From: Sphaerisporangium krabiense
GTDB taxonomy: Bacteria > Actinomycetota > Actinomycetes > Streptosporangiales > Streptosporangiaceae
Direction: 5' to 3'
DNA length: 64,000 nt
NCBI RefSeq assembly: GCF_014200435.1
Contig: NZ_JACHBR010000001.1
Span: 6,142,001 to 6,206,000 of the forward strand
Part shown: in pieces, positions 1-64,000 of the stretch
Numbering within the stretch: position 1 is the first letter of the stretch
Layout: each line of letters starts with the position of its first letter
Notes under the pieces: generated by a model
Told to the model about the DNA's origin: nothing
The model's database searches: none
What the model saw: the letters and a program-made list of their open reading frames with translations, nothing else
Translations under genes and position numbers: made by a program

Positions 1-97
1 GCGCGGCGGCCGGCGCGGGCACCGCGACGTACACCGCCGCCAGTAGTGCCGCGAGGCCGGCCACCAGGCGACGGACCGCGATGCCGCGCTCGCCCAT
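1..97 (-). CDS. Secreted protein, N-terminal part only
   Basis: Only the first 32 codons lie in the window; the rest runs off the left edge. The ATG at 97 is preceded by GGAGG about five bases upstream, which favours it over an in-frame ATG at 118. The visible peptide begins MGERGIAVRR, followed by a hydrophobic stretch rich in Leu and Ala and then an A-x-A type ending (PAPAAA). This is a typical Sec signal peptide. The function of the mature protein cannot be judged from what is visible. Confidence 0.6.
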   Translation of the reverse strand, partial: MGERGIAVRRLVAGLAALLAAVYVAVPAPAAA

Positions 98-269
98 GGT
101 GCCTCCATCGCTCGTCATCCGGCAGAGGTGGGCCGAGTGTGCGCCATGGCGGCCGCCCTGACAATGCTCATGACCGACCTCGGACACGCGCGGTTTTCGG
201 TCGGATCTCCTTATGCCGGCCTTCCGGTTGAAAGAGCGGACCGGAACGTCCGAGGATGCCTGGTTCTGG

Positions 270-722
270 TCAGGACTTGTGGACGTGTGCGTCGTACAGC
301 CGCCGGAGGAGGTCGTTGAGGCGCCGGCGGTCCTGGTCGTCCAGCGGTTCGAGGAAGTCGTCCTGGCTCAGGGCCGCCTCGGCGGTGATGGCGTCGGCGA
401 GCGCGCGCCCATGGGCGGTGAGGGTGATCATGCGGCGTCGGCCGTCTGCCGGATCGGGCCGTCGCTCGATCACGTCTTTGGCGGCCAGCACGTCGAGCAC
501 CGGCACGATGTTGCGGGCGTCCATGGCGACCAGGTGTGCGAGGCGTTGCTGGCCGATGGGTCCCTGATCCCTGAGCACCACAAGTATCGAGTGCTGGCTC
601 TGGGTCAGCTCGTGGGCGGTCAGGAACGCCGTCCACGAGCGCACGGCCAGCGATCCCAGGCGCGCCAGCAGGAAGCCGGTGCCGCGCTCGTATGCGGGAC
701 GGTCTTCGCTGCTTCCCTTCAT
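270..722 (-). CDS. MarR-family transcriptional regulator
   Basis: This protein of about 150 residues has the winged helix-turn-helix layout of MarR regulators: an N-terminal dimerisation helix, a recognition region around LAHLVAMDARNIVPVLD, and a wing with the D-x-R-type signature DPADGRRR near residues 88-97. The ATG at 722 is preferred because an upstream in-frame ATG at 770 would lie inside the operator and promoter. The gene is divergent from an alpha/beta hydrolase, and a large palindrome covers both promoters. MarR proteins usually repress themselves and such a neighbour until a small phenolic or lipophilic ligand releases them. The ligand here is unknown. Confidence 0.85.
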   Translation of the reverse strand: MKGSSEDRPAYERGTGFLLARLGSLAVRSWTAFLTAHELTQSQHSILVVLRDQGPIGQQRLAHLVAMDARNIVPVLDVLAAKDVIERRPDPADGRRRMITLTAHGRALADAITAEAALSQDDFLEPLDDQDRRRLNDLLRRLYDAHVHKS

Positions 723-738
723 GGCCGCCACGCTAGCA

Positions 739-784
739 GATAGACATGAATCATGTATTTCGATATACATGGCTCATGTCTATC
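739..784. promoter_or_regulatory. MarR-type operator: two nested palindromes
   Basis: Two 20-bp arms (739-758 and 765-784) form an inverted repeat with 18 of 20 positions paired around a 6-bp centre. Each arm is itself a near-perfect palindrome: ACATGAATCATGT at 744-756 and ACATGGCTCATGT at 767-779, centres 23 bp apart. The element lies between marR and the hydrolase and runs through the hydrolase start codon, so bound repressor would block transcription in both directions. Confidence 0.8.
741..769 (+). promoter_or_regulatory. Promoter of the alpha/beta hydrolase, leaderless
   Basis: TAGACA (741-746) and TATACA (764-769) are separated by 17 bp, close to the vegetative consensus. The expected start of transcription falls on or next to the ATG at 776, so the transcript would be leaderless. 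Both boxes lie inside the MarR operator. Confidence 0.65.
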
Positions 785-1627
785 GAGCTACGTCACACCT
801 TCCTCGACACCGGAGACGGCGCGCTGCACGTCGTCGAGGCCGGAGACCCCCACGGGCGGCCGTACCTGTTCCTGCACGGCTGGCCGGAATCGTGGCAGGC
901 ATGGAGGGACGTCATGACCCTGGCCGCGCCGGACGCCCGCGCCATCGCCATCGACCTACCGGGAGTGGGCCGGTCGGCCGCCACAGGAGACAGAGGCGTC
1001 AAGCGGCTCCTGGCCGCCAGGGTCCACGAACTGATCCGGTCCCTGGATCTCACCGACGTCACCCTGGTAGGTCACGACGCCGGAGGGATGGTGGCCTACG
1101 CCTACCTCCGCCGGTACCCCCGGATCGCTCGCGTCGTCATCATGAACACGGCGATCCCCGGCGTGGAGCCGTGGACCGAGGTTCTCAAGAATCCCTATAT
1201 CTGGCACTTCGGCCTGCATAATGTGCCGACACTGCCCGAGACGCTGGTGCAGGGACATCAGGCCGAGTACTTCGGCTACTTCTATGACGTCTTGTCAGCC
1301 GACCCCTCGAAGATCGGCCCGGAGTCGCGTGCCGCCCACGCCGCCGCGTACGACAGCGACACCTCCCTCACCGCCGGGTTCGATCTCTACCGGGCGTTCG
1401 CTCAAGATGCCCACGACAACACCGCTTCCGCCGTGGCCATTCGCACCCCGCTGCTCTACCTGCGCGGCCGGCGCGAGCAAGGCGACATCGCGACCTACGA
1501 ATCCGGTTTCCGTGCGGCCGGGATCGAGAACCTGACCACGGCCGTGGTGCCGGGCGCGGGCCACTTCGCGCCGGAAGAAGCACCTGCCGAGGTGTGGCGG
1601 CTCATCCGCGAGTTCGCCGGCCGGTGA
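776..1627 (+). CDS. Alpha/beta hydrolase, epoxide hydrolase/dehalogenase type
   Basis: This is a 283-residue alpha/beta-hydrolase. HGWPESW near residues 34-40 supplies the HGxP oxyanion motif of epoxide hydrolases. The nucleophile elbow is GHDAGG with Asp101 rather than Ser, as in epoxide hydrolases and haloalkane or haloacetate dehalogenases, and the catalytic His is His263 in PGAGHFAPEE. It is therefore probably not a plain serine esterase. The ATG at 776 is chosen because it sits about seven bases after a good -10 box, and the family's first beta strand starts there. Its divergent MarR neighbour suggests induction by a small lipophilic compound. The substrate cannot be deduced. Confidence 0.8.
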   Translation: MSIELRHTFLDTGDGALHVVEAGDPHGRPYLFLHGWPESWQAWRDVMTLAAPDARAIAIDLPGVGRSAATGDRGVKRLLAARVHELIRSLDLTDVTLVGHDAGGMVAYAYLRRYPRIARVVIMNTAIPGVEPWTEVLKNPYIWHFGLHNVPTLPETLVQGHQAEYFGYFYDVLSADPSKIGPESRAAHAAAYDSDTSLTAGFDLYRAFAQDAHDNTASAVAIRTPLLYLRGRREQGDIATYESGFRAAGIENLTTAVVPGAGHFAPEEAPAEVWRLIREFAGR

Positions 1628-1717
1628 CTCCGCGACGACCGGCGCCGTCGACGAGCTCATCCTCAACAGGACCGTCGCCCGCTACGGACACTACGAGCCT
1701 GCGGCTCATGGCGCCTT

Positions 1718-2395
1718 TCAGTCCCGGGTCTCGCTACGGTCAGCGTCCGGCGCCATGATCTGGGAACGCGCTTCCGTGACCTGCCTCATGATGCGTTGAG
1801 CCCCGCAGGCCTCGGCGGTGGCATACGCCTCCTCGGCCAGTGCCAGCGCGTCGTCACGCCGGCCTTGTGCGACGGCGATGTAGATCAGTCCGACCTGATC
1901 CGCGGCGGCGCCGGCCAACAGCCCGATCTCTCGGCGCAGTCGTGCCGCTTCCTCCAGACGCTCCCGGGCGGCGTCCAGCCGACCCGCGTGGTGGTCGGCG
2001 ATCCCCAGATGTCGAAGCGCCTCCGACCGGGTATACCGGTCTCCCGCCAGGGTGGCCAGGTCGTATGCCTGCTCAAGGAGGGGCAGGGCACTATCAAGAT
2101 CATTTCGTACGACCTGGTGAAAACAGCCCAGCCAGAACACCGACTCGGCTTCGCCCGTCGAATCACCGAGCATCCGGTACAACTGCGTCGCACGCTCGAA
2201 CAGCGCCAGCTCGCGCGGATCCTCATGCCGCTCATTCAGAAACCGCGCGTGCAAGATCCGGCCACGAGCCAACGCCAGACCGGCTTCGGCCCTGTCCAAC
2301 TCCCGCTCCGCCTCTGCCAGCCCACCGAGGTCACCGACGAAAACAGCGCGCTCATAGGACAGCCTGGCCTGCTCGATGGCTCTCTCCGCGCCCAT
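1718..2395 (-). CDS. Tetratricopeptide-repeat protein
   Basis: A cytoplasmic protein of about 225 residues, all-helical and Ala/Leu/Glu-rich, with several degenerate 34-residue TPR units, for example around SALPLLEQAYDLATLAGD and GRLDAARERLEEAARLR. TPR arrays bind protein partners; there is no catalytic domain. The ATG at 2395 follows a G-rich stretch (GGTGGGGG). Earlier in-frame ATGs at 2413 and 2422 lie in DNA that also encodes an acetyltransferase remnant in another frame, so they are less likely. The partner is unknown. Confidence 0.7.
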   Translation of the reverse strand: MGAERAIEQARLSYERAVFVGDLGGLAEAERELDRAEAGLALARGRILHARFLNERHEDPRELALFERATQLYRMLGDSTGEAESVFWLGCFHQVVRNDLDSALPLLEQAYDLATLAGDRYTRSEALRHLGIADHHAGRLDAARERLEEAARLRREIGLLAGAAADQVGLIYIAVAQGRRDDALALAEEAYATAEACGAQRIMRQVTEARSQIMAPDADRSETRD

Positions 2396-2486
2396 CCCGC
2401 CCCCACCGGTCATCCACCACATTGACGATGCGATCGTAGTCAGCCGGTTCGGCCGGTCGTACGCGCAGGCATCGGCTCACGATCAC
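2352..2486 (-). pseudogene. Remnant of a GNAT acetyltransferase N-terminus
   Basis: Reading from GTG 2486 gives 44 codons. The first 29 (ending PADYDRIVNVVDDRWG) match the opening strand and helix of GNAT-family N-acetyltransferases. Resemblance stops at about 2397-2400, exactly where the TPR gene begins in a different frame; the remaining codons are unrelated to any GNAT sequence and end at a stop. The acetyl-CoA binding motif is absent. I read this as the 5' stump of a GNAT gene cut by a deletion or insertion. Confidence 0.55.
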
Positions 2487-2542
2487 CGATCGTCCCGGCA
2501 CTGAGGGGGCGCCGCAAGGTGAGGGGTCTCGCCGTACCTGCT

Positions 2543-4204
2543 CTAAGGGTGGCGGCCTGCCTTCCTCGTAGGGGGGTGCTGTTCCAGGGGTGGGGCGCAG
2601 AGGTCGCAGGCGGTGGGGCGTTCGGGTTCGGTGGGGGCGGTGCGGAGGACGTTCGTTCTGATGGTGAGGAAGGTCAGGAGGGCGGAGCAGGCCATCATGG
2701 CGGCGCTGGTCAGCATGGCGGTGCGGAAGCCCGCGGTGAACGCGGGCGCGGAGGTGTAGGCGGCGCCGGTCAGGCCGACCAGCGGGGGGATCGCCGCCAC
2801 CGCGAGCAGGCCGCCGGTGCGGGCGACCGCGTTGTTGACGCCGCTCGCCACCCCCGCGTACCGCTCGTCGGCCGTGGCCAGCACGGTCGCGGTGAGCGGC
2901 GCCACCGCCGCCGACAGCCCGAGCCCGAACAGGGCGACGCCGGGCAGCACGTCGGCCAGGTACGAGGCCCCGGGGCCGACCCGGGCCAGCAGGAGCAGCC
3001 CCGCCCCGCACAGCAGGATGCCGGCGGTCATCGGCAGGCGCGGGCCCACCCGCCTGGCCAGCTCGCCCGCCCGCGGGGACAGCAGCAGCATGAGCAGCAT
3101 GACCGGGAGCATCGAGGTCCCGGCCGCGACCGGGGAGAACTTCGCGGCCACCTGCAGCTCGACGACCAGCAGGAACGTCACCACGCCGAGCGCCGCGTAC
3201 ATGATCAGCGTCACCACGTTGACGGCCGTGAACTCCCTGCGGGCGAACAGGCGCACCGGCACCAGCGCGGGCACCGGGGACCCGGGACGGGAGCGGCGCG
3301 TCTCCACGATCGCGAACGCCACGCCCAGGGCCACGCCGAGCCCCGCGGCCAGCGGCGGCAGCGCGGCGTCGCGCTCGATGAGCCCGTAGGTGATCCCGGC
3401 CAGCGCCAGGGCCGCGAGCGCCGCGCCGAGGACGTCGAAGCGCCCGGTGGCCGACTCGTCCTTCGTCTCGGGGACGTGCCGCACGGCGATCAGCACGACC
3501 AGCGCGGCGAGCGGCAGGTTGATCAGGAAGACCCACCGCCACCCCGCGGACTCCACCAGCCAGCCGCCGAGCAGCGGCCCGACCGCGCCCGCCACCCCGC
3601 CGAGGCCGGACCAGATGCCCACGGCCCGCGGACGGTCGTCGCGGGCGAACGACGCCTGGATGATCGCCAGCGATCCAGGGGTGAGCAGCGCCCCGCCGAT
3701 CCCTTGCAGGGCGCGGGCCAGGATCAGCGTCCTGATGTCGGGGGCGAGGCCGCACAGGGCCGAGGCCAGGGCGAACCAGGCGACCCCGATGACGAACACC
3801 TTCCGCCTGCCGAACCGGTCGCCGAGGGAACCGCCGAGGAGGATCAGGCCCGCCAGCGTGAGCGTGTAGGCGTTCACGGTCCACTGCAGGCCCGACATCG
3901 AGGCGTGCAGGTTCTCGCCGAGGGTGGGCAGCGCGACGTTCACCACGGTGCTGTCGAGGAAGGCGATCCCGGACCCGAGCACGGTGGCCAGCAGGATCCA
4001 CCGGCCCCGGGCCGAGTTCACCCGGACACCGTTACCTCCGGCACCTCCGACCGTGCCGCTCCCGCCGGCCGTGCCGTTCCGGGAGTCCGTGCCGCCGGGG
4101 CCGGCGAGACCGTGCGTGGTCTGCGTGACCTGCGGATCTGGTGTGTTCTGCGTGCCCTGGGGGTCGTCCTCCGCGCCGCGTGTGCCGCTCATGGTGCCCA
4201 TCAT
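2543..4204 (-). CDS. MFS efflux transporter, DHA2 (14-TM) family
   Basis: This membrane protein of about 553 residues belongs to the drug:H+ antiporter-2 (EmrB/QacA) group. It has motif C-like FLDSTVVNVALP in TM1, motif A GGSLGDRFGRRKV between TM2 and TM3, and PLLGGWLVESAGWRWVFLINLP later. About 14 hydrophobic helices fill most of the chain. The N-terminal 60 residues before TM1 are low-complexity and rich in Gly, Thr and Gln. I chose ATG 4204 because GAGGAG lies 11 bases upstream; ATG 4192 is an alternative. It probably exports toxic compounds or a metabolite using the proton gradient. No regulator adjoins it. Confidence 0.85.
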   Translation of the reverse strand: MMGTMSGTRGAEDDPQGTQNTPDPQVTQTTHGLAGPGGTDSRNGTAGGSGTVGGAGGNGVRVNSARGRWILLATVLGSGIAFLDSTVVNVALPTLGENLHASMSGLQWTVNAYTLTLAGLILLGGSLGDRFGRRKVFVIGVAWFALASALCGLAPDIRTLILARALQGIGGALLTPGSLAIIQASFARDDRPRAVGIWSGLGGVAGAVGPLLGGWLVESAGWRWVFLINLPLAALVVLIAVRHVPETKDESATGRFDVLGAALAALALAGITYGLIERDAALPPLAAGLGVALGVAFAIVETRRSRPGSPVPALVPVRLFARREFTAVNVVTLIMYAALGVVTFLLVVELQVAAKFSPVAAGTSMLPVMLLMLLLSPRAGELARRVGPRLPMTAGILLCGAGLLLLARVGPGASYLADVLPGVALFGLGLSAAVAPLTATVLATADERYAGVASGVNNAVARTGGLLAVAAIPPLVGLTGAAYTSAPAFTAGFRTAMLTSAAMMACSALLTFLTIRTNVLRTAPTEPERPTACDLCAPPLEQHPPTRKAGRHP

Positions 4205-4683
4205 GCTGGACGAAACTCCTCTTCCGGGCATCCGGTGCAGGTCTCGATCTCCGGCCATGGTCACCCCGGGGCGCCGATGCCGGACGGACAAGGGGGATCG
4301 GTGGGATGAGACGACGGCGGGCCTCAAGAATGAACGGCGGACCAGGGAGCGGGATGAACGCGGCGGGCCGGAGTGTTATGGGCGGCAAGGCCACCCGGGG
4401 GGGGGCATCCCCCCGGTGATCGGAGCCGGAGGCGCGCGCACCCGGCTGTGGTCGAGCGAAGTGTCCCGTGGTGGCCGAGGGCCGCCTTCGGGCGCGCAAC
4501 GGCCGGTGCCGGAGCGAACGTGTCTCCGACCTGGGAGAACTCAATGATCAGACGCTTCTCCTGAGCGACGTCCACTGCGGGGATTACAGGATTACGATCG
4601 CTGGCAGCGAACACGCGCAGGCTCGGGAACAATCCAGGGCTCTCATTAATTGAGTCCATGTAACTCAACCCATTGGAGTTCGC
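4205..4683. other. Gene-free region between the efflux pump and lon
   Basis: About 480 bp separating divergent genes. It holds a nine-G run with a matching C tract that can fold into a GC hairpin (4393-4417), the HAIR element and the lon ribosome-binding site. No coding sequence is convincing. Confidence 0.5.
4650..4668. promoter_or_regulatory. HAIR element (HspR operator) upstream of lon
   Basis: TTGAGT, seven bases, then ACTCAA, lying 15 bp before the lon start. This matches the HAIR inverted repeat (CTTGAGT-N7-ACTCAAG) bound by the heat-shock repressor HspR in actinobacteria, where lon is a known HspR target in Streptomyces. Only the outermost C/G pair is missing. lon is therefore probably derepressed on heat or protein-folding stress. 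Confidence 0.8.
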
Positions 4684-7062
<2,379 letters not shown>

Positions 7063-7110
7063 GCCGGACGTCCCGGGGCCCGGGCGGTCCCGGGTTCCGC
7101 GGTCCGTCAC

Positions 7111-7144
7111 GGAGGCGGGTCACCCTTCCGGGTGGCCCGCCTCC
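7111..7144. terminator. Bidirectional terminator between lon and the astacin-like gene
   Basis: A 15-bp stem (GGAGGCGGGTCACCC, 14 of 15 paired) with a TTCC loop sits between two convergent genes. There is no T tract, as is common in actinomycetes. Confidence 0.7.
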
Positions 7145-7211
7145 GCGCGTCCGGCGGCGGGGGCTCGCGCGGAGGTTTCCGCCGAGCGCGCGGTCAGGGG
7201 ACGGGCAGCGG

Positions 7212-8153
7212 TCAGGGGCGGCGCGGAGGGCATGCGTAGAGGGTCCGCACGGCGGCCAGGTCGCCCAGGCTGAAACCTCTTCGCTGGCCGATCTCGACGG
7301 GAACCGCCGGAACCAGCGTGTCCTGCCCGTTGCTGCTGAAGAACTTCCTGCCGTACAGCATCACCGAACCGTAGTCGAGCGGCCCGAACAGCCGGCTCCG
7401 GGCCGGGTCCAGCTTCCTGAACTGCGACTCGAAGCCTTTGATGACGTTCTCCAGGTGGACGGTCACCGCGGCGTCGCGGTCGGAGCGGGAGTGCTCGTGG
7501 TAGAAGCCGATCGCGTGCATCAGCTCGTGGATCACGATGCCCTTGTGCTCGCAGCCCCGCCCGATCGACAGGTCCTGCCCGCCCGCGCCCACGCGGCCCA
7601 CGGACGAGTAGCAGCCGTCGCCCGGCAGGACGCGCAGGAAGTTCTCCTCGGAGGTCCTGGGCACGAACCGCACGCAGGTGTACCCCTGGAAGTCCTGCAC
7701 CGCCGCCTCCAGCGCCTCGCGCGCCGCCGCGGGCAGCTCGGGCGACACCTCGTAGGGCACCGTGCGGCCGGGCCACAGCGCGCCGTCCTGCGTGGTCACC
7801 GTGCCCGCGCCGGGCTCGCGGCAGTCCCGCGAGCGCGCCGGGACCCCATCCGGGGTCTCGGGGACCCGGTCCGCGCGGCGGGCGCCGGGCAGGCGGAAGG
7901 CGCCCGCCGCCGCCTCCTCGGGCGTCCCGATGACGATGTCCCCCTCGGTCACCGCGTGCCCGTCGATCTCGACGTACTCGACCGTGCGCGGGTGGCCGGC
8001 CGGGTCGGGGACGGTGACGGACATCAGCGGGTGCTCGATCTGCTGCCGCCAGAGCGCGTCCAGCAGGTCGGACGGATCGTCCTCCGCGGCGGCCGGGACG
8101 GCGCCCGCCACCAACCCGGCCAACATGATCCCCAATATCGCAATTATTCGCAT
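7212..8153 (-). CDS. Secreted M12A (astacin-like) zinc metallopeptidase
   Basis: A 313-residue preproprotein. Residues 1-23 form a Sec signal peptide ending AAAE. A propeptide-like stretch follows, then the catalytic domain with the extended zinc motif HELMHAIGFYHEHSRSDR (His209, His213 and His219 bind zinc, Glu210 is the base), the hallmark of astacins. SVMLYGRKFF supplies a Met-turn, with Leu in place of the usual His. Cysteines at the catalytic-domain ends could form the usual disulfides. It should cleave proteins outside the cell. It has its own promoter region and converges on lon, so no operon is evident. Confidence 0.85.
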   Translation of the reverse strand: MRIIAILGIMLAGLVAGAVPAAAEDDPSDLLDALWRQQIEHPLMSVTVPDPAGHPRTVEYVEIDGHAVTEGDIVIGTPEEAAAGAFRLPGARRADRVPETPDGVPARSRDCREPGAGTVTTQDGALWPGRTVPYEVSPELPAAAREALEAAVQDFQGYTCVRFVPRTSEENFLRVLPGDGCYSSVGRVGAGGQDLSIGRGCEHKGIVIHELMHAIGFYHEHSRSDRDAAVTVHLENVIKGFESQFRKLDPARSRLFGPLDYGSVMLYGRKFFSSNGQDTLVPAVPVEIGQRRGFSLGDLAAVRTLYACPPRRP

Positions 8154-8441
8154 GAAATGCCCCCGGAAATGCGCCCGTAAGGTTCACGGGCATCGCGGGG
8201 CCAACCTACCCACGCCCTCATGCGGCAATTCCTCGGCAATTCCGCCGCCCATCGCCTCTGACCTGCGCCGCCGCCGTCCAGGCCGGCCGTCCCGCCACGG
8301 CCGCCGCGACGCTCAGGCGCGTTCAGCAAACCCTCAGTCAGGGCTTAGGCAGCTCTTATCGGCCGTTTGTCATCCTTGATTTACCGGTCCCAAGCCGGCC
8401 GCCGCCGGATGACGGCGAGTGCGGATGACAGTGGGGGAGCG

Positions 8442-9758
<1,317 letters not shown>

Positions 9759-9798
9759 CCTCCGACCGGCCGAAGGAGGGGGTGGCCGGACGAGGAAA

Positions 9799-9833
9799 GG
9801 GGCCGCCGGGACCGTGATGGTCCCGGCGGCCCC
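9799..9833. terminator. Bidirectional terminator between the HtrA-like gene and cydC
   Basis: A perfect 15-bp stem (GGGGCCGCCGGGACC) with a GTGAT loop lies between two convergent genes, 40 bp after one stop codon and 90 bp from the other. Confidence 0.8.
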
Positions 9834-9923
9834 TGTCTTCGCGCTACCGGCACGGGCCGCAGGCCGGCCGTCATGAGGGGACGGCTCATGCCGGGCGCCC
9901 GGCCCAGCGTCCTCCCGGGCGGG

Positions 9924-11714
9924 TCAGCGGTGGCCGGAGGTGAGGGCCTCGGACTCCCACAGGTCGCGGTAGTAGCCGGGCTCGGCGAGCAGGTCCTCGT
10001 GGCGGCCGCGCTGGGCGACCCGGCCCTCGGACAGGACCATGATCTCGTCGACGTCCTCCAGCCCGCGCAGCCGGTGGGTCACCAGGACCGTCGTGCGGCC
10101 GTGGGTGACGTCCAGCAGGTCGGCCATGAGCGCGTCGGCGGTGCGCTCGTCCAGCGACTCGGCGGGCTCGTCCAGCAGCAGCACCTCCGGGTCGCGCAGC
10201 AGCGCGCGGGCCAGGGCCAGGCGCTGGAGCTGGCCGCCGGAGACCGTGCGCCCGTCCTCGCCGAGCGTCGCGTCCCATCCGGTCCGCTCGACGAAGGCGT
10301 CCAGGCGGGCGCGCCGCACCGCGGCCTCCAGCTCCTCCTGGCCCGCCTCGGGACCCGCCAGGCGCAGGTTGTCGCGCAGCGAGGCGCGGAACACGTACGG
10401 GTCCTGGGTGAGGCCGGTGATCCGGGCGCGGACGTCGTCGGGGGAGAGCGTGCGGACGTCCACGTCGTTGAGGGTGATCCGCCCCGAGGAGGGCTCGGCG
10501 ACGCGCATCAGGGCGGCGAGCAGCGTACTCTTGCCCGCGCCGCTCGGCCCGACCACGGCCACCCGCTTGCCCGGGGTGAGCGTCAGCGACACGCCGTCCA
10601 GCGCGGGCGGCCTGCCGGGGGAGTGCCGGACGACCAGGTCCTCCGCGACGACGGTCAGCGGCCCCGCGGGCAGGGCGGCGGGTTCGGCGGGCGCGGGGAC
10701 GGCCGGCGGCGTCGCGCGGACCTCGCGGAGCCTGCGCAGCGCCGCGGTGACCCCGGCCAGCCGCTCGCCCGCCGCCGCCAGCGGCAGGACCGGCTCGAAC
10801 GACACCAGCGCCGTCAGCGCCAGGACGGCCGTCGGCACGGCGCCGAGGCCGGCGCGCGCCGCGACCAGGACGATCGCCGCGACGGTGAGGCCCTGGACCA
10901 GGGTGCCGAGCGCCAGCGCCGCCGCGTTCACCAGCGACCTGCGGCGCTCCAGCGCGGCCAGCCGGGCGTCGGCCTCCGCGGCGGCCTCCCGGGCCCGCTC
11001 GCCCGCGCCGTAGGCGGCCAGGTCCGCGGCGCCGTGCACCAGGTCGGCCACCCGGGCCGCCAGCTCCGCCCGCGCCGGGGCGAGCCTGGCCGCCCAGCGG
11101 CGCGTGGCCGCGTTGGTCACGGCGGGCAGCGCGACCCCGGCCACGGCGAGGCCCGCGAGCAGGACGAGCGCGGCGGACGGCAGCAGGAAGACGGCCAGCG
11201 TGGTGGCGGCGACGGCGGTCACCGCCGCCGCGACGGCGGGCAGCAGGCAGCGGACGAGCAGGTCCTGGACGGCGTCGGTGTCGTCGACCATGCGGCTCAG
11301 CAGGTCGGCGCCCCGGTGCCCGAGCGGCCCCGAGGGAATCAGCGCCTCGTACAGGCGCTCGCGCGTGGTGGCCTGGGCGCGCAGTGCGACGTCGTGGCCC
11401 GCCAGCCGCTCGCCGTACCGGAACAGGCCCCGGCTGGTCGCGAACGCGCGCACCGCGACGATCGCCACGCTCAGCGCCGCGAGCTCCGGCTGCTCGGCCG
11501 CCCGCGTGATCAGCCACGCGGCGGCCCCGATCAGCCCGAGCGCGGCCAGCTCCGCCGCCGCGCCCGCCGCGGCGGCCGCCACGAGCCGCCCCCGCGCCCG
11601 CCGCTCCGGCCTCGGCCCGGCGCCTCCGGACGCCGTGGCGCCGCCGGCCGGGGCGCGATCCGGTGCGGGGGTACGGGGGGTGGTGGCGTCGGGTGTGGGG
11701 GTCTGGGAGTTCAT
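9924..11714 (-). CDS. cydC: CydC, half-transporter of the CydDC heme/thiol ABC exporter
   Basis: 596 residues. A six-helix ABC membrane domain occupies about 40-340. The nucleotide-binding domain follows with Walker A GPSGAGKST, signature VSGGQ and Walker B VLLLDEPAES. The disordered N-terminal 40 residues are Pro/Thr-rich. CydC pairs with CydD to form the inner-membrane exporter needed for cytochrome bd assembly. It is the last gene of cydABDC, starting 7 bp after the cydD stop. CydC and CydD are separate chains here, unlike the CydDC fusion of many streptomycetes. Confidence 0.9.
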   Translation of the reverse strand: MNSQTPTPDATTPRTPAPDRAPAGGATASGGAGPRPERRARGRLVAAAAAGAAAELAALGLIGAAAWLITRAAEQPELAALSVAIVAVRAFATSRGLFRYGERLAGHDVALRAQATTRERLYEALIPSGPLGHRGADLLSRMVDDTDAVQDLLVRCLLPAVAAAVTAVAATTLAVFLLPSAALVLLAGLAVAGVALPAVTNAATRRWAARLAPARAELAARVADLVHGAADLAAYGAGERAREAAAEADARLAALERRRSLVNAAALALGTLVQGLTVAAIVLVAARAGLGAVPTAVLALTALVSFEPVLPLAAAGERLAGVTAALRRLREVRATPPAVPAPAEPAALPAGPLTVVAEDLVVRHSPGRPPALDGVSLTLTPGKRVAVVGPSGAGKSTLLAALMRVAEPSSGRITLNDVDVRTLSPDDVRARITGLTQDPYVFRASLRDNLRLAGPEAGQEELEAAVRRARLDAFVERTGWDATLGEDGRTVSGGQLQRLALARALLRDPEVLLLDEPAESLDERTADALMADLLDVTHGRTTVLVTHRLRGLEDVDEIMVLSEGRVAQRGRHEDLLAEPGYYRDLWESEALTSGHR

Positions 11715-11721
11715 GGGGTGC

Positions 11722-13518
11722 TCACTCTCCCGTCAGGCCGGCGGGGACGCGGACGACGGGGCGGTCGGAGACGACGCGGCCGTTCTCGACGCGGATGACG
11801 CGGTCGGCCAGGTCGATCATCGCCGGGCGGTGCGCCACGATGACGGCCGTGCGGCCCTCGGCCAGCGTGCGGGTCGCCTCGACGATCGCGGCCTCGCTGC
11901 GGCCGTCCAGGCGGGCGGTGGGCTCGTCCAGCAGCAGCACCTCGGCGCCGGGACGGCAGAACGCGCGGGCCAGCGCCAGACGCTGCCGCTGGCCCGCCGA
12001 CAGGTCCGCGCCGCGCTCGCCGAGCACGGTCGCGTAGCCCTCGGGAAGGGCGGCCACGAAGTCGGCGGCCCTGGCGGCCTCGGCCGCGGCCCGCACGTGG
12101 CCGGCGGAGGCGCCGGAGCCCATCGCGATGTTCGCGGACACCGTGTCGGCGAACAGGTGCGGGCGTTGCGGCACGAACGCCAGCCGTGCCCGCCACAGGC
12201 CGAGCTCGTCCTCGGAGAGATCGGCGAGGTCGGCGCCGCCGACGAGCACGCGGCCCCGCGCCGGCGTCACGAAGCCGAGCAGCAGGTGCAGCAGGGTGCT
12301 CTTGCCCGCCCCGCTCTCCCCGGTGAGCGCCACCCGCTCGCCCGGCGCGATCACCAGCGATACGCCGCTCAGCGCGGCGTCCTCGCGACCCGGATACCGG
12401 ACGGTGACGTCCTCCAGGCGGATCTCCGGCACCCCGGCGGGCACGGCGCCGAGCCGTCCGGCCGCCGCCGCGCGCACGGGGGCCTCGGGCGCGGAGCTCG
12501 CTTCGGGCCCGAGGGTCGCCGCCGGCACGGGGGGCGTCTCATCGGACGAGGTCCGCTTCTCCCCGGGGGCGTCGTCGTTCGCGGGGGCGCGGTCGTCCAG
12601 GACGGCGAAGGCGTCGTCGGCCGCGGCGACGCCCTCCATGGCCGCGTGGAACTTGGTGCCCATCGCGCGCAGCGGGATGTACGCCTCGGGGGCCAGGAGC
12701 AGGACCAGCAGGGCGACGCGCAGGTCCAGGGAGCCGGACAGCAGCCGGAGCCCGACCGGGACGGCGACCAGGGCCAGTGACAGCGAGGCCACGAGCTCCA
12801 GGACCAGCGAGGACAGGAAGGCGACCCGCAGCGTCCGCATGGTGGCCGCGCGGTGGGCGTCGGCGACCTGGCGGATGACCGTGGCCTGGTAGCGGGCCCG
12901 TCCGAAGGCGCGCAGGGTGGGAAGCCCGCGCACGACGTCCAGGAAGTGGCCGCCGAGCTGGGAGAGCGCCCGCCACTGCCGGTCGGTGACCTCCTTGGTG
13001 CGCCATCCGACCAGCGCGCCGAAGACGGGGATCAGCGGCAGCGTCACCAGGACGATCACCGCGGTGCCGAGGTCGGCGGCGAACAGCCGGGCCAGCACGG
13101 CGACGGGCACCACCCCGGCCACCGCGACCGCGGGCAGGTAGCCGGTGACGTACGGGTCCAGCGCGTCCAGCCCGCGCCCGGCGAGGGTGACCAGCTCGCC
13201 GGAGCGGCGCGAGGCGAGCCGGGCGGGCCCGAGTTCGCCGAACCGGGCCAGCAGCCGCCCGCGCAGCACCGATTTCAGGGCGGACGCCGTGCGCCCGGCC
13301 GCCGCGCCGTGGAGGAGGCCGAACAGGGCACGCGCCGCCACGACGCCGGCCAGGGGCAGCAGCGCCGCGGTCGTGAGCGCGCCCGAGAGCACGCCGGACA
13401 GCAGCTCGGCCTGCGCCAGCACCAGCAGCCCGGCGAGCACGGCCGCCGCCACGCAGACGAGCAGATGGCGGCGAACCGCCCGCTCGGTTCGCGCCAGCAG
13501 CAGGAGATCTTTGTGCAT
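11722..13518 (-). CDS. cydD: CydD, half-transporter of the CydDC heme/thiol ABC exporter
   Basis: 598 residues: an ABC membrane domain (about 15-310), then a Pro/Ala/Glu-rich linker (about 325-370) that is long for the family, then a nucleotide-binding domain with Walker A GESGAGKST, signature LSAGQ and Walker B VLLLDEPTA. The membrane domain has the CydD signature KFHAAMEGVAAAD just before the linker. It starts 7 bp after the cydB stop and forms a heterodimer with CydC. The exporter moves reduced thiols and/or heme and is required to mature the bd oxidase encoded upstream. Confidence 0.9.
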   Translation of the reverse strand: MHKDLLLLARTERAVRRHLLVCVAAAVLAGLLVLAQAELLSGVLSGALTTAALLPLAGVVAARALFGLLHGAAAGRTASALKSVLRGRLLARFGELGPARLASRRSGELVTLAGRGLDALDPYVTGYLPAVAVAGVVPVAVLARLFAADLGTAVIVLVTLPLIPVFGALVGWRTKEVTDRQWRALSQLGGHFLDVVRGLPTLRAFGRARYQATVIRQVADAHRAATMRTLRVAFLSSLVLELVASLSLALVAVPVGLRLLSGSLDLRVALLVLLLAPEAYIPLRAMGTKFHAAMEGVAAADDAFAVLDDRAPANDDAPGEKRTSSDETPPVPAATLGPEASSAPEAPVRAAAAGRLGAVPAGVPEIRLEDVTVRYPGREDAALSGVSLVIAPGERVALTGESGAGKSTLLHLLLGFVTPARGRVLVGGADLADLSEDELGLWRARLAFVPQRPHLFADTVSANIAMGSGASAGHVRAAAEAARAADFVAALPEGYATVLGERGADLSAGQRQRLALARAFCRPGAEVLLLDEPTARLDGRSEAAIVEATRTLAEGRTAVIVAHRPAMIDLADRVIRVENGRVVSDRPVVRVPAGLTGE

Positions 13519-13525
13519 CGCTTCC

Positions 13526-14332
13526 CTAGAAGAACGACGGGATACGGCCGGCGGCGCCGACGGCCGATCCGAGGGGGCCGAACGTGCGCCATACCCATAC
13601 TTGCGCGCCTATGAGGATGGGTGTGACCGGCAGGGCGATGAAACTGAGCACATTCAGCGTCTCGGGGGGCGCGGTGTGGCCGAGCAGTGAGGAGGCGACC
13701 ACGGCCAGCGGGACGGCGGCGGGCAGGGCGGCGAGGGCGGCCGTCAGCAACAGCCGCCGCCCGGTGCGCGCGCCCTCGGCCCGGCCGGACAGGCGCCAGG
13801 CGACGAAGGAGCGGGCGTGGACGGCGAACACGGCGGCCACGACCGCGCCGTACAGCAGGCTGGCCACGTCGAAGGGCTGATCGGGCAGGCCCCTGACCAG
13901 CGCGGCCAGCGCCACACCCCAGGACAGGGCCAGGCCCCACGATCCGGCGCACAGCACCGCGTCCCAGAAGCCGCGCCAGCGGTCGCCGTCCAGGCGGCGG
14001 CGGAACCACAGGCCCGCGTCCCGCAGGATCCAGGACACCAGCAGCAGCACCACGACGGGGTAGAGGCCGTTGATGACCGTGCCCTCCAGCGCGGGGAACG
14101 CGCCGAACAGCGTCCCGGCCAGGGCGACCAGCCACACCTCGTTGGCCAGCACGTAGGGGGCGATCGCGGCGACCAGGCGGTCGCGCTGCCGGGCCCGGCC
14201 GCCGGGTTCCCCGGCGCGCTCGCCGGCGCGGGCGAGCCAGGGCAGCGTCATGCCGACGCCGATGTCGAAGCCTTCCAGGGCGAAGTAGCCCACGAGCAGC
14301 ACGGCCAGGACCGCGAGCCAGATGATCTCCAT
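13526..14332 (-). CDS. cydB: Cytochrome bd oxidase subunit II (CydB), short form
   Basis: 268 residues with about seven hydrophobic helices. It opens with the CydB-typical YFALEGFDIGVGM and continues with LANEVWLVALAGTLFGAFP, the best conserved CydB block. Subunits in E. coli and most actinobacteria are about 330-380 residues with eight helices, so this one is shortened. It ends cleanly before cydD with no frameshift sign. It pairs with the equally short CydA encoded just upstream. CydB gives structural support and a proton path in the membrane-bound quinol oxidase. Confidence 0.9.
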   Translation of the reverse strand: MEIIWLAVLAVLLVGYFALEGFDIGVGMTLPWLARAGERAGEPGGRARQRDRLVAAIAPYVLANEVWLVALAGTLFGAFPALEGTVINGLYPVVVLLLVSWILRDAGLWFRRRLDGDRWRGFWDAVLCAGSWGLALSWGVALAALVRGLPDQPFDVASLLYGAVVAAVFAVHARSFVAWRLSGRAEGARTGRRLLLTAALAALPAAVPLAVVASSLLGHTAPPETLNVLSFIALPVTPILIGAQVWVWRTFGPLGSAVGAAGRIPSFF

Positions 14333-14363
14333 GGGGGGAGCTCCTAGGGGTTGTCGGGGGCCG

Positions 14364-15548
14364 TCACAGGGCGAGCGCCGGGGCGGGGGAGGGGGCGCCC
14401 TCCTCGGCCGCGCCGAGCGCGACCTGCCCGGGGCCCCGCCGTACGGCCCGCGCGATCAGCAGGTAGTCGACGATGGCGAGCATGCCGAGGACGCCCGCGA
14501 AGGCGGCGAACGAGAGCGTCACCATGCCCGTAGTGAGGCCGGGCGACATGGCGTCCTGCACGCGCAGCCTGCCGTAGACGAGCCACGGCTGGCGGCCGAT
14601 CTCGCGGGCCAGCCACCCCGAGATGGCGATCAGGAAGGGCAGTGGCGTCATGATCATGAGGATCGGGTGGATCCACCGCGAGCGGGCCAGGACGTCGCGG
14701 ATCAGCAGCGGCAGCAGGACGAGGAACACGATCAGGTGCAGGATGTTGGCGAACCCGATCATGAAGCCCAGGGCCACGCCCGGGGCCGTGCCGTTGAACT
14801 TGCCGGGCTGCAGGTCGCCGATCGCGCCGAACTGGGCGTAGCCGGCGCCGACGGCGATGACGATGCCGATGTTGGCCCACACCACGCCGGTGCGCAGCGA
14901 CCTGCGGAAGAACTCCTGCTCGGTGGTGCGGCGGAACAGGTGGTAGGCGCTCGCGCCGATGATCACGAGGCTGCCCGTGACCAGGCCCGCACCGATGACG
15001 TGCGGGAACGCCGCGACCAGGCTGGGGTTGGACAGGAGGGCGCCGAAGTCGGTGAGGGCCAGGCGGCCGTCCTTCAGGACGGTGCCCGCGGGGTTCTGGA
15101 GGAAGGAGTTGGCGACCATGATCCAGAAGGCGCTGGCGTAGGCGGTCAGGGTGACCAGCCAGATGCACGCCAGGTGCAGCTTCTTCGGCAGGCGGTTCCA
15201 GCCGAAGATCCACAGGCCGAGGAAGGTGGACTCCAGGAAGAACGCCACCAAGGTCTCGATCGCCAGCGGGGCCCCGAAGACGTCGCCCGCGTAGTGCGAG
15301 AGCCCGCTCCAGGTGAGGCCGAACTGGAACTCCATCACCAGCCCGGTGAAGACGCCCACCGCGTAGTTGATCACATAGATCTGGCCCCAGAACCGCGTCA
15401 TCCGCTCGAACACCGGTTTGCCGGTGAGCACGTACCGGGTCTGCATGATCGCCACGAGGGGGGCCAGGCCCAGGGTCAGCACGACGAACAGGAAGTGCAG
15501 GCTTCCCGTCACCGCGAACTGGGACCGGGCGAGGTCGAGCACGTTCAT
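14364..15548 (-). CDS. cydA: Cytochrome bd oxidase subunit I (CydA) lacking most of the Q-loop
   Basis: 394 residues. Heme ligands are recognisable: His18 (b595), His183 and candidate Met263 (b558). Glu98 and Glu106 and the GRQPW block (318-322) are also conserved. The quinol-binding loop is almost gone: QPGK (Lys250, matching E. coli Lys252) is followed after 13 residues by the Met263 helix, against about 140 residues in E. coli, and the partner Glu is Ala. Start ATG 15548 has AAGGA seven bases upstream; a GTG at 15554 is too close to it. First gene of cydABDC, divergent from padR across two palindromes. It reduces O2 in the membrane; the donor may be atypical. Confidence 0.9.
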   Translation of the reverse strand: MNVLDLARSQFAVTGSLHFLFVVLTLGLAPLVAIMQTRYVLTGKPVFERMTRFWGQIYVINYAVGVFTGLVMEFQFGLTWSGLSHYAGDVFGAPLAIETLVAFFLESTFLGLWIFGWNRLPKKLHLACIWLVTLTAYASAFWIMVANSFLQNPAGTVLKDGRLALTDFGALLSNPSLVAAFPHVIGAGLVTGSLVIIGASAYHLFRRTTEQEFFRRSLRTGVVWANIGIVIAVGAGYAQFGAIGDLQPGKFNGTAPGVALGFMIGFANILHLIVFLVLLPLLIRDVLARSRWIHPILMIMTPLPFLIAISGWLAREIGRQPWLVYGRLRVQDAMSPGLTTGMVTLSFAAFAGVLGMLAIVDYLLIARAVRRGPGQVALGAAEEGAPSPAPALAL

Positions 15549-15569
15549 CGTCACGTCCTTAGTTGTGCC

Positions 15570-15600
15570 TGTCTACATATAGACAGTCTACATGTAGACT
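15570..15600. promoter_or_regulatory. Two adjoining PadR-type operators between cydA and padR
   Basis: TGTCTACATATAGACA (15570-15585) and the perfect palindrome AGTCTACATGTAGACT (15585-15600) share one base, centres 15 bp apart. They sit upstream of both cydA and padR. PadR proteins bind palindromes of this size, so this is the likely control point for the bd-oxidase operon and for autoregulation. Confidence 0.75.
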
Positions 15601-15606
15601 GGCGTC

Positions 15607-15636
15607 ATGAAGCGGCTCGATAGGCTCCCCGGATGA
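15607..15636 (+). CDS. Possible 9-codon leader peptide coupled to padR
   Basis: ATG 15607 opens a nine-residue frame (MKRLDRLPG) whose TGA overlaps the padR ATG as ATGA. The padR start itself lacks a good ribosome-binding site, so re-initiation after this peptide is a reasonable way to translate it. Chance occurrence is possible. Confidence 0.3.
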   Translation: MKRLDRLPG

Positions 15637-15974
15637 ACACCGACGCGCTCCGCGGGCACATGGACGCTCTGCTCCTGTCCGTCCTGGAGCACGAGCCCCT
15701 GCACGGGTACGCGATCATCGAGGCCCTGCAGGTCCGCAGCGGCGGCGCGCTCACCGTCCCCACCGGCACCGTCTATCCGGCGCTGCGCCGCCTGGAGCGC
15801 CTGGGCTACCTCGTCAGCGAGTGGGCGACCGTGGGCGGGCGCAGGCGCCGCACCTACCGCCTGACGCCGGCGGGGCGGGCGGCGCTGGCGGGCGAGCGCT
15901 CGGCGTGGCAGGCGTTCACCGACGCCATCGGCAGCGTCCTCGCGCCCCGCTCCTCGCAGGACGGGGCCCGATGA
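15633..15974 (+). CDS. PadR-family transcriptional regulator
   Basis: 113 residues, the short type of PadR. The winged helix (about 8-85) includes LLLSVLEHEPLHGYAIIEAL and the family-typical TVPTGTVYPALRRLERLGYL, with a basic wing GGRRRRTYRLT. A short C-terminal helix would serve for dimerisation. Divergent from cydABDC with two palindromes between them, it is the obvious candidate regulator of the bd oxidase. That job is more often done by Rex in actinobacteria, and I see no Rex site (TTGTGAA-type) here. The signal is unknown. Confidence 0.88.
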   Translation: MNTDALRGHMDALLLSVLEHEPLHGYAIIEALQVRSGGALTVPTGTVYPALRRLERLGYLVSEWATVGGRRRRTYRLTPAGRAALAGERSAWQAFTDAIGSVLAPRSSQDGAR

Positions 15975-16010
15975 CCGGCGCCCCGCCGCGGCGTGGCCGG
16001 CCCGCGGCGG

Positions 16011-16703
16011 TCAGGCGGCGGGCTGCGGCGCGGGCGCGCGGCGCGTGACCAGCAGGCACCGCGTCGCGCCACACAGCAGCCAGCCCGCGACGGCGTAGCT
16101 GAACAGCGACGCGGCCGCGCCCGGCAGGAAGGTGGTGGTGTCCTCCAGCACGGTGCCCCGGCCGTACGTCAGCGCCGCGGACATGCCGATGATCGCGGGC
16201 ACCTGGATCCACAGCAGCACGCCGATCGCCCGGGTCAGCATCATCGGCCTGCGGAGCCTGCGCGGCCCCCGGGTGAAGGCCAGCAGCATCAGGGCGCCGA
16301 CGACGCCCATCGCGAACTGGAAGACGTCCAGGAAGTGCGCCAAGGGGGAGAACCAGGCGGGCTTCAGCGGCCCCCACTCGTCCCCCGGGTAGAACCGCCA
16401 GATCAGGCTCCACATCACCGTGTTCACCGGGACGGCGACGAACAGCGCCGCGGCGGTCCTGCGGCCCTGGGAGGCGGCCAGCTCCTCCTGGTACCCGGGC
16501 GCGATCTCGCCCACCGGCCCGAACTCGGCCACGGCCAGGCGCTCGGCCTCCGAGCGGTCCAGCCCCTCGGCGTGGTAGGCGTCGGCGGTGTCGGCGAGGC
16601 TGTCACGGGCCTCGGTGACCATGTCCCGCCGCAGCCGGAACGGCCCGCGCAGGGTACGGCGCAGCTCGGTCACGTAGTCGTCGATGACACCCGCGCTGGC
16701 CAT
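16011..16703 (-). CDS. Membrane protein with N-terminal HAAS/permease-prefix domain
   Basis: 230 residues. Residues 1-75 form a helical domain (DDYVTELRRTLRGPFRLRRDMVTEARDSL split over two helices, then FGPVGEIAPGYQEEL) of the kind that accompanies PadR regulators. Four hydrophobic helices follow (about 87-105, 130-150, 165-185, 200-220). ATG 16703 has GGGGAG five bases upstream. Such proteins commonly sit beside PadR genes and may hold the regulator at the membrane. Here the gene converges on padR rather than lying in its operon. Confidence 0.7.
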   Translation of the reverse strand: MASAGVIDDYVTELRRTLRGPFRLRRDMVTEARDSLADTADAYHAEGLDRSEAERLAVAEFGPVGEIAPGYQEELAASQGRRTAAALFVAVPVNTVMWSLIWRFYPGDEWGPLKPAWFSPLAHFLDVFQFAMGVVGALMLLAFTRGPRRLRRPMMLTRAIGVLLWIQVPAIIGMSAALTYGRGTVLEDTTTFLPGAAASLFSYAVAGWLLCGATRCLLVTRRAPAPQPAA

Positions 16704-16832
16704 GTGCTCCCCATGTGCAGACCGTGATGGACCAAGTCTCACCATTCTGGTGGGTACCCGCGCCGCCCGGGCATCCGGGGAATCCCTGACCCGTCCCTGG
16801 ACACCCGGCGGGCGCGCGCGAGACTGCCGTCC

Positions 16833-17417
16833 ATGAAGGATTCCGGCGGCGGTGGCCGTACGAAGGACAACGGACCGGACGGCGGCGCGGGCGGAGGTGG
16901 GGACGGTCGCCGCGTGACGGCGGAGCGCATCGGGACGGCGCGGCTCGCGCTGACGCCTCTGACGGTGCGGGACGCCGCCGAGATGGTGGAGGTCCTCGCC
17001 GGCGAGGACCTGTACGTCTTCATCGGGGGAGCGCCGCCCGGCCTGGACGACCTGCGGTCCCGGTACGCCAGGCTGGTCGCGGGGCGGTCCCCGGACGGCG
17101 GGCAGGACTGGCTGAACTGGATCGTGCGCCGGGAAGGCGACGGCCGGGCGGTCGGCACGGTCCAGGCCACCGTGACCGGCGCGGGGCGGCGGGCCGAGAT
17201 CGCCTGGGTGGTCGGCACGGCGTGGCAGGGGCGCGGGTACGCCTCCGAGTCCGCCGCGGCGATGGCCGGGTGGCTCCGGGCTCAGGGCGTCACCGTCCTC
17301 CAGGCCCACATCCATCCGGGCCACGAGGCGTCCATGAAGGTGGCGGCCCGGATCGGCCTGCGCCCCACCGGCCTCGTCGAGGACGGCGAACGCGTGTGGC
17401 TCTGGGAACGGACCTGA
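16833..17417 (+). CDS. GNAT-family N-acetyltransferase (RimJ/RimL-like)
   Basis: 194 residues. After a Gly-rich, probably disordered N-terminus (about 1-27) comes a GNAT fold. It begins TARLALTPLTVRDAAEMVEVL, has the acetyl-CoA loop WQGRGYASES near residues 130-140, and ends ASMKVAARIGLRPTGL, where such enzymes bind the cofactor. The overall pattern is that of ribosomal-protein or small-molecule acetyltransferases of the RimJ/RimL group. The true start is uncertain: no ribosome-binding site precedes ATG 16833, and GTG 16914 would remove the Gly-rich tail. Confidence 0.75.
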   Translation: MKDSGGGGRTKDNGPDGGAGGGGDGRRVTAERIGTARLALTPLTVRDAAEMVEVLAGEDLYVFIGGAPPGLDDLRSRYARLVAGRSPDGGQDWLNWIVRREGDGRAVGTVQATVTGAGRRAEIAWVVGTAWQGRGYASESAAAMAGWLRAQGVTVLQAHIHPGHEASMKVAARIGLRPTGLVEDGERVWLWERT

Positions 17418-17431
17418 GGCGCGGCCCCGGT

Positions 17432-17466
17432 GCGGGCGCCGCGGCCGGGAGGGCCGCGGCGCCCGC
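17432..17466. terminator. Bidirectional terminator hairpin
   Basis: A perfect 15-bp stem (GCGGGCGCCGCGGCC) with a GGGAG loop lies between the convergent GNAT and beta-propeller genes. Confidence 0.75.
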
Positions 17467-17474
17467 GGGGGCGG

Positions 17475-18587
17475 TCAGGGGGTGACGACGGCGAGCTGGT
17501 CGACGTAGTCCTCGGTGACCCACAGGTTGTCGTCGGAGGCGAGCGCGATCTGCAGCGGTCCCGCGACGCTGGTGGGCAGGGCGTACTCGCTGACCGTGCC
17601 GGTGGTGGTGACGCTGGCCACGTTGCCGGCGGACTGCTCGACGAACCACACGTTGTCGTCGGGGCCGAGCGTCACCCCCCAGGGGAAGGCGTTGGGATCG
17701 CCGAGGGAGTACTCGGTGAAGGTGGCGCCGGAGGTGTCGACCGAGCTGACCTTGCCGTTGCCGTCGGTGTACCACAGGTCGCCGTCCGAGCCGGTGGTGA
17801 TGCCGAGCGGCACCGCGCCGGAGGGCGCGGAGTACTCGGTGACCGTCCCGCTGGTGGTGATCTTCCCGACGATGCCGGTGAGGGGCTCGGTGAACCACAG
17901 GTTCCCGTCCGGTCCCGCGGTGAGGAACAGCGGGTAGGCGCCGGAGGTCGGCACGGTGTACTCGGTGATGGTGCCCCCGGTAGTGATGCGCCCGATCTTG
18001 TTGCCGTCCGGTTCGGTGAACCACAGGTTGTCGTCCGGTCCCACGGCGATCGACCACGGGTAGGCGCCGGAGGTCGGCACGGTGTACTCGGTGATCGTGC
18101 CCGACGTGGTGATGCGCCCGATCCTGTTGCCGAACGCCTCGGTGAACCACAGGGCCCCGTCCGGCCCCGTGACGATGTGCGCGGGCTGGGAGTCGGCGTT
18201 GGGCAGGGAGTACTCGGTGAAGACGCCGCCCGTCGTGACCTTGCCGATCTTGTTGGCGTAGTTCTCGGTGAACCAGACGTTGCCGTCCGGGCCGGAGGTG
18301 ATCCCGACGGGTGTGGACGGGGTGGTGGGGATGGAGATCTCGTCGATGCTCGGCGTCCGGAGGGCCCGCCGTGCGGCCTCGTCCGGCGCGAGCCTGGGCG
18401 CGGGGGGGAACACGCATCGGATCCGCTTGTGCCGCGGGTGCAGTTTGACCTTGAGGCACAGCTTCACCCAGGGACGCGGCGGCGAGGGATCGTGGGGTGG
18501 CGGTGCGGCGGAGACGGGCGCCTGGGCCGCGAGGATCAGTGCCATGACCATGAGCGGGTATCCGAGCGGTTTGAGGCTGCGACGCAT
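17475..18587 (-). CDS. Secreted virginiamycin B lyase-like beta-propeller
   Basis: 370 residues. A signal peptide (1-28, ending PVSAAPP) is followed by a basic, Cys-containing stretch and seven repeats of about 42 residues. Each has a GPDGNLWFTE-type core and an ITEYTVPTSGAYP-type linker, as in the streptogramin lyase (Vgb) propeller. ATG 18587 is supported by GGAAGG six bases upstream. True Vgb is cytoplasmic; this copy is exported and its repeats are very regular, so a binding role at the cell surface seems likelier than lyase activity. It lies next to WxL-like surface proteins. Confidence 0.75.
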   Translation of the reverse strand: MRRSLKPLGYPLMVMALILAAQAPVSAAPPPHDPSPPRPWVKLCLKVKLHPRHKRIRCVFPPAPRLAPDEAARRALRTPSIDEISIPTTPSTPVGITSGPDGNVWFTENYANKIGKVTTGGVFTEYSLPNADSQPAHIVTGPDGALWFTEAFGNRIGRITTSGTITEYTVPTSGAYPWSIAVGPDDNLWFTEPDGNKIGRITTGGTITEYTVPTSGAYPLFLTAGPDGNLWFTEPLTGIVGKITTSGTVTEYSAPSGAVPLGITTGSDGDLWYTDGNGKVSSVDTSGATFTEYSLGDPNAFPWGVTLGPDDNVWFVEQSAGNVASVTTTGTVSEYALPTSVAGPLQIALASDDNLWVTEDYVDQLAVVTP

Positions 18588-18625
18588 GGCATACCTTCCA
18601 GAAACATCGACCGGGTTCTTTGGGA

Positions 18626-18647
18626 AAGCGGGCCGGCCCGGCCGCTT
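18626..18647. terminator. Hairpin between a WxL-like gene and the beta-propeller gene
   Basis: Arms AAGCG and GCTT flank a self-complementary GGCCGGCCCGGCC core. It could end the upstream minus-strand gene, but without a T tract the call is weak. Confidence 0.35.
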
Positions 18648-18764
18648 CAAATATCTCCCGGCGCCGCCGGTTCACCGTGAGCGTCTCTGTCCGTGGCCGG
18701 TCAGGAGTGCGCCAACCGACGGGCCGCTTTCGGCGCGGCGGGTAACCGGATCGCCGGGCGGGGT

Positions 18765-19607
18765 TCAGGCGACCTGGTGGGTGATGGTGCCGGAGTAGAC
18801 GCCCGACACGACGGACGCGGGGATGGTGATCACGAGCGTCGGCTGCCAGCCGGTGACCTGGGTGAGCGGTGACTTGGTGCCCTTGAAGGCGACCTGGGTG
18901 GTCGACAGGGAGACGCGCTGGTCCGCGGTGGCCTGTCCCGGGGTCCGGGTGCCGCCGCCGGAGGAGACGGTGACCGGGCCGGACCAGTAGGCGACGTTGG
19001 CGCGGGAGATGGTCTGCGACGCCGACCCGGCGCCGGTGGTGAAGTTGGTGGACGACACCGTGGCGGTCCACCCGGCCGAGCCGTTGCGGGAGTCCTCCAC
19101 GGAGACCGTGCCCATCCCGGCGCTGAGCGTGCGGCCGAGGATGCCGTTGCCGAGGTTCGCCGACGCCGGCACGGTGATCGTCAGGGTGTTGGCCAGCGCC
19201 GCGGTCCGGTGGCGGCGTGCGCCGGAGCGGCCGGGCCGCCTTTCCCGTACGGCGGGCGGGGTCTCGCCGAGCCCGGGTTCGACGCGTTCGGGGCGGGCGC
19301 GGCCGGGCGTCCGCCGCGCCTGGTCCTCGGGCCGGTCGCCTGGGTGCGGCGGGGCGGCCGGATCCTCCGAGGGGGCCGGGCCCGCGGATGGCATGGACGG
19401 GGACGATGCCGGGCCCGGGTCAGGCGATGTGGACGGCGATGCGGTGGGCGAGGCGCCGGGTTCGGGCTGCGCGGCGTCCCAGTCCGCCGCCGGAGAGCGA
19501 GGCAGGGGGTCCCGCGGCACGGCCGCGTCGGACGAGGCCGCCGGCGCGCTCAGCGCGCCGGCCAACGTGATCGAAGCCATCAGCCGGGCGCCGTGACGTC
19601 TCCTCAT
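18765..19607 (-). CDS. Secreted WxL-like surface protein with Pro/Ser-rich region
   Basis: 280 residues. A signal peptide (1-29) leads into a Pro/Ser/Ala-rich stretch (about 30-135), then a beta-rich domain of about 140 residues. That domain has GWTATVSSTNFTTGAGSAS, AYWSGPVT and a C-terminal VVSGVYSGTITHQVA. The ending resembles the second half of WxL domains of Firmicutes, with HQ in place of the W-x-L tryptophan. The same domain forms most of the protein encoded at 20087-20671. Start ATG 19607 follows AAGGG by six bases. It is probably non-covalently wall-bound. Confidence 0.6.
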   Translation of the reverse strand: MRRRHGARLMASITLAGALSAPAASSDAAVPRDPLPRSPAADWDAAQPEPGASPTASPSTSPDPGPASSPSMPSAGPAPSEDPAAPPHPGDRPEDQARRTPGRARPERVEPGLGETPPAVRERRPGRSGARRHRTAALANTLTITVPASANLGNGILGRTLSAGMGTVSVEDSRNGSAGWTATVSSTNFTTGAGSASQTISRANVAYWSGPVTVSSGGGTRTPGQATADQRVSLSTTQVAFKGTKSPLTQVTGWQPTLVITIPASVVSGVYSGTITHQVA

Positions 19608-20086
19608 CGATTTCCCTTGGAAGCTCCTCGCACGCACCGCGCGATCTGGGCGCCGGTCCCGTGACCGGTCGGACAAAGCATTGGCAGCCTAGAGTTCCAG
19701 AGCGGGCAGTGTCACCTTCCTGTCCCCGCGTACCGCAAATACGGCGCAAAGAAGCCTCGAAACGCCCGCGCCACCGGGGTGAAGGGGGCCGTCATATAGC
19801 CATATCACCAGGTAGGGGCGGTAGATGAGGTTCGTGGGAAAATAGCTGGACGGGAGTGGCCCAGGACGTACCTCCCCGTCCGTTCCACGCTCGGCAAAAC
19901 ATCGCGAATCACGCTCCCGCCGCCCAAAACAATCCCCTTCCCCCGATGATTTCCGGGCCCTTCAAGAGGCGATCAAAAATTGACAGACGGCTCATCCCGC
20001 CGGTTTCGCCGAGGTGGCCGGGGAGCACTATCTGATCGCCTGCGAATGCCACCGGGCGGTGGCATGAATCAAGGGGGTCCGGCACC
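19608..20086. other. Divergent intergenic region between two WxL-like genes
   Basis: About 480 bp, locally less GC-rich than its surroundings. It contains a TTGACA at 19980-19985 that could be a -35 box for the plus-strand gene, though I see no good -10 at 17 bp. ATATAGCCATAT-type AT-rich DNA near 19795 may hold the other promoter. No coding sequence, tRNA or clear riboswitch is visible. Confidence 0.4.
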
Positions 20087-20671
20087 TTGCCTCACACACA
20101 TCGTTTCGGCGCCGCGCTCGGCGCCGCCGTCGTCACCGGCGCCCTGCTGGTGGCCCTGCCCACCGCGCCCGCCGAGGCCGGCACCTGTCCCGCCTCGACC
20201 ACCTGCCCCACCACCGTGACGTTCTCGGTGACGGCGCCGGACTCGCTCACGATCACTGTGCCCGACGGCCCGGTGAACATCGGCGGCAACACCCCGGGCA
20301 ACCAGGTCACCGGGCAGCTCGGCCTGGTCACCGTCTCCGACCAGCGGGCCTCGCTCACCGCCACCTGGACCGCGACGGTGTCCGCCAGCAGCTTCACCAC
20401 CGGCGGCGGCACCGCCGCGGAGACCATCCCGGCGAGCAGCGTGCAGTACTGGTCGGGTCCCGCCACCGCCACCACCGGAACGGGCACCTTCGTGCCCGGT
20501 CAGGCCAACGCGGCGGCGGCGGTGACGCTCGACCAGCCCCGCACCGCGTTCAGCAAGACCACCGGCTCGGGCGACAACTCGGCGACCTGGAATCCCACGC
20601 TGATCGTCACCATCCCCGCCCAGGCGGTGGCGGGCACCTACACGGGCACGGTGAGCCACCAGGTTGCCTAA
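20087..20671 (+). CDS. Secreted WxL-like surface protein
   Basis: 194 residues. A signal peptide (1-28, ending AEAG) and a short Cys-containing linker (TCPASTTCP) are followed by one beta-rich domain with ATWTATVSASSFTTGGG, VQYWSGPAT and a terminal VAGTYTGTVSHQVA. It is clearly paralogous to the C-terminal domain of the divergent gene at 18765-19607. The start is TTG 20087, with AAGGGGG nine bases upstream; ATG 20064 is out of frame. Its stop overlaps the start of the next gene, a DUF916-like protein, which supports a WxL / WxL-interacting pair. Confidence 0.65.
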   Translation: MPHTHRFGAALGAAVVTGALLVALPTAPAEAGTCPASTTCPTTVTFSVTAPDSLTITVPDGPVNIGGNTPGNQVTGQLGLVTVSDQRASLTATWTATVSASSFTTGGGTAAETIPASSVQYWSGPATATTGTGTFVPGQANAAAAVTLDQPRTAFSKTTGSGDNSATWNPTLIVTIPAQAVAGTYTGTVSHQVA

Positions 20672-21764
20672 CCCACCCTCCCGGCGGCGCCCGCGCGCCT
20701 CGGCGCCACTCGGGGGCCTGCGCGGGGCGCTGCCGCTCATGCTCGCCGTCCTGGCCCTCGCGCCGGTCACCGCGCACGCCGCCGCCACGTCTCCACGCCT
20801 GGCCGCCACGTCTCCGCGCTCGGCCGGCACGTCTCCGCGTCCGGCCGCGCCGGGCGGCCGGATCGGCATCGGGCTGGCCGAGATCCCCGCCAGCCGGCTC
20901 GACGACCCGCGGGCCCGCGTCTACATCGACGACCACGTCAACCCCGGGACCACCTTCCACCGGCGCCTGAAGGTCTACAACATCTCCGCCAAGCCCCGGC
21001 ACATCACGCTGTACGCCGGCGGCGCGGCCATCAAGGACCACCGCTTCACCTTCGGGCCCCCGTCCACCGGCAACGAGCTGGCCTCCTGGATCACGCTCGA
21101 CCGCACCGAGCTCGACCTGCCCCCGTACCGCAACGGGCTGGTCAGGGCCACCGTCGCCGTGCCGTCCTGGGCCACGGAAGGCGAGCGGTACGCCGTCATC
21201 TGGGCGCGGGTCGCCACCGGCAAGCCGGACCGCACGGCGAACGTGGCGCTGGTCAACCAGGTCGGCGTCCGGGCCTACCTCCACGTGGGGCCCGGCGGCG
21301 AGCCCCCCACGGACTTCGAGATCGGCGAGGTCCGCCCCGAGACCACCGCGGGCGGCGGGCGGCGGATCGTGGCGGCCGTCACCAACACCGGCCGGCGCGC
21401 CATCGACCCCCAAGGGCAGCTCTCGCTGCTGGACGGCCCGAGCGGCCTCAAGGCCGGTCCCTTCCCGACGACCCGCGGCACCACCTTGGCCCCAGGTGAG
21501 CGCGGCCAGGTCGCCGTGCCGCTCGGACCCGACCTGCCCGACGGCCCGTGGAAGTACCGCCTGACCCTGCAGAGCGGCCGCGTCACCCACACCGCCACCG
21601 GCGCCCTCACCCTCGCGCGGCGCCCGGCCCCTCCGCAACGCCCGGCCGTGTCCTGGCGCCCCCTGGCGCTCCTGCTCCTCGTCCCCGCCGGCCTGGCCGG
21701 TGCGGCCCTGCTGCTCCTCCCCGGTCTGCGCCGCCGCGTCCGCACCGGCAGGGCGGCGCCGTGA
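20664..21764 (+). CDS. Membrane-anchored DUF916-like (WxL-interacting-protein-like) protein
   Basis: 366 residues. A twin-arginine-rich N-terminus and hydrophobic signal segment (about 22-40) lead to an extracellular region. Two immunoglobulin-like domains follow (about 75-190 and 205-310), resembling the DUF916/WxL-interacting layout: ARVYIDDHVNPGTTFHRRLKVYNISAKPRHI is typical of the first domain. Next come a TM helix (about 328-350) and an Arg-rich cytoplasmic tail. The TTG at 20664 overlaps the stop of the preceding WxL-like gene by 8 bp, so translation is coupled. I infer that it tethers the WxL-like protein to the cell. No sortase motif is present. Confidence 0.65.
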   Translation: MPNPPSRRRPRASAPLGGLRGALPLMLAVLALAPVTAHAAATSPRLAATSPRSAGTSPRPAAPGGRIGIGLAEIPASRLDDPRARVYIDDHVNPGTTFHRRLKVYNISAKPRHITLYAGGAAIKDHRFTFGPPSTGNELASWITLDRTELDLPPYRNGLVRATVAVPSWATEGERYAVIWARVATGKPDRTANVALVNQVGVRAYLHVGPGGEPPTDFEIGEVRPETTAGGGRRIVAAVTNTGRRAIDPQGQLSLLDGPSGLKAGPFPTTRGTTLAPGERGQVAVPLGPDLPDGPWKYRLTLQSGRVTHTATGALTLARRPAPPQRPAVSWRPLALLLLVPAGLAGAALLLLPGLRRRVRTGRAAP

Positions 21765-21824
21765 CCACGACGTCCCGCGGCCCGGCGGCTTCCGGGAACG
21801 CGGGAGCGGTGGCGCGCGGCGGGG

Positions 21825-22202
21825 TCAGCGCGGCGGCGTGGCGGGCTCGTCCGGGGGGCGGGCCGCCAGGCGGGCGGTGAACAGGTGGTTCTTGTCCAGG
21901 CGGCTGCCGGGGACGCGCCCGCGGCCCCAGCCGATCTGGTCGCGGTACCGGCCGAGCGCGCCGGACTCCGCCAGCGCCGCCTCGTCGGTGTACGGCGAGC
22001 CGGGCGGGGCGGGGCCGGAGAAGGGCGCGACGAACAGCGCGTCGGCCGGGCAGTGCGCCTCGCACATGAAGCAGGTCTGGCAGTCCTGCTGCCGGGCGAT
22101 GACCGGCAGGCCGTCCCCGCCGGTCTCGAACACATCCATCGGGCACACCTTCAGGCAGATGTCGCATCTCACGCAGCGCTCGGCGCTCACGACCTCGATC
22201 AC
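21825..22202 (-). CDS. Dicluster [4Fe-4S] ferredoxin, copy A, with flavoprotein-binding-type tail
   Basis: 125 residues. Residues 8-60 carry two C-x2-C-x2-C-x3-C-P sets (CVRCDICLKVCP and CQTCFMCEAHCP), hence two [4Fe-4S] clusters. The remaining half is a tail with GSPYTDE, LGRYRDQIGWGRGRVPGS, closely matched in the second copy (24750-25094), so it is functional rather than spacer. The GTG start overlaps the flavoprotein stop as GTGA. The layout resembles the beta subunit of adenylylsulfate reductase, whose tail wraps around its flavoprotein partner. Likely role: electron transfer to or from the flavoprotein encoded just upstream. Confidence 0.85.
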   Translation of the reverse strand: MIEVVSAERCVRCDICLKVCPMDVFETGGDGLPVIARQQDCQTCFMCEAHCPADALFVAPFSGPAPPGSPYTDEAALAESGALGRYRDQIGWGRGRVPGSRLDKNHLFTARLAARPPDEPATPPR

Positions 22203-23773
22203 GCGGCGGCCTCCTCGGGCGCGGTCCACACCTCGTCCAGGCCCCCGGCACGGATGCGGTGGGTCAGGCGGGGGTCGGGGGCGGGCAGGTCCTCGCGCTG
22301 GTGCATGCCGCGCGACTCGGCGCGGGCCAGCGCCGCCCGGTACATCCAGCGCGCGTGGGCGACCATGGCCGCGGCCTGCCGGGCGCGCAGGGCGTCGCGT
22401 CCCTCGCCGGAGAGGTGGGTGGCGACGTGCCGCCACAGGCCGTCGAGGGTGTCCAGCGAGCGCCGCAGGCCCTCGGCGGTGCGGAAGTAGTTGCGCTCCA
22501 GCGGCAGCACCTCCTGCTGCACGGCCGCCACCACCTCGGCGGCGTCCGGCGCGCCCGGCGGCCCCGACGGGCGTAGCCCCGCGCCGCCCGCGGGCGCCGC
22601 CGAGGTGGGACGGCCGCGGGCCGCGTGCGCGGCGGCGGCGGCGCCGGCCCAGGTGCCCGAGGAGATGGCCCAGGCGCCGTTGTGGCTGCCCCCGCCGCTC
22701 ACCGCGCCGGTGATGAGCTCGCGTGTGGCCACGTCGCCCGCCGCGAACAGACCGGGCACGGTGGTGGCGCACCCCTCGCCGGTGACGCGCAGCCCTCCGG
22801 TGCCGCGGACCGTGCCCTCCAAGACCATGCGGACGGGGTAGGCCTGCGTGAACGGGTCGATCCCCGCCTTGTCCAGGGGGAGGAAGTAGTTGGGCTGGGC
22901 CTGGCGCATCGCCGCGCGCAGCTCGGGCGGCGCCTGGTCCAGGCGAGCGTGTACGGGCCGGCCGTCCGCCAGCAGCCGGGCGATCGGGCGCCTGGCCATG
23001 CCGCCGACCTCCAGCGCGCGGCCGTCCTCGTCGTAGTAGGTGGCGAACTGCATCATCAGGCCCTTGGTGTGCGACCCGTAGGCGGGGGAGAGCGCGTAGG
23101 CGTTGGAGAACTCCATGCCCGACAGCTCGGCCCCCAGCTCGGCGGCCATCAGGTGGCCGTCCCCGGTGTCCACGTTGAGGCCGAACGCCCCGGAGAGGAA
23201 CGCGCACCCGCCGGTGGCCAGCACCACCGCCCCGGCCCGCACCTCCCACGGCGCGCAGCCGAGCTGGCGGCGGATCCCGGCGGCGCCGCCCGCGGCGCCC
23301 TCCGGCGTGACCAGCAGCTCCAGGGCCGGGTGGTGGTCGAGGATCCGCACGCCGGAGCGGTGCGCCCTCCTGCGCATCCGGCGCATGTACTCCGGGCCCT
23401 GCAGGCTGCCGCGCCGCTCGACGCCGTCCTCGTCCTCGGGGAAGGGGTACCCCCAGTCGGCGAGCCGGTTGACCTGCCGGTAGGTCTCGTCCAGGACGCG
23501 GGCCATCCACCGCCGGTCGGTCAGGTGGCCGGCGAGCGTCTCGCGCGCGGCGATCGCGGCCTCGCGGCGGGCCGGGTCGGGCGGCAGGTACCACAGGTTG
23601 TTGCCGCCGGAGGCCGCCGAGCCGCTGGTGCCGCAGTACCCCTTGTCGGCGAGCACGACCTCGGCCCCGGCCTCGGCGGCGGCCACGGCGGCCCATGCCC
23701 CCGCGGGCCCGCCGCCGATGACCAGCACGTCGGCCTCGGCCACGAGCGCGCCGCCGGGGGAGGGGCGGCTCAT
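22199..23773 (-). CDS. AprA/fumarate-reductase-like FAD flavoprotein, copy A
   Basis: 524 residues. The N-terminal dinucleotide fold has VLVIGGGPAGAWAA (about 16-29) and LADKGYCGTSG, and the FAD domain continues with VVLATGGCAFLS. The second FAD motif is VPGLFAAGDVATRE, and GGGSHNGAWAISSGTWAG resembles the AprA/FrdA family. A helical C-terminal domain ends with SRGMHQREDLPAPDP, similar to the R-G-x-H-x-R-x-D block of AprA and SdhA. The substrate residues do not settle which compound is reduced or oxidised. It shares 4-bp overlaps with genes on both sides. It is a paralogue of 25091-26731. Confidence 0.85.
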   Translation of the reverse strand: MSRPSPGGALVAEADVLVIGGGPAGAWAAVAAAEAGAEVVLADKGYCGTSGSAASGGNNLWYLPPDPARREAAIAARETLAGHLTDRRWMARVLDETYRQVNRLADWGYPFPEDEDGVERRGSLQGPEYMRRMRRRAHRSGVRILDHHPALELLVTPEGAAGGAAGIRRQLGCAPWEVRAGAVVLATGGCAFLSGAFGLNVDTGDGHLMAAELGAELSGMEFSNAYALSPAYGSHTKGLMMQFATYYDEDGRALEVGGMARRPIARLLADGRPVHARLDQAPPELRAAMRQAQPNYFLPLDKAGIDPFTQAYPVRMVLEGTVRGTGGLRVTGEGCATTVPGLFAAGDVATRELITGAVSGGGSHNGAWAISSGTWAGAAAAAHAARGRPTSAAPAGGAGLRPSGPPGAPDAAEVVAAVQQEVLPLERNYFRTAEGLRRSLDTLDGLWRHVATHLSGEGRDALRARQAAAMVAHARWMYRAALARAESRGMHQREDLPAPDPRLTHRIRAGGLDEVWTAPEEAAA

Positions 23774-24753
23774 CGGCGCGCCCCGGGGGCGATCCAGTCG
23801 TCGATGGCGAAGTCCTTCTTGACGAAGGCCTGCTGGACCAGGAACTTCTTGGTGTTCTCCAGCAGCGTCAGCCCCTGCGGGGTGAACGGCTGCTCGGGAA
23901 GCTGGCTCGCGAGCGTCGTCTTCCTGGTCACCTCGGCGGGGAAGCCGCCGACCTTCTCCGCGAACGCCAGGTAGCCCTGCCAGTCGGCCTTGGCCTGCCG
24001 GGTGCCCTCCGCCTGGGCCGCCTGCCAGGCGGGCACCAGGCCGGCGTGGTCCTTCAGGAACGCCTCGGGCACGACGGTCGCGCTGGTGCCGAGGTAGGCC
24101 GGGTGGTCTTCCGAGGCCACGTCGATCACGGGGTAGCCCTTGCTCCTGAGCAGCTCCAGGTTGGCGGCGGGCACGGCCGCCGCGTCCACGTCCCCGCGCT
24201 CCAGGGCCGCCTCGACGTCGGTGTTGTAGATGTGGACGATCTCGGCGGGCCTGACGCCGAGGTCGCCGAGGGCGCCGAGCAGGTACCGGTGGATGTAGGA
24301 GCCCTTCTGCGTGGCGACCTTCCGGCCGGCCAGCCCGGCCAGGGACGTGGGGCCGCCCTGCTTCTTGGTCACCACCCCGGCGTCGATGCCGACCGTGCTC
24401 TGCGCGATGAGCCGGGTGGGCTGCCCGGCGCCCCGTGCCACCAGGGCCGGGGTGTCGCCGTAGGAGGCGACGTCCAGCTCTCCGGCGACGAGGGCCTGGT
24501 TGAGGTCCGGGCCGTTGGGGAAGGAGTAGACCTCGATCTTCCGCACGCCCGCCCCGGTGAGCAGGGGCAGCAGCTTGCCCTTGTCCTGCAGGTAGCCGAA
24601 CACGCCGGTCAGCTTGTTGCCGCTGCCGATGACGCCGATGCGCAGGGTGTAGCCGGACGAGGCCGCCGCGCCGTCGCCCGCCCCGGCCTGCCCGCACGCG
24701 CTCAGGGCCAGCACGGCGGCCAGCAGCACGGGCAGTGTCCGCCGGGCGCTCAT
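23770..24753 (-). CDS. ABC transporter substrate-binding lipoprotein (SsuA/TauA/NrtA-like)
   Basis: 327 residues with a lipoprotein signal (LALSACGQ, Cys21). A periplasmic-binding-protein type 2 fold then starts YTLRIGVIGSGNKLTGVFGYLQDKG in two stretches. NGPDLNQALVAGELDVASYGDTPAL is the typical sulfonate/nitrate-binding pattern. It belongs with the permease and ATPase at 26728-28396. Its position inside the oxidoreductase genes, overlapping both neighbours by ATGA, ties the imported compound to the redox chemistry. By family the ligand could be a sulfonate, sulfate ester or other small anion. Confidence 0.85.
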   Translation of the reverse strand: MSARRTLPVLLAAVLALSACGQAGAGDGAAASSGYTLRIGVIGSGNKLTGVFGYLQDKGKLLPLLTGAGVRKIEVYSFPNGPDLNQALVAGELDVASYGDTPALVARGAGQPTRLIAQSTVGIDAGVVTKKQGGPTSLAGLAGRKVATQKGSYIHRYLLGALGDLGVRPAEIVHIYNTDVEAALERGDVDAAAVPAANLELLRSKGYPVIDVASEDHPAYLGTSATVVPEAFLKDHAGLVPAWQAAQAEGTRQAKADWQGYLAFAEKVGGFPAEVTRKTTLASQLPEQPFTPQGLTLLENTKKFLVQQAFVKKDFAIDDWIAPGARR

Positions 24754-25094
24754 CGGGCGCCGCCCCTCGGCAGCTCCGGCCCGACGGCCCGCACGGCTCC
24801 GGGAGTGCGGCCGTGTCCCCATCCGATCTCCTTCCGATAGCTTCCGAGCAGTCCCGTCGCCGCCAGGTGCCCCTCGTCCCGCAGCGGCGACCCGGCGGGG
24901 GCCGGCGAGGTCTGCGGCGCCACGAACAGCGCGTCCACCGGGCAGTACGCCTCGCACATGAAGCAGGTCTGGCAGTCGTCCAGGCGCGCGATCACCGGGA
25001 CGCCGTCCCGGCCGCGGTCGAACACGTCGGTGGGGCACACCTCGACGCAGCGGTCGCACGCGACGCAGCGGTCCCGCGACACGATCTCGATCAT
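24750..25094 (-). CDS. Dicluster [4Fe-4S] ferredoxin, copy B
   Basis: 114 residues. Two cluster motifs, CVACDRCVEVCP and CQTCFMCEAYCP, fill the first 60 residues. The tail GSPLRDEGHLAATGLLGSY, KEIGWGHGRTPG parallels copy A. ATG 25094 overlaps the stop of flavoprotein B, and its own stop overlaps the start of the lipoprotein gene. It most likely forms a complex with flavoprotein B in the cytoplasm, as AprB does with AprA. Confidence 0.85.
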   Translation of the reverse strand: MIEIVSRDRCVACDRCVEVCPTDVFDRGRDGVPVIARLDDCQTCFMCEAYCPVDALFVAPQTSPAPAGSPLRDEGHLAATGLLGSYRKEIGWGHGRTPGAVRAVGPELPRGGAR

Positions 25095-26731
25095 GAGGCG
25101 GCCCTCGCGACGTCGCGGGCCAGGGCGGCGTACTCCAGCGGGCCGACCGGGGCCACCGGGTCGGGACGCACGTGGATCTCGTCCAGCCCGCCCACCAGGA
25201 GCCGGTGCCGCAGGGCCGGGTCGGCGGCGGGGTGGTCCTGCCGCTTGTGCATGCCGCGGGTCTCCGGCCTGGCCAGCGCGGCGGTGTACATCCAGCGGGC
25301 GTGCGCGGTCATCGCCGCCGCCTGCCGGGCCCGCACCCCGTCCGCGCCGTCCGCGCGCAGCGAGGAGCGCAGCCGCGCCCAGGTACCGTGCAGCGACGCC
25401 AGCGCGGGCGCGAGCCGGTCCCCGTGCCGCAGGTAGTTCTTGTCGTAGGGGTGGACCTCGGCCTGGACGGCCGCGACCACCTCCCGGTACTCCTCCGCGC
25501 CGCCCGCGGAGCCGGTGGGGCGCAGGCCCGCGCCGCCGGCCGCGGTGAGGGGCCGCCGCGTGGCCGCGGGGCCGAGGGAGGCCGCGTGCCGGGCCGCGCC
25601 GCGCCCCGCCCACGTGCCCGACGAGATCGCCCAGGCCGCGTTGTGGCTGCCGCCGCCGGTGAAGCCGCCGCAGATCAGCTCCCGCGTCGCCGCGTCCCCC
25701 GCCACGTACAGGCCCGGGACGGTGGTCGCGCAGTCGTCGCCGGAGACGCGGACGCCGCCGGTGCCGCGCACGGTGCCCTCGAGCAGCAGGGTGACGGGGA
25801 AGCGCTGGGTGAACGGGTCGACGCCCATCCGGTCGAACGGCAGGAAGAAGTTGGGCTGCCCGAGCCGCATCGCCGTGCGCGTGGCCTCGTCGGCGCGGTC
25901 CAGGCGGCAGTACACCTTGCCGGTCAGCAGCTCGCGGGCGATCACCGAACGGCCCTTCTGGCTGCCCGCGCCCTCCAGCACCGTGTCGTCCTCGCGGTAG
26001 AACGTCGCGAACGCGTAGTAGGCGGTCTTGGTGACCGAGGAGAACTCGGGCGCGATCGCGTAGGCGTTGGAGAACTCCATGCCGGACATCTCCGCGCCCA
26101 CCTCGGCGGCCATCAGGGCCCCGTCGCCGGTGTTGACGTCGCAGCCGAGCGCCCGGCTGAGGAACGCGCAGCCCCCCGTGGCGATGACGACGGCGCCCGC
26201 GGCGACCGTGAACGGCAGGTCCTGCCTGCGCCGGTGGCCCGCCGCGCCCGCGACCGCGCCGCCGGGGTCGGTGAGCAGCTCGGTGACCGGGCTGTGGTCC
26301 AGGATCCGCACACCGGCGCGGCGCAGCAGGATGCGCATGCGCCGCATGTACTCCGGCCCCTGCACCCCGCGCCGCAGCGGCGTGCCGTCGTCGCGCACCG
26401 GGAACGGGTACCGCCCGACGACGGCCAGCTCGTCGACGCCCTCGTAGGTCTGGTCCAGGACGCGCGTCATCCAGCGCCGGTCGGCCAGGTGGCCGCCGAG
26501 GCCCTCCCGGCCGGCCATCGCCTCCTCCCGCGCGGCGGGGGCGGGCGGCACGTACCACACGCCCGTGCCCGCGGAGGCGGTCGCGCCGCTGGTCCCGCAG
26601 TAGCCCTTGTCGGCGAGGACGACGTCGGCGCCCGCCTGCGCGGCCTTGTAGGCGGCCCAGGCCGCGGCGGGGCCGCCGCCGACGACCAGGACGCCCGCCG
26701 TGAGCCGCAGCGTCTCCCGGGGTGTGCTCAT
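25091..26731 (-). CDS. AprA/fumarate-reductase-like FAD flavoprotein, copy B
   Basis: 546 residues. Landmarks are LVVGGGPAAAWAAYKAA (about 15-31), LADKGYCGTSG, QGPEYMRRMR, VVIATGGCAFLS, SGMEFSNAYA, LEGTVRGTGGVRV and VPGLYVAGDAATRE, with the C-terminal ETRGMHKRQDHPAADP. The order of blocks is identical to copy A, so the two arose by duplication. The central substrate region differs (TKTAYYAFATFYRED here, TKGLMMQFATYYDED in A). That suggests two related substrates or two sequential steps. It starts within the stop of the ATPase gene. Confidence 0.85.
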   Translation of the reverse strand: MSTPRETLRLTAGVLVVGGGPAAAWAAYKAAQAGADVVLADKGYCGTSGATASAGTGVWYVPPAPAAREEAMAGREGLGGHLADRRWMTRVLDQTYEGVDELAVVGRYPFPVRDDGTPLRRGVQGPEYMRRMRILLRRAGVRILDHSPVTELLTDPGGAVAGAAGHRRRQDLPFTVAAGAVVIATGGCAFLSRALGCDVNTGDGALMAAEVGAEMSGMEFSNAYAIAPEFSSVTKTAYYAFATFYREDDTVLEGAGSQKGRSVIARELLTGKVYCRLDRADEATRTAMRLGQPNFFLPFDRMGVDPFTQRFPVTLLLEGTVRGTGGVRVSGDDCATTVPGLYVAGDAATRELICGGFTGGGSHNAAWAISSGTWAGRGAARHAASLGPAATRRPLTAAGGAGLRPTGSAGGAEEYREVVAAVQAEVHPYDKNYLRHGDRLAPALASLHGTWARLRSSLRADGADGVRARQAAAMTAHARWMYTAALARPETRGMHKRQDHPAADPALRHRLLVGGLDEIHVRPDPVAPVGPLEYAALARDVARAAS

Positions 26732-27507
26732 GAAAGCTCCTCAGCTTGCTCTTCGTGTCCGAGGTCGGGGTTCACGCCGAGGCCGAGGAGCAGCCGGCGG
26801 CGCAGGGTCGCGAACCGGGGGTGGTCCAGCGAGCGGGGCCGGGGGATGTCGATGACGAACTCCTCGGCGACCTTCCCGTCCGCCAGCAGCAGGGCGCGGT
26901 CGGCGAGCAGCAGCGCCTCCTCGACGTCGTGGGTCACCAGCAGGACGGCGGGGCGGTGCTGGGTCCACAGGCGCGCGACGAGGGCCTGGGCCTTCAGCCG
27001 GGTGAGCGCGTCCAGGGCGCCGAAGGGCTCGTCGAGCAGCAGCAGCTCCGGGGTGCGCACCAGCGCGCGCGCCAGGGCCACGCGCTGGGACTCCCCGCCG
27101 GACAGGGTGGTCGGCCAGGCGTCGGCGCGGGCGGCCAGGCCGACCTCGGTCAGCGCCTCCAGCGCCCGCGCGCGCAGGCCGGGGCCCGACAGGCCGAGCG
27201 TGACGTTGCGCCACACCTTGGACCACGGCAGCAGGCGGTGCTCCTGGAAGACGATGGCCCGCCGCTCCGGCACGTCCAGGCCGCCCTCGGCGTGCGGGTC
27301 GAGCCGGGCCACGGCGCGCAGCAGCGTGCTCTTGCCCGAGCCGCTCGCGCCGAGCAGCGCGACGAACTCGCCGGGGGCGATGTCCAGGTCCACCGCGTCG
27401 AGCACGACGCGCCCGGAGAACGCGCGGCGCAGGCCGCGCACGCGCACACCGTGCCCGGCGAAGGAGACGGCGGGGGGCGGCGCGGCCGTGGCGCCGTGGG
27501 CGGTCAT
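26728..27507 (-). CDS. ABC transporter ATPase (SsuB/TauB-like)
   Basis: 259 residues with all ABC ATPase landmarks: Walker A GASGSGKST (about 52-60), Q-loop VFQEHRLLPW, signature LSGGESQRVALARAL, Walker B LLLLDEPFGALD and H-loop VTHDVEEA. Q-E-H-R-L-L-P-W is characteristic of the sulfonate/nitrate/taurine uptake group. It powers the permease encoded immediately upstream. Its stop overlaps the start of flavoprotein B (ATGA), so transporter and oxidoreductase genes are translated together. Its start overlaps a 13-codon reading frame that bridges the gap to the permease. Confidence 0.9.
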   Translation of the reverse strand: MTAHGATAAPPPAVSFAGHGVRVRGLRRAFSGRVVLDAVDLDIAPGEFVALLGASGSGKSTLLRAVARLDPHAEGGLDVPERRAIVFQEHRLLPWSKVWRNVTLGLSGPGLRARALEALTEVGLAARADAWPTTLSGGESQRVALARALVRTPELLLLDEPFGALDALTRLKAQALVARLWTQHRPAVLLVTHDVEEALLLADRALLLADGKVAEEFVIDIPRPRSLDHPRFATLRRRLLLGLGVNPDLGHEEQAEELS

Positions 27508-27545
27508 GCGGCGGCCTCGCGGGCGGCGGTCATGGGGCGGCTCAT
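27504..27545 (-). CDS. 13-codon bridging ORF between permease and ATPase genes
   Basis: The frame MSRPMTAAREAAA starts in an ATGA overlap with the permease stop and ends in another ATGA overlap with the ATPase start. It exactly fills the only gap in an operon where the other junctions are 4-bp overlaps. It may serve only to carry ribosomes across by re-initiation. A functional peptide is unlikely. Confidence 0.4.
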   Translation of the reverse strand: MSRPMTAAREAAA

Positions 27546-28396
27546 TTCGCGGTGAAGCCCCGGCGCCAGGCCAGGGCGTGGCGTTCGAGGACGCGGACGA
27601 GCAGGTCGGTGGCCAGCCCGAGCAGGGCGTACACGGCGAGGACGACGAACACGACGTCGGTGCGCAGGAACTCCTTGGCGTCGGTGACCAGGAAGCCGAT
27701 CCCGGCGGTCGTCGCGGTCTGCTCGGCGACGACCAGGCTGAGCCAGCCGATGCCGAGCGCCTGCCGGAGGCCGACGAGGATCTGCGGCAGCGCGCCGGGC
27801 AGGATGACCCGGCGGATCAGGGCGAACCCCTTGACCCCGCAGGAGCGCGCCGACTCCACGAACCGCTCGTCCACGCTCCTGATGCCGTGGAAGACGTTGA
27901 CGTACAGCGGGAAGATCGGGCCGATCGTGATCAGCGCGATCTTCGAGGTCTCGCCGATGCCGAACCAGATGATGAACACCGGCACGAGCGCGAGGTGGGG
28001 GAGCATCCGCAGGGCCTGGACGGGGGCGTCGATGACGTCCTCGAACAGGCGGACCAGGCCCGCGGCCAGGCCGAGGACGAGCCCCGCGCCGAGGCCGAGC
28101 GCGAGGCCCTTGGCCACCCTGCCGAGCGACACGGCGAGGTGGTGCTGCAGCTCGCCGGTGCCGATCAGGTCGAGCGCCGCCTCCCACACCCGGGTCGGCG
28201 GCGGCGTCGTCGAGCCGAGCCAGCCGCTGGAGGCGCCGATCTGCCAGAGGACCAGGATCGCCGCGAGGCCGGCGAGCCTGCGCGCCCGGGCGGTGAGCCG
28301 GGCGAGGACCCCGGCGATCGGGGATCGCGCGGCGCGTGCCGGGGGATCGCCGGGGATCTCCAGGGACGCGGGGGCGTTCAGGACCGGTGAAGTCAT
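27542..28396 (-). CDS. ABC transporter permease (SsuC/TauC-like)
   Basis: 284 residues with about six TM helices. It contains the EAA-type loop, here SARSCGVKGFALIRRVILPGALPQI in two blocks (about 180-205), typical of sulfonate/nitrate permeases, and APVQALRMLPHLALVPVF before it. A soluble N-terminus of about 30 residues precedes TM1. ATG 28396 has AAGGAG nine bases upstream. It is the first full-length gene of an operon that runs leftwards to 21825. Confidence 0.9.
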   Translation of the reverse strand: MTSPVLNAPASLEIPGDPPARAARSPIAGVLARLTARARRLAGLAAILVLWQIGASSGWLGSTTPPPTRVWEAALDLIGTGELQHHLAVSLGRVAKGLALGLGAGLVLGLAAGLVRLFEDVIDAPVQALRMLPHLALVPVFIIWFGIGETSKIALITIGPIFPLYVNVFHGIRSVDERFVESARSCGVKGFALIRRVILPGALPQILVGLRQALGIGWLSLVVAEQTATTAGIGFLVTDAKEFLRTDVVFVVLAVYALLGLATDLLVRVLERHALAWRRGFTAK

Positions 28397-28570
28397 CGAG
28401 AGCGGCTCCTTGGGCGGGTCCGCGCGCGCCGGAGGGACGCGCGGCCGTGCCGGGGGGACGTCGGCCGGCGTGGGGCGCCGGGCCCGGGGGACGATGCGGG
28501 ACGGTGACCGGAGGGCCGCGCGGGGCGCGGCGTCGTACGGCGGCGGGGACGCGCGCCGGGAACAGGATCG

Positions 28571-28606
28571 CTATGGCGTCGAGCCCGATTTGGGGGGACT
28601 CGTCAT
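28571..28606 (-). CDS. Possible 11-residue leader peptide of the sulfur-type operon
   Basis: ATG 28606 encodes MTSPPKSGSTP and a TAG stop. The ATG coincides with the transcription start predicted from the adjacent promoter, so it would be translated leaderlessly. It has no Cys or Met run of the kind seen in sulfur-responsive leader peptides, so a sensing role is unproven. Confidence 0.3.
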   Translation of the reverse strand: MTSPPKSGSTP

Positions 28607-28612
28607 ACCGAC

Positions 28613-28641
28613 ACCCTAATTCCGGTATTACCTACTGTCCA
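28613..28641 (-). promoter_or_regulatory. Promoter with palindromic spacer, transporter/flavoprotein operon
   Basis: On the minus strand TGGACA (28641-28636) and TAGGGT (28618-28613) are 17 bp apart. The spacer contains the palindrome GGTATTACC (28624-28632). A second inverted repeat, ATACCG-N12-CGGTAT (28605-28628), brackets the -10 box. Both would suit a repressor. Confidence 0.5.
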
Positions 28642-28697
28642 GACTGGAAATAGAGGTTAAGTGGCCGGCTTCCCTTACGCGCCCGCCCGGAGCGGGG

Positions 28698-30182
28698 TCA
28701 GCGTGCCAGGGTGATGAGCCGGTGGACGGCCGGGGGCGGGACGGCGGGGCGGTGCGCCGAGGGGGTGGGATGGCCGATCGGGCGGCGGGCGGGCTGCGCC
28801 GCGGCGGTCCAGCACAGCGCGCCGGCGGTGACCGCCGCGGCCGCCGCCACCCACCCGAGCGTGCGCCCGATCCGCAGCCCGTACCCACAGGCCAGCCAGT
28901 ACAGCGACAGCAGCAGCCTCGCCCTGCCCGGCGGGCTCGCCAGCCGCCGCATCTCCATGGCGCCGAAGCGGAAGTCCGCCGAGGTCCGCGCGTCGTCCAC
29001 CGCCGGGCGCAGCCGCTCGTACAGGACGGCCAGGCGTCCCGGATCCGCGGCCCGCTCACCGGTCAGGGACCAGCCCCGCCAGGCGTGCTCGTCCGCCAGC
29101 ACCCGCCGCCTCGTCCACCACCGGATCGGCGGCCAGCGCAGGCCGAGCCGCACCCCCGGCGGCGTGCGCGCGAACAGGCAGCCCGACAGCCGCAGGCCCT
29201 CGGGACGGCGCAGCCCGCCGAGGCCGCACGCGCGCAGGTCCACGCCGGTCAGCGTGAGCGCGGGCGCGTCCAGGCGGTCCAGGGAGATGACGCGCAGCCG
29301 TCCCGCGTGCCGGGTCAGCGCCGCGGGACCCGCCAGCGCCGCGTCCCGCAGGTCCACGTCGGCGTCCGACAGGCGCGCGGCGAACCGCCCGCCGAAGTCG
29401 GCCGCGCGCAGGTCCACCCCGCAGCCGCCCGTGTCCACGCTCAGCGCCGCGAACGCGCGCGCCTCGGTCAGCGACAGCCGCCGTCCGACGCGCATCGGCC
29501 CGAGGTAGGCGGGGCCGTGGAACCGTACCCCCTCGAACCCCGCCGTCCCCCCGCAGGCGGCCGCGCGCAGCGACAGCGCCCTGCGGAAGCGCGCGCCGCG
29601 GAAGATGGCGTCGCCGTCGAAGGTGGTGCCGTCGAACGCCGCGAACCCGTGGAACTCCGCGCCGCGGAACGAGGCGTCCCTGCCGAACCGGGCCTCCCCG
29701 AACAGCGCGTCGCTGCCGAAGTGGGCGCGGTCGAAGGCGCCGTGGCCGCGCACCCGTGATCCGTGCATCGTGAACTCGCGGCGGAAGCGCGCCTCGCCGA
29801 AGGACACGTTGCGCGTGAAACGGGTCCCGAAGAACGAGGCCAGCCGGTCGAACCGCGCGCTGTCGAACGTCGCGTCGCCGGTGAAGACGACCTCGCCGAA
29901 GCGCGCGGGGCCGGTGAAGAGGGCACGGTCGAACCGCGCCCTGCCGAGACGGTGCTGCACGGCGTCGAGCACCCGGGTGAGCAGGTCCTCGTCGAGCGAC
30001 GTGCCGCGCAGGTCCACGCCCTGGCCGGGGGCCAGGCCGCGTAAGACCTCCTCCACCTCGGCGGGGGCGAGATGGGCCAGGCAGCGCGCGTACGGGCCGG
30101 CGGCGACGCCCACGCACTGCGGCGAGGCGTCGCACGTCCTCCATTCGACATCGAGGGGGATGATTTTCAGCGGGGATCCCAT
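28698..30182 (-). CDS. Pentapeptide-repeat protein with C-terminal membrane anchor
   Basis: 494 residues. After a Cys-containing N-terminus (WRTCDASPQCVGVAAGPYARCLAH) there is a long run of A(D/N)LxF-like repeats (about 90-330, for example ARFDRALFTG, ATFDSARFDR, ASFRGAEFHG). It is rich in Phe at the core position and would form a right-handed quadrilateral beta-helix. Near residue 430 comes DFRFGAMEMRRL, a block that precedes membrane segments in a common actinobacterial family. One or two TM helices follow (about 430-475). The three-Cys N-terminus could bind metal. Start ATG 30182 has no strong ribosome-binding site. The function is unknown. Confidence 0.7.
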   Translation of the reverse strand: MGSPLKIIPLDVEWRTCDASPQCVGVAAGPYARCLAHLAPAEVEEVLRGLAPGQGVDLRGTSLDEDLLTRVLDAVQHRLGRARFDRALFTGPARFGEVVFTGDATFDSARFDRLASFFGTRFTRNVSFGEARFRREFTMHGSRVRGHGAFDRAHFGSDALFGEARFGRDASFRGAEFHGFAAFDGTTFDGDAIFRGARFRRALSLRAAACGGTAGFEGVRFHGPAYLGPMRVGRRLSLTEARAFAALSVDTGGCGVDLRAADFGGRFAARLSDADVDLRDAALAGPAALTRHAGRLRVISLDRLDAPALTLTGVDLRACGLGGLRRPEGLRLSGCLFARTPPGVRLGLRWPPIRWWTRRRVLADEHAWRGWSLTGERAADPGRLAVLYERLRPAVDDARTSADFRFGAMEMRRLASPPGRARLLLSLYWLACGYGLRIGRTLGWVAAAAAVTAGALCWTAAAQPARRPIGHPTPSAHRPAVPPPAVHRLITLAR

Positions 30183-30390
30183 GGCAAACTCATACCCAAT
30201 GTCAGGCAACGGGTAGCTAAATCGTGATGGAATGGTGACACACGGTCGCCGATGATTCCGTTGACCCTGGTCGGAACCCCACAAGGGGACGGCTCGTCAC
30301 TCCACATCCAGTGTCAAGATTCTCCCTTTTCACCTTCTATATAGGTCTAGTACGAGATAGAGCGAGTTATCGCGCTTACGCTGCCGGATC

Positions 30391-32823
30391 ATGCGTGCTC
30401 TATCCCGGGCGCTCGCCGCCCTAGCCGCCGCCGGCGTGGCCATCGCCGGTGCCGTCGTCCTCGCCACGTCCCCGGCCGCCGCGGAACCGGGGACCGTCGT
30501 GATCAGCCAGGTGTACGGAGGTGGCGGGAACTCCGGCGCCCCGCTCACCAACGACTTCGTGGAACTGTTCAACCGCAGCGGTTCCGCCGTCCCCCTCGAC
30601 GGCTGGTCCCTGCAGTACGCCAGCGCCACCGGCACGGGGAACTTCGCCGCCAACAAGCTGAACCTCGCCGGTTCGCTGGCCCCCGGCCAGTACCACCTGG
30701 TGCAGCTCGCCGCGGGCACGACGCCGTCCGGATCCCTGCCCGCCCCCGACGCGACCGGCACGCTCAACCTGAGCGGCACCGCCGGCAAGGTGGCGCTGGT
30801 CCGCTCGCCCGACGGCCTGGCCTGCAACGGCGGCTCGGCCCCCTGTTCGGCCGAGCAGCGGGCGCTGGTCGCCGACCTGGTCGGATACGGCACGGCCAAC
30901 TTCTCCGAGGGCACGCCCGCCCCGGCGCTGACCAACGCGACCGCGGGCCTGCGCGGCGAGCACGGGTGCGCCGACACCGACGACAACGCCGCCGACTTCA
31001 CCACCGGCGCCCCCGCGCCGCGCAACTCGGCCACCACGCCCGCCCCCTGCGGCGCCGAGCCGACGCCGTCCCCGACGCCGACCGGCAGCCCGACCCCGAC
31101 GGACTCGCCGACCCCCACGGACTCGCCCACCCCGACGGTGACGCCGACGCCCACGCCGACCGAGACCCCGACGCCGACCCCCAGCCCCACGGGCGCGCCG
31201 TGCGAGCTCCCCGCCACCCACCAGATCGCCCAGATCCAGGGTGACGGCGCCGCCAGCCCCCTCGCCGGCGCCGCCGTCCGCGTCGAGGGCGTCGTCACCG
31301 GCGACTACCAGGGCGCCGGCCAGTTCGGCGGGTTCTACATCCAGGATCCGACCCCTGACGCCGACCCCGCCACCTCCGACGGCCTCTTCGTGTTCACCAC
31401 CAGGCCCGCCGCGACCGGTGACCGCGTCCTGGTCAGCGGCACCGTCACCGAGTTCAACGGCCTCACCGAGCTGTCCCCGGTCACCGCCGTCGACGTCTGC
31501 GGCGCCGGCACGGTCAAGCCCGCCAAGGTGAGGCTGCCGATCGCGGAGGGCGCGAGCCTCGAACCGCTGGAGGGCGTGCTCGTCACCTTCCCCGAGAAGC
31601 TCACCGTCTCCGAGGTCTACAACCTCGGGCGCTTCGGCGAGATCACCCTGTCCTCCGAGGGGCGGCTGTTCCAGCCCACCGACCGCGAGGGCGTGGACCC
31701 GTCCCTGAACGCGCGCCGCACGATCCTGCTCGACGACGGCTCCAACACGCAGAACCCGCCCACGCTGCCGTACCACACCGCGGGCTCGAACACCGTGCGC
31801 GTCGGTGACACGACCACCGCGCTCACCGGCGTCCTCACCTACGGCTTCAACGTCTACCGCGTCCAGCCGGCCCTGCCCGTCGCCTTCCAGGCCGACAACC
31901 CCCGCCCGGCCAAGCCGGAGAAGGTCGGCGGCGACGTCCGGGTGGCGAGCCTCAACACCCTCAACTGGTTCACGACGCTGAACAAGCGCGGCGCCAACAC
32001 CGCCGAGGAGCGCGCCCGCCAGCTCGCCAAGCTCGTCGCCACCCTGCGCGGCCTCGACCCCGACGTGGCCGGGCTCATGGAGGTCGAGAACAACGGCGCC
32101 ACCGCGCTGAACACCCTGGTCGACGCCCTCAACGCCGAGGTCGGCGCGGGCACCTACAAGGGCGTCGTCGCCCCCTACACCGGCACGGACGAGATCCAGG
32201 TCGCGCTCATCTACAAGCCCGCCGTGGTCAAGCCCATCGGCCTCCCCGCCTCCTCCGGCGACCCGGTGTTCCGCCGTCCGCCGCTGATCCAGCAGTTCCA
32301 GCGGGCCAAGGGCGGCGACGGCACCTCGTTCACGCTGATCGTCAACCACTTCAAGTCCAAGGGCTGCGACGGCGCCACCGGCCCCGACCAGGACCAGGGC
32401 GACGGCCAGAGCTGTTTCAACGCCGAGCGCGTCCGCCAGGCCCAGGCCGTCCTCGGCCTCGTCGACACCTACAACCTGCCCAACCCCGTCGTGCTGGGCG
32501 ACCTCAACGCCTACGGCGAGGAGGACCCGATCCACACCCTTGAGGACGGCAAGCTGGTCAGCGTCAGCAAGAAGTTCCTCACCAAGAAGGACCGCTACAG
32601 CTACGTCTTCGGCGGCCTCTCCGGCGAACTCGACCACGTCCTGGTGGGCAAGAAGCTCCTCAAGCTCGTCACCGGCGCCACCATCTGGCACATCAACGCC
32701 GACGAGGGCAGATTCCTCGACTACAACACCGAGTTCAACCCCCCGTACCTCTACTCCCCGGAAGCCTTCCGCTCCTCCGACCACGACCCCCTCCTCTTCG
32801 GCCTGGACCTGAAGAAGAACTGA
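30391..32823 (+). CDS. Secreted ExeM/NucH-type endonuclease with lamin-tail domain
   Basis: 810 residues. A signal peptide (1-31) is followed by a lamin-tail domain (about 34-190, VVISQVYGGGGNSGAPLTNDFVELFN in two blocks). A Pro/Thr-rich linker with TPTPTDSP-type repeats (about 220-270) leads to an OB-like domain (about 275-400), then an endonuclease/exonuclease/phosphatase domain (about 505-805). The catalytic blocks are VASLNTLNWF, GLMEVENNG, VNHFKSKGCD, VLGDLNAYGEEDP and the terminal SSDHDPLLF. This matches extracellular Mg-dependent nucleases that degrade DNA for nutrients or biofilm turnover. It is transcribed alone and ends at a strong terminator. Confidence 0.9.
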   Translation: MRALSRALAALAAAGVAIAGAVVLATSPAAAEPGTVVISQVYGGGGNSGAPLTNDFVELFNRSGSAVPLDGWSLQYASATGTGNFAANKLNLAGSLAPGQYHLVQLAAGTTPSGSLPAPDATGTLNLSGTAGKVALVRSPDGLACNGGSAPCSAEQRALVADLVGYGTANFSEGTPAPALTNATAGLRGEHGCADTDDNAADFTTGAPAPRNSATTPAPCGAEPTPSPTPTGSPTPTDSPTPTDSPTPTVTPTPTPTETPTPTPSPTGAPCELPATHQIAQIQGDGAASPLAGAAVRVEGVVTGDYQGAGQFGGFYIQDPTPDADPATSDGLFVFTTRPAATGDRVLVSGTVTEFNGLTELSPVTAVDVCGAGTVKPAKVRLPIAEGASLEPLEGVLVTFPEKLTVSEVYNLGRFGEITLSSEGRLFQPTDREGVDPSLNARRTILLDDGSNTQNPPTLPYHTAGSNTVRVGDTTTALTGVLTYGFNVYRVQPALPVAFQADNPRPAKPEKVGGDVRVASLNTLNWFTTLNKRGANTAEERARQLAKLVATLRGLDPDVAGLMEVENNGATALNTLVDALNAEVGAGTYKGVVAPYTGTDEIQVALIYKPAVVKPIGLPASSGDPVFRRPPLIQQFQRAKGGDGTSFTLIVNHFKSKGCDGATGPDQDQGDGQSCFNAERVRQAQAVLGLVDTYNLPNPVVLGDLNAYGEEDPIHTLEDGKLVSVSKKFLTKKDRYSYVFGGLSGELDHVLVGKKLLKLVTGATIWHINADEGRFLDYNTEFNPPYLYSPEAFRSSDHDPLLFGLDLKKN

Positions 32824-32838
32824 CCCCGCCAGACGAAG

Positions 32839-32860
32839 GACCCCGGCCCCGGCCGGGGTC
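32839..32860 (+). terminator. Rho-independent terminator of the nuclease gene
   Basis: The 10-bp stem GACCCCGGCC/GGCCGGGGTC with a CC loop is followed by TTTCTCGTT, 15 bp after the stop codon. Confidence 0.85.
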
Positions 32861-32998
32861 TTTCTCGTTCACCGCGCCGTGCGCGGGTACGGCGGGCGGT
32901 GTGGGGCGGTGGCCTGCCGTGCAGGCGGGATGTAAGCGGGTTGTAAGGGGGCGTCCCTAGCGTGGTCCTCGTTCGAAGATCACAAGGAAAGGCACATA

Positions 32999-33379
32999 AT
33001 GTCCCTCAACCTCCCCCGTCACGCTCTCGCCGTCGTCGCGACGGCGGTGCTCGTCTCGCTCACGACGGGATGTGGCGGCGGTAGCACCAAGGCGGTCTGC
33101 GAGGACGCGCTGAAGGCGTTCCAGGACTACAGCACCCAGGCCGCCGCGGGCGCCGGCAACCTGGAGGCGTTCAACACGGCGACCGCCGGCCTGGCCGCCA
33201 AGCTCAAGGACCTGTCCGGCAAGGCCGACGGCGACCTGAAGGCCACCCTGACGGACCTGTCCACCACCTGGGGCGGCATCAAGATCGACGTCTCCAACCC
33301 CACTGCGGCCACCGAGCTGACAAAGCTCACCACCCAGGCCACCGACGCCACCCAGCGCCTGGCCAAGAACTGCTCGTAG
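32999..33379 (+). CDS. Small lipoprotein of unknown function
   Basis: 126 residues. The lipoprotein signal ends LVSLTTGC (Cys at about 25). The remainder is a small alpha-helical domain rich in Ala, Thr and Lys, with two Cys (CEDALK near 34 and a C-terminal NCS) that could pair. AAGGAAAGG lies about eight bases before the ATG. It resembles no enzyme. The short helical-bundle layout is common among actinobacterial wall-associated lipoproteins. Confidence 0.75.
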   Translation: MSLNLPRHALAVVATAVLVSLTTGCGGGSTKAVCEDALKAFQDYSTQAAAGAGNLEAFNTATAGLAAKLKDLSGKADGDLKATLTDLSTTWGGIKIDVSNPTAATELTKLTTQATDATQRLAKNCS

Positions 33380-33399
33380 CGCCCCGCGTCCCCACGAAG

Positions 33400-33421
33400 A
33401 GCCCCGGCCACCGCCGGGGCT
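33400..33421. terminator. Bidirectional terminator between the lipoprotein and P450 genes
   Basis: A perfect 9-bp stem AGCCCCGGC/GCCGGGGCT with a CACC loop is followed by TCCTC, 20 bp after the lipoprotein stop and 30 bp after the P450 stop. Confidence 0.75.
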
Positions 33422-33450
33422 TCCTCATGTCCCGGCGAGCCGAGGAGGCG

Positions 33451-34647
33451 TCACAGTTCGACGGGGAGGTGCCGGGGGCCGCGGAGCATGGCGTTGTGCC
33501 GGTAGGCGGGCGGGTCCCGCAGGAGCGTCGCGGCGCCGAGGTGGGGGATCAGAGCGCCGAGTGCGGTCTGAGCCTCGACCCGGGCCAGCGGCGCGCCGTA
33601 GCAGAGATGGACGCCGCCGCCGAAGCCGAGGTGCTGGTTGTCGGTGCGGGCGGGGTCGAACCGTTCGGGATCGGGGAACCGCTTGGGGTCGCGGTTGCCG
33701 GAGGCCAGCACCAGGATCAGGGGCACGCCCTTGGGGACGGTGACGCCGGCGACGTCGATGTTGGCCAGAGGGGTGCGCCTGCGGATCTGGACCGGGGGCT
33801 CGTACCGCAGCAGTTCCTCCACCGCCGCGGGGAGCAGATCGGGTTCACGGCGCAGCCGGTCCAACTGGTCGGGGTGGCGCAGCAGGGTGAGCACCCCGTT
33901 GGCGATCAGGTTGACCGTGGTCTCGTGCCCGGCGACCAGCAGCAGCACGGCGGTGGCCGCGAGCTCCTCCCGGGTGAACGCTCCGCCCGGCTCGTTGACG
34001 AACGCCGAGAGCATGTCGTCGCCGGGGTGGCCGCGGCGCCCCTCGGCGAGGTCCACCAGGTACCGGCCCATCTCCGTCAGAGCCTGCTCGCCGGCCGTCC
34101 GCCGTTCGCCGGGGTCCTGGCCGGGCGTGATGTCCGCGACATCGACGATCGCGGCGGACCACTCCCGGAACACCGGCTCGTCCTCCCGGGGCACACCGAG
34201 CAGCCGGCAGATGACGGTGACCGGCAGCGGGTAGGCGAAGTCCTCCACGACGTCGATCCGCGTGCGGCCCTCCAGCGCCTCGGCCAGTTCCGCGGTGATC
34301 GAGGCGATCTGGCCGCGCATCGCGTCCACCCGGTGCGGGCTGTGCGGAGGGCCGAACGGCCGCATGGCCAGGCCGCGCAGCCGGTGGTGCTCGGGGTCGT
34401 CGAGCCGGATGAAGGAGAGCTGCCCCGCCTCCGGGACCACCTCGCGGTATGGAGGGGCGAGGTTGCGGGGGTCGGAGCTGACCCGCGGATCGTGCAGCAG
34501 CGCGGCGATGTCGTAATAGGTGCCGACCAGGTAGCTTCCATCGGTCTGCCGAACCACCCCCGCCTCGCGGAGCTCGGCGTACAGCGGGTAGGGGTCGGGG
34601 CGGTTGGCGTGGTCGGTGATCCGCTCCAGCAGGGTGTCGACGGCCAT
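33451..34647 (-). CDS. Cytochrome P450
   Basis: 398 residues, a soluble bacterial class I P450. The I-helix has AGHETT for oxygen activation, the K-helix has EELLRY, and the heme loop is FGGGVHLCYGAPLAR with the Cys ligand near residue 346. The pattern is close to CYP107/CYP105-type enzymes of secondary metabolism. ATG 34647 has AGGAG six bases upstream. It is the last gene of a three-gene set with its own reductase and ferredoxin, so the full electron chain is supplied locally. The substrate is not predictable. Confidence 0.92.
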   Translation of the reverse strand: MAVDTLLERITDHANRPDPYPLYAELREAGVVRQTDGSYLVGTYYDIAALLHDPRVSSDPRNLAPPYREVVPEAGQLSFIRLDDPEHHRLRGLAMRPFGPPHSPHRVDAMRGQIASITAELAEALEGRTRIDVVEDFAYPLPVTVICRLLGVPREDEPVFREWSAAIVDVADITPGQDPGERRTAGEQALTEMGRYLVDLAEGRRGHPGDDMLSAFVNEPGGAFTREELAATAVLLLVAGHETTVNLIANGVLTLLRHPDQLDRLRREPDLLPAAVEELLRYEPPVQIRRRTPLANIDVAGVTVPKGVPLILVLASGNRDPKRFPDPERFDPARTDNQHLGFGGGVHLCYGAPLARVEAQTALGALIPHLGAATLLRDPPAYRHNAMLRGPRHLPVEL

Positions 34648-34682
34648 GCGGGCTCCTGGTGGCAGGGAAGGGACGGCGAGGA

Positions 34683-36053
34683 TCAGCCGCCGGGCCGGAC
34701 CAGAGTCAGCCGGCGGTCGGGCAGGTGGCCGGTGAGCGCGACGGTGGGACCGTGCAGGAGCCCCCGAGGGTCGGGCACGTTGGAGGGGACCGGGAACTCG
34801 GTCACCAGCGGGTGGCCGTCGGCCGCGCCCGGACCGGGCGGGAACGGGGCCGCGGTCTCGATCAGGCCCTGGTAGTGCTCCAGCCACTTGGCCATGTTCA
34901 CGGTGACCGCGGCGGTCACGCGGCCCCGGTAGCCGTAGACCGCCACCAGACGGCGTTCGCCGAGCGAGCCCTGGGCGATGACCACCTGGTCGGAGAAGGA
35001 GGGGACGCCGACGGACTTGACGTTCACCCCGAACTGGCTGGACCAGAAGACCGGGACCGCCAGGTGCGGGCGCCGCAGCGGCCCCGGACTGACCATGTTG
35101 TGGGCGGCGACCCCGGCCTGCGCGACCGCGTTGCCCCAGTGCTCCAGGGCGAGCATCTGGTACTCGAACAGCGGGTGCGGGAAGCGGGCGACGTCGCCGG
35201 CCACGAAGACGTCGTCGGTGACGATGCCGTAGGCGTCGAAGACACGGCACCCCGCGTCGCAGGCGACCCCCAGCCGGCCCGCGGCCAGCCCGGAGTCCGC
35301 CAGCCATTCGGTGTTGCGGACCGCCCCCATCGCGACGACGCACACGTCCGCGTCGACGCGGTCGCCGTCCGACAGGTCCGCGCCGGTGAAGCGGCCGTTC
35401 CCCCGCAGCGCGGTCACCGTCACCCCGCAGCGCAGGTCCACCCCGTGCGCCCGCTGCAGCCCTGCCGCGAGCTTCGCCAGCGTCCCGCCGAGCGCGCCCA
35501 CCAGCGGTGCGGGGCCACGTTCCGCGACGGTGACCTCGATGCCCCGCTCCCGGCAGGCCGAGGCGATCTCCGAGCCCGTGAAGCCCCCGCCGATCACCAG
35601 CACCCGGCGCGGCCCCGCGGCCAGCCGCTCGGCCAGGCGCGCCGCGTCGTCGGCGGTGCGCAGGGTGAGAACCCCGTCCAGGGCCGCCTGCGCCGGGTCG
35701 GGCCAGGGCCGTGCCCGCGTCCCGGTGGCGATCAGCAGCCGGTCGTAGGGCAGCGACTCGCCGTCGGCCAGCAGCACCCGCTTCCCCGCCGCGTCCAGAC
35801 CCGTGGCCGCCACCCCCAGCCGCCAGTCCGCGTCCAGGCCCCGGCGCGCGGGAAGCGCGGTGGCGTCCGCCGCGGCCTTGCCGAGCAGCACCTGTTTGGA
35901 CAGCGGCGGCCGGTCGTAGGGCGGGTGGGGCTCGTCTCCCACGACGGTCAACGAGCCGGTGAAGCCCTCCTCGCGCAGCGTCTCGGCGGCCCGCAGCCCG
36001 GCCAGCGACGCGCCGACGATGACGATGCGGCCCTGGTCGAGATCACGGGGCAT
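34683..36053 (-). CDS. FAD-dependent ferredoxin reductase for the P450 system
   Basis: 456 residues. FAD-binding IVIVGASLAGLRAAETL (about 10-26), PPLSKQVLLG, an NAD(P)H-binding VLVIGGGFTGSEIA (about 150-163) and the second FAD block VFVAGDVARFPHP match rubredoxin/putidaredoxin reductases of the BphA4/ThcD type. The C-terminal reductase domain follows, with an extra 40-residue Pro-rich tail. It passes electrons from NAD(P)H to the small ferredoxin encoded just upstream, whose gene overlaps this one by 11 bp. Confidence 0.9.
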   Translation of the reverse strand: MPRDLDQGRIVIVGASLAGLRAAETLREEGFTGSLTVVGDEPHPPYDRPPLSKQVLLGKAAADATALPARRGLDADWRLGVAATGLDAAGKRVLLADGESLPYDRLLIATGTRARPWPDPAQAALDGVLTLRTADDAARLAERLAAGPRRVLVIGGGFTGSEIASACRERGIEVTVAERGPAPLVGALGGTLAKLAAGLQRAHGVDLRCGVTVTALRGNGRFTGADLSDGDRVDADVCVVAMGAVRNTEWLADSGLAAGRLGVACDAGCRVFDAYGIVTDDVFVAGDVARFPHPLFEYQMLALEHWGNAVAQAGVAAHNMVSPGPLRRPHLAVPVFWSSQFGVNVKSVGVPSFSDQVVIAQGSLGERRLVAVYGYRGRVTAAVTVNMAKWLEHYQGLIETAAPFPPGPGAADGHPLVTEFPVPSNVPDPRGLLHGPTVALTGHLPDRRLTLVRPGG

Positions 36054-36252
36054 CGGCCCTCACCTGCTCACCCACGAGGATGGCCTGGACGGGGCACGCC
36101 GCCGCGGCCTGGCGTACCCGGTCGAGCAGGCCGGCGGGCACGTCAGGGTCGTACAGCAGCGCCTCCTCGCCGTGCAGCTCGAACACCTGAGGGGCGAGGA
36201 ACACGCACTGCGCGTAGCCCTGGCAGCGGGTGAGGTCCACCACGATCCGCAT
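36043..36252 (-). CDS. [3Fe-4S] ferredoxin for the P450 system
   Basis: 69 residues beginning MRIVVDLTRCQGYAQC. The cluster ligands are C-x5-C and a final ACPVQAI; the middle Cys of a four-Cys set is replaced by Gly/Tyr positions, as in [3Fe-4S] ferredoxins that serve actinobacterial P450s. ATG 36252 follows GGGGGTGG. The gene overlaps the reductase by 11 bp and is the first of the ferredoxin-reductase-P450 operon. Confidence 0.88.
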   Translation of the reverse strand: MRIVVDLTRCQGYAQCVFLAPQVFELHGEEALLYDPDVPAGLLDRVRQAAAACPVQAILVGEQVRADAP

Positions 36253-36437
36253 CCGCGCCACCCCCTGAGTCGCCGGGCGCCCGGTCGTCTGTCCCGGGTT
36301 CGGGAAGGAACGTCGGTGAGCAGTCTCGCGCGTCCGGTCCTGGACACCGGTACGCCGAGCCCGGCCTTTGCCCCAACTCAGACGATTCATTGGACCGGAC
36401 GAGACCGGTGCCGCCGGCCGGGGCATCACCGGCGGGG

Positions 36438-36840
36438 TCACCCGTGGGGACGGTGAGTGAGGAGCTCGTTGAAGATCCTCACCACCTCGGGGCGGTGGAG
36501 GGGGCCGACGTGGGGCGCCGCGACGCTGCGTACGTCGGTCGGGTTGTCCGGCGTGAGACGGTCGGCCTCGCTGATGAACCGGTCCTGTAGCGCCGGGGGA
36601 ATCAGCCGGTCGAGGGTGAAACGGACGTAGGTTCGCGAAATGCGGCCCCAGGTGTGCGCCTCGCCCCGCGCCTCGGCCATGGGGATGGTGGCGGTCTCGT
36701 CAGGTTCGAGCATGTTGAGCAGCCGGCTCACCCCCTCGTCGGTGAAGTCGGCGGCGAGGGCCTCCTTGACGCCGCGGAACACGGCCGGGTCGGCCGAGCG
36801 CCAGTTGAGCCGGTCACCTTCCGGCGGAGGTCTCCGGGTA
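36438..36840 (-). pseudogene. C-terminal remnant of an alpha/beta hydrolase
   Basis: An open frame gives LNWRSADPAVFRGVKEALAADF and, further on, TYVRFTLDRLIPPALQDRFI, EADRLTP and HVGPLHRPEVV. Together these are the lid and C-terminal half of a family of alpha/beta hydrolases near 240 residues long. The first 100 or so residues, including the nucleophile elbow, are missing: the frame opens at a TAG just before 36840, next to the SDR gene stop. The in-frame ATG at 36782 would encode only 114 residues without a catalytic Ser, so a working enzyme is unlikely. Confidence 0.65.
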
Positions 36841-36845
36841 CGGCA

Positions 36846-37697
36846 CTAGGCACCGGCGGCGGTCAGGTCGTCGCGGTCGGTGGTCATGGCGATCGGGCGC
36901 TGGGCGCGTACCGCGCTCAGGCGGGCGTGCAGGGCGTCGTGGACCAGTCGGTAGGCGTCCGAGCCGAGCAACTGGCGGCGCGGCGGGTCCGCGTGGACGC
37001 CGATGCGGATCATCGCCTGGGCTACCTTGCGCGGATCGCCGGGCATGTCCCGCAACGCGACGGAGGACTCGCCGTGGGTGAAGGCGGCGGCCTGGGTCCC
37101 CGCGTAGGCGGCGAGCTCGGAGGGCGCGACGTCGGCGGACGCGTAGAAGCCGGTGGCGACCATGCCCGGTTCGATGAGGGTCGTGCGGATGCCGAATGGT
37201 TCGACCTCCTGCGCGTAGGCCTCGAAGAACCCCTCGATCGCCCACTTGCTCGCGTGGTACAGCGACAGCGCGGGGTAGGCGATGTGCCCGCCCATGCTGG
37301 AGGTCTGCAGGATCCGGCCGCCGCCCTGCTCACGCAGGTGCGGCGTGACCGCGCGGACGAGCTGGATCGGGGCCGTGACGTTGGTGTCGAGCTGGCGGCG
37401 GATCTGCTCGTCGGTGAGCTCCTCGGCCAGGCCGATCAGTCCGTGGCCGGCGTTGGACACGACGACGTCGATCCGCCCGAGGTCGGCGAACGCGCGGCGG
37501 ACGACCTCGCGCATCCGCGCGGTGTCGGTGACGTCGAGCTCGGCACGCCACAGCCGGTCGGTGTGGCGGTCGGCCAGTTCGTCGAGCCGGGAGGGATCGC
37601 GCAGGGTGGCGGCGACACGGTCACCGCGCCCGAGCAGGATCTCGGTCATTTCCCTGCCGAAACCGCGGGACGTGCCGGTGATGAACCAGGTCCTCAT
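36846..37697 (-). CDS. Short-chain dehydrogenase/reductase
   Basis: 283 residues of the classical SDR type. The NADP-binding TGTSRGFG lies near residue 7, NAG (VVSNAGHG) near 82, and the active site has Ser in LQTSSMGG with YHASK (Tyr and Lys) near 150. GFGRE after the glycine motif and the basic residue nearby favour NADPH. ATG 37697 has GGAGGAG eight bases upstream. It is divergent from a LysR regulator with a palindrome between them, so it is that regulator's probable target. The substrate is unknown. Confidence 0.9.
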   Translation of the reverse strand: MRTWFITGTSRGFGREMTEILLGRGDRVAATLRDPSRLDELADRHTDRLWRAELDVTDTARMREVVRRAFADLGRIDVVVSNAGHGLIGLAEELTDEQIRRQLDTNVTAPIQLVRAVTPHLREQGGGRILQTSSMGGHIAYPALSLYHASKWAIEGFFEAYAQEVEPFGIRTTLIEPGMVATGFYASADVAPSELAAYAGTQAAAFTHGESSVALRDMPGDPRKVAQAMIRIGVHADPPRRQLLGSDAYRLVHDALHARLSAVRAQRPIAMTTDRDDLTAAGA

Positions 37698-37741
37698 GTC
37701 AGTGCTCCTCCGATCAGGGTGCCGGTCTCCGAGCCGGTTTC

Positions 37742-37758
37742 CGATGTCCATGACATCG
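37742..37758. promoter_or_regulatory. LysR-type operator between SDR and lysR genes
   Basis: CGATGTC-CAT-GACATCG is a perfect 7-bp inverted repeat with a 3-bp centre, placed 45 bp upstream of the SDR start and 69 bp upstream of the lysR start. Confidence 0.65.
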
Positions 37759-37799
37759 CCGAGCGCGGACCGGCATCAACGACGAACACCGGCATGTCC

Positions 37800-37816
37800 G
37801 ACAGGCGGAGCCTGTC
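37800..37816. promoter_or_regulatory. Second inverted repeat just upstream of lysR
   Basis: GACAGGC-GGA-GCCTGTC is a perfect 7-bp inverted repeat ending 10 bp before the lysR ATG. It could be an autoregulatory operator or, in RNA, a hairpin hiding the start. Confidence 0.5.
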
Positions 37817-37826
37817 ACTATGGGGT

Positions 37827-38789
37827 ATGGAGCTTCGGCAGTTGGAGTACGCCGTCACCGTCGCGGAGGAACTGCACTTCGGCCGGGCCGCGGCGCGGTT
37901 GCACGTCACCCAGCAGTCCGTCAGCGAGCAGATCCGCCGCCTGGAACGCGAACTCGGCGCCCCCCTGTTCACCCGCACCAGCCGGCGGGTGACGGTGACC
38001 GCGGTGGGGGAGGTGTTCCTGCGCGAGGCGCGCGGTGCGGTGGCCGCCGTGCGCCACGCTCTCGACGTCGGCCGCCGCGCCGCCGCCGGCACGCTGGACG
38101 ACGTGAGCGTCGGCTACGCCGAGGACCTCGGCCCGCGGCTGTTCCAGCTCGCGGTGCCCGCGTTGCGCGCCCGCCTTCCCTCGGTCCGGCTGGCCCCCTG
38201 CCCGATGACCACCCCCGACCAGCTCGCCGCGCTCACCGGCCGCCGTCTCGACGTCGGCTTCTGCTGGACCGCCGAGCTCCCGCCCGGCCTCGACTCGCTC
38301 CTGGTGACCCGCGAACCTCTCGTGGTCGCGCTGTCCGCCGGTCATCCCCTCGCGGGCTCCGACACGATCGATCCCGCCCGGTTGTCGCACGAGCCGCTGG
38401 TCACCGTCGAGCGCGCCGTCAACCCATGGCTGCACGACCACTTCGTCGGCCAGCTCGAGGCCCGCGGCGCCACGGTGACCATCCACCGGGAGATATCCAG
38501 CCTCGACCGGCTCCTGCCGTTGGTGCTCACCGGCTCCGCCGTCGGGCTCACCGTCGTCGGCGCCGCCGCGGCCAGGCCCTTCGCCGGAGTCGTCTACCGC
38601 CCCTTCAGCGAGCCGAGCCCCTACGCCGACCACAGCGTCGTCTGGCGGCGCGACGCCGCCGGACCCGCCGTCGCGGCCCTCGTCGACGTCGTCCGCGAGC
38701 TACGCGACGCCGGAGCCTTCATGCCCCCGGAACTCGGCCGGCCGCATCAGGAACCGGTCCGTGGCGACAGGATTCTCGGCGACAATTGA
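37827..38789 (+). CDS. LysR-family transcriptional regulator
   Basis: 320 residues. The N-terminal helix-turn-helix (MELRQLEYAVTVAEELHFGRAAARLHVTQQSVSEQIRRLE split over the first 40 residues) is the standard LysR DNA-binding domain. A linker helix follows, then the two-lobed LysR substrate domain (about 90-300, with VGYAEDLGPR and FVGQLEARG). It is closest in style to regulators of SDR or aromatic-acid genes. The start lies shortly after TCACTATGGGG, so the transcript may be short-leadered. Confidence 0.9.
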   Translation: MELRQLEYAVTVAEELHFGRAAARLHVTQQSVSEQIRRLERELGAPLFTRTSRRVTVTAVGEVFLREARGAVAAVRHALDVGRRAAAGTLDDVSVGYAEDLGPRLFQLAVPALRARLPSVRLAPCPMTTPDQLAALTGRRLDVGFCWTAELPPGLDSLLVTREPLVVALSAGHPLAGSDTIDPARLSHEPLVTVERAVNPWLHDHFVGQLEARGATVTIHREISSLDRLLPLVLTGSAVGLTVVGAAAARPFAGVVYRPFSEPSPYADHSVVWRRDAAGPAVAALVDVVRELRDAGAFMPPELGRPHQEPVRGDRILGDN

Positions 38790-38891
38790 CCGCATCCGGC
38801 TACGGACCGGGCGGGTTCGTGTGCGGAATGCGGTGAACGGGTACATGGTTATGCCGTTCGACACGACGAGAGACGAGACGAGGAGCCATCT

Positions 38892-39290
38892 GTGGCGACG
38901 ATCGCGGTGACCGAGTCCAACTTCAACGAGATCGCCGACGAGGGGATCGTCCTCCTCGACTTCTGGGCCGCCTGGTGCGGGCCGTGCCGCACCTTCGGGC
39001 CCATCTTCGAGAAGGCGTCCCAGAAGCACGCGGACATCACCTTCGGGAAGATCGACACCGACGCCGAGCGGGCGCTGGCGGAAGGGTTCGACATCACCTC
39101 GATCCCGACCGTGATGGCCATCCGTGACGGCATCGTGGTCTTCGCCCAGCCGGGCGCCCTCCCCGCTCCCGCCCTGGAGGACCTGATCACCCAGGTCCGC
39201 GCGCTGGACATGGACGCCATCCGCAAGGAGATCGCCAACGACATCGACTCCGGCCGCGCCGAGGGCCCGGAGGACGGCCGCCGTCCGTGA
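38892..39290 (+). CDS. Thioredoxin
   Basis: 132 residues. The active site is FWAAWCGPCRTF at about 24-35 and the cis-Pro loop is TSIPTV near residue 75. A C-terminal tail of about 25 charged residues extends past the normal thioredoxin end. The GTG start has GAGGAG about seven bases upstream. It is a cytoplasmic disulfide reductase. It stands alone between a LysR gene and a terminator, so it is probably a general or stress thioredoxin rather than dedicated to a neighbour. Confidence 0.93.
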   Translation: MATIAVTESNFNEIADEGIVLLDFWAAWCGPCRTFGPIFEKASQKHADITFGKIDTDAERALAEGFDITSIPTVMAIRDGIVVFAQPGALPAPALEDLITQVRALDMDAIRKEIANDIDSGRAEGPEDGRRP

Positions 39291-39314
39291 GGATCGCGCC
39301 CCCCTGAACATGAC

Positions 39315-39348
39315 AGAGCCGGCCTTCGCTTCCGCGGGGGCCGGCTCT
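39315..39348. terminator. Bidirectional terminator between thioredoxin and DAHP synthase genes
   Basis: The 10-bp stem AGAGCCGGCC/GGCCGGCTCT with a 14-base loop is followed by TCG, between two convergent genes. Confidence 0.75.
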
Positions 39349-39356
39349 TCGTGCGA

Positions 39357-40697
39357 TCAGCTCAGGCGGTACAGCTCGGCGACGCGGAAGGCCAGGTCCA
39401 GCGACTGGCCGCGGTTGAGGCGGGGGTCGCAGGCGGTCTCGTAGCGCAGCGCCAGGTCCTCCTCGACGATGGGGTGGCCGCCGCCGACGCACTCGGTGAC
39501 GTCGTCGCCGGTGAACTCGATGTGGATGCCGCCCGGGTGGGTGCCGAGCGCGCGGTGCACCTCGAAGAAGCCCGCCACCTCGTCGAGCACGTCGTCGAGC
39601 CTGCGGGTCTTGTGCCCGCTCGGGGCCTCGAAGGTGTTGCCGTGCATCGGGTCGCAGATCCAGGCGATCTGCGCGCCGCTCGCGCGGATCTTCTCGACCA
39701 GCGGCGGCAGGGCGTCGCGCACCTTGGAGGCGCCCATGCGCGCGATGAAGGTGAGCCGCCCGGCCTCGTTGGCCGGGTTGAGCTTGTCGATCAGCGCCAG
39801 CGCCTCCTCGGGGGAGGTGGTCGGGCCGAGCTTGACGCCGATGGGGTTGCGGATGCGGCTGAAGAACTCCACGTGGGCGCCGTCGAGCTGGCGGGTGCGC
39901 TCGCCGATCCAGACCATGTGGGCCGACACGTCGTACGGCAGGCCGGTGCGGGAGTCGACGCGGGTGAGGGCGCGGTCGTAGTCGAGGATCAGGGCCTCGT
40001 GCGAGGAGTAGAACTCGACCGTGTGGAACTCCTCGGGATCGGCGCGGCAGGCGTGCATGAACGCCAGGGCCTGGTCGATCTCGCGGGCGAGTTGCTCGTA
40101 GCGGCGGCCCGCGGGGGACTCGGCCACGAAGTCCTGGTTCCAGGCGTGGACCTGGCGCAGGTCGGCGTACCCGCCCTTGGTGAAGGCGCGGGCCAGGTTG
40201 AGCGTCACCGCGGAGGAATGGTACGCCCGCAGCAGGCGCACGGGGTCGGGCGTGCGGGACTCGGGGGTGAAGTCGAAGCCGTTGACCATGTCGCCGCGGT
40301 AGGCCGGGAGCTCGACGCCGCCGCGGGTCTCGGTCGGCTTGGAGCGCGGCTTGGCGAACTGCCCCGCCAAGCGGCCGATCTTGACGACGGGGACGCGGCC
40401 GGCGTAGGTGAGCACGATGGCCATCTGCAACAGCGTCTTCAGCTTGTTGCGGACGTTGTCGGCGGTGGCGCCGGCGAAGGTCTCGGCGCAGTCACCGCCC
40501 TGGAGGACGAACGCCTCGCCCCGCGCGACGGCGGCGAGACGGTCCTTGAGCTCGTCGCACTCTCCGGCGAACACGAGCGGCGGCAGGCCGTGCAGCTCGG
40601 CGACGACGGACTCCAGCGCGGACCGGTCGGGCCAGTCGGGCTGCTGGGCGGCGGGGAGGTCCCGCCAGCTATCGAGGTTGATCGGTTCGGCGCTCAC
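39357..40697 (-). CDS. Class II DAHP synthase (3-deoxy-7-phosphoheptulonate synthase)
   Basis: 446 residues, full length for the type II (plant/mycobacterial) enzyme. It condenses phosphoenolpyruvate and erythrose-4-phosphate in the first step of the shikimate pathway. Characteristic blocks are VLQGGDCAE (Cys binds the metal), GQFAKPRS, RIRNPIGVKLGP, HGNTFEAPSGHKTR and EFTGDDVTECVGG. It begins with a GTG at 40697. It is transcribed alone, converging on the thioredoxin gene. It is likely the housekeeping enzyme for aromatic amino acids. Confidence 0.95.
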   Translation of the reverse strand: MSAEPINLDSWRDLPAAQQPDWPDRSALESVVAELHGLPPLVFAGECDELKDRLAAVARGEAFVLQGGDCAETFAGATADNVRNKLKTLLQMAIVLTYAGRVPVVKIGRLAGQFAKPRSKPTETRGGVELPAYRGDMVNGFDFTPESRTPDPVRLLRAYHSSAVTLNLARAFTKGGYADLRQVHAWNQDFVAESPAGRRYEQLAREIDQALAFMHACRADPEEFHTVEFYSSHEALILDYDRALTRVDSRTGLPYDVSAHMVWIGERTRQLDGAHVEFFSRIRNPIGVKLGPTTSPEEALALIDKLNPANEAGRLTFIARMGASKVRDALPPLVEKIRASGAQIAWICDPMHGNTFEAPSGHKTRRLDDVLDEVAGFFEVHRALGTHPGGIHIEFTGDDVTECVGGGHPIVEEDLALRYETACDPRLNRGQSLDLAFRVAELYRLS

Positions 40698-40977
40698 CCT
40701 GAAAGGCTATTGCACGCCGTGGGGTCCCACCGAGGTCGTGTCCACAGGGTGAGAAAGATTTCCGGGGCCGGGTCCCGCGGGATGCCGGGCGCGCCGGGGA
40801 TTCCGGGGGTGCCTCTGGGGTCCGCGCGTGGCCGGAAGGCGCTACGGGGCCGATGGAACGCCGCCCGCGCGCCGGCGACACCGGGCGGGGCGCGGCAGGA
40901 ATAACCGGGGGCTTCGCGGGCAGTCGGAGGGCGCCCCCTCAAGGGGCAGGCACCGAGCGACGTGGAGTTGAGGTCAC

Positions 40978-41565
40978 ATGATCATACTGGGCATGTTACT
41001 TGTCGTGCTCGCCGGAGCCGCTCTGGTGGCGGTGGCGAACGACGGCGCCGGCGGCGTTGCGGCGATCACCGTGCTGGGCCGGACGATCGAGATGTCCGCG
41101 CTGGAGCTGTTCCTCGCCGGCGCGGCGACCGCGGCGGTCTTCCTCATCGGCCTGATGGTGCTCACCGGCGGCATGCGCCGTTCCGGGGCCAGGCGCAGGC
41201 GGCTGCGCGAGGCCCGCGCCGAGGCCGACAAGGTCGCGCGCCTGGAGGAGGAGAAGCGGACGCTGGAGCGCAGGCTGGAGGCCGAGTCCACGGCCCCGGC
41301 GACCGCGCCCCGCGCCACCGGCTACGTCCCGGCCCAGGCCCCCTCGCCGGACTCGGCCGGGAGGCCGCTCGGCCGCCACGCGCACGCCCCGGACAGGGAC
41401 GGCGACGGCGTCGACGACCGGGCCGAGGCCAGGACGGACAGCACCGACCGTGCCGACCGCGCCGACCGTGCCGACAGGGCGGATCGCGTGGGCGCGGGCG
41501 CGCGCCGGCCGGCGGAGCCGCACGACCGGCTCGTGGCGGGCGACCGTGTGGACGAGGGACGCTGA
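40978..41565 (+). CDS. Small membrane protein with coiled coil and DRA repeats
   Basis: 195 residues. Two TM helices (about 2-19 and 44-63) are joined by a short loop. A basic, helical coiled-coil segment follows (about 68-102, RRRRLREARAEADK and EEEKRTLERRLEAE). The C-terminal 90 residues are disordered and very polar, with four consecutive DRA-type triplets near 160 (DRADRADRADRADR). The first 100 residues resemble LapA/DUF1049 proteins. ATG 40978 has GAGG about six bases upstream. The function is unknown. Confidence 0.6.
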   Translation: MIILGMLLVVLAGAALVAVANDGAGGVAAITVLGRTIEMSALELFLAGAATAAVFLIGLMVLTGGMRRSGARRRRLREARAEADKVARLEEEKRTLERRLEAESTAPATAPRATGYVPAQAPSPDSAGRPLGRHAHAPDRDGDGVDDRAEARTDSTDRADRADRADRADRVGAGARRPAEPHDRLVAGDRVDEGR

Positions 41566-41712
41566 CCCGGCGATGGCGACACGCGAGGACGGGCCGGCCG
41601 TCCGGGGACCGGGTCCCTGGGCGGCCCTGCCCGCGCGCCGCCGCCTGTCGCGTCCGGTGCGCCACCGCTGCGTACGCCGGCACGTCCGGCCCGGCGCGCG
41701 GGAAGGACGTGC

Positions 41713-42711
41713 TCAGCGCCTCGTGAGCACGTCCAGGCTCCTGGTGAGCCCCTCGGTGGCCAGGCCCCGGATCCGCCCGTAGGACTCCTCCGGGTACTGC
41801 CGGGGGCCGTTCTCGACCAGCAGCACCAGGTACAGGTACACGCGGTACATCGCCTCCCGGGTGCGGGCCCCGGGCGTGAGCTCCACCTTGCCGCCCGCCT
41901 CGCGGTAGCCGGCGAGGACCGGATCGTCGTCGTCCAGCTCACCGAAGATCGTCGGCGCGACGAAGTCGGCCAGCGGATCGCCCCAGAACGCCCGCTCGTA
42001 GTCGATCAGGGCCTGGATGCGCGGCGGCCCCTCCGAGGGCGGGGTCAGGAACACGTTGCCCGGCCAGAGGTCGAAGTGCACCAGCGCGGGCGCGGTGACC
42101 TCCTCCAGCGCGGCGGCGTTGGAGTAGACGGCGCCCGCGATCTCCACCAGCGTCCGCGGCAGCGGGGTCGCGTACCGCACGGCGTCGTCCAGCAGCGCGC
42201 CGGTCATGGCCAGGAACGCGTCCCGCCAGTTCGTCCCGGTGAGCGCCGCGTAGGGGTAGCCGTAGACGCCGTCGCCGGGGATGCCGTGCAGCGTGGCGAT
42301 GTGCCCGCCGAGCTGGTGGCGCAGCGACCGCTGGTCGGCCTCGCCGAGCGAGGACGCCTGGTTCCACGGCACGCCGTCCAGCGCCGACATGATCAGGTAG
42401 TCGCCGCCGAGCTCGGGGTCGTCGAAGCCGGACTGCAGCAGGCGGGGCAGCGGCAGCCCCGTGGGCGTGGCCAGGTGGTACACCAGCGCCTCGGTGCGCA
42501 GCAGGTCGCGCTCGTAGCGGAGCGCCTCCAGGCCGGGCGGCGGGCCGGCCTTCAGCACGACCTGGCGGCCGTCCTTCAGGGTCAGCCGCCACACCGCGTT
42601 GGCGAAGCCGTCCAGGAGCTCCTCGGCGGAGCCGACCTCCGCGCCCAGCGCCCTGGCGGCGAGCGCGTCGAGTTGGGCGGGGGTCAGCCGGCGCTTGGTC
42701 CTGCTCTCCAT
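41713..42711 (-). CDS. APH-family phosphotransferase (kinase-like)
   Basis: 332 residues. The kinase-like fold is shown by VVLKAG (ATP Lys), the catalytic Brenner motif LVHFDLWPGN (about 214-223, Asp base) and the metal-binding DYERAFWGD near 243. This group phosphorylates small molecules such as choline, fructosamines, antibiotics or nucleosides. Nothing nearby fixes the substrate, and an aminoglycoside-resistance role should not be assumed. It has no close partner gene: 120 bp separate it from the mutarotase stop. Confidence 0.8.
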   Translation of the reverse strand: MESRTKRRLTPAQLDALAARALGAEVGSAEELLDGFANAVWRLTLKDGRQVVLKAGPPPGLEALRYERDLLRTEALVYHLATPTGLPLPRLLQSGFDDPELGGDYLIMSALDGVPWNQASSLGEADQRSLRHQLGGHIATLHGIPGDGVYGYPYAALTGTNWRDAFLAMTGALLDDAVRYATPLPRTLVEIAGAVYSNAAALEEVTAPALVHFDLWPGNVFLTPPSEGPPRIQALIDYERAFWGDPLADFVAPTIFGELDDDDPVLAGYREAGGKVELTPGARTREAMYRVYLYLVLLVENGPRQYPEESYGRIRGLATEGLTRSLDVLTRR

Positions 42712-42834
42712 TCGGTCACATCACTTAGGTCGGGGGATGAGGGGGGATCGGCGGTGACGCCGGCCGTCACTCGGCGTGGCGGGACGGCGCGCGGCCGGGC
42801 CGGTTCCCGGCCGGTGGAAGCCGGGAAGGGACGC

Positions 42835-43725
42835 TCAGAGGGCCGAGATCGTCCAACCGGCTTCGTGTGCGGCTCCGGGGTCGAGCACCACGAGGTCCGT
42901 GCCGGAGTTGAAGGCGTCGGCGGGGCAGGTCATCGGCTCGACGGCGATGCCCCGGTGGCCGAAGCCGGTGCCGGTGCAGACCTGGGCCCACGGCAGCGCC
43001 GCGGGGTCCCAGGCGATCCGCACGCCGCCGCGCGGGCCGCGCAGCCGCACCTCGGTGCGGCCGTCCGGCCCCGCGGCCAGGCCGGTGAAGGCGTTGTCGG
43101 CGGAGGTCTCGCCGATCGGGCGCGGGAGGCGGAAGTCGAACGGGGTCTCCTCGACCGGGCGCAGGGCGGCGGGCAGGAGCTCCTCGTCGGTGAGCAGGAC
43201 CCGGTCGGCGGGCAGCGCCAGTTCCCAGCCGCTCTCGGGGCCGTCGCCGGCGATCAGCCAGGGGTGGGTGCCGCAGCCGTAGGGGGCCGGGCGGTCGCCG
43301 GTGTTCTCGGCGGTGAGGGTGGTGGTGAGGCCGCCAGGGCCGAGGGCGTGCCGGACCTCCAGGCGCAGCCGGAACGGGTAGCCGGGGGAGGGCTCGACGG
43401 TGTGGGTGAGCCGGACGGAGGCGTCGCCGTCCTCGTGCGGCCCGGCGGCCCGCCAGCCGGCGAAGGCGACGAGGCCGTGCAGGGCGTGGCCGCGCTCCGG
43501 CTCGTTGACGGGCAGCCGGAAGGTCTCGCCCCGGAAGGTGTAGCGCGCGTGGGCCACCCGGTTCGGCCACGGCGCGAGCAGCGTGCCGCTGTAGAAGGGG
43601 ACGGGGCCGTCCTGCGGCCAGCTCGTCACCAGATCGCGGTCACCGTGCCGGAGGATCCGCAGCGCGCCGCCCGAGCCGGATATCACGGCGCGGTAGTCGC
43701 CACCCTGGATAACGTACTGAGGCAC
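42835..43725 (-). CDS. Aldose 1-epimerase (mutarotase)
   Basis: 296 residues of the galactose-mutarotase-like fold. Recognisable blocks are LLAPWPNRVAHARY, GHALHGLV (with a catalytic His), CGTHPWL (second His) and the Glu-bearing VEPMTCPADAF. It converts alpha and beta anomers of hexoses. A perfect CebR-type operator and a weaker one lie 120-230 bp upstream. I infer that it is part of the cello-oligosaccharide regulon, helping sugars released by BglC to equilibrate. Confidence 0.88.
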   Translation of the reverse strand: MPQYVIQGGDYRAVISGSGGALRILRHGDRDLVTSWPQDGPVPFYSGTLLAPWPNRVAHARYTFRGETFRLPVNEPERGHALHGLVAFAGWRAAGPHEDGDASVRLTHTVEPSPGYPFRLRLEVRHALGPGGLTTTLTAENTGDRPAPYGCGTHPWLIAGDGPESGWELALPADRVLLTDEELLPAALRPVEETPFDFRLPRPIGETSADNAFTGLAAGPDGRTEVRLRGPRGGVRIAWDPAALPWAQVCTGTGFGHRGIAVEPMTCPADAFNSGTDLVVLDPGAAHEAGWTISAL

Positions 43726-43845
43726 GGGGATCCTCTCATCGGCCGGTGAAATCGCCGCGAACCGGGAGAAACCCGGGCGGCAGCCTCCATCATCCCCGTT
43801 GCCACGCGGTGATCAAAATTTAGCCATGCTGTGAAGGTATGGCAA

Positions 43846-43857
43846 GGGAGCGCTCCC
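43846..43857. promoter_or_regulatory. CebR-type operator upstream of the mutarotase gene
   Basis: GGGAGCGCTCCC is a perfect palindrome matching the core of the CebR box TGGGAGCGCTCCCA (13 of 14 with flanks). It lies 120 bp upstream of the mutarotase start. Confidence 0.8.
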
Positions 43858-43943
43858 ACGGCCCGGGCCCGCGTAATTGTCAAGTATGGTGTCGGATTTT
43901 CTGGCACATCATGTCAAGTCTCCTCGTGATCGTGCCCGCGGTG

Positions 43944-43957
43944 TGGAATCGCTCCCA
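43944..43957. promoter_or_regulatory. Degenerate second CebR-type box
   Basis: TGGAATCGCTCCCA matches 12 of 14 positions of the box and is centred 99 bp from the perfect site at 43846-43857. Paired sites about 100 bp apart also precede cebE. Confidence 0.4.
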
Positions 43958-44015
43958 CCGGCCGTGCCCGTCCGCGGCCCGCCGGGGGGAGCGGGCCGTA
44001 CGCGCGCGGGCCGCC

Positions 44016-45212
44016 CTACCAGGCGACCGGGAGCGTGTGGACGCCGTAGATGGCCCTGCTCGTCCGGGTCGGCACCTGCTCGGCCGGCAGGTCCAGGCGC
44101 AGGCCGGGGAAGCGCCGCAGCAGCGCGGGGTAGGCCACGCGCATCTCCATGCGGGCGAGCTGCTGGCCGAGGCACTGGTGGACGCCGTGCCCGAAGGACA
44201 GGTGCCCGGCGGCCTGCCGGGTGATGTCCAGGCTCTCGGGGTTCTCGAACCGGGCCGGGTCGCGGTTGGCCGCGGGCAGCGAGAGCGTCACCGAGTCGCC
44301 CGCCAGGATCACGTGGCCGTCGATCTCGACGTCCTCGCGCGCCGCGCGCACCGGCCCGAGGTGGACGATCGTCAGGTACCGCAGCAGCTCCTCCACCGCC
44401 GAGCCGATCAGCGCGGGGTCGGCGCGCAGGGCGGCGAGCTGGGCGGGGTTGCGCAGCAGGGTGAAGGTGCCGAGCGCGAGCATGTTGGCCGTGGTCTCGT
44501 GCCCGGCCACCAGCAGCAGCACCGCCACGCCGGTGACCTCGTCGGTGGTGAGCCCGCGGTCGGCGGCCAGCGCGCTGATCAGGTCGTCGCCCGGCTCGGC
44601 CCGCTTCAGCGCCACCAGCTCGCGGGTGAAGTCCATCAGGTCCTCCAGCGCCTCCCGCACCTGATCGGGCGTGGAGGACAGGTCGAGCAGCGCGGCCGAG
44701 CGCCGCTGGAAACGCTCGTGCCCGCTGTAGGGCACGCCGAGCACCTCGCAGATGACCAGGGACGGGATGGGCAGCGCGAACTCCCGCACCAGGTCGGCGG
44801 GCGTGCCGGACGCCTCCATGGCGTCGAGGTGCTCGCCGGTGATCTCGGCGATCCTGGGCTCCAGCGCCTGCACCCTGCGCACGGTGAAGTGGCCCGCGAG
44901 ACGGCCGCGGAAGCGCGTGTGCTCGGGCGGGTCCTTCTGCAGGAAGAACCCGGGAACGTCCTCCAGGATCCGCTGGGTCGCCCGCTGGCCGATCGGCGGG
45001 TGCAGCAGCTTGGTGTCGGTGGTGAACCGCGGGTCGGCCAGCACGGCGCGGGCCGTGGAATAGCCGGTCACCAGCCAGCCGACGTGGCCGTCGGCGTAGA
45101 GCATCGGGCGAATGGGTCCCTCTTCGCGCCATCGGCGCAGCGCCGCGGGAGGATCGAAGGGGTTCTGGCGGCCGAGGGGAAGGGTCACGGGGCTCGACAT
45201 GGCTTGGGTCAC
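44016..45212 (-). CDS. Cytochrome P450, orphan
   Basis: 398 residues. The I-helix has AGHETT, the K-helix has EELLRY and the heme loop is FGHGVHQCLGQQLAR. The sequence style is that of actinobacterial CYP105/107-like enzymes. GTG 45212 has AAGGAG at suitable distance; ATG 45200 is the alternative. No ferredoxin or reductase adjoins it, so it must borrow one, for example from the set at 34683-36252. It lies between the mutarotase and cebR but is not obviously part of the sugar regulon. The substrate is unknown. Confidence 0.9.
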   Translation of the reverse strand: MTQAMSSPVTLPLGRQNPFDPPAALRRWREEGPIRPMLYADGHVGWLVTGYSTARAVLADPRFTTDTKLLHPPIGQRATQRILEDVPGFFLQKDPPEHTRFRGRLAGHFTVRRVQALEPRIAEITGEHLDAMEASGTPADLVREFALPIPSLVICEVLGVPYSGHERFQRRSAALLDLSSTPDQVREALEDLMDFTRELVALKRAEPGDDLISALAADRGLTTDEVTGVAVLLLVAGHETTANMLALGTFTLLRNPAQLAALRADPALIGSAVEELLRYLTIVHLGPVRAAREDVEIDGHVILAGDSVTLSLPAANRDPARFENPESLDITRQAAGHLSFGHGVHQCLGQQLARMEMRVAYPALLRRFPGLRLDLPAEQVPTRTSRAIYGVHTLPVAW

Positions 45213-45320
45213 GAGGCGCTCCTTCCAGTCCTGCTAAGACCGTACAAGCCATGAAATTTCGGTGAATTAAGGCAGTTATCGGAAGTCGTAAAGATTGCGC
45301 AGGCGCCCGCGCGCCGGATC

Positions 45321-46340
45321 TCAGGCCGAGCCGCGCTCGACCAGATGGGTGTCGAGGATGACCACCGGCTGCTCCAGGCGCTCGCCGTTGATCCGGGCGA
45401 CCAGGAGCTGCGCCATCTGCCGCCCCATCAGCTCGGTCGGCTGGTGGACGCTGGTCAGCGGCGGCACGGTCTGCGCCGCGATCGCCGAGTCCTCGAAGCC
45501 GATCACCGCGACGTCGCCCGGGATGGACCTGCCGTGCTCCTTCAGCACCCGCATCGCGCCGATCGCCATGGCGTCGGAGGCCGCGAAGACCGCGTCCAGG
45601 TCCGGGTGCGCCTCCAGCAGGCGCTCGGTGGCCGCGACCGCGCTGGCCTCGCTGAAGTCGCCGAACGCCACCAGCTCCTGCAGGCCGGTGGCGAGCAGCG
45701 CGTCCCGGTAGCCGGCCAGGCGGTCCACGCCCACGCCCATGTCCTGCGGCCCCGCGATCGTGGCGACGCGCCGCCGCCCCTTGCCGAGCAGGTACTTCAC
45801 CGCCTGCCGCGCGCCCGCCCTGTTGTCCATGTCGACGTAGCTGTAGGGGGTGAACCCGACCGGCCGGCCGCCGAGCACGGTCGGCACGCCCATGTCCTCC
45901 AGACGGCCCGGCAGCGGGTCGGCGCCGTGCAGGGAGATCAGCAGCACGCCGTCCACGTGCTGCCCGGTCAGGTACGGCTCCAGGCGCTCGTGCTCCTGGC
46001 GCGACTGCGCCATGGTGAGGATGAGCTGGAGCCCCGTCTCGGCCAGCGACGAGCCGATGCCGCGGATGATGCCCGCGAAGAACGGCTCGTCGAACACCCG
46101 CTGCTCGGACTCCGAGACGACCAGCGCGACCGTGTCGGTGCGCCGGGTGACCAGGGTGCGCGCCGCCCGGTTCGGCACGTAGCCGAGCTCGTCGATCGCC
46201 TGCCGCACGGCCTCGCGCGCCTTCTGGCTGACCTTCGGCGAGCCGTTGATGACGCGCGACACCGTGCCCCGGCCGACCCCGGCGCGCGCCGCCACCGCCT
46301 CCAGGGTCGGTCGCGCTCCCGAGCGGCGGTCCCCGTTCAT
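45321..46340 (-). CDS. cebR: CebR, LacI-family repressor of cello-oligosaccharide use
   Basis: 339 residues. The N-terminal helix-turn-helix TLEAVAARAGVGRGTVSRVING includes the VGRGTVSRVI recognition region, typical of regulators binding GGGAGCGCTCCC. The LacI sugar-binding core follows (about 65-335). It lies at the distal end of cebEFG-bglC and, in this orientation, may be transcribed with it. By analogy with Streptomyces CebR, cellobiose or cellotriose should release it. Its operators are present upstream of cebE and of the mutarotase gene. Confidence 0.88.
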   Translation of the reverse strand: MNGDRRSGARPTLEAVAARAGVGRGTVSRVINGSPKVSQKAREAVRQAIDELGYVPNRAARTLVTRRTDTVALVVSESEQRVFDEPFFAGIIRGIGSSLAETGLQLILTMAQSRQEHERLEPYLTGQHVDGVLLISLHGADPLPGRLEDMGVPTVLGGRPVGFTPYSYVDMDNRAGARQAVKYLLGKGRRRVATIAGPQDMGVGVDRLAGYRDALLATGLQELVAFGDFSEASAVAATERLLEAHPDLDAVFAASDAMAIGAMRVLKEHGRSIPGDVAVIGFEDSAIAAQTVPPLTSVHQPTELMGRQMAQLLVARINGERLEQPVVILDTHLVERGSA

Positions 46341-46368
46341 TGAAGGTGCCCCCTCCTGGCTTTTCGGC

Positions 46369-47826
46369 TTATTCTGCCGGACCCCGCAGGCCGCCTCGGC
46401 GGATCGCGCGGGAGTACCAGCGCGCGCTCGCCTTCGGCGTCCTGCGCAGGGTGTCGTAGTCGACGTGCACGAGCCCGAAGCGCTTGCCGTAGCCCCAGGC
46501 CCACTCGAAATTGTCCATCAGCGACCAGGCGAAATACCCCCGCAGCGGGATCCCCGCCGCGATCGCCGCGTGGCAGGCGCGCAGGTGGGCGTAGAGGTAG
46601 GCCACGCGCTCCCGGTCGTCCACCACCCCGCCGGACACGACGTCGTCGAACGCCGCGCCGTTCTCCGACACGACCAGGGGGATGGCCGGGTAGCCGAGGG
46701 CCACCCGCTGCAGCACCTCGTACAGGCCGAACTCGTCGATCTCCCAGCCCATGGAGGTGACCGGCCGCCCGCTGCGCACGAAGGTCACGTGCTCGCTGCC
46801 CGGCCACGGCGAGCCCGCGCCCGTCGGCGCCGCCGAGGCCGACGACGAGCCCTCCGCCGACCCCGACACGGTGTAGCGGCTGTAGTAGTTCACCATCAGC
46901 ATGTCGAACGGCGTGGACACCACCTCCATGTCGCCGTCCCTGACGAAGTCGAACCCGGTGACCCCGGCCAGGTCGGCCACGACGTCCTCCGGATAGGAGC
47001 CCTTCAGCAGCGCGTCCAGGAAGAACCGGTTCTGCAGGCCGTCCACGCGCCGGGCGGCGTCGAGGTCGGCGGGCGCGCCGGTGGCCGGCGTCACCGCGTA
47101 CAGGTTCACCGAGCCGCCGATCCGCGCCTGCGGGTCCCGCGCCCGGATGGCCTGGGTGGCGAGGCCGTGCGCCAGGTTGAGGTGGTGGGCGGCCCGCACC
47201 GCGGCGGCCGGCTCGCGCCGTCCGGGGGCGTGCTCGCCCGAGGCGTACCCCACGAAGGCCGCGCACCACGGCTCGTTCACCGTGGTCCAGTGCCGCACCC
47301 GGTCGCCGAGCGCCTCGTGCACGCACGTCGTGAAGTCGGCGAAGCGCGCCGCCGTGTCGCGCTCGGGCCAGCCGCCCGCGTCCTCCAGGACCTGCGGCAG
47401 GTCCCAGTGGTACAGCGTCAGGTAGGGCTCGATCCCGCGGCCGAGCAGCTCGTCGACCAGGCGCCGGTAGAAGTCGAGCCCGGCCTGGTTCACCCGGCCT
47501 GAGCCCTCGGGCATGATCCTCGGCCAGGAGACCGAGAACCGGTAGGCGGTGAGGCCCAGCTCGGCCATGAGCGCCACGTCGTCGCGGTAGCGGTGGTAGT
47601 GGTCCACCGCGAGATCGGCGTGGTCGCCGTTCACCACGCGGCCGGGCTCGCCGACGAAGGTGTCCCAGATGGACCGGCCGCGCCCGTCGGAGTCCGTCGC
47701 GCCCTCGATCTGGTAGGCCGAGGTGGCCGCGCCCCAGACGAAGCCGGGCGGGAACGCCAGGGCCGGGGCGTCTGTGCTGAGCTCTGTGCCGGGCTGGGCG
47801 CCGGGTTGAGTGTCCTGCGTGGTCAC
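46369..47826 (-). CDS. bglC: BglC, GH1 beta-glucosidase
   Basis: 485 residues, full length for glycoside hydrolase family 1. The acid/base Glu is in TVNEPW and the nucleophile Glu in VVSENGAA, with DNFEWAWGY near the C-terminus binding the non-reducing glucose. The N-terminal LAFPPGFVWGAATSAYQIEGA is diagnostic. The GTG start overlaps the cebG stop as GTGA. There is no signal peptide, so it cleaves imported cellobiose or cellotriose in the cytoplasm. About 25 residues before the core are a poorly conserved, Thr/Gln-rich leader. Confidence 0.93.
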   Translation of the reverse strand: MTTQDTQPGAQPGTELSTDAPALAFPPGFVWGAATSAYQIEGATDSDGRGRSIWDTFVGEPGRVVNGDHADLAVDHYHRYRDDVALMAELGLTAYRFSVSWPRIMPEGSGRVNQAGLDFYRRLVDELLGRGIEPYLTLYHWDLPQVLEDAGGWPERDTAARFADFTTCVHEALGDRVRHWTTVNEPWCAAFVGYASGEHAPGRREPAAAVRAAHHLNLAHGLATQAIRARDPQARIGGSVNLYAVTPATGAPADLDAARRVDGLQNRFFLDALLKGSYPEDVVADLAGVTGFDFVRDGDMEVVSTPFDMLMVNYYSRYTVSGSAEGSSSASAAPTGAGSPWPGSEHVTFVRSGRPVTSMGWEIDEFGLYEVLQRVALGYPAIPLVVSENGAAFDDVVSGGVVDDRERVAYLYAHLRACHAAIAAGIPLRGYFAWSLMDNFEWAWGYGKRFGLVHVDYDTLRRTPKASARWYSRAIRRGGLRGPAE

Positions 47827-48695
47827 GCCTTGACCGCACCTTCCATGAGACCGCCGACGATCTGCCGGCCGAACGCGAGGAAAACGACGACGAGAGGGAG
47901 CACCGACAGGGCGGTGCCGGTGAAGATGAGCACGTAGTCCGTGCTGTGCGCCGCGGTGAGGAAACTGATCGACACCTGCACCGTGGGGTTCTCGGGGGTG
48001 AGGACGATCAGCGGCCACATGAACTCGTTCCAGTTGAGCATGAACGTCTGCAGCGCGAGGACCGCCATGCCGGGCCGCACGGCGGGTAGGATCACGTTCC
48101 ACCAGACGCGCAGCGTGGACGCGCCGTCCACCCGGGCCGCCTCCACCAGCTCCTCGGGCACGGCCTGCTCGGTGTACTGCGTCATCATGAACACGCCGAA
48201 GCCGTTCAGCAGGTACGGCAGGATCACGGCCTTGAGCGACCCGACCCAGCCGAGCTCCACCATGAGCTGGTAGAGCGGCACCACGCCCATCTGCTGGAGC
48301 GGCACCATCATCGTCAGCAGGATCGAGCCGAGCAGCAGGTTCCTGCCGCGGAAGCGCAGCCGGGCGAACGCGAAGCCCGCGAACGTCGAGATGACCACGA
48401 CCGACACCGTCACGGCCGAGGTGACGACCAGCGAGTTGAGCAGGCCGGCGAGGAAGTGGGCGTCCTCGGTGGCGAGCACCCTGCGGACGTTCTCGCCGAG
48501 GTTGCCGCCCGGCAGCAGCGGGGGCGGCACGTCCACGGCGTCGGAGTTGGTCCGCGAGGCGATGATGATCATCCAGTAGATCGGGAAGATCGACAGGACG
48601 AGCGTGACGCCGAGCCCGATTTTGGTGAGCGGCGTGGCGCGGAACGGGTCCCGCCGGTCGCGCGTCCCCGCCGCGGGGGAGGTGATCGCGCTCAT
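47823..48695 (-). CDS. cebG: CebG, cello-oligosaccharide ABC permease
   Basis: 290 residues with six TM helices. It has the binding-protein-dependent permease loop LVEAARVDGASTLRVWWNVILPAVRPG in two blocks (about 195-220), the EAA motif of the MalG group. ATG 48695 overlaps the cebF stop (ATGA), and its own stop overlaps bglC (GTGA). With CebF it forms the membrane channel. No ATPase gene is nearby; in Streptomyces the Ceb system uses the shared ATPase MsiK, and the same is expected here. Confidence 0.9.
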   Translation of the reverse strand: MSAITSPAAGTRDRRDPFRATPLTKIGLGVTLVLSIFPIYWMIIIASRTNSDAVDVPPPLLPGGNLGENVRRVLATEDAHFLAGLLNSLVVTSAVTVSVVVISTFAGFAFARLRFRGRNLLLGSILLTMMVPLQQMGVVPLYQLMVELGWVGSLKAVILPYLLNGFGVFMMTQYTEQAVPEELVEAARVDGASTLRVWWNVILPAVRPGMAVLALQTFMLNWNEFMWPLIVLTPENPTVQVSISFLTAAHSTDYVLIFTGTALSVLPLVVVFLAFGRQIVGGLMEGAVKA

Positions 48696-49657
48696 CGTGA
48701 GCCTCCGATCCTGCGGGCGAGCGTGTAGTTGAGCCCGACGCCGAGGAGGATGAGGACGAACAGCAGCCAGGCGGCGGCCGCCGCGTAGCCGTAGTCGAAG
48801 TTCCTGAACCCCTGCTCGACGATGTACATGGCGATCGTCTGGAACTGGCCGGTGGTGCCGCCGTCCATGCGGTTGCCGGCGAACATGACCGGCTCGGCGA
48901 ACAGGGTGAGGCCGCCGATCGTGGACACGAAGACCGTGAACAGGACCGTGGGCCGGATCATCGGCAGCGTGATGCTCCAGAACTGCCGGCGGCCCGAGGC
49001 CCCGTCGATCGCCGCCGCCTCGTAGAGCTGGCGCGGGATGGTCTGCATGGCGGCCAGGTAGATGATCGCGTTGTAGCCGGTCCACCGCCAGTCCACCATG
49101 GTGGCGATCGCCGTCCAGGACGACCACCGGGCGCTCTGCCAGTCGATGTGCCGGTCCAGGCCGAGCACGTCGAGCAGCCAGTTGACCATGCCGTAGTCGC
49201 GGCCGTAGAGCTGGGTGAAGACGATGGCCACGGCCACCACCGAGGTGACCAGCGGCACCAGCACGCCGAGGCGCAGCAGCAGCCGTCCGCGCAGCCGCTT
49301 GTTGAGCGCGTTGGCCAGCAGCAGCGCCAGCAGGAGCTGCGGGACCGTGGCGAGCGCGAAGATGCCGACCGTGTTGACCACCGCGTTCCAGAAGTCGGCG
49401 TCGGACAGCAGCGCGGCGTAGTTGTCCAGCCCGGTGAAGGTCGCCTCCCCGCCGGCCAGGCCGTAGTCCCGCAGCGAGACCCACAGCGTGAACACCAGCG
49501 GGAACAGGCCGAAGACCGCGAAGAGCAGGAAGTACGGCGAGATCAGCAGGTAGGGGGCGGCCTTGACGTCGAACCTGGACCAGGTGAGGCGCGGGGCGCG
49601 CGGGCGGGGCTCGGGCGGCGCCGGGCCCGCCCGCCGGGTTTGGGTGTTGACGCTCAT
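48692..49657 (-). CDS. cebF: CebF, cello-oligosaccharide ABC permease
   Basis: 321 residues, MalF-like. A soluble Pro/Arg-rich N-terminus of about 40 residues is followed by six TM helices. The EAA loop QLYEAAAIDGASGRRQFWSI lies near 220-240. ATG 49657 is chosen because the family start MSVNTQTRR lies here; further upstream the frame is low-complexity. It partners CebG, with which it overlaps by 4 bp. Confidence 0.9.
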   Translation of the reverse strand: MSVNTQTRRAGPAPPEPRPRAPRLTWSRFDVKAAPYLLISPYFLLFAVFGLFPLVFTLWVSLRDYGLAGGEATFTGLDNYAALLSDADFWNAVVNTVGIFALATVPQLLLALLLANALNKRLRGRLLLRLGVLVPLVTSVVAVAIVFTQLYGRDYGMVNWLLDVLGLDRHIDWQSARWSSWTAIATMVDWRWTGYNAIIYLAAMQTIPRQLYEAAAIDGASGRRQFWSITLPMIRPTVLFTVFVSTIGGLTLFAEPVMFAGNRMDGGTTGQFQTIAMYIVEQGFRNFDYGYAAAAAWLLFVLILLGVGLNYTLARRIGGSR

Positions 49658-49769
49658 CGGCGGTGCGGGGCCCCGCCCGGCCGCGGGTTCCGTGGCCGGG
49701 CGGGGGAGCCCTGGACTCCTTCGTTCGTCGGTGACGGTCGATGGGCGGAGCCGGTGGCGGGGGCGGCGG

Positions 49770-51110
49770 TCAGCGCGCCGCCTTCTCACCCGCGGCGACG
49801 AACTTGTCCCAGGCCTCGGCGTACGGCACCGAGCCCTGGTCCATGCCGGTGATGACCTGCTCCACCTCGCGCTTGACCTGCGCGTGCCGCTCACCGAGGA
49901 ACGTCGGCTGGAGCGACTTGATGGACGGTCCGAAGATCTTGCCGAGCGGCGCGTCGTTGAAGTAGGGGTTGGTCGCGCTCTGCAGCGCGGGGTCGTCCTG
50001 CGCGGCCAGCGTGCTCGGCAGGTTGCCGCCCTCCTTGAACGCCATGAGCTGGGCCTCGGGACCGGTCAGGTAACTGGCCAGCTCGGCGGCCTCCTTGGGG
50101 TGCTTGGACTGCTTCGGCACGGCGAGCCAGGAGCCGCCCCAGTTGCCGCCGCCGCCCGGGACGGTGGCGACGTCCCACTTGCCCTTGAACTCGTCGCCCG
50201 CGGTGCCGGAGACGACGCCGAGCATCCAGCCGGGGCAGCCGAGGGTGGCGAACTGCGACTTCACGAAGCCGGTGTTCCAGGGGTCGGTGAAGTTCTGCAG
50301 CTTGGCCGTCAGCCCGGCCTGGCTGATCTTCTGGGTGAGGTCGAAGGCCGTCTTCACCGCCGGGTTGGTGCCGGCGATGAGCTTCTGGTCGCGGTCGAAG
50401 TAGGTGACGTTGCCGTTCTTGGCGGCCTCCTGCGACAGCACCACGTTGTAGATGGTGTTGACGCTGTCCACGAACTTGGTGTCCTTGACCTTCGCCTGGA
50501 AGTCCTGGCCGGCCTTGATGAAGGCGTCCCAGCCGCCGCTCCACAGCTTGGAGACCTCGTCGCGGCCGGTGGGCAGCCCGGCCTTCTCGAACAGGTCGGT
50601 GCGGTAGCAGATGCTCATGCCGCCGACGTCGGTGCCGAGGGCGAAGAGCCTGCCGTCGGCGGTGAGGCCGTTCTCCCACTTCCAGGCGGGGAAGTCGGCC
50701 TTGCGGGAGTCCAGCCCGTACTGGCCGAGGTCGGTGAAGAACTGCGGGCGCGCCTTGGCCAGGCCCATGCCGCCCTCGTCGATGCCCACGACGTCGCCGG
50801 CGCCGGTGCCCGACTGGAGCCACTGGAGCATCTGGGGCCAGTAGACGTTCTCGAAGCTGTCGGTGAGGTTGGTGTACTTGACCTGGACGCCCGGGTGCTC
50901 GGCGTTCCACTTCTCGACGGCGGCCTTGTAGCCGAAGTTGGTGCCGCCGCCGAAGGTCTGCAGCGTCAGCGTGATCTTCTCCGCCGGCGCGGCCGACGAG
51001 GTGCCCTCGGCGGCGGTGCCGCCGGAGGAGCAGGCGGCGGTGACGCCGAGCGCGGCGGCCATCGTCATCGCGGCGGCGAGCTTCCCGCCGCGGCGCGCCT
51101 TGTGGTTCAT
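49770..51110 (-). CDS. cebE: CebE, cello-oligosaccharide-binding lipoprotein
   Basis: 446 residues. A basic N-terminus and hydrophobic segment end in the lipobox GVTAACSS (Cys about 27). A class I sugar-binding protein fold follows with KITLTLQTFGGGTNFGYKAAV in two blocks, many surface Trp residues (for example WPQMLQWLQ and DPWNTGF) suited to stacking on glucose rings, and GCPGWMLGVV. First gene of cebEFG-bglC, with two perfect CebR boxes in its upstream region. It captures cellobiose and cellotriose at the cell surface for CebFG. Confidence 0.92.
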   Translation of the reverse strand: MNHKARRGGKLAAAMTMAAALGVTAACSSGGTAAEGTSSAAPAEKITLTLQTFGGGTNFGYKAAVEKWNAEHPGVQVKYTNLTDSFENVYWPQMLQWLQSGTGAGDVVGIDEGGMGLAKARPQFFTDLGQYGLDSRKADFPAWKWENGLTADGRLFALGTDVGGMSICYRTDLFEKAGLPTGRDEVSKLWSGGWDAFIKAGQDFQAKVKDTKFVDSVNTIYNVVLSQEAAKNGNVTYFDRDQKLIAGTNPAVKTAFDLTQKISQAGLTAKLQNFTDPWNTGFVKSQFATLGCPGWMLGVVSGTAGDEFKGKWDVATVPGGGGNWGGSWLAVPKQSKHPKEAAELASYLTGPEAQLMAFKEGGNLPSTLAAQDDPALQSATNPYFNDAPLGKIFGPSIKSLQPTFLGERHAQVKREVEQVITGMDQGSVPYAEAWDKFVAAGEKAAR

Positions 51111-51236
51111 TTCCGGACCCCTCTCGGTGGTTGCCCGTCAGTGGGAGGTGCATCGAGGGCCGGCCCCGGCGGTCGGGCCCCGCGATGTGGCTGGAACCTC
51201 GTCCGTGGTCCCACGAGCGGCCTCGTGGGCGAGGTT

Positions 51237-51250
51237 TGGGAGCGCTCCCA
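51237..51250. promoter_or_regulatory. CebR operator 1 upstream of cebE
   Basis: TGGGAGCGCTCCCA, identical to the Streptomyces CebR box and perfectly palindromic, lies 127 bp before the cebE start. Confidence 0.9.
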
Positions 51251-51346
51251 CGAAGGGTCGCCGATCCGCAACGCCGCCGTCAATACGCTGAAACATAACT
51301 GTTACGCCGGGTTATGCGCCGGGCCGCACGCGCTTCCCGGAGTTTC

Positions 51347-51360
51347 TGGGAGCGCTCCCA
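51347..51360. promoter_or_regulatory. CebR operator 2 upstream of cebE
   Basis: A second perfect TGGGAGCGCTCCCA, centred 110 bp from the first. Two widely spaced sites suggest DNA looping by a LacI-type tetramer or two dimers. Confidence 0.9.
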
Positions 51361-51377
51361 TAGCTCGTGGTGAAAAA

Positions 51378-51421
51378 GGCCGTACGGCCCGGCGAAGCGG
51401 GAAACGCCGGGCCGTACGGCC
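51378..51421 (-). terminator. Rho-independent terminator of the CHAP gene
   Basis: A perfect 17-bp stem (arms 51378-51394 and 51405-51421, core CCGTACGGCCCGGC) with a 10-base loop is followed on the minus strand by TTTTTCA. It lies 78 bp after the CHAP stop. Confidence 0.9.
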
Positions 51422-51498
51422 GGGGAGGACGGGCGCTCGCGGGGAGGCGGGGCGCGCCGCTGGTGGTCCTGGGGGCCGCCGCGCGGGCGGCCGGGGGC

Positions 51499-52221
51499 TC
51501 AGGCGGCGTAGTTCGGGTAGCCGTACCCGGCGACCGAACCGGTCGAGCGGGTGCGGACCTCGACCTTGCCGTTGCCCGTGTTGCCCTCGATGGTCTTGAT
51601 GGTGCCGTCGCCGTTGTCCTTGACGACGAAGCCGACGTGCTCGATCGCGTCGACGCTCTTGGTGCCGTTCCAGGCGAAGAACGCGACCGCGCCGGGCCTC
51701 GGGGTCTCGCCGTAGCGGCCCTGCTGGGCGAACCACTTGGCGTGCGCGACGGTGTAGGCGTCCGAGCCCATGGTGTCCTGCATGCCGAGCTGCTCGCCGA
51801 CCCAGGAGACGAACATGTCGCACCAGGGCGCGTTGGCGTAGGCGCCGATCGTGCCGCCGTCGCGGGCGACGGTCTCGCGGGCCCGCGGGCTCTCCATGTA
51901 CCAGCTGTGGAACTTGGTGCCGCCGCCGTAGGCGTTCTCGCTGATGCCGACCTGGCTCTCGGCCAGCGTCAGGAGCTGCTGCGCCGAGACGTGCCGTGCC
52001 CCGGAGGGCGCGTGGAGGCCCTCGGCCAGGTGGGCGGCCTCGTTGCCGGCGACCTTGGCGACGCCGGTGCCCCCGGGCCCGGTGTCGGCGTTGGCGGCGA
52101 AGGCGGCGCCCGTCACGAGCTGGGCGGCGACCAGGCCGGCCAGCGCGTAGGCCTTGAGGTGGTTCTTCGGGGCATCCTGAAGCCGATGTACGAACTTGTC
52201 GAAGTTGTCGAACATGGACAA
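51499..52221 (-). CDS. Secreted CHAP-domain cell-wall hydrolase under riboswitch control
   Basis: 240 residues. After a helical N-terminus of about 20 residues, a hydrophobic segment (about 25-43) forms a signal peptide or anchor. The CHAP domain (about 80-235) has its Cys in NAPWCDMFVSWV and its His in AIEHVGFVV, with a likely third residue in TIEGNTG. CHAP enzymes cut peptide bonds or amide links in peptidoglycan. Start TTG 52221 sits seven bases after AAGGAG; ATG 52215 is 13 bases from it. A ydaO-class riboswitch precedes the gene, which matches its role in wall remodelling. Confidence 0.85.
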   Translation of the reverse strand: MSMFDNFDKFVHRLQDAPKNHLKAYALAGLVAAQLVTGAAFAANADTGPGGTGVAKVAGNEAAHLAEGLHAPSGARHVSAQQLLTLAESQVGISENAYGGGTKFHSWYMESPRARETVARDGGTIGAYANAPWCDMFVSWVGEQLGMQDTMGSDAYTVAHAKWFAQQGRYGETPRPGAVAFFAWNGTKSVDAIEHVGFVVKDNGDGTIKTIEGNTGNGKVEVRTRSTGSVAGYGYPNYAA

Positions 52222-52237
52222 GTGGAGACTCCTTCCA

Positions 52238-52390
52238 CGGCCGCCTACCGGGTTAGCTGACGGGTTCGGGCGTGGAAGTTCGCCCTACGGAGCGTCCGTG
52301 GGAATGGCGCCCCGATTCACCCCGGGGAGATAAGTGGGTCCCCGGCTCCGCACAGGGCGGACTCGGCGGTGCGCGCGCCGGGGGGAGAGG
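52238..52390 (-). ncRNA. ydaO-class c-di-AMP riboswitch
   Basis: On the minus strand, in order: GCGGAGCCGGGGACCC (complement of 52336-52350), GGGGTGAATC (52314-52323), then CGTAGG and GAACCCGTCAGCTAACC (52252-52268) with GGTAGGCGG at the 3' end, followed 10 bases later by the AAGGAG site. These are the conserved blocks of actinobacterial ydaO RNAs that control wall hydrolases such as rpfA. Binding of c-di-AMP should switch expression off. The 5' boundary is approximate. Confidence 0.85.
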
Positions 52391-52953
52391 GATCTCCCAG
52401 AGGACCGGCCGCGCTATGCAAGCTCCACGGCATGAAGAGGCCGTCCGATCCGGACGTTCCCCCGCCAGGAGTCCACCCACCGTAATACATCGGACAAACA
52501 GATGCAAACAGGACAAATCTCTGGTCTGGATCGGGGATCCGGGACGCCAAGCAGCGCGGGGCCGGTGATCGTGGGCCGCGCACGACCCGCTCTTTACCTG
52601 CGACGATCCGCCCATCGTACGGATCAGGCGCCGGCCGCCGAGCGCTCTGGGACTGATGTGACCTGCGAGACACGGTGGCAGGAAATGGATATCCGGGCGG
52701 GGCGGCCATCGGATTGTCAAGGCCCCGGCGAACGTCCCGAGGGGGTTGCCGGACGGCCCGGCGTCGCCTATGACGGAAGGGCGGGGACGCCTCCCGGCCG
52801 CCCCCGCGCGTGTGACCCCCGAAGCCGGGAACGGAGGTGATTCACCCCCCGAAGGGGCTCCGAGGACGGGTTCGGCACCGGCCGGGCGGTTCGGCCGTTT
52901 CCTGTCGTATGAGGCCCCTGTGGCGCCACGCGCACGGTCCCGCGTCCGTTGAT

Positions 52954-52968
52954 CTGGACCTGGTCCAG
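52954..52968. promoter_or_regulatory. 15-bp palindrome upstream of the glycosyltransferase gene
   Basis: CTGGACC-T-GGTCCAG, perfect on both arms, 70 bp upstream of the start at 53037. It is an operator candidate; the binding protein is unknown. Confidence 0.4.
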
Positions 52969-53021
52969 CGGCCGTAAGACCGTGTTCACCGGTTGTTACC
53001 TCACGCGTCGCGTCACGCGGC

Positions 53022-53027
53022 TACCTT
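53022..53027 (+). promoter_or_regulatory. Candidate -10 box of the glycosyltransferase operon
   Basis: TACCTT ends 9 bp before GTG 53037, the spacing expected for a leaderless transcript. No clear -35 is visible; TCACGCG is repeated at 53001 and 53013. Confidence 0.35.
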
Positions 53028-53036
53028 GCTTGCGTC

Positions 53037-54068
53037 GTGAAAGCGTCAATCCCCGGCGTGGAGAGGAACGGTCGAAGCCGCGTGCGGGAGCAGGGGTCGG
53101 CCGTCGCCTGGGTGGAGTCACCCCTCCAGCTGCTCTGCGCGGTCGAAGCGCGGCACGCCGGAGTGGCGGGACCGGAGATGCGCGTGGTCACCCGCGCCAA
53201 GCTCCCGGCCCTGCGTGTCACGCGCACCGAGCTCACCTCGCTCGACCTGCCGCCGGGACTCGCCATCGAGACCGCCTCCGGCCGCATGCCCCGGCCGGGA
53301 CGCCGCGCCGCCTGGGTGCTCGGGGACGCCTTCTCCGGCCGCGTGCAGCTCACCTCGCTCACCGCCCTGCCGTCGCGCATCGTGCTGGTGGACGACGGCC
53401 TCGCCACCATCCGCGTCCTCGAGCAGCTCACCTCCCGCGCCGGCACGTCCCTGCTGCGCGCCCGCGTCCAGGCCACCCCGTCGCGGCGCGCCCTCGGCCT
53501 GGCCGCCGCGCTGCGCCTGCGGGCCGCCGCCCGCGCCGGGCGTCTCACCGTCTTCACCGCGCTGCCCGTCCCCGCCGGCCTGGCCGCCGCCGTGCGCCGC
53601 CTCGGCGCCGAGCTGATCACCCACGACTTCGCCTGGCTGCGCTCCCAGCCCGCCGCCCGGCACCCCCGTCCCCGCGAGGACACCGTCGTGCTCGGCACCT
53701 CGCTGGTGCGCAACGGGCTGATCCACCGCGACCGGTACCTGTCCTGGCTGTTCGCCCTGAAGGGCCCGCTCGCCTACTACCCGCACCGCCGCGAGGACCC
53801 CGGCGACCTCGCCGCCGTCCGCGACCACCCCGGCGTGACCGTGTACGACGGCGGCGTCCCCGTCGAGATGACCCTGCGCGACCTGCGTCCGGGGCAGCGC
53901 GTCCTCAGCCTTCCGTCCACGGCGGTGACGTCCCTGCGCGTCCTGTTGTCGGCACGCGGCGTCCCCGTCGAGACGGTGGACGTCCCCGACGACTGGTGGA
54001 CGCCCTCCGCGTCGGTCTCCCTCCGATCACACCTCCAGATGTTCGCGCACGAAAGGGCTGCTCCTTGA
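53037..54068 (+). CDS. GT52/polysialyltransferase-like glycosyltransferase
   Basis: 343 residues. The core starts AVAWVESPLQLLCAVEA, the conserved opening of GT52-type sialyltransferases. RIVLVDDGLAT (acceptor-side Asp-Asp-Gly) follows, then AYYPHRRED and VLSLPSTAVTSLRVLL, where such enzymes bind the CMP-sugar. The first 20 residues are a poorly conserved basic leader; GTG 53079 is another possible start. The next gene starts inside its stop codon. With the synthetase fusion at 61686-63743 in the same region, its donor is probably a CMP-activated nonulosonic acid. Confidence 0.65.
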   Translation: MKASIPGVERNGRSRVREQGSAVAWVESPLQLLCAVEARHAGVAGPEMRVVTRAKLPALRVTRTELTSLDLPPGLAIETASGRMPRPGRRAAWVLGDAFSGRVQLTSLTALPSRIVLVDDGLATIRVLEQLTSRAGTSLLRARVQATPSRRALGLAAALRLRAAARAGRLTVFTALPVPAGLAAAVRRLGAELITHDFAWLRSQPAARHPRPREDTVVLGTSLVRNGLIHRDRYLSWLFALKGPLAYYPHRREDPGDLAAVRDHPGVTVYDGGVPVEMTLRDLRPGQRVLSLPSTAVTSLRVLLSARGVPVETVDVPDDWWTPSASVSLRSHLQMFAHERAAP

Positions 54069-55348
54069 GCCGGGTTCTCGCCGTGGCCGATTCCGATTCC
54101 TACCTCAAGTGGGCGGCGGGCCTGCTCGACCAGTTGCCGGAGGGGTGGTCCTCGACGCTCGCCGTCGTGCGCACCCCGATCGTCCCCTCGCCCGCCCAGA
54201 TCGCGGCGGCCGTCAGCGGCACGCGCGCGGCCGGCGGCGAGCCTCCCGCGGTGGTCTCGGCGCGGGCCGTCCGGCGGCTCGCCGAGCGGCTCAGGCCCGA
54301 TGCCATCCTCGTCGCCTGCACGGGTCCCGTCGTGGACGTCCTGGTCAGCGACGTGCTGGACGACCTCAGCCCGCGGCCGGTGTTCGTGTCCGGCCTGCCG
54401 GGCATCTCGATCCCCGCCACCGAGAAGGCGTGGATGTTCCGCGGCGGCTGCGACCTGTTCGTGGTCCACAGCGGGCACGAGGTCGAGGAGTTCGGCCGCA
54501 TCGGCAAGGACCTCGGCGCGGCCGGCGTCACGGCCCTGGCCCGCCTGCCCTACCTCGACGGGCTCCTGAAGGCCGCCACCCCAGCCCACCCCGTTCCCCT
54601 GGACGCGGCGCCCTCCCTGGCCGCCTCCCTCGCCGAGGACCCGGTCACGCCGGCCGGGCGGCGGGTGGTGTTCGCGACGCAGGCCAAGGTGCCCAAGCGC
54701 CGCGAGGACCGCGAGAGCGTCCTGCTCGCCCTGAACGACCTGGCCGCCGCGCGCCCCGACCTGGACGTGGTGGTCAAGCTGCGCGCCCTCACCACCGAGC
54801 GCCAGACCCACAACGAGCGCTACCACTACGAGAGCCTGTGGGCGTCCCTGGAGGCCGCGGGCGCGGTGCGGCCGGGGGCGGTGCGGTTCGCCGTGGGGCC
54901 GATGCACGAGCACCTGGCCGAGGCGGCGGGCTTCGTCACGGTCAGCTCCACGGCCGCCCTGGAGGCCATCGCGGGCGAGGTCCCGCTGCTGGTGCTGTCC
55001 GACTTCGGGGTCAGCGCCGAGATGATCAACCTGGTGTTCGAGGGCAGCGGCTGCCTCGGCACCCTGGAGGACCTGGCGCGCGGCGGGTTCCGGCGGCCCA
55101 CGGCGGCCTGGTGCGACGCCAACTACTTCCACGACCGCGCCGCGAGCGACTGGATCGCCCGCCTGGACGCCCTGGTGGAGCAGGCCCGCACCACCGGCCT
55201 GCCCCCGGTCAGGCCGCTCCTGGACGGCCCCGCCCACGCCGCCTCGCGCCGCCGCGCCCGGCTGCGCGTCGAACTGCCCCCGAACGTCCTGCGCGCGGGC
55301 TACCGCGCCAGCCGCCGCATGCGCCGCTACCTCAAGGCCCTCCGCTAG
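54065..55348 (+). CDS. DUF6716-like putative glycosyltransferase
   Basis: 427 residues with a two-domain GT-B-like layout. It opens RVLAVADSDSYLKWAAGLLD, has a mid-region ISIPATEKAWMFRGGCD and LFVVHSGHEVEEF, a donor-side VVKLRALTTERQTHNERYHYE in two stretches, and FVTVSSTAALEAIAGEVPLLVLSD where polysialyl-type transferases carry a Ser/Thr-rich loop. The TTG start overlaps the preceding stop (TTGA). The gene's last 17 bp overlap the end of the convergent AfsR-type regulator. I place it in the DUF6716 family found beside sialic-acid genes, with moderate confidence. Confidence 0.6.
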   Translation: MSRVLAVADSDSYLKWAAGLLDQLPEGWSSTLAVVRTPIVPSPAQIAAAVSGTRAAGGEPPAVVSARAVRRLAERLRPDAILVACTGPVVDVLVSDVLDDLSPRPVFVSGLPGISIPATEKAWMFRGGCDLFVVHSGHEVEEFGRIGKDLGAAGVTALARLPYLDGLLKAATPAHPVPLDAAPSLAASLAEDPVTPAGRRVVFATQAKVPKRREDRESVLLALNDLAAARPDLDVVVKLRALTTERQTHNERYHYESLWASLEAAGAVRPGAVRFAVGPMHEHLAEAAGFVTVSSTAALEAIAGEVPLLVLSDFGVSAEMINLVFEGSGCLGTLEDLARGGFRRPTAAWCDANYFHDRAASDWIARLDALVEQARTTGLPPVRPLLDGPAHAASRRRARLRVELPPNVLRAGYRASRRMRRYLKALR

Positions 55349-58300
55349 CGCGGTGACCGGTAACGATCACTCGCGGCACCGTGGTCGTTCGCGACCGGGC
55401 CTCGGCGGCCCAGTGGGGCGCGTTCCAGCGGTCGGCGATGGCGGCGGCCCTGGCGAAGTGGGCGGCGGCCTCGTCGTCGCGGCCGAGCAGCAGCGCCAGC
55501 TCGCCGAGCGTGTGGGCGACCGGGCGCACGGCCAGCGACAGGCTGGTGGCGCCGGCCGGAGGACCGTCGCGATGGGGGAGCAGGGCCGCGTAGCACTCCT
55601 CGGCGGCGCCGGTGTCGTTCAGGGCGATGACGGCCATGGCGCGCAGGGTGGTCAGGAAGGTGAAGAAGAAGTCGGGCCGGATCGGGCTCGGTGACGTGCG
55701 GGCCCGGCGTGCCTCGTCGCCGCGGCCGGCGGCGTGGAGGGCGAGCGCGAGCAGGTCGGCGACCATCGGGCCGAACGCCTCGTGGAGAGCGCGCACGTCG
55801 TCCAGGTGGTCGCCGAGCGTGCCGTCGTTCAGCCAGATCGCCGCCCGCGCGAGGCCGATGAAGCCGGCGTGCACCGATCCGGCGCGTTCCATGCGTTCGG
55901 TGGCCTCCCCGTAGAGGCGCTCGGCGTCGGCGAGCCGGCCCTCGATGAGCACCAGGGCCGCCAGCGCGATCTCGGCGGCGCCGATCGCCTCCGGCATCCG
56001 GTAGGCGCGGGCGAGCTCGAGCGCCTCCTCGGTCACGCGGCGCATCGTCGCCGGGTCGTTGGCCGCGGCGGCGTTGGCGGCCTGGCTGAGCAGCCCGGTG
56101 ACGCGGTAGACGGGCAGGTCGTGCTCGACGCCGATCTCCACCAGCTCGCGGGAGTACTCCTCCCGCCCGGGGTCGCCGGCGAGGACCAGGAGCGCCGCGG
56201 CCCGGAGGCGGGGATCGGTGGCGAGGTCGAGGGCTTCCCGCGCCGCCGCCATGGCCGTCGGATCGTCCTCGCCCACCAGCTCGTTGGCGTACGCGATGAG
56301 GAGGCGGGACCGCACGCCGGGGGCGAGGCCGGTCCGCTTGAGCAGGCGGCCGAGGCGGCCGACGACGGGACGGTCGACCGTGCCGTACGTGCGCGCCCGC
56401 CAGGGAGTGGGCTCGGTCCAGGCGGTGAACGCGGCGATCATCAGGTCGTCGCGGCCGATCGACTCGGCGTACTCCACGGCCTGCCGGCGCGTGTCCCTGG
56501 CCGCGGCGACGGCTCCGGCCCTGATCTGCGCCCGGAGCAGCCTCCCGAGCAGGCCGACGCGCTCGTCCGGTTCGCTGGAGTTGGCGACCGCGTCGGTGAG
56601 GAGGGCGGCCGCCACGTCGTGCGCGTAGCGCGCCTCGGCCAGCTCGGCGGCCCGCACGCAGTAGCCGGCGGCCTTCGGCGATCCCGCCCGCGCGTAGTGA
56701 TGGGCGAGCGCCGCGACGTCGCCGGTGCCCTCCAGGGCGGCGGCGATCCTGGCGTGCATCCTCGCGGCGCGCAACCGGCTGACGTCGGCGACCAGCGTGT
56801 CCCTGACCAGCGCGTGAACGAACCGGACGCGCCCCGGCGCCGGCTCGTCGAGCAACCCGGCGATGACGCCCGCGTCCAGCGCGTCCAGCACGCCGTCCCC
56901 GTCGGAGTCGGCGGCCCGCACGAGCACGTCCACCGAACTCTCCCTGCCGGCCACCGCCGCCAGCCGCAGGACGGACACCCCGCTCTCGGGAAGCCGTGCC
57001 AGCCGGCGCCGCAGCACGTCCCGTACGCCCTCGGGGACCTCGGAGAGCGCGACCAGCGCGCCCTCGCCGTTCAGCAGCCGCGCGCTCTCCCGCACGTAGA
57101 ACGGGTTGCCGCCGGTGCGCTCGGCGATCCCCGCCACCGTCGCGTCGTCGGCCTCGCTCTCGGCCCGCACGAGCGCGGCCACCGCCGCGCCGTCGAGCCC
57201 GGGCAGCGCGATCCGGAGCGGCGCGGTGCGGGCGAGCGCGCCCAGCGTCTCGGTGAGGTGCTCGCTCTCGTCCTGGCGGTACGCCGCGACGACCAGGATC
57301 GGGGCCCGCACGCCGACGCCGCCGCCGAGCAGCCCCAGCGTGGTCGTGTCCGCCCAGTGCAGGTCGTCCAGCACGACGGCGACCGGCCGATCCGTGGCGG
57401 CCGCCGCGAGCCAGCCCCACACGGCCCGGCGCAGCCGGAACCGCCCGGCGGCGGCGTCGCCGTCCACCGGTATGGAGTCGGAGAGCAGCGGCGCCAGGTC
57501 CCCCGCGAACTCCCCCGGAGCAACGGCCGCGGCGACGGCGCGCAGCGCCTCGACCCACGCCCACGCGGGCGGCGCGCCGTCGACCTCGGGACAACGCCCG
57601 GCGGCGACGAGCCAGCCGTCGCGCTCCAACCGCGCGCCGAGGTGCTCCAAGAGCGTCGACTTGCCCAGCCCCGCCTCCCCGGTGACAAGGGCGACGCGCG
57701 CCCCGTCGTGGGCGGCCTCCCCGGCGGCCGAGACCAGCGCGGCGAGCTCGCCCTCCCGCCCCACGAAAGAGGCGGCGCGACGCGGGATCGCGTCGTGCAG
57801 GCGCGCCGGTGCGGGCCTGGCGTGTGGAGGCTTGGCGGCCATGGGTGGGGGGACGGCCGTGCGCAGGACGTCGAGGCGCTGGTTGAGGATCGCCTCTTCC
57901 AGGGCGACCAGGTCGGGGCCGGGGTCGAGGCCGAGTTCGTCGGCGAAGGTGGCGCGGGCGCGGCGGAGCGCCGCCAGGGCGTCGCCGCGGCGGGCGCTGC
58001 TCCACAGCGCCAGGGCGTGCAGGCGCCAGCCCTCTTCGCGCAGGGGTTCGTCGCGGGTGAGGCGCTCGGCCTCGGGGACCACCAAGGCCGGGTCGCCCGA
58101 CCGCAGGCCCGCCGCGACGTGGAGCTCGCGGGCGACCAGGCGCAGCTCGTTCAGGCGGGCGGTCTCGGCGGCGGCCCACGGCTCGTCGGCGACCTCGGCG
58201 AACGCGGGTCCCTGCCATAGGCGCAGCGCCTCGGCCAGCCGGGCGCGGGCGGCCCGAGGGTCGGTGAGCGTGCGGGCCTCGTCGAGCAGGTCCTCGAAAC

Positions 58301-58619
58301 GCCAGGCGTCCACCGACTCCGGCGGCAGCCGCAGCGCGTAGCCGGGGGAGGCGCTCACCAGGAGGCGGGCCGGGGTCCGGGGCGGGCGGCCGGGCTCCAG
58401 CAGCCGGCGCAGGTTGGAGACGTACGCCTGCAGGGAGGCCAGCGCGCGGGACGGCGGCTCACCGCGCCAGAGGTCCTCGATCATCCGGTCGACCGACACG
58501 ACCTGTCCGCGCGCCGCGACCAGGAGGGCCAGGACGCCGCGCTGCCGCGGCCCGCCCAGGGGGACGGACTCGCCGTTGCTTTCGGCACCGAAAGAGCCCA
58601 GAACCCGGATCAAGACCAT
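55332..58619 (-). CDS. AfsR/SARP-type regulator with AAA+ and TPR domains
   Basis: 1095 residues. An OmpR-like DNA-binding domain (about 3-95, VLGSFGAESNGESVPLGG then QLRQRGVLALLV-like sequence) is joined to a bacterial transcriptional activation (BTAD) domain (about 100-245). An AAA+/NB-ARC-like ATPase follows (Walker A TGEAGLGKST near 320, Walker B VAVVLDDLHWAD near 415), then a long TPR-rich C-terminus (about 650-1090). Such proteins activate secondary-metabolite or wall-polymer genes. ATG 58619 fits a near-leaderless promoter whose direct repeats match the SARP site format. The GT-like operon converges on it. Confidence 0.85.
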   Translation of the reverse strand: MVLIRVLGSFGAESNGESVPLGGPRQRGVLALLVAARGQVVSVDRMIEDLWRGEPPSRALASLQAYVSNLRRLLEPGRPPRTPARLLVSASPGYALRLPPESVDAWRFEDLLDEARTLTDPRAARARLAEALRLWQGPAFAEVADEPWAAAETARLNELRLVARELHVAAGLRSGDPALVVPEAERLTRDEPLREEGWRLHALALWSSARRGDALAALRRARATFADELGLDPGPDLVALEEAILNQRLDVLRTAVPPPMAAKPPHARPAPARLHDAIPRRAASFVGREGELAALVSAAGEAAHDGARVALVTGEAGLGKSTLLEHLGARLERDGWLVAAGRCPEVDGAPPAWAWVEALRAVAAAVAPGEFAGDLAPLLSDSIPVDGDAAAGRFRLRRAVWGWLAAAATDRPVAVVLDDLHWADTTTLGLLGGGVGVRAPILVVAAYRQDESEHLTETLGALARTAPLRIALPGLDGAAVAALVRAESEADDATVAGIAERTGGNPFYVRESARLLNGEGALVALSEVPEGVRDVLRRRLARLPESGVSVLRLAAVAGRESSVDVLVRAADSDGDGVLDALDAGVIAGLLDEPAPGRVRFVHALVRDTLVADVSRLRAARMHARIAAALEGTGDVAALAHHYARAGSPKAAGYCVRAAELAEARYAHDVAAALLTDAVANSSEPDERVGLLGRLLRAQIRAGAVAAARDTRRQAVEYAESIGRDDLMIAAFTAWTEPTPWRARTYGTVDRPVVGRLGRLLKRTGLAPGVRSRLLIAYANELVGEDDPTAMAAAREALDLATDPRLRAAALLVLAGDPGREEYSRELVEIGVEHDLPVYRVTGLLSQAANAAAANDPATMRRVTEEALELARAYRMPEAIGAAEIALAALVLIEGRLADAERLYGEATERMERAGSVHAGFIGLARAAIWLNDGTLGDHLDDVRALHEAFGPMVADLLALALHAAGRGDEARRARTSPSPIRPDFFFTFLTTLRAMAVIALNDTGAAEECYAALLPHRDGPPAGATSLSLAVRPVAHTLGELALLLGRDDEAAAHFARAAAIADRWNAPHWAAEARSRTTTVPRVIVTGHRASGGP

Positions 58620-58654
58620 GACGTGGCACATCCTACGCGCGGCCTCCATGCCGG

Positions 58655-58672
58655 TTCCAAGTGCCTTCCAAA
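58655..58672. promoter_or_regulatory. SARP-type direct repeats upstream of the AfsR-like regulator
   Basis: TTCCAAG and TTCCAAA repeat with an 11-bp period (58655-58661 and 58666-58672). SARP regulators bind heptamer direct repeats with this period. On the minus strand TTGGAA also reads as a -35 box 19 bp from TAGGAT (58635-58630), just before the regulator ATG. This suggests autoregulation. Confidence 0.55.
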
Positions 58673-58720
58673 CGCCGGGAGCAGGCTTGACACGTCCAAC
58701 CGATGAAGGGCAGGAACGAA

Positions 58721-59362
58721 ATGAGCGTCGACACCCAGGACATGGAGATCGTCCACCGCGCCTTCCGTCGCGAGTCGCGGCTGCTGATGGAGCTCGTCGC
58801 GGCGGTCGCCCCCGGTGACACCGCGCGCGCCAAGGTGATCGCCGGCCACTTCCGCGACTACCGGCTGGGACTGAAGAACCACCACGAGGGCGAGGACGAG
58901 CTGCTGTGGCCGCCGCTGCTGTCCCGGGTCGATCTGGAGGCCGACATCGTGCTGCGCATGGAGGCCCAGCACGCGCGCGTCGCGGCCACGCTGACCAGGC
59001 TGGACGCGGCGGTCCCCGCCTGGGAGGCCGCCGCGGGGGCGGACGAGCGCGACACGCTCGTGGCCGCCCTGGCCGACCACCGGGCCGTGCTCCTCGAACA
59101 CCTCGACGACGAGGAGGCCACCCTCCTTCCACTCGCGGCCGAGCACATCACCGAGAAGGAATGGGCCTCCCTGGGCGACCACCTGGTGGCCCACACGCCC
59201 AAGCTCACCCTGTTCACCCTCTTCGGCCTCGTCCTGGAGGACGCGAACCCGGCCGAGCGCGCCACGCTCCTGTCCGCCCTTCCCGCTCCGGTACGCGGCA
59301 TCTGGCACATCATCGGCCGCCCCCGCTACGCCCGCCACATCAGCCGCGTCCGCGCCGCCTGA
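58721..59362 (+). CDS. Hemerythrin-domain protein
   Basis: 213 residues of four-helix hemerythrin type. Metal ligands are visible: His in FRRESRLL/GHFRDYR, HHEGEDELLWP (His-x3-Glu), EAQHARV and LEHLDDEEATLLP (His-x4-Glu type). ATG 58721 has AGGA six bases upstream. A long C-terminal segment (WASLGDHLVAH, then RGIWHIIGRPRYARHI) is found in actinobacterial members. It may bind O2 or NO, or store iron. It is divergent from the AfsR-like gene. Any link to the polymer locus is unclear. Confidence 0.85.
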   Translation: MSVDTQDMEIVHRAFRRESRLLMELVAAVAPGDTARAKVIAGHFRDYRLGLKNHHEGEDELLWPPLLSRVDLEADIVLRMEAQHARVAATLTRLDAAVPAWEAAAGADERDTLVAALADHRAVLLEHLDDEEATLLPLAAEHITEKEWASLGDHLVAHTPKLTLFTLFGLVLEDANPAERATLLSALPAPVRGIWHIIGRPRYARHISRVRAA

Positions 59363-59377
59363 CGCCACCGTGGCGTC
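59361..59377. terminator. Hairpin between convergent hemerythrin and polysialyltransferase-like genes
   Basis: GACGCCA-CCG-TGGCGTC, a perfect 7-bp stem that starts inside the hemerythrin stop codon region. No T tract follows. Confidence 0.5.
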
Positions 59378-59382
59378 GCGGG

Positions 59383-60651
59383 TCAGCGTGACAGGACGCG
59401 GCGTAGCCGGCCGAGGGGCGAGCGCTTCTGGGACGGGGCCGCGGGGGTCAGGCCCACCGAGGCCAGGCGGCGGTTCTTGAAGTAGCGGGCCTGCGCGCCG
59501 TTGGCCGCGATGTAGTCCGCGGCGACCTCGCGCAGCTGCGGGTAGTGCTCGCTCTGCATGCAGAAGCCGACCGCCTGGACCAGCGCGGACAGGTCCACCG
59601 GGGGCGGGTCGGAGATGGAGCCGTCCTCGTCCAGCCGCGGCACGGTGGCGTCCACGATCGTGACGGGCACCCGGTTGCTGTTCTCGTACGGCGTCAGCCG
59701 CTGCAGGACCAGATCGCAGCCCATCGTGGCGACCGGGATCCCGAACAGGCGGCGGGCGGTCATCAGCGCCGTGGAGAAGCAGCCCACCACCAGCTCGGGA
59801 CGCGCCGCCAGGAAGCACAGCTCGGCGGGCACGGTCTCGCCCGCCACCGAGAGCTTCACGCCGAGCGCGTCGGCGGCCTCGCGCATCTCCTGGCCGTGGC
59901 GGCGGCCCGCCGCCGGGTGCGGCTTGAACAGCACGTCGGTGATCCCGCGCGCGGCCAGCCCCCGCAGCATCGCGGCGTGCAGCCCGGCCTCCTCCTCGGC
60001 CGTGACGATGTCCAGGGCCGACAGGTACTGGCCGAGGATCACCGCGCGGCCGGACAGGCCCTCCGGGAGGGGCATGCGCTCCAGCACGCCGAGGAACGCG
60101 GCGTCCGGCAGCGGGTCGGGCTGGACGCCGACCTCCGCCAGCAGCAGCGGGGTCAGCTCCGGGACCAGGTCCAGGTGCAGCAGGCGGGTGATGCGGCCGG
60201 AGATCTCCTGCGGCAGCGGGTCACGGGTGGGCCCGTAGCTCATCAGGCCGTCGGAGTAGACGGTCATCGGGCAGTCGCGGACCAGGGCCGCCACCGTCCG
60301 GGCGGGCGGCACGGCCACCGACTCCACGACCAGCTCGGCCGGGCCGTCCTCCAGCCGCAGCGCCGCGGTGATCAGGCGCGACAGCATCGGCACCTCGATG
60401 ATCCGCGCCTTCCAGTCCGACGGGTGCAGCGGCGCGATGATCTCGTTCCACGAGCGGACCTCGTCGAACCGGGACCGCAGCGCCGCGAAGCCGGGCGCCT
60501 CGTCCAGCGACGGGGTGACCTCGGGGATCGCGGCGTTGTTGGACACCAGCAGGACCCTGCGGCCGTCGTGGCCGCCGAACCTCCCGGCGTCCATCGCGGC
60601 GGCGAGCGTCATCGCCCCGAAGAGCGTGGAGCTGTAGAAGACCTGGGTCAC
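59383..60651 (-). CDS. Polysialyltransferase-like glycosyltransferase
   Basis: 422 residues. It opens VFYSSTLFGAMTLAAAMDAG, has VTVYSDGLMSYGP-like acceptor-side sequence, and in its C-terminal half carries VLFKPHPAAGRRH (the conserved HP of bacterial polysialyl and sialyltransferases, where CMP binds) and ELVVGCFSTALMTARRLFG (the Ser/Thr motif). This matches the alpha-2,8-polysialyltransferase family. It is the last gene of a block with a GT2 enzyme and the CMP-sugar synthetase fusion. Likely role: addition or polymerisation of nonulosonic acid units on a wall glycan. Confidence 0.8.
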   Translation of the reverse strand: MTQVFYSSTLFGAMTLAAAMDAGRFGGHDGRRVLLVSNNAAIPEVTPSLDEAPGFAALRSRFDEVRSWNEIIAPLHPSDWKARIIEVPMLSRLITAALRLEDGPAELVVESVAVPPARTVAALVRDCPMTVYSDGLMSYGPTRDPLPQEISGRITRLLHLDLVPELTPLLLAEVGVQPDPLPDAAFLGVLERMPLPEGLSGRAVILGQYLSALDIVTAEEEAGLHAAMLRGLAARGITDVLFKPHPAAGRRHGQEMREAADALGVKLSVAGETVPAELCFLAARPELVVGCFSTALMTARRLFGIPVATMGCDLVLQRLTPYENSNRVPVTIVDATVPRLDEDGSISDPPPVDLSALVQAVGFCMQSEHYPQLREVAADYIAANGAQARYFKNRRLASVGLTPAAPSQKRSPLGRLRRVLSR

Positions 60652-60670
60652 GACGGGGCGCTCCTTGGGG

Positions 60671-61615
60671 TCATCCGCGATGCGTGGGGGGTAGCAGCGG
60701 GCGCAGCAGCTCGGCGCGCTCGGGCTCCATGCCCGTCTCGTCCACCATGCCCGGCGGCAGCGTGGCGAGGACCTCCCGCGCGCGGGCCGTGAAACGGGCC
60801 AGCAGGTCGGGGGAGAAGCGCTCGCTCAGCTCCAGGTGGTGCGCGAGCAGCGCGCAGAAGGTGCGCACGGCCTTGGGCAGCAGGTCGGGCTCGTTCTCGA
60901 CCTGCTCGAAGACCAGCTCGAACGCGTTGAAGAAGTGCAGCTGGCGTTCGTCGCCGATCTGCGTCAGCGACGTGGACACGAGCCGCCGGTAGAACACCCC
61001 GGCCAGCGAGACCACCGCGAAGGACCTGGCCTCGCGGTGCAGCCGCCAGATCCAGGGCCGGTCCTCGGCGGTGTGCAGGTGGCCGGGGAAGGTGAGCAGG
61101 TCGCCGAGCTCGCGCCGGTAGACGCCCGCCCAGGCGTAGGGGTAGTCGACCATGGTCTTGGCCCCGGCCGGCAGGATGCGGTCGCGCGGCTTCAGCACCA
61201 CGCCGCGCCGCGCCTCCGGCGCGCGGTGCACGACGCGCTTGCGCCCCTCCACCTGGACGTGGTCCACCCGGACGAAGTCGCAGCCGAGCCCCTCGATGGC
61301 GGCCACCAGGGCGGCCAGGTACCCCCGCCCCACCCAGTCGTCGCCGTCGAGGAAGGTGACGTACCGGCCGGAGGCGAGGGACAGGCCGTGGTTGCGGGCG
61401 TCGGCCAGCCCCACGGCGGTGGCGTTGCGCAGGACGGTCAGCCCCGGCAGCTCGGCGCGGAAGTCCTCGATGATCCGCGGGGTCGCGTCCACCGAGCCGT
61501 CGTCGACGACGATGAACTCGAAGTCGGGCCGGGCGTTGAGCCGGAGCGAGGTGAGCGCGTCGGCGATGTACGGCTCGGCGTCCCGTACGGGGACCACGAC
61601 GGACAGCGTGATCAC
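60671..61615 (-). CDS. Family 2 glycosyltransferase
   Basis: 314 residues, GT-A fold. LSVVVPVRDAEPYI opens the nucleotide-binding domain, VVDDGSVD and FLDGDDWVG provide the metal-binding Asp residues, and AEDRPWIWRL supplies the catalytic ED pair. The C-terminal third is helical. It is cytoplasmic or membrane-associated with no clear TM helix. It lies between the synthetase fusion and the polysialyltransferase-like gene with short gaps, so it probably adds another sugar, perhaps hexose or HexNAc, to the same polymer. Confidence 0.9.
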   Translation of the reverse strand: MITLSVVVPVRDAEPYIADALTSLRLNARPDFEFIVVDDGSVDATPRIIEDFRAELPGLTVLRNATAVGLADARNHGLSLASGRYVTFLDGDDWVGRGYLAALVAAIEGLGCDFVRVDHVQVEGRKRVVHRAPEARRGVVLKPRDRILPAGAKTMVDYPYAWAGVYRRELGDLLTFPGHLHTAEDRPWIWRLHREARSFAVVSLAGVFYRRLVSTSLTQIGDERQLHFFNAFELVFEQVENEPDLLPKAVRTFCALLAHHLELSERFSPDLLARFTARAREVLATLPPGMVDETGMEPERAELLRPLLPPTHRG

Positions 61616-61685
61616 GGGCGGTCCTCGGCGTGCGTCACTGCGGGGCTTCTCCTGGTCGTGCGGGAGGGGGAGGGCGGCGCGGGGG

Positions 61686-63743
61686 TCAGGCGGTGACGCG
61701 GCGGAGGCGCGACTTCGGGGCCTCCTCGCCCGGGAACACCCGCTTGACCCCGTCGCCGAGGGCCGACTCGATGATGCGGATGTCGCGGACCAGGTGCTCC
61801 AGGCCGCTCGGCTCCAGCGAGGCGGCGTGGTCGGAGCCCCACATCGTGCGGTCGAGCGTGATGTGGCGCTCCACGGTCACCGCGCCGAGTGTAACGGCGG
61901 CGAGCGAGATCTGCAGGCCCCGCTCGTGCCCGGAGTAGCCGACCGGCACGCCGTACCTGTCCTGCAGCGTGAGGATCGTGCGCAGGTTGGCCTCCTCGGG
62001 AGGCAGCGGGTAGGTCGAGGTCGCGTGCATGATCACCAGCTTGGAGGTGCCGAGGACGTCCACGGCCGCGTCGATCTCCTCCAGCGTGGACATGCCCGTC
62101 GACAGGATGACCGGCTTGCCGGTGGCGGCGAGGCGGCGCAGCAGCTCGCGGTCGGTCACGCTGGCCGAGGCCACCTTGTGGCAGACGACGTCCAGCTCCT
62201 CCAGGAAGTCCACCGAGGGGACGTCCCACGGCGAGGCGAACCAGTCCAGGCCGCGCTCGGCGCAGTACTTGGCGATCTGGGTGTACTCGTCGAGGCCGAA
62301 CTCCACCCGGTGCTTGTACTCCAGGTAGGTCATCTCGCCCCACGGCGTCTGCCGGATCTGGTCGCGCTGGTGGACCGGGACGGCGATCTCGGGGGTGCGC
62401 TTCTGGAACTTCACGGCCTGGCAGCCGGCGTCGGCGGCCACGTCGATGAGGCGGCGCGCGATGTCCAGGTCGCCGTTGTGGTTGATGCCGATCTCGCCGA
62501 TGAAGTACACCGGCTGGCCGGGGCCGACCAGCGACTCGCCGATGCGGACCGGCGCGCCCTTGGCCCGCAGGGTGGCCCGGGACGTCACGGCCGGCTCCTC
62601 GGGGACCGGCCGGGCCTGGAGCACCCGGTCGGCCAGCTCGCGGACGGCGCCGGCGCCGCCCGGGCGGGTCAGCACGGCCCGCGCCGCCGCCCGCACGCGG
62701 GGCTCGGCGGCCGCCACGGTCACCGGCCAGCCCACCAGGTCCATGCAGCCGAGGTCGTTGAGGTCGTTGCCCAGGTAGGCGACGCGGGCCGGGTCCAGGC
62801 CCTCCACGCGCAGCCACTCGCTGAGCGCGGTGTGCTTGGAGGCCAGGCCCTGCAGCACGGGGACGCCGAGCTTGCGCGCGCGGGCCGCCACGACCGGGTT
62901 CCGCTCGGTGGACAGGATCAGCACCTTGACCCCGGCGCGCCGGAGCAGGGAGATCCCGAGGCCGTCGGAGCGGCTGACGGTGACGGTCTCGTGGCCGTCC
63001 TGGTCCACCTGGACCGAGTCGTCGGTGTGCACGCCGTCGAAGTCGGTGACCACGGCGTCCACGTCGATCGGCCCGGGACGGTCGGCCAGCGGCGCCAGCG
63101 CCCGGACGATCTCCAGGTCCTCGGGGGAGTCCACCTCGACCGCGGTGAGGGACGGCACGGGCTGGACGGCGACGGCGCCGAAGAAGCGGTGCCCGTGCTC
63201 GCGCAGGCCGGCGGCGCGGATGACGTAGAACGCGCCGGTCTCGCGGAAGTCGGGCTCGCGGTCCTGGCGGCGGGGCCGGTGGACGGGGTCGTGGTTGACG
63301 CCCTGGGCCGCGCCGTCGCGGACCGCCCAGACGAACTCGTGGGTCCGCAGGCCGGAGAAGACCACGTCGGCGGCGCCGTCCAGCACCTTGGACACCGCGG
63401 CGTCGAGGTCGGCGGGGTCGATGAACGCGCTGGTGCACTGCACCAGGACGACGACCTCGGGGTCGGCGCCGAGCTGGTCGAGGGCGTGCAGCACGGCCGA
63501 CTCGCTGGAGGCCGTCGCGCCGCTCAGCTCGTCGGGGCGGCGGACGACCCGGGCGCCCGCGGTCTCGGCGGCGGCGGCGATGCCCTCGTGGTCGGTGCTG
63601 ACGACGACCTCGTCGATGAGCCCGGCTGCCGCGCAGGAGGCCACCGCGCGGGTGACCAGGGGCGTGCCGCCCACCTTGGCCAGGTTCTTGAGCGGGACGC
63701 CCGCAGAACCTCCGCGGGCGGGAACGACGGCCAGGACTCGCAA
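61686..63743 (-). CDS. Trifunctional CMP-nonulosonate synthetase / HAD phosphatase / NeuB-like synthase
   Basis: 685 residues, three enzymes in one chain. Residues 1-225: cytidylyltransferase (RVLAVVPARGGSAGVPLKNL). Residues 230-380: KdsC-like HAD phosphatase (VVTDFDGVHTDD, then YLGNDLNDLGCMDLV). Residues 395-685: NeuB-type synthase (FIGEIGINHNGD, VKFQKRTPE, TGMSTLEEID, GYSGHERG). The C-terminal SAF domain of classical NeuB is absent. This gives PEP condensation, dephosphorylation and CMP activation of a sialic- or Kdn-type acid. TTG 63743 has AAGGAG five bases upstream. An internal GAGGAG and GTG 62588 could also start a free synthase. Confidence 0.85.
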   Translation of the reverse strand: MRVLAVVPARGGSAGVPLKNLAKVGGTPLVTRAVASCAAAGLIDEVVVSTDHEGIAAAAETAGARVVRRPDELSGATASSESAVLHALDQLGADPEVVVLVQCTSAFIDPADLDAAVSKVLDGAADVVFSGLRTHEFVWAVRDGAAQGVNHDPVHRPRRQDREPDFRETGAFYVIRAAGLREHGHRFFGAVAVQPVPSLTAVEVDSPEDLEIVRALAPLADRPGPIDVDAVVTDFDGVHTDDSVQVDQDGHETVTVSRSDGLGISLLRRAGVKVLILSTERNPVVAARARKLGVPVLQGLASKHTALSEWLRVEGLDPARVAYLGNDLNDLGCMDLVGWPVTVAAAEPRVRAAARAVLTRPGGAGAVRELADRVLQARPVPEEPAVTSRATLRAKGAPVRIGESLVGPGQPVYFIGEIGINHNGDLDIARRLIDVAADAGCQAVKFQKRTPEIAVPVHQRDQIRQTPWGEMTYLEYKHRVEFGLDEYTQIAKYCAERGLDWFASPWDVPSVDFLEELDVVCHKVASASVTDRELLRRLAATGKPVILSTGMSTLEEIDAAVDVLGTSKLVIMHATSTYPLPPEEANLRTILTLQDRYGVPVGYSGHERGLQISLAAVTLGAVTVERHITLDRTMWGSDHAASLEPSGLEHLVRDIRIIESALGDGVKRVFPGEEAPKSRLRRVTA

Positions 63744-64000
63744 GATGACTCCTTGGTGTGCGACGAGGCGGCGCCCGCCGGAACGGGCACGGCGCGTGAG
63801 GATGTCGAGCACGCTAACCACCGGTACTGCCCGGAAAGGGGTGGCGGAGCTGAACGCCTGACGTCGCTCCTGTTAACTCTTGGGGGCCGTATGAACTGCG
63901 GTCATCCGGCGGTAAGCCCCTGGTCGGCGCGGGTTCACCGGGGCCCGCGCGCGTTCACCTGGAGACGCGCGCGTTCACCCGGCCGTCGGAAGCCGCAGCA
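63744..64000. other. Upstream region of the synthetase fusion
   Basis: About 257 bp to the window edge. It holds the fusion gene's ribosome-binding site and, near the right edge, three GTTCACC repeats 20 bp apart. I could not place a convincing -35/-10 pair. Confidence 0.4.
63933..63979. repeat. Three GTTCACC repeats at 20-bp spacing
   Basis: GTTCACC occurs at 63933, 63953 and 63973, the last two preceded by GCGCGC. The heptamer matches the actinobacterial PHO-box half-site, but PHO boxes use an 11-bp period, so PhoP binding is only a possibility. Confidence 0.5.

Follow-up and report, generated by a model that had tools for sequence, protein, structure and literature searches.

What is the function of an operon in which two flavoprotein-ferredoxin pairs are interleaved with the genes of an SsuABC-like importer? 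Much of the sulfur in soil is bound in organic compounds; oxygenases, SsuD and TauD among them, serve the aerobic routes known for the sulfur of sulfonates. The operon was found in the window, the 64,000 nt stretch of Sphaerisporangium krabiense contig NZ_JACHBR010000001.1 analysed here (all coordinates are window positions), where it occupies positions 28396-21825 of the minus strand and comprises seven genes in the order SsuC-SsuB-FlaA-FdA-SBP-FlaB-FdB. As an earlier sequence-only reading had described it, the duplicated pairs and a binding lipoprotein lie in one minus-strand operon, on which open reading frames, overlaps and paralogue identities agree, and all junctions but one are 4-bp overlaps (5 of 6, the exception being a 34-bp gap between SsuC and SsuB). 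The seven-gene order was detected exactly in 13 of the 89 loci searched, of which 12 are distinct (L035 and L050 being one contig); that reading had suggested looking for a six-gene order in other genomes. A recurrence of this extent shows that the seven-gene arrangement exceeds chance.

The permease gene (27542..28396, minus strand, 284 aa; BPD_transp_1 above cut-off) and the ATPase gene (26728..27507, minus strand, 259 aa; ABC_tran above cut-off) had SsuC (237.9 bits, under the cut-off of 347) and the aliphatic-sulfonate ATPase (245.3 bits, under the cut-off of 395) as their respective best NCBIfam matches. The substrate-binding lipoprotein, SBP (23770..24753, minus strand, 327 aa), matched NMT1 of Pfam above cut-off and SsuA_fam at 111.7 bits, under the cut-off of 163.5. 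In a Foldseek search with its AF2 model (pLDDT 92.2), ranks 1-8 were occupied by SsuA or TauA only, including 2x26, 3ksx, 3ksj, 6ssy, 3e4r and 3uif, and Thi5, PqqT and thiamin-binding proteins followed at lower ranks. The model thus argues for an SsuA-type fold, in line with the SsuABC-type importer proposed earlier, and the imported compound would probably be of the sulfonate class. NMT1 is a broad superfamily, however, and the operon might instead serve a sulfur-free anion or a vitamin precursor by means of an NMT1/SsuA-type binding protein, an alternative that the eight leading Foldseek ranks speak against and on which the gene neighbourhoods bear further.

Neighbourhoods were compared for the best 80 of at least 588 loci encoding a relative at E ≤ 1e-3, using queries from the window and from plasmid loci, i.e. 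from outside the 80 loci, and 40 control stretches taken at round-number positions in seven genomes. An SsuA-like protein was encoded in 63 of the 80 loci and in none of the 40 controls, SsuC in 61 and 2, and SsuB in 70 and 8, respectively. NtaA/DmoA-type monooxygenases (33/80), SfnB (17/80), MetQ (18/80) and TauD (15/80) were all absent from the 40 controls, and MetY was found in 16/80 loci and 1/40 controls. One or more of these five, which belong to organosulfur use or sulfur assimilation, were present in 41 of the 80 loci against 1 of the 40 controls, counts that are not independent since many of the loci are closely related (Bradyrhizobium or Bradyrhizobiaceae contribute 19 of the 41, Nostocales 10). 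When several queries were drawn from the 80 loci themselves, which favours them, an SsuA-like protein was counted in 72/80 loci and 0/40 controls, any of six sulfur enzymes in 43/80 and 1/40, and an SfnG-like protein in 25/80 and 0/40; Fisher values computed for these latter counts treat related loci as more independent than they are. The genome-wide background, taken over 30 genomes, amounted per 20 kb to approximately 0.07 matches for NtaA/DmoA and 0.04 for the SsuA family. The Fla/Fd family is found in several bacterial phyla, often beside organosulfur-scavenging genes.

At closer range the picture is uneven. The 41 loci that have a sulfur enzyme in the neighbourhood include just three seven-gene loci out of 12 (L044, L046 and L054) and no Mycobacteriaceae locus out of 15. 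No sulfur enzyme was seen by eye among the reading frames at 18-33 kb around the operon, and no NtaA/DmoA match lies within the window. The earlier link to a sulfur-type compound stands at the level of the family and extends to few of the seven-gene loci themselves; it is for this reason that we hold the organosulfur reading with less confidence and give the sulfur-free alternative more weight. With 9 of the 12 such loci in its favour and the family-wide enrichment against it, a sulfur-free cargo nevertheless appears improbable. Fourteen annotated plasmid regions were divided between eight with a sulfur-acquisition or organosulfur monooxygenase gene and six with none. A monooxygenase gene overlaps the flavoprotein gene by 4 bp in two Frankia loci, two Streptomyces loci and one Sphingobium plasmid, and is divergent to it in Bradyrhizobium, Shinella and one Nostoc. 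Such coupling would be expected if Fla and Fd merely supplied electrons to NtaA/DmoA-type FMN-dependent monooxygenases, with these carrying out the desulfurisation. The genes of the seven-gene operons are contiguous, however, with no monooxygenase gene inside them; the Fla fold is moreover that of substrate-converting enzymes, and the two distinct sequence types described below would be left unexplained. Electron supply is in our view a rather improbable role.

What the flavoproteins themselves might do was approached through fold and residues. FlaA (25091..26731, minus strand, 546 aa; FAD_binding_2 and Succ_DH_flav_C above cut-off) is a flavoprotein of the SdhA/AprA superfamily, and FlaB (22199..23773, minus strand, 524 aa; FAD_binding_2 above cut-off) is the second; from these domains, both are predicted to bind FAD. 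They share 60% identity over 529 aligned positions. Their central regions had been called divergent, which is true in a weak sense: identity dips to 48% at FlaB 241-280 and to 50% at 401-440, but every full 40-residue block is 48-72% identical. The AF2 model of FlaB (pLDDT 88.8, pTM 0.92) is poor (pLDDT <50) at residues 50-56 and 195-201, adjoining the discriminating loop. E. coli FrdA was its top Foldseek match, and FrdA/SdhA chains led the ranking, with PAPS reductase at rank 26 and AprA at rank 37 (1jnr_A, E 7.2e-22, TM 0.71 by query length); a fold of the SdhA/FrdA/AprA/NadB type is thus indicated by the model.

The special kinship with AprA that had been suggested is not upheld by this ranking, nor by the family models and residues. 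No specific NCBIfam model reached its cut-off for FlaA or FlaB, the best being NadB and FrdA-type models far below theirs; the AprA-type model NF005331 gave 25.5 and 44.3 bits against a cut-off of 557 (the FlaB query carried six extra leading codons), and TIGR02061 was absent among the 25 NCBIfam matches listed for each flavoprotein. Asn74, Trp234, Arg265 and His398 surround the sulfate of AprA (PMC2211403). In a sequence-based alignment with six AprA sequences, none of these four had an identical counterpart in Fla: gaps stand opposite N74, W234 and R265, and T321 opposite H398 (numbering verified on 2fja). This comparison of active-site residues, which the reading had called for, bears directly on whether Fla and Fd reduce APS or PAPS in an assimilatory role, or run the reverse reaction from sulfite to APS, as in the Methanothermococcus PAPS reductase. 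The layout of two subunits is the same; the Fla profile matches the alpha subunit of that reductase (8a8o) over its full length and the Fd profile its beta subunit, and its Foldseek rank has been given above. However, by alignment the four sulfate-contacting residues of AprA are not kept, CysD and an ordinary CysH are above cut-off in the S. krabiense genome, and a sulfonate-type importer would seem ill-suited to a nucleotide substrate. We have rejected this candidate as highly improbable.

Five functional positions of FrdA, including the covalent-FAD His, a substrate His and a substrate Arg, were also compared. Of these, three fell within the aligned blocks of the HMMER alignment with 1kf6 and none was kept, the other two lying outside the blocks: the covalent-FAD His, one substrate His and one substrate Arg stand opposite G51, E319 and G360 of Fla. 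With scores far under the cut-offs as well, fumarate reductase and aspartate oxidase were rejected as identities of Fla. A broader alternative is that Fla and Fd are dehydrogenases that oxidise the imported compound at a C-H or C-N bond beside the sulfonate, as SdhA or NadB would, the electrons leaving by way of the ferredoxin subunit. The same superfamily contains L-aspartate oxidase and succinate dehydrogenase, and the leading family and Foldseek matches are of this kind; the three FrdA residues argue against dicarboxylates but not against dehydrogenation as such. We consider the oxidative role unlikely, and favour the reductive direction. R134, K/R237, R323 and R351 of Fla are all conserved and are putative anion binders.

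The ferredoxins FdA (24750..25094, minus strand, 114 aa; Fer4 models above cut-off) and FdB (21825..22202, minus strand, 125 aa, GTG start; Fer4_10 and other Fer4 models above cut-off) are 67% identical over 100 positions. Each carries eight Cys, arranged in two C-x2-C-x2-C-x3-C-P motifs and retained without exception in the 12 homologues aligned, from which two [4Fe-4S] clusters per protein are predicted. The matching C-terminal tails noticed earlier were confirmed, with 12 of 18 residues identical at columns 81-98. Trp-B48 of AprB serves as an electron relay by cluster I; residues 1-60 of both FdA and FdB are free of Trp, and an invariant Trp (FdB W92) is located in the tail. The Fd gene directly follows that of Fla in 78 of the 80 loci, and FlaA probably pairs with FdA and FlaB with FdB.

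FlaA and FlaB fell into separate clades, with SH values of 99 and 95 in one tree (L036 and L050 were left out as duplicates of L095 and L035) and of 100/99 each in another; from the set of relatives, one reading frame <480 aa (L089) and matches <300 bits, including the second copy in L105, were left out. The clades differ at 24 positions conserved at ≥80% on each side, a comparison made without L041_1930, whose reading frame looks frameshifted. By trees and signature, FlaA is of a Thr238 type (FlaB numbering) and FlaB of a Gly238 type (N58 N59, G238, R315). All 25 two-copy loci examined within the stretches analysed (L041_1930 included; some genomes have further copies elsewhere) pair T238 with G238 or S238, in approximately four lineages: Actinomycetota, Nostoc, Paenibacillus and Bradyrhizobium. 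The AprAB-like duplication is hence no peculiarity of the window, and the view of two non-interchangeable enzymes fits the separate clades. Since one is of the Thr238 and the other of the Gly238 type, FlaA and FlaB are not spare copies, and we infer that the two differ in substrate or work one after the other.

The operon is best explained, with about an even chance in our judgement, as one for organosulfur-anion scavenging with two AprAB-like enzymes for different redox steps or substrates. The SsuA-like lipoprotein and SsuBC would import a small anion containing sulfur, with a sulfonate or a sulfonate-like compound as the likeliest cargo; FlaA+FdA and FlaB+FdB, each an FAD large subunit with a two-[4Fe-4S] small subunit, would make its sulfur assimilable, the Thr238-type and Gly238-type enzymes taking different substrates or acting in succession. 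Electrons would flow from cellular ferredoxin through the Fd subunit and FAD to the substrate. This reading rests on the SsuA/TauA-like SBP fold, the sulfur-gene enrichment, the eight plasmid regions, the monooxygenase genes overlapping Fla, the separate clades and the T238 pairing; counting against it are the nine seven-gene and all Mycobacteriaceae loci outside the 41, the six other plasmid regions, the negative results around the operon, the importer scores under sulfonate cut-offs, the lower-ranking Thi5, PqqT and thiamin-binding matches of SBP and the poor parts of the FlaB model. A more tentative possibility is a new organosulfur route without oxygenases, in which Thr238 and Gly/Ser238 enzymes work as a set on a sulfonate-like anion, for example through a pair of two-electron reductions, one after the other, that end in C-S cleavage, the pairing having been assembled more than once in the four lineages.

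The Fla/Fd family, which is encoded next to sulfonate-type importers in several phyla and for which no NCBIfam model reaches its cut-off, could supply a further class of enzyme for the sulfonate-sulfur step, and the T238/G238 pairing makes the division of labour between the two enzymes directly testable. No description of the family was found in the open-access literature, which is weak evidence of absence. Nothing pointed to a phage or defence role: there was no match in the phage collection and no PADLOC match for FlaA, FlaB or SBP, and FlaB had a single weak match, to a PHROG without assigned function. Rfam gave no gathering-level match in six relatives, and in the window at 15-35 kb two sub-gathering matches only, near 32.8 kb.

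Among known systems, AprAB and the PAPS reductase of Methanothermococcus thermolithotrophicus (8A8O) share the layout of an FAD alpha subunit, built on the fumarate-reductase fold, and a small beta subunit that holds two [4Fe-4S] clusters; the reading had recognised the flavoprotein plus two-[4Fe-4S] layout for AprAB, and it is deduced for Fla/Fd from the genes. They differ in the sulfate-contacting residues by alignment, in identity (17-20% in Foldseek alignments), in the AprA-type cut-off, which Fla falls far under, and in the linkage of Fla/Fd to an importer. As the genes resemble aprAB in layout without the APS site, annotation by resemblance could mislead. A second locus of the S. krabiense genome, the PRK13800 HEAT-repeat flavoprotein operon, also has an AprA-like flavoprotein gene, with a 4-bp overlap to a reading frame of SsuB similarity; its product differs in length (953 aa), is approximately 27-29% identical to FlaB and forms a separate clade, and the PRK13800 relatives L013/L014 retain Asn at the position of AprA N74. 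SdhA, FrdA and NadB share the overall fold and include the best Foldseek matches of FlaB, but the three checked residues are not kept, and the partner of Fla is a ferredoxin with two [4Fe-4S] motifs. SsuABC and TauABC, which act with SsuD or TauD, resemble the operon in importer type, and organosulfur monooxygenases adjoin it in some relatives; the operon itself has a transporter under the sulfonate cut-offs and, in place of a monooxygenase, two flavin/Fe-S enzymes.

The operon occupies positions 28396-21825 on the minus strand of the window and is a compact run of seven genes, encoding an SsuC-like permease, an SsuB-like ATPase, a first FAD flavoprotein (FlaA) with its ferredoxin (FdA), an SsuA-like substrate-binding lipoprotein (SBP), and a second flavoprotein (FlaB) with its ferredoxin (FdB). 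Five of the six gene junctions are 4-bp overlaps, as the sequence-only reading of duplicated flavoprotein-ferredoxin pairs in an importer operon had described; the only non-overlapping one is the 34 bp spacing between SsuC and SsuB. Sequence identity is 60% between FlaA and FlaB and 67% between FdA and FdB; both ferredoxins retain eight cysteines. The upstream neighbour, from open reading frames read by eye, appears to be a pentapeptide-repeat-type protein (28698-30284, minus strand). Sub-gathering Rfam matches to sot2652 and BjrC68 at 32811-32887 (E 0.15-0.18) are most likely due to chance.

The SBP matched NMT1, with an SsuA_fam match under the cut-off, and the eight best fold matches of its predicted structure (pLDDT 92.2) were all SsuA or TauA chains, followed by DszB and Thi5-type proteins. 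The permease and the ATPase received their top NCBIfam scores from aliphatic-sulfonate models, both under the cut-off. Most likely, a sulfonate-like anion would be taken up by this SsuA/B/C-type importer.

In Pfam, both FlaA and FlaB exceed the cut-offs of Succ_DH_flav_C and of general FAD models. Their best NCBIfam match was alike the L-aspartate oxidase model (75.5 and 93.7 bits vs a cut-off of 639), and the AprA-type model NF005331 gave 25.5 and 44.3 bits (cut-off 557). The predicted structure of FlaB (pLDDT 88.8 and pTM 0.92, with pLDDT <50 at residues 50-56 and 195-201; FlaB numbering throughout) had E. coli FrdA as its top fold match; rank 26 was the PAPS reductase of Methanothermococcus and rank 37 the AprA of Archaeoglobus. 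The profile of the flavoprotein family (Fla) aligns with the PAPS reductase alpha subunit along its full length, and that of the ferredoxin family (Fd) picks up the beta subunit. This reductase is described as a heterotetramer of the AprAB type serving assimilation (PMC10322725). The proteins belong to a kind already known within the SdhA/AprA superfamily, with FAD and 2x[4Fe-4S]; in the open-access literature searched no account was found of the residue set, the importer link or the recurring pairing of the Fla family. By analogy with small subunits of this type, which supply AprA-type flavins with electrons, electron flow in Fla-Fd may lean to the reductive direction rather than to the rival dehydrogenation.

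A close Fla member was present in 4 of 100 genomes searched as relatives, this genome among the four, and in none of ten genomes of the same genus; matches at E<=1e-80 occurred in 19 of 394 genomes sampled from the class, this genome counted. A genome_contigs scan gave at least 588 stretches encoding a Fla relative, the best 80 of which formed the locus set, and 60 plasmid records had a family match. The carriers include many Actinomycetota, Bradyrhizobium and other Alphaproteobacteria, Cupriavidus, Paraburkholderia, a Moraxellaceae MAG, Nostocales and Paenibacillus. Divergent Fla and Fd members were found in Bradyrhizobium (loci L066, L071, L075, L078, L092), on S. meliloti pSymB (L129) and at L130, L133 and L134, and ABC importers adjoin several divergent loci. 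On Paracoccus aminophilus pAMI5 (L133:7459-9479) the Fd gene precedes the Fla gene, opposite to the usual order. On a Bradyrhizobium guangxiense plasmid (L128:9001-10541) the Fla match, with no gene listed, is split in two between the importer and Fd genes, possibly a broken copy, and the same split was found in seven Bradyrhizobium plasmids. This genome has a second operon at about 305.4-309.8 kb of its contig C1 (L038:7417-11750), in which an SsuC-like match lies immediately ahead of an ORF with SsuB similarity that overlaps by 4 bp the gene of a 953-aa PRK13800 AprA-like flavoprotein; in another genome (G041) a PRK13800-like flavoprotein shares a contig with a Fla family member (L036).

The search for the same gene order elsewhere, which had been proposed with the first description, found the exact seven-gene order in 12 distinct loci among those searched (Nonomuraea, Spongiactinospora, five Actinomadura, two Streptomyces, Dactylosporangium and two MAGs), and two Amycolatopsis loci had the same genes rearranged. 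Paenibacillus has the order ATPase-permease-permease-Fla-Fd-SBP-Fla-Fd and some Nostoc Fla-Fd-SBP-Fla. FlaA and FlaB formed separate clades both in a quick 124-row tree (23 rows, SH 99, and 40 rows, SH 95) and in a careful 48-row tree (12 and 11 rows, 100/99 each); some genomes hold a member of a single clade, which is true for either clade. The clades differ in state at 24 positions, each kept at >=80%, including 58-60, 235, 238, 302, 315 and 355. All 25 two-copy loci examined, mostly kin and amounting to about four independent cases, had Thr238 in one copy and Gly or Ser238 in the partner: Gly in 20 (17 Actinomycetota including the window, 2 Nostoc, 1 Paenibacillus) and Ser in five, all Bradyrhizobium. 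One-copy loci had T in 43, G in 27 and N in 1. Since the Nostoc Gly238 copies lie within the cyanobacterial clade and the Bradyrhizobium Ser238 copies in a distant one, the pairing seems, from these sequences, to have arisen more than once. Most likely, two flavin/Fe-S enzymes that differ in their active sites would convert the imported anion.

Among the best 80 of the at least 588 loci, Fd lay <=250 bp downstream of Fla in 78 (exceptions L089 and L109). With queries solely from the window and plasmid loci, these 80 were compared with 40 control stretches: SsuA-like proteins were found in 63 vs 0, SsuC in 61 vs 2, SsuB in 70 vs 8, NtaA/DmoA monooxygenase in 33 vs 0, SfnB in 17 vs 0, MetQ in 18 vs 0, MetY in 16 vs 1 and TauD in 15 vs 0, and at least one of the last five in 41 vs 1. 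With some queries drawn from the test loci, SsuA-like proteins were counted in 72 of the same best 80 and one or more of six enzymes in 43. The background in 30 genomes of such loci (~251 Mb) was 895 NtaA/DmoA matches (0.07 per 20 kb) and 516 SsuA-family matches (0.04 per 20 kb). A 4-bp overlap between the monooxygenase gene and Fla occurs in two Frankia loci, two Streptomyces loci and one Sphingobium plasmid; Fla-Fd as electron supply for FMN monooxygenases is a rival explanation. Sixteen plasmid regions were opened, two of them without annotation; eight of the 14 annotated had SfnB, MetNIQ, a transsulfuration-type PLP enzyme, TauD, CysDN or an LLM monooxygenase, and six had none of these. 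Conversion of the anion would most likely support sulfur assimilation. We infer this link for the family; it is weaker for the exact operon, because none of the five was found in 39 of the best 80 loci, among them 9 of the 12 seven-gene loci and all 15 Mycobacteriaceae loci, no sulfur enzyme was seen among ORFs read by eye at 18-33 kb of the window, and the window had no NtaA/DmoA match. The seven-gene count favours a rival explanation, an operon substrate free of sulfur; a sulfonate-like anion is still preferred.

APS chemistry is a further rival, and an AprAB active-site comparison had been proposed from the sequence. In AprA the APS sulfate is reported to be contacted by Asn74, Trp234, Arg265 and His398 (PMC2211403). 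These positions were set by aligning an AprA sequence to chain 2fja, with agreeing numbering. When 27 proteins of the Fla family were aligned with six AprA and three of the HEAT type, Asn74, Trp234 and Arg265 were opposite gaps in FlaA and FlaB, and His398 was opposite Thr321; residues 58-60 fall within the loop that holds Asn74 in AprA. Of the functional residues of E. coli FrdA, three in aligned blocks are opposite G51, E319 and G360 and two are uncovered. CysH and CysD are both present in this genome, over the cut-off. Because the AprA residues are unmatched and the genome has its own CysH and CysD, identity as APS reductase was rejected, and by the tests made FlaA and FlaB are not APS reductases. 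The family has its own conserved set, with R134, R351 and W368 in 121/121 sequences, Lys or Arg at position 237 in 121/121, R323 and N365 each in 120/121 and E352 in 119/121, and the basic residues in this set would fit a negatively charged substrate. FlaA and FlaB thus differ from AprAB in the sulfate-contact residues, yet share with it the predicted FAD and two-[4Fe-4S] build.
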